Shown: positions 1 to 33,942 of the stretch, piece after piece | How the letters are laid out: each line of letters starts with the position of its first letter | How positions within the stretch are numbered: the first letter of the stretch is position 1 | From: Nitrosomonas sp. | GTDB taxonomy: Bacteria; Pseudomonadota; Gammaproteobacteria; Burkholderiales; Nitrosomonadaceae | Assembly: GCA_030682075.1 (NCBI GenBank) | Contig: JAUXRH010000142.1 | Coordinates: forward strand, 1-33,942 | DNA: 33,942 nt | Reading direction: 5' to 3' | The notes under the pieces: generated by a model | What the model saw: the letters and a program-made list of their open reading frames with translations, nothing else | Databases searched by the model: none | Told to the model about the DNA's origin: nothing | Position numbers and translations under genes: made by a program

Positions 1-144
1 ATCGTAGCGAGCAAAGTGGGAAAGCGAGGACAGATTGGCCGGATTTTGAGGCGCATAGTCATTCTATGCAACGAAAAATCAGGGTAATATGAACCGCTTG
101 TCCCATTTGTGCAGTAGATCAACCTTAAGTCCGACAGACTCCTG
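1..144 (+). repeat. Repeat family A, copy 1 (truncated by window edge); MITE-like, right end CTTAAGTCCGACAGACTCCTGG
   Basis: Positions 1-115 match 33828-33942 with one visible mismatch, and match the reverse complement of 30849-31011. Contains hairpin GCATAG-TCATT-CTATGC at 53-69. Confidence 0.85.
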
Positions 145-180
145 GTCTTGTTTAGAACGCTGAATTTTTAGAGGTGCCCT
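141..180 (+). repeat. Repeat family B, copy 1 (right-end fragment) ending TTTTTAGAGGTGCCCT
   Basis: 31-nt identity (CCTGGTCTTGTTTAGAACGCTGAATTTTTAG) with 13433-13463. The end is the inverse of GGGCACCTCTAAAA at 24843. Confidence 0.75.
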
Positions 181-975
181 TTAGTTATCTCTGGCTTGTC
201 TTTGCATTCGTTCCAGCTTGGCCATGTAACGTTGAATCATTGCCAATTTTTTTGCTGGAAGAAGTTCGGCAAATTTACATCCAACACGTTTACTCATAAG
301 GCCATTGCGCAGAGTGACTTCAAAAGTACTTTTAATCTGGATGGTCGTGGTGATTGTGCCGATCTCAGGTAGTGTGATTTTACAGTCTTTAAAGATCGTT
401 TCTCGATCAACGTGCAGAATAGAATGGTCGTCCAGAATGCCGATACCGCCACAACTGATATCAGATATTGTTACTTCAGCCGTATCAGAATCATAACTAT
501 CAGAAAGTGGAACGATACATTTCAATGGGTTGATTTTAGGTATGGAAATACGAAAAAATTCTCTTCTTTGCAGGCGTACTAGAGATTCTGGTAAATCGAC
601 CAAGAAAGCATCATTGCCTTCAAATTGCACTTTCTTAACCGAGTCACAAGTAAATTTGATTTCCACCTCAGCCTGGGCGGTCATGATTGTTAGATTTCTT
701 GCGTCAAGCGCTTTTCGGTTTAATTTCTTATCACAACCATAGTCTATGATTATTTGCTTGATTTCTGGATCAACTGCCAGAACCGATGACAGAATGAAAC
801 TGTTATTCTGATCGAAGTAAAGCGTGATGAGTGTCCTTGATTTCATCATCCCGCGTAGGATAAAGAGAATATCGATTGGGTTATGAATGCGGAATTTCTC
901 ATCTCTGTCTTCCACGGTTAATTTGTCTGAGTCAGTCGCTTCAGACTCGTGTAATGCTTGATTGGATTGAGACAT
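181..975 (-). CDS. ycgR: Flagellar brake protein YcgR (YcgR_N + PilZ, c-di-GMP receptor)
   Basis: 264 aa. PilZ motifs RREFFR (RxxxR) and DISCGG (DxSxxG). Located at the end of a flagellar gene block. Confidence 0.88.
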   Translation of the reverse strand: MSQSNQALHESEATDSDKLTVEDRDEKFRIHNPIDILFILRGMMKSRTLITLYFDQNNSFILSSVLAVDPEIKQIIIDYGCDKKLNRKALDARNLTIMTAQAEVEIKFTCDSVKKVQFEGNDAFLVDLPESLVRLQRREFFRISIPKINPLKCIVPLSDSYDSDTAEVTISDISCGGIGILDDHSILHVDRETIFKDCKITLPEIGTITTTIQIKSTFEVTLRNGLMSKRVGCKFAELLPAKKLAMIQRYMAKLERMQRQARDN

Positions 976-1301
976 TATTGGCTAAGCTCCGGTTTGTTTG
1001 ATCTGTTCGCTGTTTCAGAATGCCCTGTCGGCATTTCTTTACCTTTTTCCAGCCGGTAGAGCCATGCCAATAATTCAGCTACCACTACATAAAGTTGCGG
1101 TGGAATGCGGTCATCCAGGTTTACCTGCATCAGTAATGCCACGAGTTCAGCTGATTCATGGACATAAACCTCGGATTCCTTGCCTCTTCTAATAATTTCT
1201 TCAGCAATAATTCCGCGCCCTTTAGCCACAACTATTGGCGCTGCTTGCCCAGTACGATAGGTCAATGCTACCGCTGTCTGACAGGTTTTATTCTTTGGCA
1301 T
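975..1301 (-). CDS. FlhB C-terminal-domain-like protein (EscU/YscU/HrcU cytoplasmic domain family, YlqH/FhlB-like)
   Basis: 108 aa; AVALTYRTGQAAPIVVAKGRGIIAEEII...IPPQLYVVVAELLAWLYRLE resembles the FlhB C-terminal domain. No NPTH motif. Confidence 0.82.
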   Translation of the reverse strand: MPKNKTCQTAVALTYRTGQAAPIVVAKGRGIIAEEIIRRGKESEVYVHESAELVALLMQVNLDDRIPPQLYVVVAELLAWLYRLEKGKEMPTGHSETANRSNKPELSQ

Positions 1302-2343
1302 CTGCGCGCACTTCTACAGTTTTAATATTCATACCTGCTGATACTATGGCGGTTGTTAGTGGCGATTGGTTATTTTTCAATAATTCAGCAGTCTTAGCTG
1401 CTGTTGTGTGTAGTTTAATCTGTACATCTTGAGAATTAAATATAATCGTAGCGGTAACATCCCCCAGTTTGGGTAGTGTCAGGCGTAGTTGCGTTTGCCA
1501 TTGGGATGATGGCTCATTCTTTTCTTGTGCATTATCCTCTGCTGTATGCTCCGAGATGTCCCATTCCATTTGCTGTTTCGGCCATATTTCCCCACGCCAG
1601 ATTAAGTGGCCAGTTTCCAGTGTCGTGAGCTGCTGTTGCACTAAGGGTAGGGCTTGTGCATGAACAGGGCTCTCTGCATTTATTGAGGCTGAAATGGCCG
1701 CTGTTGCTACCGGTAATTTACCTTGTGGTTCTTGTTGCAGTTGTTCAATTGTTTTTTTTCCTGTTATCCATTGTGCTTGATGAGATTCATAGAATAGACC
1801 ACTTTGAGCTAATCCTTTTTGTAATAAAACAGGTATTTCTATATTATTTGTGGGTGGACTGGTCAGGATGGGTGCTGTATTAGTTGAGAGCTGTGATAGT
1901 GGAGATTTAGTGTTATCTTGTGCCAATGAGCCAAGTAGACGTCCCATCGTGCTAATATTTTGCGGGTTTTTGTCGGGATCTGAAGGTCTATCATTTTGGA
2001 GCGGATATTTGGTTATTGGGCTGGTAGAGATTGGCGCTGCGTTATTTTGTAGCAGGAATTTAAATTGAGGTTCCCGTGCAACTAACACGAGTTCCATCTT
2101 GCTTCCAGGAACTATGTTTTCAGGAAGGCGCATTTGTAATGTCTGTCCTGCAATTAATACGCTGGAGTTACCGTTAGGCAGGCGTGCCTCGACTAATGCA
2201 ATAAATTTCTGTCCCTGCGCAAAATTTGGTGATGATTGGAGTGCGTCAGGAACAGGTGCAACGGGTGTTATGGGCGTGACTGAGCTTATCCGTGCGAGTG
2301 GCGTTATCAGATCAGTTTTAATTATAGTTGGAATCATTACCAT
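1288..2343 (-). CDS. fliK: Flagellar hook-length control protein FliK
   Basis: 351 aa. C-terminal LRLTLPKLGDVTATIIFNSQDVQIKLHTTAAKTAELL pattern of Flg_hook domains, within the flagellar context. Confidence 0.8.
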   Translation of the reverse strand: MVMIPTIIKTDLITPLARISSVTPITPVAPVPDALQSSPNFAQGQKFIALVEARLPNGNSSVLIAGQTLQMRLPENIVPGSKMELVLVAREPQFKFLLQNNAAPISTSPITKYPLQNDRPSDPDKNPQNISTMGRLLGSLAQDNTKSPLSQLSTNTAPILTSPPTNNIEIPVLLQKGLAQSGLFYESHQAQWITGKKTIEQLQQEPQGKLPVATAAISASINAESPVHAQALPLVQQQLTTLETGHLIWRGEIWPKQQMEWDISEHTAEDNAQEKNEPSSQWQTQLRLTLPKLGDVTATIIFNSQDVQIKLHTTAAKTAELLKNNQSPLTTAIVSAGMNIKTVEVRADAKE

Positions 2344-2371
2344 ATTTTTCTCTGTTAATGGCTTTGATTAA

Positions 2372-2406
2372 CATTAAAACCTGGAATTGTGTTCCGGGTT
2401 TTAATG
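2372..2406. terminator. Strong hairpin between fliT and fliK, possible (bidirectional) intrinsic terminator
   Basis: CATTAAAACCTGGA-ATTGTGT-TCCGGGTTTTAATG: 14-bp arms with a single G/T wobble; A-tract and T-tract flank the GC core. Confidence 0.65.
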
Positions 2407-2410
2407 TATC

Positions 2411-2746
2411 TTATGCAGTATTAACCGATTGATAGGTTTGTTGCAGATTGCGTTCACACTGGGTGACATGCAAAATATTTTGCAACTGCATCATCCAAGG
2501 TTCTGTTATTGTTCTAATTTTTGCGTCATTGGCTAATACCTGATGAATGATTTTAACTTTCTTTTGCTGCAACTCATTATTTAATATATTTTCAGAGTTA
2601 TTAGAAATAAGTTTGTCTGTCAGTTTCTTGCATTCTTTTTCCAGGTTTATCAATTCTTCCCATTCATTGTTCTGCGCAGCTGCCAACATCTTGTCGGTAG
2701 CGCTTAGTATTGCCTCATAGGTGTTAATTGTCTGTGTGTTATCCAT
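2411..2746 (-). CDS. fliT: Flagellar protein FliT (export chaperone)
   Basis: 111 aa helical protein immediately downstream of fliS; FliT-like AATDKMLAAAQNNEWEELINLEKE pattern. Confidence 0.72.
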   Translation of the reverse strand: MDNTQTINTYEAILSATDKMLAAAQNNEWEELINLEKECKKLTDKLISNNSENILNNELQQKKVKIIHQVLANDAKIRTITEPWMMQLQNILHVTQCERNLQQTYQSVNTA

Positions 2747-2792
2747 AGTTATTTATCGCTTCGTTGGTTTATTTTAAGAATATATTTTTGCT

Positions 2793-3218
2793 TCAGTTTG
2801 CGGTTGTTTGCGGCATAAGTTTTGTAATATTATTGTCATCAATCGATTCCCATGCCTCATGTAATTGAGATAACAATCCATTAACTTCATTGATTATTTC
2901 AATGTCATTTTTGAGATTCGCCGTTAACAGGCGATGGGTCATATATTCATAAAGACTAAAAAGTTTGGGTGCTATATCGCCACCCGCATTCATATCGAGA
3001 CTGGCTTTGAGACCATGGTCTATGATCATGATGGCTTTAGAAATCATGAGTCCTTTTTGTGCAATTTCATTATGACGTATATGTAGTTTTGCATTTGCCA
3101 GTGCTTGTTGTGCGCCTTCAAACAACATGAGTATCAGTTTGTGGGGATTGGCTGATTCGACACCGGTTTCAACGCCTGTACGTTGATAGGCAGATATTGG
3201 ACTCATTACAGCAAACAT
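2793..3218 (-). CDS. fliS: Flagellar export chaperone FliS
   Basis: 141 aa; AYQRTGVETGVESANPHKLILMLFEGAQQAL...SLYEYMTHRLLTANL is a clear FliS signature. Confidence 0.95.
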   Translation of the reverse strand: MFAVMSPISAYQRTGVETGVESANPHKLILMLFEGAQQALANAKLHIRHNEIAQKGLMISKAIMIIDHGLKASLDMNAGGDIAPKLFSLYEYMTHRLLTANLKNDIEIINEVNGLLSQLHEAWESIDDNNITKLMPQTTAN

Positions 3219-3295
3219 TTTTTTCTCCTGATTCTCTGGATTATTTTAGAAGTTTGGTTTTTGCAAACCAGACTGTGAATACTGGCTAACACTAT

Positions 3296-5278
3296 TTACC
3301 TTCCACTGGTAGATAGATTTGATAATTGTTGCTGTAAAAAATTACTGGTCTGGCTCATACTGGAAATCATTGAATCGAGCGCGGAAAATTGCGCGCGCAT
3401 GCGTCTTTCTACATCGACCAGTCGTCGATTGACTGAATCCCGCTGGGTACTAATATCCTTGATAGTCGCGTTGATGCCATCAATGCGACTGTCAATCAGA
3501 CTGTCATTTTCCAGCATGTTCGCGACCAGTTTATCCAGCTTAAAGGCGAATCCGTGAGCAAAGTCGACGCTGCCACGAAGGCCGGTTGCACCCCCTGTTA
3601 TCTCCAATACAAGGCCGCTATTACTTCCTGCGCCTAGCAGTGTTTGACCTGAGCCTGTTGCGTTGACGCCACCAATGGTGCCAGCAACATTAACTCCCGC
3701 TGTCTCAATGGGGGTGCCGAATAAATCGAGTTTGCCAGTTCCGCCGGTGATAGATACGGTTGATTCAGAGCCATACCGATCAGAGGTGATGTTAAGTACG
3801 CCGGCTGACTGCGTAACCGATACATTAATACCCGCTGCTGAAAGTGCCGATGCACCTTTAATTTTTGATTGTATTTCAGCCGCAAGTGAGTCAGCAGTGT
3901 AGGTGCCCGCAGCAAGTGTAATGCTGGCACTCACACCTTCAATCGTTAAATTAAGGGTGTCATTAACACTGGCGTTTATCGTCAGTGCCGCAGCCGCATT
4001 ACCAATAGCCGTTCCCTGGGTGGCAAGCTGGCTGATATTTAAAAAATACTCGCCATCCTGTGTTTCTGATGTGGCGCTGACAAATGAGACTAAACTGTCA
4101 TCTGGCTTGCCGATTGAGGCGAAGAGGGTAGCTACATCCTTAGTCGAATCAGCCAGAACAGTACTTAATTTGCTCGAGTCCAGTTTTAGTTTTCCATCTG
4201 ATTGAAAAGTAAGACCTATTTCTGACAGCGTAGTTAAGCCGCCTCTCGTTGCTGATAGTGGTGTATTGAATACACCACGCAGTTGAGATTGGATTGATCG
4301 TAAGGTGGAGTCACCGGTTAATATCGATGCCCGTTTACTTGCGGCATCAAATTGCGACAAATCGGTAATCGTTTTACCAAGATCGTTAAAGGCCTTAACA
4401 AAAGATTGTATCGACGCCTGGACACTGGATGCATCACGTGCAACTGACAGGGTTGTCGCGCTGCCCGTATTTGTTTTAAGTAATTTCAGCGTGACGCCTT
4501 GAATTGCATCGCTGACGATATTGGATGCTTTGCTGACCGTAATGCCGTCTATTATTAGTGTGGCGTTGCTTGCGGCGACCGTTTCCGTAAGATTAGCAGT
4601 ACCACCTGAGGATATATCATAAGCGAGTTGTGATAGCCCGGCGTTATCAATATTGTTTGCATCGTCATCGGTGACGGTAATTTTTAAGGCATTACTCAGG
4701 CCGGTATCTTTTGAAGTAATGACTAATCGATCGCCGCTGCCATCATTAACGATGCTGGCTGATACGCCAACATCAGCGGCATTAATTGCCGTGCGAACAC
4801 CGGCAAGTGATGATTCGCCGGCTGCAATGGTAATCGATTGTGATGCTTTATCCGGGTTGAGGGTAAAGGTGCCGCCGACACCGCTGTAGGTGCCAAACTG
4901 GATCGTCAGTGTGCCACTGCCGACTGTGGCGGTTGTATCCACAAAATTACTGGATTTTATTTTTTGTGCTTGCGCCAGTGTTTGTACTTCGACGGAGTAA
5001 TTTCCGGTTGCTGCTGCTGAAGATGTGGCAACGGTAGCCAAGGTGGAATCAGCCAGGTTCGCTGAAATCGCAGAAAACTTTGCTGGACCGGCGAGTGCGG
5101 CAACACTACTTTGAAATGAAGATAAAGCGCCTTTCAAGCTACCGAAAGCAGTCAGCTGTGCTTGTTGTCTGGCTTCCTTATTATCCAGCGACGCCAGTGG
5201 CCGACGTTCTATGGCCATTAATTGGCTGACGATGCCTTTGACATCCAATCCGGAGCCGATCCCTGGTGAAGAAAGCAT
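3296..5278 (-). CDS. fliD: Flagellar filament capping protein FliD
   Basis: 660 aa; N-terminal SSPGIGSGLDVKGIVSQLMAIERRPLASL and the C-terminal coiled coil are typical of FliD. Confidence 0.95.
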   Translation of the reverse strand: MLSSPGIGSGLDVKGIVSQLMAIERRPLASLDNKEARQQAQLTAFGSLKGALSSFQSSVAALAGPAKFSAISANLADSTLATVATSSAAATGNYSVEVQTLAQAQKIKSSNFVDTTATVGSGTLTIQFGTYSGVGGTFTLNPDKASQSITIAAGESSLAGVRTAINAADVGVSASIVNDGSGDRLVITSKDTGLSNALKITVTDDDANNIDNAGLSQLAYDISSGGTANLTETVAASNATLIIDGITVSKASNIVSDAIQGVTLKLLKTNTGSATTLSVARDASSVQASIQSFVKAFNDLGKTITDLSQFDAASKRASILTGDSTLRSIQSQLRGVFNTPLSATRGGLTTLSEIGLTFQSDGKLKLDSSKLSTVLADSTKDVATLFASIGKPDDSLVSFVSATSETQDGEYFLNISQLATQGTAIGNAAAALTINASVNDTLNLTIEGVSASITLAAGTYTADSLAAEIQSKIKGASALSAAGINVSVTQSAGVLNITSDRYGSESTVSITGGTGKLDLFGTPIETAGVNVAGTIGGVNATGSGQTLLGAGSNSGLVLEITGGATGLRGSVDFAHGFAFKLDKLVANMLENDSLIDSRIDGINATIKDISTQRDSVNRRLVDVERRMRAQFSALDSMISSMSQTSNFLQQQLSNLSTSGR

Positions 5279-5323
5279 TTTTTAATCCCGCCGTTAGCGT
5301 TAGTTGGTTTATTGTTACTTTGA

Positions 5324-5701
5324 TCAGGCTTTATCGTTAAACAATAAGCCTTGTACCTTATCCAGTGTGCGTGCGATGGATAGGGCTTCTTCCGTCGGAA
5401 ATTGACGGATTACTTCCTGTGTCCGGGAATCCAGAATCTTGACCACTGTTTTACCCGTCTCTTCATCAATAGAAAATCTCAAGTCCTGGGTTAATTTATT
5501 AATGGCGCCTTTGATCTGATCCACTGCCTGCTGTACCTGTTCATCATCCGGGATTGATTCTGCGGCAATTTTCTGTGGTGATGTCGCTGCGGGTATTGGC
5601 GTTGCATTGGTTGCCAGTGGTGCCTGCAATCTCTGCGCCTCTATCGGAGTCGATGAAGGCTTGGCCAGGCCGTTCGATCCCATTATTTGATTAATCGTCA
5701 T
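5324..5701 (-). CDS. flaG: Flagellar protein FlaG
   Basis: 125 aa; LRFSIDEETGKTVVKILDSRTQEVIRQFPTEEALSIA is a FlaG signature. Confidence 0.92.
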   Translation of the reverse strand: MTINQIMGSNGLAKPSSTPIEAQRLQAPLATNATPIPAATSPQKIAAESIPDDEQVQQAVDQIKGAINKLTQDLRFSIDEETGKTVVKILDSRTQEVIRQFPTEEALSIARTLDKVQGLLFNDKA

Positions 5702-5726
5702 GTCATGACTCCTTAGTGTTTGAATG

Positions 5727-5763
5727 TGAACGCGAAGCGACCCTTCCGATCACTTCGCGTTCA
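5727..5763. terminator. Hairpin downstream of fliC (possible terminator or mRNA 3'-end/processing structure)
   Basis: Perfect 11-bp arms TGAACGCGAAG / CTTCGCGTTCA with a 15-nt loop; no clear U-tract. Confidence 0.5.
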
Positions 5764-5786
5764 TCATTGCATCCTTATCGCCGCTC

Positions 5787-7247
5787 TTAACGTAACAGTG
5801 AAAGCACATTATTGGGCAGTGAATTAGCTTGCGCCAAAATTGCCACGCCTGCCTGCTGTAGAATCTGGCCACGGGTCATGTTGGCAGTTTCAGCAGCAAA
5901 GTCAGCATCTTGAATCCGACTACGTGAGGCGGTCAGATTCTCTGAAGTCCTTTGTAGATTTGCGATGGTTGAGGTGAAACGGTTCTGAATCGCGCCCAGA
6001 TCGCCACGCGAACTATTGATGGCGTTTAAAGCCGCATCCAGTGTCGCAATGGCTGTCTGCGCGTTAGCAGCAGACGAAATATCCATCGTTGCAACAGAAT
6101 TAAAGGCACTGGCTGTGGCAGTAAACACATCCGCATTTGAATTCCCGGCAACCACCCGGCCTTGGGTACTGGCTATTTCGACCGTGCCGGTTAGCGTAGT
6201 TGAATCTGATGCTGTACCACCTGTTAGAGTTCTTGTGGTTACTCCAGCAACGATATCGGCTGTTTTGGTTGTGCCTGAATTGTTGAAATCCACCACCGTG
6301 ATATCTCTGCCATCTGTGGTGCTCAGGGTAATGACTGATTTATCACTGGTTGATGCAAAGGAAGCGGTGACCCCGGTCAGTGATTGGGCGCCATTAATGG
6401 CCGCAGCCAGGCTGCTTAAATCAGCGTTGTCAGCCACGACCGCAGAGACTGAATTGCCATTTAACGTCATGGAAATAGTACCGGCACTCGCCACGTTGCC
6501 CAGGGTGGCGCTATTCGAGGCGGTTGCAGCGATGCCAATGCTGGAACCGGCCGTGTTAATGGCGGCTGCGATCGTTTTTGCATCAGCACCTGCCGCATAA
6601 GCAATGTTACCCGTTGCTCCTTTATTATTGGTGAGTACCAAATCAGTCTCACTAGCCACGCCGTTAGCTGCCACAGCAGCAGCTACTGCTGTGGCAGTCC
6701 CCATAGCAGTTCCACCAGTGCTCAATAGATTGCTGCCCAGTGCAGTGGCACGCGCATCGGCAATGGAGGTAATATCAATGGTCTGGTTGGCATTGGCGCC
6801 AACCTGGAAACTCTGGTTAAGGAATGAGCCATCCAGTAAGTTTAAGCCGTTAAACTGAGTCTGGCCGGCAACCCGGGTAATCTCTGCGGTTAATTGCGCC
6901 GCTTCCGCTTGTAGTGAAGCACGATCACTGGCACTGTTGGATGCATTGGATGACTGTACCGCCAGCTCACGTATGCGCTGCAAGTTGTTGCCAATCTCGC
7001 CCAGCGCGCCTTCAGCGGTTTGCGCCAGCGAGATACCGTCGTTGGCGTTACGTGCCGCCTGATTTAATCCGCGGATTTGTGAGGTCATTCTTTCAGAAAT
7101 GGCCAAACCCGCCGCATCATCCTTGGCACTGTTGATTCTCATACCCGAGGATAAACGCTCCAATGAGGTATTCAGTGATGATTGAGACATATTGAGGTTA
7201 CGTTGTGCAGTCAATGATGCAACATTGGAATTTATAATTTGTGGCAT
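5787..7247 (-). CDS. fliC: Flagellin
   Basis: 486 aa; N-terminal INSNVASLTAQRNLNMSQSSLNTSLERLSSGMRINSAKDDAAGLAI and C-terminal NMTRGQILQQAGVAILAQANSLPNNVLSLLR. Confidence 0.97.
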   Translation of the reverse strand: MPQIINSNVASLTAQRNLNMSQSSLNTSLERLSSGMRINSAKDDAAGLAISERMTSQIRGLNQAARNANDGISLAQTAEGALGEIGNNLQRIRELAVQSSNASNSASDRASLQAEAAQLTAEITRVAGQTQFNGLNLLDGSFLNQSFQVGANANQTIDITSIADARATALGSNLLSTGGTAMGTATAVAAAVAANGVASETDLVLTNNKGATGNIAYAAGADAKTIAAAINTAGSSIGIAATASNSATLGNVASAGTISMTLNGNSVSAVVADNADLSSLAAAINGAQSLTGVTASFASTSDKSVITLSTTDGRDITVVDFNNSGTTKTADIVAGVTTRTLTGGTASDSTTLTGTVEIASTQGRVVAGNSNADVFTATASAFNSVATMDISSAANAQTAIATLDAALNAINSSRGDLGAIQNRFTSTIANLQRTSENLTASRSRIQDADFAAETANMTRGQILQQAGVAILAQANSLPNNVLSLLR

Positions 7248-7348
7248 TTGGGTTCTCCTTGGTTAAGTATTTTACTTCCGGCATTTCTGCCTTTGACTTT
7301 GGCTCTGCCCTGCAATCCGGGAGGGAAATGAACCGCTGTTGAGTTCTG

Positions 7349-7375
7349 TTATCGGACTATATTTTAGAAAGTTTA
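7349..7375 (-). promoter_or_regulatory. Sigma-28 (FliA) promoter for fliC
   Basis: Minus strand reads TAAACTTT-N11-TCCGATAA, close to the consensus TAAAGTTT-N11-GCCGATAA, about 100 bp upstream of the fliC ATG. Confidence 0.85.
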
Positions 7376-7450
7376 GCCGTTATGATTCATCCGGGTACCT
7401 CACTTATTCTATCTTCAGGTGAATAAGCGTTACATGGGTAAGCTAACTAA

Positions 7451-7621
7451 CCCGGATATTGCATGAGGGCACCATGAATTGCACGCGCCCTCACTGGTCT
7501 CTTGATTCCACAAGGAATTTGTCTCAGTCAGGTGTATGAATAACTACACCGTTTCTTCGAAAAATCCCTTGTGAAACCAATATCATGCGTGATCATCGTG
7601 CGAATTCATGCAATATCCGGG
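7451..7621. mobile_element. 171-bp MITE / internally deleted IS with 16-bp perfect TIRs and CTAA target-site duplication (IS1380-like by structure)
   Basis: TIRs CCCGGATATTGCATGA (7451-7466) and TCATGCAATATCCGGG (7606-7621), flanked by CTAA at 7447-7450 and 7622-7625. Nested inner dyads, e.g. GGTGTA/TACACC. Confidence 0.8.
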
Positions 7622-7848
7622 CTAAGAAAGAGAGCTTTTCATTTCCGCGCGGAGGTACCTTATCGCAAGCTATTTTTCTGCGCACTAAGCTGAAGAAATT
7701 TCGCCTGGTTTAGTCGTTGATTGGTTAATGGGTTAATTCACTGGATGAACTCGCGCTAGAAAGTGCTTCTTTCCATTGAAAATATCTTGTAAAATGAGAC
7801 GCTTATTCGGGAAATAAACCTCGTGCAAATGTTGAAGGGCTGAAGAAA

Positions 7849-9414
7849 GTGGGAATAAAAAGGTTGAACATACTGATGGTTGAGGGCTATGCTGAAGATG
7901 CGGCGCAGGTTCAGCATGTTCTCCAGGAAGGGGGGCTGCACTTTGATTGTCTGCGTGTCGCGACGATTAATGCACTGCATAAGGCGCTGGAAGACAGTGA
8001 CTGGGATGTCGTTTTGTCGGATTATAATTTACCGGATTCCGATGCGAAGGAAGTGTTGTCAGTGCTGGCAAGATATGGCCTGAATGTTCCGTTTATTGTT
8101 TTGTCCCGTCATGTCGGTGAAGAGGCTGCGGGCGCCTTGATGGAAATGGGGGCGCATGATTATGTGATGAAGACTAACATGGCCAGATTAGTTCCAGCGA
8201 TTCGGCGTAGTCTGAGAGAAGTTAAAAATTCCCAACGATTTAACCAGACACAATCCGCATTACAAAAAAGTGAAGCCCGTTTCCGGGCGCTTACCGCTAA
8301 TCTGCCCAGCGTCGTCTTTCAGTTGTTATTAGTAGAGAATAGCGAAATCAGCTTTCCTTATGTGAGTGATAGCTCTGTTACTTTACTGGGCTTGACACCC
8401 TCGATACTAATGAATAACCCAACGCTTTTTCCTGAATTAATTTTGCCTGAAGATAAAAAGATTTTTGATCGATTAATGGCGGCATCTGTTAAATACCTTA
8501 CGACCTGGAATTGGGAGGGTCGTATACAGGTTAAAGGTGATGTCGACACAAAGTGGATCAGTTTGCGTGCAACCCCGCGACGAACAGCGCGTGGCGCGAC
8601 ACTGTGGGATGGTATTATGATCAATATCACCCGAAATAAGTTGGCTGAGAGTGAAATCACACGTTCTCGAGAACAACTGGCCGAGCTTTCATCCTATCTG
8701 CAGAAAGTCAAGGAACATGAACGTGCCTATATTGCGCGTGAAATTCATGATGATATTGGCGGCACATTAACCGCCATCAAATGTGAATTACTGCCTTGTA
8801 TGGATGATAAAACGAGACTCCCTGGTTTTTATCAAAAAAAGGCAAAATCGATCGAAGGTTTAGTGGATCGGGTGATTGATAGTACACGTAGAATTTCATT
8901 GGATTTGCGACCAGGAATACTGGACTTTGGCATCGTTGCCGCTATCCGCTGGCAAGCGCAGGAATTCTCAGGTCGAACGGGCATTTCTTGTTTGGTTTCC
9001 TGTGCTGGCGAAGATATATTGCTGGATTCGGATTTGTCAGTCGCGATTTTTCGGATTTTCCAGGAAACATTGACTAATATTTCGAAACATGCGAATGCTT
9101 CACGTATTCAAGTTAAACTGGATGAAATGGATGGACTCATGTTTCTGGAAGTTGTTGATAATGGTCGTGGCATCAAGGATTCAGATATAAAGAAACAAGA
9201 TTCATTTGGTATCAGAGGAATGAGTGAACGTTGTCAGCAATTGAAAGGGAACTTTAATATTTCCGGGCTGCCTGGTAAAGGAACAAAAGTGACGCTTTGT
9301 ATCCCGGTCAGTGATATAAAGAGCTATGCTGCTCAAATGGTTGGCTCGGGAGACTTATTAAAAGACTTGCCAGCGTCGACAGAAAAACTTGGTTTGAAAA
9401 CAAAAGTTTCATAG
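7849..9414 (+). CDS. Sensor histidine kinase: N-terminal receiver-like domain + PAS + HisKA_3/HATPase (NarX/DegS class)
   Basis: 521 aa from a GTG start. Receiver-like LSDYNLPD and YVMKTN; kinase ERAYIAREIHDDIGGTLTAIK; HATPase VVDNGRGIK...FGIRGMSERC. Confidence 0.9.
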   Translation: MGIKRLNILMVEGYAEDAAQVQHVLQEGGLHFDCLRVATINALHKALEDSDWDVVLSDYNLPDSDAKEVLSVLARYGLNVPFIVLSRHVGEEAAGALMEMGAHDYVMKTNMARLVPAIRRSLREVKNSQRFNQTQSALQKSEARFRALTANLPSVVFQLLLVENSEISFPYVSDSSVTLLGLTPSILMNNPTLFPELILPEDKKIFDRLMAASVKYLTTWNWEGRIQVKGDVDTKWISLRATPRRTARGATLWDGIMINITRNKLAESEITRSREQLAELSSYLQKVKEHERAYIAREIHDDIGGTLTAIKCELLPCMDDKTRLPGFYQKKAKSIEGLVDRVIDSTRRISLDLRPGILDFGIVAAIRWQAQEFSGRTGISCLVSCAGEDILLDSDLSVAIFRIFQETLTNISKHANASRIQVKLDEMDGLMFLEVVDNGRGIKDSDIKKQDSFGIRGMSERCQQLKGNFNISGLPGKGTKVTLCIPVSDIKSYAAQMVGSGDLLKDLPASTEKLGLKTKVS

Positions 9415-9437
9415 TATTGAGTATCCAGGGGATATCG

Positions 9438-10070
9438 ATGATACGTATCATGATTGCTGACGATCATGCCATTGTTCGCCAAGGTTTAAGACAGATAATC
9501 AGCGAAACCACTGACATTAAGGTTATGGGCGAGGCGGAAACTGGATTCCAGGCGATCAAGATTGCGCGCCAGAAGATTTTTGATGTCATGCTGCTGGATA
9601 TTTCATTGCCGGATAGAAATGGAATCGAAGTCCTCAAGCAAATTAAAAAAGATCAACCAAATTTAGCGATTCTCATGCTCAGTATGCATACTGAGCATGA
9701 ATTTGCGGTACGTGCATTGAAAGCAGGCGCCGCTGGCTATTTGAACAAGCAAAGTGCGCCAGCTCAGCTGGTAACGGCAATACGCCAGGTAGCTGGTGGT
9801 GATAAATATGTAAGTCCAGCGGTAGCTCAGGAACTTGCTAATGCGATTGGGACAGACACTGAGCAGCCACTCTACGCCAGTTTGTCTGATCGTGAATTCC
9901 AGACTTTATGTCATATAGCAGACGGAAAAACACTGGCAGATATCTCTGCGGAGATGTTTCTCAGCCCCAAAACTGTCAGTGTTTACCGTGCAAGACTCTT
10001 GGAAAAGCTTAAGCTCACTAATAATTCTGAATTAATCCGTTACGCTATTAAAAATAAACTGGTCGATTAG
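9438..10070 (+). CDS. NarL/FixJ (LuxR-HTH) family response regulator
   Basis: MIRIMIADDHAIVRQGLRQII...LLDISLPDRNG...; C-terminal LSDREFQTLCHIADGKTLADISAEMFLSPKTVSVYRARLLEKL. ATG 9438 has AGGGGA upstream; the ORF extends to TTG 9417. Confidence 0.93.
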   Translation: MIRIMIADDHAIVRQGLRQIISETTDIKVMGEAETGFQAIKIARQKIFDVMLLDISLPDRNGIEVLKQIKKDQPNLAILMLSMHTEHEFAVRALKAGAAGYLNKQSAPAQLVTAIRQVAGGDKYVSPAVAQELANAIGTDTEQPLYASLSDREFQTLCHIADGKTLADISAEMFLSPKTVSVYRARLLEKLKLTNNSELIRYAIKNKLVD

Positions 10071-10164
10071 TTACGATAGCTTGCGATGTTTTCCTTGCCA
10101 GGAATCCTGATTAGCCGTGATGAGGTGGAAGAATTAGCTCGGAATATTGGTTAGCAACTAATTA

Positions 10165-10222
10165 GCACAGGCCTTCAGGCCGGGGATTTCAACCTTCGTA
10201 CCGCCCTGAAGGGCGGGGTTCC
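10165..10222. repeat. Paired GC-rich hairpins (GGCCTTCAGGCC and CCGCCCTGAAGGGCGG); possible IS200/IS605-type end remnant or terminator
   Basis: Two adjacent stem-loops in a 276-bp intergenic region. The form (short GC stem, GAA loop) resembles ends associated with IS200/IS605 elements, but no ORF is present. Confidence 0.35.
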
Positions 10223-10346
10223 AAACCAGAGTTAGTTTTACGATGAATTAATTGGCGGCTTCCCGTGAAGTAGACTAAGGTTTTGAATTGGATCTGCCAT
10301 TTTTCTTTTTTTAATCCTGCTACTGCTGTCATTACTTTGATGAAAT

Positions 10347-12200
10347 ATGAGTAAAGCTTCTGATCCATCTATTATTGCCCGTGTCACGCTGCAGCAGTTA
10401 GCGGCGCGCAAGATGCCGCCAACACCCGATAATTACCGTCAGCTATATAATGAAAGAGCGGGCATCTCTGTTAATCCGATTGATGCGGGTGTGACCAAAG
10501 TACTCTTTGACTTGATAACCGAACTTCCTCGTAATACACAGGAACTGGTTGATTGTGCTCAGGAGCTGGAATTGGCCGCTAATGAGAAAAACTGGCATAA
10601 ATATAAAGCGACCTTGGTGAATTTAATCAAGATTGCGTTTATAGATCAGGCCGAATCAAATAGTACTTCACCCATGCCAAATATTGCATGGGGAGAGACC
10701 ATTGCTACGCTATTAAAACAGCTTGAGACCACCCGCAGCAAACTGACTATTGCCCAAAAACGAGATGGCTTGAATCGGGTGCTTACTAAATATTCCACAA
10801 ATTCAGCGAAGTTAAATAGTAAATTGTTGGCGTTAGTTGATTCCTGGGTTGTGCCGACATCCACTGACAAAGAACCGGTTGGAATTGAGGTGAAAGATAA
10901 TCTTTTGCCCGAAGTTAGAACAGTTAACGCTACTTCACGACCTGTAGTTTGTAGTCAAGAGATTCCAAATCAGACTACCGTGGTTGCGAATTTCTCAGAC
11001 CAATTGAAAGCGCTGCTTGCTGAAATATTGGAACATATTGCAACCCTGCAGCTGGATGATACTGCAATAAGTGAAGAAGCCAGGTCTCTGGCATGTCGAG
11101 TGCGGTTAATTAAGGATGAATATGAATTAACTGAGTTTATTTCTCACGCTAAACAATTTGGTGACAAGATTAAGTCGCTTGGTGAGAATAGTGCCATGCT
11201 GCGGCAACAACGGTTGCTACGATTATTTAATTTACTCGTGGATAGTACCGGAAAATTGTTTGCGGATGACCAATGGATACAAAGTCAGATTACGATGCTT
11301 CGACAAACCATGTCAAATCAGCTCGACTTACAGGTTGTCGAACAGGCTGAGTATCATTTAGAGAAAATAATCAATAAGCAAGATCTGATTAAGCGCAGCT
11401 TGGGTGAGGCTAAAGAAAGCTTGAGGCAAATGGTGGTGTGTCTGATAGATAATGTCGAGGAGCTGACTGACTCGACCGGTGATTATCATGACAAGATTGA
11501 AAGTTATACAGTGAGGATTAATCAAACTGAAGATACTCCATCTTTGAACCAATTGCTTACTGAAATATTAAATGAAACGAAACAGATGCAGGTAAGTGTT
11601 TTTAATTCCCGCAATGATTTTCTGGCGGCACGTGCAGAGGTTGAAGTTGCTCAGAGCAAGATCAATCAATTGGAATCTGAGCTGTTGGAAATGGGCGATA
11701 AAGTTCACGAAGATCACTTGACGGGCATTCTGAATCGGCGGGGTCTGGACAGCGCATTTGAACGTGAATCAGCACGTGCCAGACGAGAGCAGAAGCCCTT
11801 GTGTTTTGCTTTACTTGATATTGATAACTTTAAGTTACTCAATGATACGCACGGGCATAAAGTTGGGGATGACGCACTTATTTACCTGGTTGAAGCCGTT
11901 AAGGAAACGACCCGGCCGCATGATATTGTGGCCCGTTTTGGTGGAGAGGAGTTCGTCATTTTATTACCTGATGCCAACATCGATGAAGCGGTATTAGTCA
12001 TATCAAGGGCGAGACGTATGCTGACTAAGCAATTTTTTCTGCATGATAATAAACGGCTATTAATTACATTTAGTGCGGGCATTGCTGAATATCATCCAGA
12101 TGACTCGCAGGAAAGTATTATCATGCGGGCGGATGAAGCATTGTATAAGGCTAAAAATAGCGGTAAGAATCAGATAGTTGTAGCGCCAGGAAAGCAGTAA
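10347..12200 (+). CDS. GGDEF diguanylate cyclase with long N-terminal helical region
   Basis: 617 aa; ARFGGEEFVILLPDA active site, RPHD I-site 5 residues upstream; DHLTGILNRRGLDSAFERE. Confidence 0.93.
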   Translation: MSKASDPSIIARVTLQQLAARKMPPTPDNYRQLYNERAGISVNPIDAGVTKVLFDLITELPRNTQELVDCAQELELAANEKNWHKYKATLVNLIKIAFIDQAESNSTSPMPNIAWGETIATLLKQLETTRSKLTIAQKRDGLNRVLTKYSTNSAKLNSKLLALVDSWVVPTSTDKEPVGIEVKDNLLPEVRTVNATSRPVVCSQEIPNQTTVVANFSDQLKALLAEILEHIATLQLDDTAISEEARSLACRVRLIKDEYELTEFISHAKQFGDKIKSLGENSAMLRQQRLLRLFNLLVDSTGKLFADDQWIQSQITMLRQTMSNQLDLQVVEQAEYHLEKIINKQDLIKRSLGEAKESLRQMVVCLIDNVEELTDSTGDYHDKIESYTVRINQTEDTPSLNQLLTEILNETKQMQVSVFNSRNDFLAARAEVEVAQSKINQLESELLEMGDKVHEDHLTGILNRRGLDSAFERESARARREQKPLCFALLDIDNFKLLNDTHGHKVGDDALIYLVEAVKETTRPHDIVARFGGEEFVILLPDANIDEAVLVISRARRMLTKQFFLHDNKRLLITFSAGIAEYHPDDSQESIIMRADEALYKAKNSGKNQIVVAPGKQ

Positions 12201-12228
12201 CTCCAGTTCCAATCTTCTAACATCTTTT

Positions 12229-12251
12229 ATTGCCCTATAAATAGCGGCAAT
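12229..12251 (+). terminator. Candidate hairpin terminator downstream of the first GGDEF gene
   Basis: ATTGCC-CTAT-AA-ATAG-C-GGCAAT stem followed by TTCTCC. Confidence 0.4.
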
Positions 12252-12405
12252 TTCTCCATTTATTCCATCGATCATTTAGTCTTAATTCTGCTAATTTACT
12301 CGCATGGCAGGCTATACCGATATGGGTTCTCCTTCGCAATCCAACGAATTACTCCCTATCCAGACAGCTGGCCATTTATGTCGTGCTATTTGAGGAGAAT
12401 ATGTT

Positions 12406-13209
12406 ATGCAAGTTGCAAAAGAGAGGAGACGATTACGGTTAGTCAAGTCAGCAGATACCATAAGAGACCCGATTATGACAAAAAATAAAAAGCCTTTGAT
12501 TGATTCCGATGCGTATTACAAACAAGTAGAGCATTATGCGCAGCAAATACGAGGCACGAGTGATGTTGATGAAATTATCAGTATTCTTGATATTGTATTA
12601 TCGGAAACCAAGGAGCTGCATTTCAGTGATGAGGTATGTGCGGCACGAGAGCAGATGCAACATGCAGAGAGAAAAATTGAGTTGATGAAAGGTGAGTTAG
12701 AGCAATTAAGAGAATTGGTGCATACAGATCAGATGACCGGTGCTTTCAATCGTCGCGGACTCGACGAAATTTTTATTCGTGAGGCCGCGCGTGCAGATCG
12801 GAATGAAGCCTCGCTATGTGTTGTGTTGCTTGACCTGGATAACTTTAAGCAGATTAATGATAATTATGGCCACCAGTTTGGTGATAATGCATTAATGCAC
12901 CTTGTCACAATTGCTAAGGAGACGTTGCGACCTAGCGACATTATTGCTCGCTATGGCGGTGAAGAATTTGTCGTTTTACTCCCAGACATCGGCTTGGGAG
13001 AAGGTATGTTGGTGATTCGGCGGTTGCAGAATAATCTTGCAAAGAAGTGTTTGCCTCATATTGAAAATCAAGCCATCAAAATTACTTTTAGTGCAGGTGT
13101 GGCCGTTCGGGAATTTGGAGAGCACCAGAATTCAGCGATAAGTCGAGCTGATAAAGCATTGTATCAAGCAAAACATGCAGGTAAGAATCGAGTAATTTCT
13201 ACCTGGTAG
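12406..13209 (+). CDS. GGDEF diguanylate cyclase
   Basis: 267 aa; DQMTGAFNRRGLDEIFIREAARADR...RPSDIIARYGGEEFVVLLPD. Close paralogue of the C-terminal domain of the upstream gene. Confidence 0.93.
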   Translation: MQVAKERRRLRLVKSADTIRDPIMTKNKKPLIDSDAYYKQVEHYAQQIRGTSDVDEIISILDIVLSETKELHFSDEVCAAREQMQHAERKIELMKGELEQLRELVHTDQMTGAFNRRGLDEIFIREAARADRNEASLCVVLLDLDNFKQINDNYGHQFGDNALMHLVTIAKETLRPSDIIARYGGEEFVVLLPDIGLGEGMLVIRRLQNNLAKKCLPHIENQAIKITFSAGVAVREFGEHQNSAISRADKALYQAKHAGKNRVISTW

Positions 13210-13289
13210 CCGGAATTAAATCAGTTCAAATAGCGACATATCACTTGTTGGCGTCTGAAAAGACGGCAAGGTATATGTTAGTACCTAAG

Positions 13290-13472
13290 AAGGGCATCTC
13301 TAAAAATCCAATTTTGCGAGCAGCCGCTTTGCGGCTTGCCTGCTTGCCCCGTTTCGTCGCAATACGGCGTTGCTCACAAAAAATGCTTCCTTACCTATCC
13401 ATCATACGCTGCGTCAATATTTTTTATTCGCGCCTGGTCTTGTTTAGAACGCTGAATTTTTAGCGGTGACCT
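13290..13472 (+). repeat. Repeat family B, copy 2 (~183 bp, imperfect TIRs AAGGGCATCTCTAAAAAT ... ATTTTTAGCGGTGACCT)
   Basis: Core CAATTTTGCGAGCAGCCGCTTTGCGG...CGTCGCAATACGGCG recurs inverted at about 24887-24940; the right end recurs at 141-180. Confidence 0.8.
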
Positions 13473-13539
13473 AAAGAACATAATTATTGCTGATAGATTT
13501 CGCATGCGTTGCGTTTGATGAATTACACGGGAGGAAGGG

Positions 13540-14790
13540 ATGAAGGAGTTTTTTCTTGGCAGGCAACCGATTCTTGATTGTAACCAAAATATAGTTGCGT
13601 ACGAATTGCTATTTCATTTGGGAAAATCCGATCATGCTAATGATACGGATAATTTGCTTGCTACAGCAAATGTAATCGTCAATGCATATGGTCAATTGGG
13701 AATCGAGAATGTATTAGGAAAACAACGTGGCTTCATTAATGTAGATACCTCATTATTAATGAGCGACGTTATCTGCCTGCTTCCCCGTGAACATGTCGTG
13801 CTTGAGATAATGGAGAGCGTAAAGATCTCTGATAAGGTCATCCAGCGTTGTATTGAGTTGAAACAAATGGGTTACCAATTGGCGCTTAACAATGTGACTG
13901 AAATTAATGATGAGACCGAATGGCTATTGCCCATCGTTAATATCGTAAAAGTGAATGTACTTGCTTTGGATAAAAAAGCACTTGTTAGTATTGCTGGAAA
14001 GTTGAAACATTGGCCAGTTCTGCTTCTGGCCGAGAAAGTTGATTGCGGTGAACAGGCAAAATATTGTATGGAATTGGGTTTTCAAATGTTTCAAAGTTAT
14101 TATTTTGCAAAACCAGAGATTTTGACAGGAAAACGTGCTGACCCAGCCAAGCTAATCCTGCTGAAATTGCTCACACTCGTCATGAGCGATAGCGATGTTG
14201 AGGATGTTGAGAAGGAGTTCAAGTATCAACCAGGTTTAAGTTATAACTTGCTGCGAATGGTGAATTCGGTGGCTTCTGGTTTGCCGCAAAGGATCAATTC
14301 TATTAAGCATGCGATTATGATCCTTGGTCGGAAACAATTGCAGCGGTGGATTCAGTTGCTGCTTTATACCTCTGAGCAGACGGATGGAATTTTGTCCAAT
14401 GCCTTGATGCAGACAGCAGCCACTCGCGGTAAATTGATGGAGCTTATTGCAGAAGTGGATCGTCCACATGACAAGAACCATCAGGACCGTGCCTTTATGG
14501 TGGGTATTTTATCGTTGCTGGATGCGCTACTGGGTATTGAGATGCCCCAGATTGTCGGCAAACTCGGAATGACGGAGGATATGAGACAGGCATTATTGCA
14601 GCGAGATGGGCGTTTAGGCAGGCAATTAGAGTTGATTGAAGCAAATGAAAAAGGCGGGATTGATAGGGTTCAATCTATTCTTACTGAACTCGGCTTTTTA
14701 GGCCTGGGTGAATTTACCAATCTAGAGTTAGAAGCTTTAGGCTGGGCAAATCGAATTAGTGAAACTGCGGCTAATCCAATTATTTCATGA
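13540..14790 (+). CDS. EAL-like (degenerate) + HDOD domain protein, YuxH family
   Basis: 416 aa; MKEFFLGRQPILDCNQNIVAYELLFHLG start and HDOD-type YNLLRMVNSVASGLPQRINSIKHAIMILGRKQLQRW. Confidence 0.9.
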   Translation: MKEFFLGRQPILDCNQNIVAYELLFHLGKSDHANDTDNLLATANVIVNAYGQLGIENVLGKQRGFINVDTSLLMSDVICLLPREHVVLEIMESVKISDKVIQRCIELKQMGYQLALNNVTEINDETEWLLPIVNIVKVNVLALDKKALVSIAGKLKHWPVLLLAEKVDCGEQAKYCMELGFQMFQSYYFAKPEILTGKRADPAKLILLKLLTLVMSDSDVEDVEKEFKYQPGLSYNLLRMVNSVASGLPQRINSIKHAIMILGRKQLQRWIQLLLYTSEQTDGILSNALMQTAATRGKLMELIAEVDRPHDKNHQDRAFMVGILSLLDALLGIEMPQIVGKLGMTEDMRQALLQRDGRLGRQLELIEANEKGGIDRVQSILTELGFLGLGEFTNLELEALGWANRISETAANPIIS

Positions 14791-14919
14791 AGATTTGGGC
14801 TTAATTTAGTTTGATTAATGCTGATTCGTGCGAATAAGCTTATTTGGGACTAAAGGTTTTAAGTTCATTGACGTTGAGTTGTGAGCAAACTACTTTCCGC
14901 GAGAGATAAGGAGTAACCA

Positions 14920-15675
14920 GTGATAAAACTTGATTTTAAAAGAAAATGGGCGAATTTTATGTTTGCTGGAATGGTGCTTGTTTTTGCTGTCATCCAAGTT
15001 TATTGGCTTTTTGCGAATGATGCATCGATCATGCATGTGTTGTCAATATTCACCAGCATCGGTTTGTTTCTTGTCCTGATAATCCTGGCTATTTCGAGGC
15101 GAGAGAAGCCAATTAAGATGCAAGGTGAAATAAAGACAGATGCAGTCAAAGAGTCACTGCCTTTCACTTCAGTGACCATAGGCAATGTAGATGCCGATGA
15201 GTATTTCTACAGTATAAAAAATGAATTAGATCAAGCTGAGCGATTAGTTAGCGATGCAGTTAATAATCTGGTACTTAATTTTAATTATATTAGTAAGTTA
15301 ACCAGTGCTCATCATAACATGGTGTTGGCAATCGAAAAAATGGCGGCGCCTGCAGATAATAAGCCAATATTAAAGTTATTGCGGCGACAAATGGAGACTG
15401 CTGACAAAATTGAACAAGAACTCGCGGCTGCTGTTACTTCACTCCAGTTTGGAGATTTAGTGACGCAACTTCTTAATCATACGACAAATCAGGTAGATGA
15501 ACTCAATTTAGCACTGCAACGTATAGATCGAAAAAGTAATAGTGGCAGCAGAGGTAAAAGCCTTGATGAAATTCATCATGGAATTTCCAAGGCAGTTGTC
15601 GCAGCAAAAGAAAAGAACAAAAGAAAGCCCGTTGTTCAACAAGGCATGGGAATGGGTGAAGTCGAATTATTTTAA
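14920..15675 (+). CDS. Membrane-anchored protein with CheZ-like DxxxQ motif (candidate chemotaxis phosphatase/adaptor)
   Basis: 251 aa; two N-terminal hydrophobic segments, then a helical region with ITAAVTSLQFGDLVTQLLNH-type motif; directly upstream of cheY. Confidence 0.6.
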   Translation: MIKLDFKRKWANFMFAGMVLVFAVIQVYWLFANDASIMHVLSIFTSIGLFLVLIILAISRREKPIKMQGEIKTDAVKESLPFTSVTIGNVDADEYFYSIKNELDQAERLVSDAVNNLVLNFNYISKLTSAHHNMVLAIEKMAAPADNKPILKLLRRQMETADKIEQELAAAVTSLQFGDLVTQLLNHTTNQVDELNLALQRIDRKSNSGSRGKSLDEIHHGISKAVVAAKEKNKRKPVVQQGMGMGEVELF

Positions 15676-15730
15676 TTAGCTAAGAAATGAAACTTTTAAG
15701 GTAAATGAATCGGTTCAGCAATAAGGAGAT

Positions 15731-16105
15731 ATGAGCGATATGACTAAGACGATACTGGCGGTAGATGATTCTGCTTCAATGCGACAAATGGTAGCTTTTA
15801 CGCTAAAGGGTGCCGGTTATGAAGTTATCGAAGCAGTGGATGGTCAGGATGCACTCGATAAAGCAAATCACTATAAGGTTAATTTGGTTTTAACCGACAT
15901 CAATATGCCGCGCATGGATGGATTGAAATTACTCGAGATGTTGCGCCAATTAGCAGACTATAAATCAATCCCCATTTTAATGCTTACCACTGAATCCAGT
16001 AATGATATCAAGGCCCAGGGAAAGGCAGCTGGTGCGACTGGGTGGTTGGTTAAGCCATTTGATCCCAAGCGACTGCTGGAAGTAGTCCACAAAGTTATTG
16101 GTTGA
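15731..16105 (+). CDS. cheY: Chemotaxis response regulator CheY
   Basis: 124 aa single receiver domain: ILAVDDSASMRQMVAFTLKGAGYEV...LTDINMPRMDG...MLTTES...GWLVKPF. ATG 15740 is an alternative start with better SD spacing. Confidence 0.94.
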   Translation: MSDMTKTILAVDDSASMRQMVAFTLKGAGYEVIEAVDGQDALDKANHYKVNLVLTDINMPRMDGLKLLEMLRQLADYKSIPILMLTTESSNDIKAQGKAAGATGWLVKPFDPKRLLEVVHKVIG

Positions 16106-16256
16106 AGACTAATGGTAACGAAACTAAAAGTTACAGAGAAAAGTTGGTCTGGAAGATTCTAATTCCAGGGATTGAGTAATCTTTGTACCTCTATTTTTCA
16201 ATTTGTTGGTTTTTTCTGAGTGTTAGGCTGGTACAAAATTTAAAACAGGATTGAAT

Positions 16257-18398
16257 ATGAGTACTGATCTCGAACAATTTTATGAAATATTTTTTGAGGA
16301 ATCCTCAGAATTACTAGCAGAGATGGAAGCCTGTTTGCTTGGGCTGGATGTTAGTTCCCCGGATTTGGAAGATTTGAATGCAATCTTTCGTGCGGCACAT
16401 TCCATCAAGGGTGGGGCGGGCACATTTGGTTTTACAGACATGACGGAGATGACGCATATGTTGGAAACGCTGCTTGATAGATTGCGTAAAGGTGAACTTG
16501 AAGTTCGAAGTGAGATGGTTGATGCCTTCCTCAGGGCCGGTGATGTTATCAAAGGGCAATTAGCCGGGCATCGTGGAGATGGCGCGGCAGATCCAGTTGC
16601 TACTGCAGCGGTGTGTGAAGAGTTAAGAAAATTTTCTGAAGCGATATACGCGTCTAATGAGACTGCTGATATAACGACCGTTAAGATTACTGATAGCGCT
16701 GAAGTTAAGTCAATTACGTCAGAGGTCAATGATGCGACAGGAGCAGCAGCTTTAAACGTAAATCCAGCATTGACAGTTTTCTCCATAGCGTTCTCAAACG
16801 AGGGTGTTAGTCCCCGAGCGATGGATAATTTGCTTTCTAATTTAGGCGGGATGGGTTCGCTTGAAAAACTTATATTATCTGGCGATGAGCAGCGAAGTAA
16901 GTTACTGCTTAAGACTAATTCCAGTGAGGAAGATATTTGGGAAGCACTGGCTTTTGTGGTGGATCCGGCTAATTTAAAAATAGCGGCAGAAATCTTAATG
17001 AGTACTGATGCAGATACTCTAACACCTGATCCTACTGATGAGTTTGAAGCAGTTCCTTCTTTATCAGGGCCACCTTATGGTTTCTTCCCTGGCGCACCTG
17101 CTGCGCCTAATGACATTGAAAATATAGAGAATTCTGCAGCAACAACTGGATCAGGCCGACAAGTAACAAGTAGCCATCCAGTGGCGCAACAGAAGGATGA
17201 TAAAGCGGCGGCAACTGCGGCAGAAACGTCTTCAATTCGGGTCAGCATTGATAAAGTAGACCAGATGATTAATTTGGTCGGTGAATTGGTTATTACTCAA
17301 GCCATGCTTGCTCAGACTGCTTCGCAGGTTGATCCAGTTATCTATGAAAGATTGCTCAGTGGAATGAATCAGCTGGAACGTAATACCCGTGATTTGCAGG
17401 AATCTGTCATGTCGATTCGGATGATGCCCATCAGTTTTGTATTTAGCCGTTACCCACGTGTAGTGCGTGATTTAGCAGCAAAACTTAATAAACAGGTTGA
17501 ATTGAAAACTGTTGGTGAAAACACTGAATTAGATAAGGGACTAATTGAAAAGATTGCAGATCCATTGACACATCTGGTGCGTAATAGTCTTGATCATGGT
17601 ATAGAAATCCCTGAAAAGCGTATCGTTGCAGGTAAGTCAGCAAAAGGTACGATCACGTTACGTGCCTTCCATCAAGGGGGGAGTATCGTTATTGAAGTGT
17701 GTGACGATGGCGCAGGTTTAAACCGGGAGAAAATTCTCGCGAAAGCCAAAGAACGTGGGATTTCACTACTTGACGGGATGTCGGATCAGGAAGTCTGGAT
17801 GTTGATTTTTGAGGCGGGATTCTCTACTGCAGAAGTGATTACCGATGTTTCAGGGCGTGGTGTCGGCATGGATGTGGTGAAACGCAATATCCAGAGCATG
17901 GGTGGACGCATAGAAATCGATTCGGCATTTGGCGTGGGAACACGGATTTCAATTCGTTTGCCATTAACACTTGCCATTCTTGATGGGCTATCCGTAGCAG
18001 TTGGGGATCAAATGTTTATTGTGCCGCTGACCTATATTATAGAATCACTGCAACCCACCGCCAGCGACATTAAAACAGTGAGCGGTCATGGGTGTGTGGT
18101 TCAAGTGCGCGGCGAATATTTGCCGGTCATTGCATTACATGAAATATTCAATTTGCGACCTCATTCGACCGAAATCCATAATGGAATTCTTGTCATTCTT
18201 GAAGCTGAAGGGCACAAAGCGGCCATGTTTGTCGATGCATTAATAGGTCAGCATCAGGTCGTCATCAAAAGCCTTGAAAGTAATTATCGCAGGGTTCAGG
18301 GCGTTTCAGGCGCCACCATTATGGGTGATGGCAAAGTCGCCTTGATCCTTGATACAGCAGCGCTTGTGATGGCGTCACAGAAAGAATCGGTTAAATAA
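16257..18398 (+). CDS. cheA: Chemotaxis histidine kinase CheA
   Basis: HPt RAAHSIKGGAGTFGF; HATPase LVRNSLDHGIE...GRGVGMDVVKRN; CheW-like C-terminus. The ORF track extends to TTG 16251. Confidence 0.97.
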   Translation: MSTDLEQFYEIFFEESSELLAEMEACLLGLDVSSPDLEDLNAIFRAAHSIKGGAGTFGFTDMTEMTHMLETLLDRLRKGELEVRSEMVDAFLRAGDVIKGQLAGHRGDGAADPVATAAVCEELRKFSEAIYASNETADITTVKITDSAEVKSITSEVNDATGAAALNVNPALTVFSIAFSNEGVSPRAMDNLLSNLGGMGSLEKLILSGDEQRSKLLLKTNSSEEDIWEALAFVVDPANLKIAAEILMSTDADTLTPDPTDEFEAVPSLSGPPYGFFPGAPAAPNDIENIENSAATTGSGRQVTSSHPVAQQKDDKAAATAAETSSIRVSIDKVDQMINLVGELVITQAMLAQTASQVDPVIYERLLSGMNQLERNTRDLQESVMSIRMMPISFVFSRYPRVVRDLAAKLNKQVELKTVGENTELDKGLIEKIADPLTHLVRNSLDHGIEIPEKRIVAGKSAKGTITLRAFHQGGSIVIEVCDDGAGLNREKILAKAKERGISLLDGMSDQEVWMLIFEAGFSTAEVITDVSGRGVGMDVVKRNIQSMGGRIEIDSAFGVGTRISIRLPLTLAILDGLSVAVGDQMFIVPLTYIIESLQPTASDIKTVSGHGCVVQVRGEYLPVIALHEIFNLRPHSTEIHNGILVILEAEGHKAAMFVDALIGQHQVVIKSLESNYRRVQGVSGATIMGDGKVALILDTAALVMASQKESVK

Positions 18399-18466
18399 TC
18401 AAACGTAAAAACCTGATCAATTAATTAATCCATGCGATTTTATTATATTAAGAGGAGAACACAAAA

Positions 18467-18973
18467 ATGACACAACAGCAGGCAGCAACAACCGAACCCG
18501 TCAATAATTACGCAAGTAATATGTCAAATGAGTTCCTGACATTCCGGTTAGGGAAAGAAGAATATGGTATGGATATTCTGAAAGTGCAAGAAATCCGTGG
18601 TTATGACGCAATCACTCAAATTGCCAATGCGCCTGAGTTTATCAAGGGTGTTGTCAATCTACGCGGCATTATCGTCCCTATTATAGATATGCGCATCAAG
18701 TTTATGCTGGGCAATGCGGAATATGACCAGTTTACCGTGGTAATTATCCTGAATGTGTCAGGGCGTGTCATGGGTATTGTGGTTGATGGGGTTTCAGATG
18801 TCATCAGCCTGGGCATGGATCAGATGCGACCGACCCCGGAATTTGGTTCCGTGATTGACACTGAATACATCATGGGTCTTGGTACGGTGGAAGATCGGAT
18901 GTTGATACTAATAGATATAGAGAAGTTAATGAGCAGCACAGATATGGGTTTGATCGATCAGGTTATAAATTAA
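18467..18973 (+). CDS. cheW: Chemotaxis adaptor CheW
   Basis: 168 aa; [51 protein letters not shown]. Confidence 0.97.
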
Positions 18974-19012
18974 TTTTCGTTTTTTTGACAATAAAGGCTA
19001 AAGGAGATTCTG

Positions 19013-20722
19013 ATGCGTAACAATATGACGATAAAGTCACGTTTGATAATTGTAATCGGTATGCTGTCGCTGCTGCTGGCAGGTATTGGTGGTCTGGGGT
19101 TATATGGTATGAACCAATCCAATGACGCTTTGAAATCGGTCTATGAAGATCGCGCCATTCCGCTGGCGGATCTGGCGCTCGTTTTGGATCGAGTTCAACT
19201 TGTACGTCTTAATGCGGTGATAGCTTCCAACTTTAGGGATATCGAAACTGCGAAACAACGTGCTGCCATGACGGCTGAGCGAGATGCTGAAATCAATAAT
19301 GTTTGGCAAAAATATTTGCTTACTAAGCTGATTCCTGAAGAGGAAAGGTTGGCTAATGTCTTTGCTCAGCAATGGCAGGCATATAAGGAGTCGCGTGATC
19401 GTACAATGAGTGCAGCTTTGGCTGGAGATTTTGATACAGCTATTGCGAATGCAACATCTGATGCCGGGCCAAAATTTGATCGCGCACATCAAACCATATT
19501 CAGTTTAATCGAATTGCAGCGTGATGTGGCTGCGCAGGAGTATGCAGGCGCGCAGAGTAACTACGAAAGTATTTTTATGGTTTCGACTATCACAGTAATA
19601 TTGGGTGTTCTGCTGGCCTGTATTATCGGATGGATGCTGATCCGTGCCATTGTTGGGCCGCTCAATGAAGCCATTGCCGTTGCCAATGCAGTGGCCTCAG
19701 GTGATCTCACCAGTCGTATTGATGTTAATTCGACCAATGAAACGGGACAATTGCTGCTGGCATTAAAACTGATGAACGATAATCTGGTTGACCTGGTGGG
19801 TAAGGTTCGGACAGGTACCGATTCGATTGCAATCGCTTCAGCAGAAATTGCTTCAGGTAATGCCGATTTGAGTCAGCGCACGGAAGAACAGGCATCCAGT
19901 CTGGAGGAAACCGCTTCTTCAATGGAAGAACTGACTTCTACCGTCCGGCAAAATGCAGATAATGCGCGTCAAGCCAATCAATTGGCATCAAGTGCTTCAG
20001 ATGTTGCCGTAAAAGGCGGTGCAGTTGTCGGACAGGTGGTGCAGACCATGAGTTCAATCAACGCAAGTTCGAAGAAAATTGTCGACATTATCAGTGTCAT
20101 TGATGGAATCGCATTCCAGACCAATATTCTGGCGCTGAATGCAGCGGTAGAAGCAGCCCGTGCCGGTGAGCAAGGGCGTGGTTTTGCTGTGGTGGCGACT
20201 GAAGTACGGACTTTGGCACAGCGCTCAGCAGCAGCAGCGAAGGAAATCAAGGAGCTGATTGGTGACTCAGTAAGTAAGGTTGAAGATGGTACACGACTGG
20301 TTGATGAAGCGGGCACTACCATGGATGAAATTGTCAGTGCTGTTAAGCGGGTAACTGACATCATGGCTGAAATTGCAGCAGCTTCACAGGAACAAAGCTC
20401 GGGTATTGAACAAGTAAATCAGGCAGTGACACAGATGGATGAGGTAACGCAGCAAAATGCAGCGCTGGTGGAAGAAGCGGCTGCAGCAGCAGAGTCGATG
20501 CAGGAACAGGCGCAAACGCTGACACAAGCTGTCTCTGTGTTCAGGTTAACGGGTGGGATGGCGCCGACAACGGTTAAAAGAAGTAATCGTGTAGCAAATG
20601 TTGCGAAACTGCCGACACGTAGCATAGCCAGGAAAACGGCAGGACTTTCTTCTGCTCCAGTTCCAGCCAAGCCACGTAAAGTTGCTGGAGGCGGTAGTGA
20701 TGAATCCTGGGAGGAATTCTAG
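19013..20722 (+). CDS. Methyl-accepting chemotaxis protein (4HB sensor, HAMP, MCP signalling domain)
   Basis: 569 aa; [44 protein letters not shown]-type hairpin; C-terminus ...DESWEEF (CheR/CheB tether-like). Confidence 0.97.
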
Positions 20723-21168
20723 TCGATCACTATTGAATTAATTCAGTAGTAAATGATTTATGTTTCAAGTTTGTATTGGATGCGATCGGTGCAAAATTAA
20801 GCTTTTCATTAGGTAAATTGTGAAACGTGCAATTTGTATCTTTTAAGCATTCAATGCAAACAGTTAATCCAGGTTTTCCTGAAGATCCTTTGAGAGTACG
20901 TAGATTAAATTAACCATAAAAATTTCTGTTAGAAACGTTATCGTTCTTAGCTTTATAATGATTACTGCATAACCAAGATTTAGTATGTTGTAGTTAAAGA
21001 ATGGAATTCTGGTGAGCGACTGAACAAACTTGTACGTTTATCAGGTGGCAATTGGAAATGTAGTAACCCAGTATAAAATTTAAAGTCAGATGCTGCTCTA
21101 ATCTAATTAATTTCAGTTAGTTAAGACAGCATTTTCCATTCTGTATAATTGAAAAGGTCAGTGATATT

Positions 21169-22032
21169 ATGGCTATTGGGCTGGCATGTGAAAATAAAGC
21201 GCGTGAATATGATTTCACTCAACATGATTTTGAACGCATAAAGAAACTGATCTACGATCGCGCAGGTATTTCACTTTCTTCGAGTAAGCAGAATATGGTA
21301 TACAGCCGTCTTGCTCGACGGTTGCGTATTAATGGGTTAAATAACTTTAGTGAGTATCTGAGCATACTGGAGCGTGGTGTTCCCGAAGAGTGGGAGGCAT
21401 TTACCAATGCGCTGACTACTAACCTTACCGCTTTTTTTCGTGAGCAACACCATTTTCCGATTCTAGCGCAACATATGGAGAGCAGGAAAAATCAAAAGCA
21501 AATTCAGCTTTGGTGTAGCGCGTCTTCCACTGGTGAAGAGCCGTATTCTATGGCAATGGCAGCGGTAAAGGCGTTCAAGTCATTTACACCGCCGGTTCAC
21601 ATTTTGGCAACCGATCTGGATACCAACGTACTTGCAAAGGCGCAGGAAGGGGTTTATCTCATGGAAAGGTTGGAGAAACTACCGAAGGACAAGCTCAGAC
21701 AGTTTTTTCTGAAAGGGAAAGGTTCTCAGGCTGGTTCGGCAAGAGTGCGACAGGAACTACGTAATATGATCACTTTCCGTCAGCTTAATTTGCTGGATGA
21801 AACCTGGCCAATACGCGGTCCATTTGATGCCATATTTTGTCGTAATGTCATGATTTATTTTGATAAATCAACGCAATACAAAATATTGAAGAAGTTTACT
21901 CCTTTATTGGCGCCTGATGGATTACTGTTCGCTGGTCATTCAGAAAGTTTTCAACATGCGGCAGATTTATTCAAATTACGAGAAAAAACTGTCTACGAAC
22001 TTGTTCGCTATCAGAAGGTAAGAAATGGATGA
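21169..22032 (+). CDS. cheR: Chemotaxis protein methyltransferase CheR
   Basis: 287 aa; LTTNLTAFFREQHHFPILAQH...WCSASSTGEEPYSMAM...FDAIFCRNVMIYFD. Confidence 0.97.
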   Translation: MAIGLACENKAREYDFTQHDFERIKKLIYDRAGISLSSSKQNMVYSRLARRLRINGLNNFSEYLSILERGVPEEWEAFTNALTTNLTAFFREQHHFPILAQHMESRKNQKQIQLWCSASSTGEEPYSMAMAAVKAFKSFTPPVHILATDLDTNVLAKAQEGVYLMERLEKLPKDKLRQFFLKGKGSQAGSARVRQELRNMITFRQLNLLDETWPIRGPFDAIFCRNVMIYFDKSTQYKILKKFTPLLAPDGLLFAGHSESFQHAADLFKLREKTVYELVRYQKVRNG

Positions 22033-22636
22033 TATTACTGATGAACAGGTGGCCTCAAATTTCTATTTTGATAAGACGCTAAATTTTCATGCGGTAAAAT
22101 TGCTGCCAGGAGAATACTTTGTTACCAGTAAGGATATGTTATTGGTAACAGTATTGGGTTCTTGTGTTGCGGCGTGTATTCGGGATTGTCACAGTGGGAT
22201 TGGCGGGATGAATCATTTTATGCTGCCCGATAGTGGTGGCGATATAAATAGTCCAATGAATGTATCAGCACGTTACGGTACTTATGCAATGGAAATACTG
22301 ATCAACCAACTGTTAAAATTGGGCGCGCGTCGATCAAATCTGGAAGCAAAGGTGTTCGGCGGTGGTAATGTACTGGAAGGCCTTACTGTCACAAATGTGG
22401 GGCAACGAAATGCCGATTTTGTTTTGAAATTTCTGGCTGCTGAAAATATCCGGGTTGTTGCTCAGGATCTGATTGACATTTATCCACGGAAAGTCTATTT
22501 TTTTCCTAAAAGTAGCAAGGTTATGGTGAAGAAACTGATGAAAATTAGAAATAGTACAATTGCCGATCGAGAGAAGGATTACAGTTCGCGTTTGCGTAAA
22601 TCTAAGATTGCGGGTGAAGTTGAGCTATTTTCTTGA
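22025..22636 (+). CDS. cheD: Chemoreceptor glutamine deamidase CheD
   Basis: 203 aa; TVLGSCVAACIRDCHSGIGGMNHFMLP...RYGTYAMEILINQLL. Overlaps cheR by 8 nt. Confidence 0.96.
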   Translation: MDDITDEQVASNFYFDKTLNFHAVKLLPGEYFVTSKDMLLVTVLGSCVAACIRDCHSGIGGMNHFMLPDSGGDINSPMNVSARYGTYAMEILINQLLKLGARRSNLEAKVFGGGNVLEGLTVTNVGQRNADFVLKFLAAENIRVVAQDLIDIYPRKVYFFPKSSKVMVKKLMKIRNSTIADREKDYSSRLRKSKIAGEVELFS

Positions 22637-22672
22637 TGTTGTTTTTGTTCTAATCAAATGAAAAACTGACTG

Positions 22673-23752
22673 ATGAAAAAAATAAGAGTCCTGGTTATTG
22701 ATGATTCTGCGTTAATCCGCAAATTGCTGACAGAATTAATTAATAGCCAGCGCGATATGGAAGTAATAGGTGCTGCATCTGATCCATTAGTGGCACGCGA
22801 AATGATTCGAGACATGAATCCTGATGTATTAACACTGGATGTAGAAATGCCGAGAATGGATGGGCTTGATTTTCTTGAAAAATTAATGAGATTGCGGCCC
22901 ATGCCGGTCGTAATGGTTTCCACATTGACAGAGAAAGGCTCAGAAGTTACGTTTCGTGCACTTGAGCTGGGAGCAGTGGATTTTGTTGCTAAACCGAAGA
23001 TCGATATTGCTTCTGGTTTAAAACAATATACTGATGAGATTGCCAATAAAATCCGTATTGCCATGACCGCACGTATCAGGCAGCATGTTTCAGCGCCCGT
23101 AACCAAGAGCGCTACTGCAGATGCAGTGCTGCCATCGATAGCCAATCGTGTCGCTTCAACTGAGAAACTTATTATTGTCGGTGCTTCTACGGGTGGAACT
23201 GAGGCGATCAAGGATTTTTTGATTCAATTGCCACCAGATTCTCCCGGTATCCTCATTACGCAACATATGCCTGAGGCGTTTACCAAGTCATTTGCAAATC
23301 GTTTGAATAATCTTTGTAGAATATCGGTGGTTGAAGCGCAAGGTGGTGAGCGGGTATTGCCTGGTCATGCATTCCTTGCGCCAGGACATTCGCATTTATT
23401 ACTTAAGCGAAGTGGCGCGAATTACATGACAGAGTTAAACCAAGGAGATCTGGTTAGTCGTCATCGCCCATCAGTGGATGTGTTATTCCGTTCTGCTGCT
23501 AATTATGCAGGTAAAAATGCGATAGGCGTGATTCTGACTGGAATGGGCAAAGATGGTGTTGCAGGAATGCTGGAAATGCATCGAGCTGGCGCGTATAATC
23601 TAGCGCAGGATGAAGCAAGCTGCGTAGTGTTTGGCATGCCGAAAGAGGCGATTGCCGCAGGTGCGGTGGATGAAGTAGTTCCGATAAAGGACATGGCAAA
23701 AAGAGTGTTAGCGCGGCTTTCTGGTATGGGTAAACATAGCCACCGAGTTTAG
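22673..23752 (+). CDS. cheB: Protein-glutamate methylesterase CheB
   Basis: 359 aa; receiver [12 protein letters not shown]...[31 protein letters not shown] and catalytic [12 protein letters not shown]...ITQHMP...LTGMGKDGV. Confidence 0.97.
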
Positions 23753-23806
23753 TTAGGTGTGGATGGATCTCATTGAGAACTTTCAACCAAATAGAATAGA
23801 GTAACT

Positions 23807-24310
23807 ATGCTGAAAAGAAGTTATATTAACTTGGCTTTGGGTATAAGTGTTAGCTTATTGGTTAGCTGTGGATACTTGCAAGAAAAGAAAACCAGCAATT
23901 TTTCGCAGGCACCGACTTATGATAAAGCTGGCAATGCAGACTCCCATAACATAAAAATTAAATTATATGCCCAGTATAATAAATGGCGAGGTGTACGCTA
24001 CAGCCGAGGTGGATTAAGTCAGCGCGGGATTGACTGTTCTGGTTTTGTGCATCTGACATTCAAGTCAAAATTAGGTATTCACTTGCCGAGAACAACTCAC
24101 TTGCAATCAAGATTGGGGAAAGAGGTCAGAATGGCTGATTTGAAAGCAGGAGATCTGGTTTTCTTTAGAACAGGGTCAAGTTCCAAGCATGTGGGTATTT
24201 ACCTTGAGAAAAATAGATTTCTCCATGTTTCTGAGAGTCAAGGGGTAATTATCTCCAGGTTGGATAATTCGTATTGGAGTTCTAACTATTGGAAATCAAT
24301 AAGAATTTAG
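23807..24310 (+). CDS. NlpC/P60 (C40) family lipoprotein, putative peptidoglycan endopeptidase
   Basis: 167 aa; lipobox LVSC near the N-terminus; GIDCSGFVHLTF and KHVGIYLEKNRFLHVSES catalytic motifs. Confidence 0.9.
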   Translation: MLKRSYINLALGISVSLLVSCGYLQEKKTSNFSQAPTYDKAGNADSHNIKIKLYAQYNKWRGVRYSRGGLSQRGIDCSGFVHLTFKSKLGIHLPRTTHLQSRLGKEVRMADLKAGDLVFFRTGSSSKHVGIYLEKNRFLHVSESQGVIISRLDNSYWSSNYWKSIRI

Positions 24311-24477
24311 ATCCCGTCCTGATGTTGTGCTCTTAGTTTTAGTTAACTATGCGTCAGCTAACGTTCGACATGCCATCCTCATAATCCTTCTAATCTTGTC
24401 CGAAATATTACTACTGGCGTGAACAGGTATTACCGTTTTATCCGGAATTCCGTGATTAGTTACAGGGAAAAGGTATT

Positions 24478-24783
24478 ATGAAAGAGGAATTAAAGCAAAA
24501 GTTGGAAAAGAATGAGGCTTGGCAACGTGGACTGTATATGTTATTTTTTATTGCGGCATATGGTATTTCAAAGTTTATAATCATTGCTGTAATGCTATTT
24601 CAGTTTTTTTCCATTGTGTTGTCTGGTGGAACAAACAAACAATTGCTCAAATTTGGTCAGAGTTTGAGTACGTATATTTATCAGATAGTGATTTTCTTAA
24701 CGTTTAATAATGAAAAGCGTCCATTTCCGTTTAGTGCCTGGCCAATTGGACCACCCGATAAAATAGATCAAAGTCTGGAGTAA
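24478..24783 (+). CDS. DUF4389 domain membrane protein
   Basis: 101 aa; hydrophobic, QLLKFGQSLSTYIYQIVIFLTFNNEKRPFPFSAWP matches the DUF4389 pattern. Confidence 0.75.
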   Translation: MKEELKQKLEKNEAWQRGLYMLFFIAAYGISKFIIIAVMLFQFFSIVLSGGTNKQLLKFGQSLSTYIYQIVIFLTFNNEKRPFPFSAWPIGPPDKIDQSLE

Positions 24784-24840
24784 TAATCTATCCGCTCCTA
24801 ATAACAAGTGGACTCATTCTCATAGCGATAAATTGCTATT

Positions 24841-24957
24841 AAGGGCACCTCTAAAATGTAGTGATTATTTCAGGATAAACGCCGTATTGCGACGAAACGG
24901 GGTAAGCAGGCAAACCGCAAAGCGGCTGCTCGCAAAATTGTATTTCTGGCGGCGCTC
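24841..24957 (-). repeat. Repeat family B, copy 3 (inverted relative to copy 2, degraded distal end)
   Basis: Starts AAGGGCACCTCTAAAA; core CGCCGTATTGCGACGAAACGGGGTAAGCAGGCAAACCGCAAAGCGGCTGCTCGCAAAATTG is the reverse complement of the 13310-13371 core. Confidence 0.78.
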
Positions 24958-25080
24958 TTAAATGGAAATTTATCATCACCAATAGTGGAACCAGTTGAAA
25001 AGATCAGAAGGTGAATATAGAAGTAATTTATCTGGTAAAGTAGTCTAGGTATGAATGTCCGGTGAATTGGATACTGCAAT

Positions 25081-26268
25081 TTATTGCAAAATTGTTGCAT
25101 GTAATTCTGAAAATATCTCGCCCACATACGCAATCTGTTCGGTTGTATGGGCAGCATTAATACTGCAACGTACCAAAGATTTATTCTCAGGCGCTGCGGG
25201 TGGTAAAATTAAATTTACATATATATTATGCTCTAGTAAGCCATTCCATATTGCAAGTGCCTGTTGAGGATTATCGAGTACTGCCGAAATAATTGGCCCC
25301 GGTTCAGGCCCAAGTTTAAAGCCAATCTCACTCATTATTGAATAGAGTTGGTGGGCGTTTCTCCATAATTGATCACGTAAGTTACTTCCATTACGTAATA
25401 GCTGTAATGCTACACGAGTAGAAGCGATTGTTGCTGGGGACGGTGACGCCGTAAAGATATATGGGTGACTAACATACCGAAGTTGATTCAATTGTGGGTG
25501 ATTACTGACACAATAACCACCAATACTGCAGAGACTTTTACTAAAGGTTCCCGTGATAAAATCAACCTCATTAAGTAATCCGGTTTTTTCAACCAGACCT
25601 TGACCTGTGCTACCTAAAACACCGAGCGAATGTGCTTCATCAAGTAGGAGGATGCTGTTGTAAGTATTCTTGATTCTAACAATATCTGCTAATGGGGCCT
25701 GATCCCCCAGCATACTGTATATCCCTTCGGCAATGATTAAGGTTGAACGTGAGCGTTCACCTAAACGACGTAGTCTTTTTTCTAAATCAGCCACATCATT
25801 ATGACGGAATCGAATGATGTCAGCACCACTCAGTGTGCATCCATCATAGATACTCGCGTGAGAATCACCATCAATCAGGACAACGTCGCCAGACCCAACC
25901 AGGCCCGATATAGTACCAAGATTTGCTTGATAACCTGTAGTGAATACGATACTTTCACGACAATTATAAAAATCAGCAAATTCCTGTTCTAGCGCACGGT
26001 GGCCAAAATAACTTCCATTGGCCATACGTGAGCCTGTTGTGCCAGTGCCTTCTTTATCAATGGCTTCATGGGCGGCCTGAAGACATTCTGGCGCAAAAGA
26101 TAATCCAAGGTAGTTATTCGTCCCGAGAAGTAGTACACGGTTATTACCAATTCTTGCTTCTGTTGCTGAATAAACTTCCTCGATGGGAATGCCAAATGCT
26201 TTCAGTCCAGTAGGTAATAGTGCTTTTCTTGCTGATGCAGCCGCATCTAGTTTATCTAACAGATTCAT
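25081..26268 (-). CDS. spt: Alpha-oxoamine synthase, predicted serine palmitoyltransferase (Caulobacter-type SPT)
   Basis: 395 aa; LLGTNNYLGLSFAPE, EGTGTTGSRMANGSYFGHRALEQEFADFY, DGDSHASIYDGC, LLLDEAHSLGVLGSTGQG, PLP lysine motif GTFSKSL. ATGA overlap with the upstream ACP gene. Confidence 0.8.
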   Translation of the reverse strand: MNLLDKLDAAASARKALLPTGLKAFGIPIEEVYSATEARIGNNRVLLLGTNNYLGLSFAPECLQAAHEAIDKEGTGTTGSRMANGSYFGHRALEQEFADFYNCRESIVFTTGYQANLGTISGLVGSGDVVLIDGDSHASIYDGCTLSGADIIRFRHNDVADLEKRLRRLGERSRSTLIIAEGIYSMLGDQAPLADIVRIKNTYNSILLLDEAHSLGVLGSTGQGLVEKTGLLNEVDFITGTFSKSLCSIGGYCVSNHPQLNQLRYVSHPYIFTASPSPATIASTRVALQLLRNGSNLRDQLWRNAHQLYSIMSEIGFKLGPEPGPIISAVLDNPQQALAIWNGLLEHNIYVNLILPPAAPENKSLVRCSINAAHTTEQIAYVGEIFSELHATILQ

Positions 26269-26522
26269 TTTGATTCAGATTCGATTTTATAGATCAAGTC
26301 CGCAAGGTCGCGAACTGTTAAAACATCCACAAGTGCATTTATGGGTATGGAAATATCAAAGGTATCTTCAATTTCCATAATAAGATTTAACAGTTTTATA
26401 GAATCAATTGCAAGTTGATTGATAAGACTCATTTCCGGAGTAACAGTTACACCAGACTCAGTAAAGTTTTCAAGACGATGGCAAAGTTGCTTTAGGATTT
26501 CGTTGTAATTATTTTCCGCCAT
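26265..26522 (-). CDS. Acyl carrier protein of the oxoamine-synthase cassette
   Basis: 85 aa from ATG at 26522; phosphopantetheine site NQLAIDSIKLLNLIMEIEDTFDISI (DSIK/L). The ORF track over-extends upstream. Confidence 0.88.
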   Translation of the reverse strand: MAENNYNEILKQLCHRLENFTESGVTVTPEMSLINQLAIDSIKLLNLIMEIEDTFDISIPINALVDVLTVRDLADLIYKIESESK

Positions 26523-26559
26523 ATATACCGATTTCGAATAGATTAAGGCTGCTATTGTC

Positions 26560-27468
26560 TCAGAAAAGCAATGGCAACGCATTACGTAGAGTAATGTGAG
26601 GCTGCCACCCGGGAAGTGCTTCAATTAGTGGTTTATTATTACACAGCCAGTTTGGATGTTGTAATTCTCTTACTTTTCCTGGGGTCAACATAGGCGCATA
26701 GTCAAAAATCATTGCTAACCACAAATTTGCATAAGCAATCAGATGAACTAATGATGTCGGGATGGTAATGCAGCGTACAGAATGCCCCCAAATTTCCTGG
26801 GTAATGGTGGCTATTGATTGGTAACTGTATCCTTCTGGATTTCCATCATCAAGCTCATAGATTCCATTAGAAGGTGTAATCGCTGAAAGCCAGCATTGTA
26901 TGGCAGCAACAAGATCGTCAATATGCAATAGACTGAAATTATTTGACGGGCTACCAACTACCGGCAATAATCCATGGCGCGTTGCACTGAAAACAGGTTT
27001 CAGCTCTTTATCGCCAGCACCATAAACCGCTGTTGGTCTAAAAATAGTCCATTGTCCGTCTGGATAGTAAACTACAGACTGCTCAGCCATCAGTTTACTT
27101 TCTGCGTACCAGGAAAGCTGAGGTTCTCTTGCGGCCAATGAAGAGATAAGGAGAAAACGAGGTTTTACTTTTTGCAGAGTTGCCGCTTGTACCAGATTTG
27201 ACGTTCCAGTTACGTTGGTGTTAATAAAAGCTTTAAGAGAGTTTCCTCGCACCGAGCCAGCACAATGAATAACAGAATCAGCACCGTGAACCAGTTCAAG
27301 TAATGCTGATTGGTTATTCAAGTCCCCATTTATCCATTGTATAGATTCTTGATCATTACGCGGGCTTCTTGTTAAAGCTCGGACTTTATAGCCATTCTTA
27401 ATGAGATTATCTAAAATCGCTCTACCAATAAAACCAGTAGCGCCTGTTAACGCGATGATTCCAGGCAT
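26560..27468 (-). CDS. NAD(P)-dependent epimerase/dehydratase (extended SDR); CerR-like ceramide reductase candidate
   Basis: 302 aa; GATGFIGRAILDNLIKNGYKVRALTRSP, HCAGSVRG, SWYAESKLMAEQSVV (YxxxK). Confidence 0.85.
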   Translation of the reverse strand: MPGIIALTGATGFIGRAILDNLIKNGYKVRALTRSPRNDQESIQWINGDLNNQSALLELVHGADSVIHCAGSVRGNSLKAFINTNVTGTSNLVQAATLQKVKPRFLLISSLAAREPQLSWYAESKLMAEQSVVYYPDGQWTIFRPTAVYGAGDKELKPVFSATRHGLLPVVGSPSNNFSLLHIDDLVAAIQCWLSAITPSNGIYELDDGNPEGYSYQSIATITQEIWGHSVRCITIPTSLVHLIAYANLWLAMIFDYAPMLTPGKVRELQHPNWLCNNKPLIEALPGWQPHITLRNALPLLF

Positions 27469-27474
27469 TACTGG

Positions 27475-29298
27475 TTATCTGTCTCCTGATTCTACAGCGG
27501 ATAATTGATCAGATAAATTTGTACGTTGAATAAATCCTTGACGTGCAGCAAATCGTGATAATTTTCCGGAAGACGTCCGCGGTAATGTGTGTGGTGATAC
27601 CAACTCAACCAGACAATTGACACCAAATGCCATATATATAAGCTGTTGTAGTCTGTTGATGAGCGACTGACGCTCTGTAGCTGAAGTTAATCTGCACTCT
27701 ATAACCAATACTACTGTTGTTGCCCCATCAGCAGCATTTATGCCAAAGGCAGAAGCCTCACGAGATCGTATCTCTGCTTGTTGCTCTGCTAACTCTTCAA
27801 CATCTTGTGCGCGAATATTGCGGCCATTTACAATAATGACATCAGTACGTCTTCCTGTAATATACAAGTCTCCTTCAAAGAGAAAGCCAATATCGCCGGT
27901 GTCTAACCAGTTTCCAGGTTTTAGTGCTTTCTTGGTTTCCTCTGGATTTTGGAAATAACCTGCCATAACACTGTCGCCATGTACTAATACACTGCCTACC
28001 ATAAAATTTGGCAGTTCTTCACCAGCCTCATTGAAAATTTTAACGGTATGTCCAGGTAACGGTCGACCGCAATTTACAAACTCATTATACTTTCTTCCAT
28101 CAGCTTGTACCCGTACAGCCATTTTTTTATCGACTAATGTTTTTGCATCAATCTTTATACTTTGTGAGCCATGATTAATTCGAGAGAAAGTGACAGCAAG
28201 GGTTGATTCAGCAAGGCCATAACAAGGTAAAAATGCACGCTCATCAAAACCGGCAGAAGAAAACTTCTTCGCAAAACTTCTTAGAGTGCCGGGATTAATC
28301 ATCTCTGCACCGATCCCTGCAGCACGCCAACAACTAAGATCGAGATCCTTTAGATCTGAGTCGCGCACACGCAACGTGCAGAGATTAAGGCCGAAAGGCT
28401 GACTAAATGCAATTGTGCAGCGATTGCGACTAATCAATCGTAACCATTGCAAGGGTCTGATTGCAAAATCACGAGTTGCAAGATAGTCAACGGTGACCTG
28501 CGAAACCATTGGCGCCAAGACTAATCCAACTAAGCCCATATCATGATAAAAAGGCAGCCAGGAAGCTGCGCGATCTCCAGGCTTCATCTCTAAACCGTTC
28601 CGGACAATTCCCTGCATGTTGCTCATTAGTGCGCGTTCTGTAATAACTACCCCACGTGATGCGCGCGTGCTTCCAGATGTAAATTGTAAATAAGCTGTTT
28701 CATCTGGATGATTCGGCTGGAATTCAACTTCCAAAGCAGGAAGCTGTGCAAGTTGGTCCGGCGTGCCGACCCATTTTAGCCCCTTAATATTTTTTGCAGC
28801 TTCTTTAAGGAAGTTCACATAATCAAAATTAGCCAATGCGATATCAGCTTGACCGCTATTTAGCATTCCTTGTAACTGCTGAACATATACAGTATGGCTG
28901 CCAAGATTAACGGGAACAGGCATTGCATAAGGAACTAGTCCCACATAGCGGCATGCAAAGAATAATTCAACAAACTCGGGTGATGTATCCGCAATGATAG
29001 CTACACGGGCGCCACGATTCAAGCCAAAGCCATATAAGCGCTGTGCTGATATACGTGCCTTTTTTCTTAATTCACTATACGGGAGAACTGAGCGCAAATT
29101 TCCTTTTGCGTCATAGAAGTTATATCCCGTTGTTCCACTCGCAGCGTACTCCAAAGCATCGGTCAATGTATTGAAATCTGCTAAGCGTTGTGCTTGCACA
29201 TTGATTGTCGGTGTTGCCGTTATTTGTATTTCGCTTGAAGGTTGAGAATCAAACGCTGGCGTTAGCGGAGCATTCAACTTGGTTATTGTCAAACTCAA
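27475..29298 (-). CDS. Fatty acyl-AMP ligase (AMP-dependent synthetase)
   Basis: 607 aa; AYLQFTSGSTRASRGVVITERALMSN, LPFYHDMGLVGLVL, CYGLAESTLAVTFS, WLDTGDIGFLFEGDLYITGRRTDVIIVNGRN, LPRTSSGKLSR. TTG start preceded by AGGGGAAG. Confidence 0.9.
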   Translation of the reverse strand: MSLTITKLNAPLTPAFDSQPSSEIQITATPTINVQAQRLADFNTLTDALEYAASGTTGYNFYDAKGNLRSVLPYSELRKKARISAQRLYGFGLNRGARVAIIADTSPEFVELFFACRYVGLVPYAMPVPVNLGSHTVYVQQLQGMLNSGQADIALANFDYVNFLKEAAKNIKGLKWVGTPDQLAQLPALEVEFQPNHPDETAYLQFTSGSTRASRGVVITERALMSNMQGIVRNGLEMKPGDRAASWLPFYHDMGLVGLVLAPMVSQVTVDYLATRDFAIRPLQWLRLISRNRCTIAFSQPFGLNLCTLRVRDSDLKDLDLSCWRAAGIGAEMINPGTLRSFAKKFSSAGFDERAFLPCYGLAESTLAVTFSRINHGSQSIKIDAKTLVDKKMAVRVQADGRKYNEFVNCGRPLPGHTVKIFNEAGEELPNFMVGSVLVHGDSVMAGYFQNPEETKKALKPGNWLDTGDIGFLFEGDLYITGRRTDVIIVNGRNIRAQDVEELAEQQAEIRSREASAFGINAADGATTVVLVIECRLTSATERQSLINRLQQLIYMAFGVNCLVELVSPHTLPRTSSGKLSRFAARQGFIQRTNLSDQLSAVESGDR

Positions 29299-29330
29299 GA
29301 TCTTCCCCTCGAAGTAATGGTGTTTGTCAT

Positions 29331-29348
29331 CTTGCTATCTCTAGCAAG
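29331..29348. promoter_or_regulatory. Perfect inverted repeat CTTGCTA-TCTC-TAGCAAG in the leader/promoter of the acyl-AMP ligase operon
   Basis: Exact 7-bp arms, 33 bp upstream of the predicted FAAL start. Confidence 0.45.
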
Positions 29349-29657
29349 GAATTCTGGCTGTGCATGCCAACTCTGATTATTAATCCACATTAACTGATTT
29401 GTTGTTCGTTGGAAAATTGTCATTCAAACGTTGATCGCCGAAGTTGCCTAATAAATATAAGTGTGTCATATTTAACAACTTCGCAGCTTATCTAAGGTGA
29501 ATTTCCCTGTCAAGGCAATAATTAACTGATGTTGCGCTAAAACAACAATCATTCAAGAGCCAATCTTTAACAACTCAATATTGTACCGGATAATTGATCG
29601 AATATTGTTTTTTTATCCTATTTTGAAGTGAGCAAATTTCTTGTTTGATTTTTTTAT

Positions 29658-30788
29658 ATGGATTTAAGAGCCATTGTATTGAGATTAAAAAATTTGGTTA
29701 CAGCAGTGTATTTCCGAGATTTGTTTTTGCGAGGCACGCCATTTTTAGATGTGCGAGCAGAGGACGAGTTTGCTAAAGGTAATTTTCCTCGATCGACTAA
29801 CCATCCGATCCTGAATAATCATGAACGGCATTTGGTCGGCACTTGCTATAAGCAGAAGGGACAGCAGGCAGCAGTTGCGTTAGGCCATCAATTGGTTTGT
29901 GGAGAATTGAAAACGGCTCGTGTACAAAGTTGGTGTGAACTCCTGGCTGCGAATCCTGATACGCATGTGTATTGTTGGCGTGGGGGGATGCGTTCAAATC
30001 TGGCGCGTCAATGGATGCATGAAGCGGGAATGGATATTCCGTTGGTAGAAGGTGGTTATAAAGCGCTTAGGCAGTCATTAATCCAGGTAATTGATGAAGT
30101 AGCGGCTAATGTTCGAATGATCAGAGTGGGTGGAAAGACAGGGGTTGCCAAGTCCCGATTAATTAACCAAGTTTTGCATAGCGTTGATTTAGAAAAACAT
30201 GCGAATCATCGTGGGTCGAGCTTTGGGAAGATGATAAGCCAGCAACCGACGCAGTCTAATTTTGAACATGCGTTAGCTATCGATCTACTACATACAATGG
30301 GTCAAACATCCCAATGGAAAACATTATTTGTTGAGGATGAAAGCAGGAATATTGGCGCAGTTAGTATTCCATTGCTATTTTTCGATGCAATGCGACAGTC
30401 ACAATTAGTACTTATTGAGATGCCATACGAATTTCGTGTGCAACAAATATTACAAGAATATGTAGTTGAAATGCTGAGAAGTTTTGAGGAAAATTATGCT
30501 GAAAGTGGATTTGAACTTTTTAGTAATTATCTGAAAGAGAGTTTGCGGGGAATTCAGAAACGATTGGGCTTGGAGCGCTATAAATCGATTGCCGGATTAT
30601 TAACAGACGCTTTGAAAACTCATTTGAATACGGGCCGCATTCAAGGGCATGAAGCATGGATAATGCGTTTGTTAACTGATTACTATGATCCCATGTATGA
30701 ATACCAGATAAGTAAAAAAAAGGATCTGATCATTTTTAGGGGAAATAATTCAGAAGCCCTGGATTGGGCATTACAATTGGACAGTTGA
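29658..30788 (+). CDS. mnmH: tRNA 2-selenouridine synthase MnmH (SelU)
   Basis: 376 aa; rhodanese-type FLDVRAEDEFAKGNFPRSTNHPILNNHERHLVGTCYKQKGQQAAVALGHQLV and catalytic VYCWRGGMRS. Confidence 0.94.
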   Translation: MDLRAIVLRLKNLVTAVYFRDLFLRGTPFLDVRAEDEFAKGNFPRSTNHPILNNHERHLVGTCYKQKGQQAAVALGHQLVCGELKTARVQSWCELLAANPDTHVYCWRGGMRSNLARQWMHEAGMDIPLVEGGYKALRQSLIQVIDEVAANVRMIRVGGKTGVAKSRLINQVLHSVDLEKHANHRGSSFGKMISQQPTQSNFEHALAIDLLHTMGQTSQWKTLFVEDESRNIGAVSIPLLFFDAMRQSQLVLIEMPYEFRVQQILQEYVVEMLRSFEENYAESGFELFSNYLKESLRGIQKRLGLERYKSIAGLLTDALKTHLNTGRIQGHEAWIMRLLTDYYDPMYEYQISKKKDLIIFRGNNSEALDWALQLDS

Positions 30789-30848
30789 AGATTCTCTGCG
30801 CGACCATAGCTGATGATTTTCCTCTTGAAAAGAGAAATGCCAGCTTTG

Positions 30849-31011
30849 GGAGTCTGTCGGACTTAAGGTTGATCTACTGCGCAAATGGGACAAGCGGTTC
30901 ATATTACCCTGATTTTTCGTTGCATAGAATGACTATGCGCCTCAAAATCCGGCCAATCTGTCCTCGCTTTCCCACTTTGCTCGCTACGAGCACTTAAGTC
31001 CGACAGACTCC
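30849..31011 (-). repeat. Repeat family A, copy 2 (complete, ~163 bp, TIR GGAGTCTGTCGGACTTAAG)
   Basis: Both ends visible: GGAGTCTGTCGGACTTAAG...CTTAAGTCCGACAGACTCC; the interior is the reverse complement of copies 1 and 3. Confidence 0.9.
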
Positions 31012-31035
31012 TGGATGGTTAAATAAATTCTGCCG

Positions 31036-32370
31036 TCACAATACGACTTTGGCCTCTAAATCATGCGCATCAGAATCCGTAATTTCAACCTCAGCAAACT
31101 CACCGGGCTTCAGATGACCGGCATTCGCAATAGAGACCATGCCGTCGATTTCCGGCGCATCCGCCGTACTTCGCGCAATCACCTGATCTTCTTCGACCTC
31201 ATCGATGAGCACGGTCATTTTATGCCCCACTTTACCGGCAAGACGCGCCCGGCTAATTTCTTCCTGCACCTTCATGAAACGCGCCAGGCGTTCTTCTTTG
31301 ATTTCTTCAGCAAGCGGATCGGCAAATGTATTGGCGACCGCACCTGCTACGGGTGAATAAGTAAAGCAGCCAACACGATCCAGTTGCGCTTCCTGTAAAA
31401 ACTGGAGCAATTCCTCAAACTCCGCTTCCGTTTCACCCGGAAAGCCCACAATGAACGTACTGCGCAACGTGATATCAGGACATATCTGTCGCCATTGCTG
31501 GATCCGTGCCAGGTTATTTTCCGCACTCGCCGGGCGTTTCATGGCTTTCAAGATACGTCGATTGGCATGTTGCAAGGGCACATCGAGATAAGGCAGGATT
31601 TTTCCTTCAGCCATCAAGGGAATCAACTCATCGACATGCGGATAGGGATAGACATAATGCATCCGTACCCATATCCCCAGCGCACCTAATGCTTGCGCCA
31701 GTTCGGTGAGCCGTGTTTTTATGGGTCGGCCTTGCCAGAAACCGGTGCGGTATTTGACATCAACACCATAGGCACTGGTATCTTGTGAAATGATCAGTAA
31801 TTCTTTGACACCAGCATTCACCAGGTTTTCTGCTTCATCCATCACCTGATGGATTGGGCGACTCACCAGATCACCGCGCATAGAAGGAATAATACAGAAT
31901 GTACAACGATGATTGCACCCTTCCGAGATTTTTATATAGGCATAATGCTTTGGCGTCAGCCGAATGCCCTGCGGCGGAACCAGGCTGGTAAATGGATCAT
32001 GCGGTTGCGGCAAGTGCCGATGCACGGCCGCCATCACTTCCTGCAATGCATGTGGACCGGTCACTTCCAATACCTGCGGATGTGCCCTCTTAACTACCTC
32101 CCCGTCTTCTTTGGCACCCAGGCAACCGGTCACAATCACCTTGCCATTTTCAGCCAGTGCCTCGCCGATCGTATCCAGCGATTCCTCCACCGCACGATCG
32201 ATAAACCCACAGGTATTGACTACCACCAGATCCGCATCTTCGTAAGAGGGCGAAATACCATAGCCTTCGGCACGTAATTGCGTCAGAATTTGTTCGGAGT
32301 CCACCAGCGCCTTAGGGCAACCCAGTGAGATAAAACCGATTTTTGGAGTAAATTGCTTGAGTGATGACAT
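31036..32370 (-). CDS. rimO: Ribosomal protein S12 methylthiotransferase RimO
   Basis: 444 aa; [27 protein letters not shown], radical [25 protein letters not shown]-terminal TRAM domain. Confidence 0.96.
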
Positions 32371-32417
32371 GTATTACCCGAGGTTAAAAATAATGACTAA
32401 AATTAATTTCTGATCAC

Positions 32418-32444
32418 ACTACTCAGTAGTAGACTGACTCAGTC
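32418..32444. promoter_or_regulatory. Two adjacent odd-centred dyads ACTACTCAGTAGT and GACTGACTCAGTC
   Basis: Two perfect palindromes sharing core ACTCAGT, 16 bp apart, in the rimO/EndoU divergent intergenic region. Confidence 0.4.
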
Positions 32445-32521
32445 TCATTTTACTTCATCCACCATTAAAGAATCGCCGATTAATTTTGCCCTCATGCAAT
32501 TGCCTGAAAAAAGGAGGAATA

Positions 32522-33082
32522 ATGATTATTATCAAAACTGGAAGCGTGATACTTACTGGACTATTGGCGCTTTGCCTATGGCCACTTTCAGCCTTGGCAC
32601 AAGTCAACTGTGCCACACTGCCCCATTGGGTTAAGCTGAATAATGGACTGCAAATGAATCAGATCCATGTCTTTTGTGGCGAATGGCAACATGATCGAGC
32701 AAAAGGTTTTCATTCCCGGCCTGACGGGATCAACCCTGCCACTGTCGCAAAATTTACCGTCCAGGATCGACCAAACGCTGCGGGTATCTATACCGGCAAA
32801 TGGTCTTATCAAAATCAGCCGGATAAAAATAAATTTTCATCCCTGTTTCCAGACAACTGCTCAACCGAGCAAGTGCTTAATTCTATCTCCCATGCTTCAA
32901 CCACCACAGATGCCCAATGTCCTCAAGGTGCACCAAGCTGGACAAAATGTGGTCAAAACAAACCCAAGTCCGCTCAGAAAAATTCGATAAAATACTGTAG
33001 TAAAGATGGCCAGTTTTTTACCATCGGCTTTGCGCCACCTCAGAACGGAAAAATTAATACCGCATTCCCAATCTTCCAATGA
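32522..33082 (+). CDS. Exported EndoU-family nuclease-like protein
   Basis: Start ATG 32522 after AAGGAGG; signal peptide MIIIKTGSVILTGLLALCLWPLSALAQ; EndoU-like QIHVFCGEWQHDRAKGFHSRPDG. Six Cys in the predicted mature protein. Confidence 0.75.
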   Translation: MIIIKTGSVILTGLLALCLWPLSALAQVNCATLPHWVKLNNGLQMNQIHVFCGEWQHDRAKGFHSRPDGINPATVAKFTVQDRPNAAGIYTGKWSYQNQPDKNKFSSLFPDNCSTEQVLNSISHASTTTDAQCPQGAPSWTKCGQNKPKSAQKNSIKYCSKDGQFFTIGFAPPQNGKINTAFPIFQ

Positions 33083-33393
33083 ATCAAAGCAGTTTCACAT
33101 GGCCGGGGCGAATTCAAAATGACCCGGCTCATGATCTGATCGTGGCCTATCTTACCATTGACCTGCAGAAAAGCTCGAAATGGACAGAGGAACTTCTACA
33201 GAAAATTCGAGAGGTTAAATCGGGCCTGGTTTCTTCATGGGAACGAACAGGTAACGCCTACTGCCTGCATTTGTATCCCGGGCACATTGAGATTGAGGAA
33301 GATTATGCGGAAGAGACTGGGGGACTCATAAAGGTTTCACTGGATGATTTTGAAGCAGCGGTAATTGCGTGGCAAGCGTTTATAAAAAAATAA
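33079..33393 (+). CDS. Small acidic protein, candidate cognate immunity protein of the EndoU-like protein
   Basis: 104 aa; start overlaps the EndoU stop (ATGA at 33079-33082); SSWERTGNAYCLHLYPGHIEIEEDY...; no signal peptide. Confidence 0.65.
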   Translation: MNQSSFTWPGRIQNDPAHDLIVAYLTIDLQKSSKWTEELLQKIREVKSGLVSSWERTGNAYCLHLYPGHIEIEEDYAEETGGLIKVSLDDFEAAVIAWQAFIKK

Positions 33394-33474
33394 ATTATTA
33401 TCCGTCGTTGGCAGATTGGGTTAATTTAAGGCAGGTTCGATTGTCTCAAGCAGAAACTGCTGTCACAAGGAACT

Positions 33475-33693
33475 TTATATTTTAAACCTGGCTGCATCAA
33501 TAATCGACCAAATATGAAAGATAGCACCGATCACCACGGGAATAATCAATACCGCAAAAAAGTAGTTAACCCCAACAATGATAAAAAATAGCAGTGCCGG
33601 CAAGATACGCCCCTGAACCAGTTGACCCAGTCCGGGAATAAAAAAACTACAGATTGCTGCGAGTACGTTTCCGCCAGAGCCTTGTCCTGTCAT
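33475..33693 (-). CDS. Small integral membrane protein (TM2-like)
   Basis: 72 aa; GGNVLAAICSFFIPGLGQLVQGRILPALLFFIIVGVNYFFAVLIIPVVIGAIFHIWSIIDAARF. Confidence 0.65.
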   Translation of the reverse strand: MTGQGSGGNVLAAICSFFIPGLGQLVQGRILPALLFFIIVGVNYFFAVLIIPVVIGAIFHIWSIIDAARFKI

Positions 33694-33803
33694 AGGAATT
33701 CTCCAGATTAAGTAATATTATTTTTTATCAATACGTTAGATTTTAACATTCAGTGCCGATTTAATACGATGTGATTAAAACAAGTGATTACACGACTAAA
33801 ACG

Positions 33804-33942
33804 CCAGGAGTCTGTCGGACTTAAGTGATCGTAGCGAGCAAAGTGGGAAAGCGAGGACAGATTGGCCGGATTTTGAGGCGCATAGTCATTCTATGCAACG
33901 AAAAATCAGGGTAATATGAACCGCTTGTCCCATTTGCGCAGT
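33804..33942 (+). repeat. Repeat family A, copy 3 (truncated by window edge), CCAGGAGTCTGTCGGACTTAAGTG left end
   Basis: Same orientation as copy 1, inverted relative to copy 2. Near-identical over the visible length. Confidence 0.88.

What the first reader, a model, noticed from the sequence alone, without database searches (positions are those of the whole stretch)
32522..33393. Exported EndoU-like nuclease translationally coupled to a small acidic ORF: candidate orphan secreted toxin/immunity pair
The protein has a clear signal peptide and an EndoU-like core (HVFCGEWQHDRAKGFHSRP), and its stop overlaps the start of a 104-aa leaderless acidic protein (ATGA). EndoU domains are known as CdiA-CT and other polymorphic toxin warheads, usually as C-terminal modules of giant proteins. 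Here the domain is a minimal Sec-exported protein with six cysteines after the signal peptide, suggesting a disulfide-stabilised periplasmic or extracellular form. The small ORF has a weak resemblance (from memory) to the YacL/UPF0231 pattern SWxRxGxxYxL...DF..., which would be an unusual immunity fold.
Basis: partly seen in the sequence, partly recalled or inferred. Interest (0 to 1): 0.72.

Follow-up and report, generated by a model that had tools for sequence, protein, structure and literature searches.

The report
Exported EndoU RNase with YacL-family immunity
This ammonia-oxidising bacterium carries a small exported RNA-cutting toxin paired with a cytoplasmic protein that very probably neutralises it, and that protector belongs to the same family as YacL, an E. 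coli protein of unknown function that had not been linked to toxin immunity.

Summary
32522-33082 encodes a 186-aa protein with a signal peptide, an EndoU domain (PF14436, 61.5 bits, cut-off 25.3) and six cysteines. Its stop overlaps (ATGA) a 104-aa acidic leaderless protein that passes the Pfam cut-off for UPF0231 (YacL). The pair is not an orphan. In 126 family genomes, all 37 with an intact EndoU have the small gene directly downstream on the same strand. In 369 Gammaproteobacteria, 11 of 12 genomes hit by the small-protein profile carry EndoU; the twelfth hit is a YacL. UPF0231-like genes also follow an Rhs-EndoU, an Rhs-tip EndoU and a Streptomyces pre-toxin-EndoU protein. I conclude that this is a minimal, Sec-exported EndoU toxin/immunity pair, laid out like barnase/barstar, whose immunity family is not among those catalogued for EndoU (SUKH, SuFu, Imm28). 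Secretion beyond the periplasm is unproven: no canonical type II secretin was found. Neutralisation, target RNA and delivery are inferred, not shown. The new handle is YacL itself: an RNA-polymerase-bound E. coli protein of unknown function now has relatives with a predicted function.

The parts
32512..32517 (+). Shine-Dalgarno AGGAGG of the EndoU gene, 4 nt before its ATG
   Evidence: read from the sequence; no comparable site is seen before the small gene, consistent with translational coupling
32522..33082 (+). exported EndoU ribonuclease, 186 aa, candidate toxin
   Evidence: PF14436 61.5 bits, cut-off 25.3; 37 intact homologues in 126 family genomes
32522..32599 (+). signal peptide (residues 1-26, MIIIKTGSVILTGLLALCLWPLSALA), cleavage site read by eye
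   Evidence: sequence; every intact homologue has such a leader; no signal-peptide predictor was available
32660..33073 (+). EndoU domain with H49 (32666-32668), H64 (32711-32713) and T180 (33059-33061)
   Evidence: these residues are invariant in 26 aligned sequences; AlphaFold model and Foldseek
33079..33393 (+). UPF0231/YacL-family protein, 104 aa, candidate immunity protein; start overlaps the EndoU stop (ATGA)
   Evidence: PF06062 28.1 bits, cut-off 25; directly downstream of all 37 intact EndoU genes in the family; profile match to YacL
31036..32370 (-). rimO (ribosomal protein S12 methylthiotransferase), divergent neighbour that marks the site of the cassette
   Evidence: beside the pair in 28 loci; present in 86 of 86 genus genomes
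33475..33693 (-). small membrane-protein gene that bounds the other side of the cassette
   Evidence: lies directly beside rimO in many relatives that lack the pair

Best explanation
A two-gene toxin/immunity module. The first gene makes a minimal EndoU ribonuclease with a Sec-type leader, which (inferred) folds with disulfides in the periplasm. The second, translationally coupled gene makes a cytoplasmic acidic protein of the UPF0231/YacL family that (inferred) binds the basic RNase and blocks it, protecting the maker from unexported toxin and from toxin arriving from kin. The most likely purpose is inhibiting neighbouring bacteria by RNA (probably tRNA) cleavage after release by lysis, vesicles or contact; delivery is unknown. 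Shown by sequence: domain, fold, leader, catalytic-type residues, coupling, co-occurrence, homology. Inferred: RNase activity, neutralisation, target and delivery.
For: EndoU family and fold; invariant H49, H64, T180 and leader plus six cysteines in all intact homologues. All 37 intact EndoU genes in 126 family genomes have the small gene directly downstream, same strand, -8 to +7 nt. In 369 Gammaproteobacteria 11 of 12 genomes with the small-protein profile carry EndoU, two of them with the genes unlinked. UPF0231-like genes follow an Rhs-EndoU and an Rhs-tip EndoU in one enterobacterial genome and a PT-TG EndoU on a Streptomyces plasmid; one lies among Tdi1 and PoNi immunity genes. Opposite net charge in 35 of 37 pairs. 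Divergence of the two proteins is correlated beyond that of RimO, partial r 0.73. EndoU toxins with downstream immunity genes are experimentally known, e.g. MafB/MafI (PMC4287609).
Against: No toxicity, RNase or binding data. No delivery route: no canonical type II secretin in the genome. Six conserved cysteines could make the enzyme inactive in a reducing cytoplasm, which would lessen the need for a cytoplasmic inhibitor. The pair is vertically stable beside rimO in many species rather than visibly mobile. E. coli YacL, a relative of the partner, has no EndoU beside it and binds RNA polymerase.
Confidence: 0.74

Rival explanations
1. A housekeeping or nutritional periplasmic RNase (like E. 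coli RNase I in role): it degrades environmental or envelope RNA for nucleotides, and the small protein only protects the cytoplasm from unexported enzyme. No antagonism is involved.
For: Stable chromosomal position beside rimO in many species, one copy per genome, leader but no secretion system of its own, conserved cysteines.
Against: Patchy presence (38 of 126 genomes), clean presence/absence of the cassette between rimO and its neighbour, divergence well above RimO, and a partner family shared with Rhs and pre-toxin EndoU proteins.
Confidence: 0.15
2. An anti-grazer RNase: the enzyme acts on protists or small animals that eat the cells, and the small protein protects the producer.
For: P. 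aeruginosa Ribocin is a periplasmic RNase with a signal peptide that reaches the cytoplasm of worms without a known secretion system (PMC13189344).
Against: Ribocin belongs to an RNase A-like fold, not to PF14436, and does not cut the corresponding helix of bacterial ribosomes. Polymorphic-toxin relatives of the pair point to bacterial targets. No data for this organism.
Confidence: 0.05
3. The small protein is not an inhibitor but a YacL-like RNA polymerase/NusG-associated factor that happens to be co-transcribed with an exported RNase.
For: YacL crosslinks to RNAP beta, beta' and NusG (PMC8196013); family homology is clear.
Against: Divergent members track EndoU across unrelated architectures and taxa, including unlinked retention in two genomes. 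E. coli has no EndoU in the control search, so YacL is the exception.
Confidence: 0.06

Closest known systems
Barnase/barstar (Bacillus amyloliquefaciens; from general knowledge)
   Same: small exported RNase of the wider BECR fold with an acidic cytoplasmic inhibitor
   Different: EndoU rather than barnase family, six conserved cysteines, UPF0231 partner unrelated to barstar by any search run here, genes coupled in one operon
EndoU toxins of CDI, Maf and Rhs systems with their immunity proteins (CdiA-CT STECO31/CdiI, MafB/MafI)
   Same: EndoU domain, immunity gene directly downstream, His/His catalytic pair
   Different: no large delivery protein; the partner family is not among those catalogued for EndoU (Imm-SUKH, Imm-SuFu, Imm28; PMC3482391); the predicted fold (two helices, four strands, helix) differs from the element order given for CdiI STECO31 (PMC9086364)
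SitA/SitI of Myxococcus (PMC5562445)
   Same: stand-alone exported toxin with an immunity gene directly downstream; toxin domains act in the cytoplasm; some relatives of the present toxin also have a lipobox
   Different: SitA is a lipoprotein delivered by outer membrane exchange with SitB upstream; the window protein has no lipobox and no such partner
E. coli YacL (UPF0231)
   Same: homologous small acidic protein by profile-profile comparison
   Different: YacL is a conserved single gene beside acnB, binds RNAP/NusG, and the E. coli control genome has no EndoU

Membership tests
Bacterial EndoU nucleases (PF14436) | profile match above the curated cut-off over the whole domain | tested here: met
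   61.5 bits, cut-off 25.3, positions 5-128 of 129
Bacterial EndoU nucleases (PF14436) | two catalytic histidines and a C-terminal Thr | tested here: met
   H49, H64 and T180 invariant in 26 sequences; active-site geometry and the catalytic Lys were not measured
Bacterial EndoU nucleases (PF14436) | RNA cleavage | not testable with these tools
   needs an RNase assay
UPF0231 / YacL (PF06062) | profile match above the curated cut-off | tested here: met
   28.1 bits, cut-off 25; several relatives fall below the cut-off but profile-profile comparison gives E 1e-9 to 1e-13
Toxin/immunity pair | adjacent, co-oriented genes that co-occur | tested here: met
   37 of 37 intact EndoU genes in the family; 11 of 12 genomes in the class survey
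Toxin/immunity pair | toxicity of the first and neutralisation by the second protein | not testable with these tools
   needs expression and binding experiments
Polymorphic toxin system | toxin domain at the C-terminus of a large trafficking protein | tested here: not met
   the window protein is a 186-aa exported single domain; only its relatives in G420 and Streptomyces have that architecture
Type II-secreted toxin | canonical type II secretion system in the genome | tested here: not met
   TIGR02517 best hit 184 bits, cut-off 351, in the own genome (draft assembly, 99.8% complete); over cut-off in 10 of 126

The most novel reading that the evidence does not exclude
The UPF0231/YacL family is at root a family of EndoU inhibitors, and E. 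coli YacL is a domesticated immunity protein that now works at RNA polymerase (or still gives general protection against incoming EndoU toxins).
Probability: 0.25. Interest if true: 0.8.

Novelty: new variant of a known kind. Interest (0 to 1): 0.62.

Why it matters
It adds an immunity family, not in the 2012 polymorphic-toxin catalogue and with no toxin-linked paper found in the library searched, to one of the commonest RNase toxin folds. It shows that EndoU toxins also exist as minimal exported proteins with a coupled inhibitor in many Proteobacteria. It also gives a testable function for relatives of YacL, a conserved RNA-polymerase-associated E. coli protein of unknown function.

Tried and rejected
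Single-sequence PDB search found no relatives of either protein. The profile search of the small protein hit mainly repeat-built TPR designs through a short helix motif repeated many times per chain, rejected as spurious. Foldseek hits of the small-protein model to viral polymerases have TM below 0.5 and E above 0.04 and were rejected. The E. coli DNA search and the phage protein search with the Rhs cassette found nothing; the EndoU protein search of plasmids found nothing. PADLOC has no model for either protein. The promoter and terminator scan was near shuffled expectation and is not used. A type II secretion route was tested and not supported. PF06062 alone misses the window gene in the whole-genome scan, so the own profile A3 was used. 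Limits: A3 contains several loci from the same class survey, so its counts for those loci are not independent (L146, L150, L153 and the G767 and G859 genes were not in it); the genomes are related, so the Fisher values overstate significance.

Full report
Observation. The two genes are as described. EndoU runs from ATG 32522 to TGA 33080-33082 behind a perfect AGGAGG (32512-32517); the small gene starts at 33079, so start and stop overlap as ATGA. The first protein has a signal peptide and PF14436 at 61.5 bits against a cut-off of 25.3. The second reaches PF06062, UPF0231 (YacL), at 28.1 bits against 25. The EndoU model (pLDDT 90) has Nsp15, human EndoU and XendoU as its best solved-structure matches, though with weak E-values. 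H49, H64, S106, S107, N179 and T180 are invariant in 26 aligned sequences, and six cysteines follow the leader in all 37 intact family homologues.

Conservation of the pair. Among 126 genomes of the family, EndoU is found in 38 and the small protein in 39. All 37 intact EndoU genes have the small gene immediately downstream on the same strand, at -8 to +7 nt, most often the -4 overlap. The exceptions are a fragmentary EndoU (G098), a fragmentary small gene (G059) and a gene at a contig edge that still follows the last codons of an EndoU (G082). The pair sits beside rimO in 28 loci. RimO or a paralogue is found in all 86 genus genomes, and in many relatives without the pair rimO lies directly beside the small membrane-protein gene that flanks the pair in the window, so the cassette is cleanly present or absent.

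Beyond the family. In 369 Gammaproteobacteria the EndoU profile hits 17 genomes and a profile of the small proteins hits 12. Eleven of those 12 carry EndoU; the twelfth, G132, is a genuine YacL. All eleven EndoU genes concerned are short and stand-alone, with a leader, a lipobox (G659, G814, G716) or an N-terminal hydrophobic segment. In G767 and G859, one genus, the small gene lies elsewhere in the genome beside a two-component system, so the link is not adjacency alone. The phylum survey found the same six-cysteine pair in three genomes of another class, one of them with a second small-protein copy nearby. Four class genomes with a longer exported EndoU (L140, L141, L148, L149) and two with EndoU-like tips (L154, L155) have no UPF0231 partner nearby, so the association is with the short exported type and some polymorphic toxins, not with every EndoU.

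Polymorphic-toxin contexts. One enterobacterial genome (G420) has, besides its own yacL, two UPF0231-like genes: one directly after an Rhs-EndoU and one directly after an Rhs-tip EndoU. A Streptomyces plasmid has a PT-TG pre-toxin EndoU followed by such a gene. A weak homologue (24.7 bits) lies among Tdi1-, PoNi- and possibly YezG-type immunity genes in G422, and others lie beside Rhs tips in Proteus mirabilis and near what reads like a haemagglutinin/CdiA fragment in G164. These are the strongest grounds for calling the small protein an immunity protein.

Relation to YacL. Profile-profile comparison gives 96-98% probability and E 1e-9 to 1e-13 between the immunity-type proteins and YacL. YacL of E. 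coli binds RNA polymerase and NusG near the DNA exit site and has no known function (PMC8196013). Neither UPF0231 nor YacL occurs in the held text of the polymorphic-toxin catalogue (PMC3482391), which lists SUKH, SuFu and Imm28 for EndoU. No held paper has both EndoU and UPF0231, and searches for YacL and PF06062 gave no toxin-immunity study. Most subscription papers, including the 2018 EndoU structural study, are not in the library, so prior notice elsewhere cannot be excluded.

Mechanism. Shown: EndoU domain, export leader, coupling, co-occurrence, homology of the partner. Supported indirectly: opposite net charges in 35 of 37 pairs, and correlated divergence of the two proteins beyond that of RimO, partial r 0.73, Mantel p 0.0002. 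Inferred: RNA cleavage, probably of tRNA as for several other bacterial EndoU toxins; neutralisation by active-site masking; disulfide stabilisation in the periplasm; action on neighbours. The leaderless partner implies that the substrate to be protected is cytoplasmic RNA. Delivery is the open step: the genome has no canonical type II secretin.

Comparison. It works most like barnase/barstar (exported small RNase, acidic cytoplasmic inhibitor) and shares its toxin domain with CDI, Maf and Rhs EndoU toxins, but it is not a polymorphic toxin by architecture. SitA/SitI (PMC5562445) shows that stand-alone exported toxins can act between cells without a dedicated injection machine. Ribocin (PMC13189344) shows that a periplasmic RNase can also act on grazers.

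Verdict. A real, conserved toxin/immunity-type pair with an immunity family that appears unrecognised; a new variant of a known kind. Confidence 0.74 in the pair reading; the purpose (antagonism, nutrition or anti-grazer) is less certain.

Noticed in passing
25081-29298, - strand: Serine palmitoyltransferase (NF047599 576.7 bits, cut-off 500), acyl carrier protein, NAD-dependent epimerase/reductase and fatty acyl-AMP ligase in one run: looks like a bacterial sphingolipid biosynthesis operon (pathway from general knowledge).
   Followed up: partly
29658-30788, + strand: tRNA 2-selenouridine synthase MnmH/SelU (NF008751 465.3 bits, cut-off 361).
   Followed up: no
L187 5029-5448 and L188 about 4817-5161: UPF0231-like gene unlinked from EndoU but conserved beside a two-component system in two genomes of one genus that also carry EndoU elsewhere.
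   Followed up: partly
L140, L141, L148, L149: A longer exported EndoU type (about 270-370 aa) with motif HIFCG..GGMHYVGRY and no UPF0231 partner nearby.
   Followed up: no
L209 (G422) and L138 (Proteus mirabilis): UPF0231-like genes without EndoU, among T6SS-type immunity genes or beside Rhs tips: probable orphan immunity genes.
   Followed up: partly
L145 and L146, downstream of the pair: A 167-aa GreA/GreB-like gene follows the pair in two genomes; of interest because YacL binds RNA polymerase (identity read by eye only).
   Followed up: no
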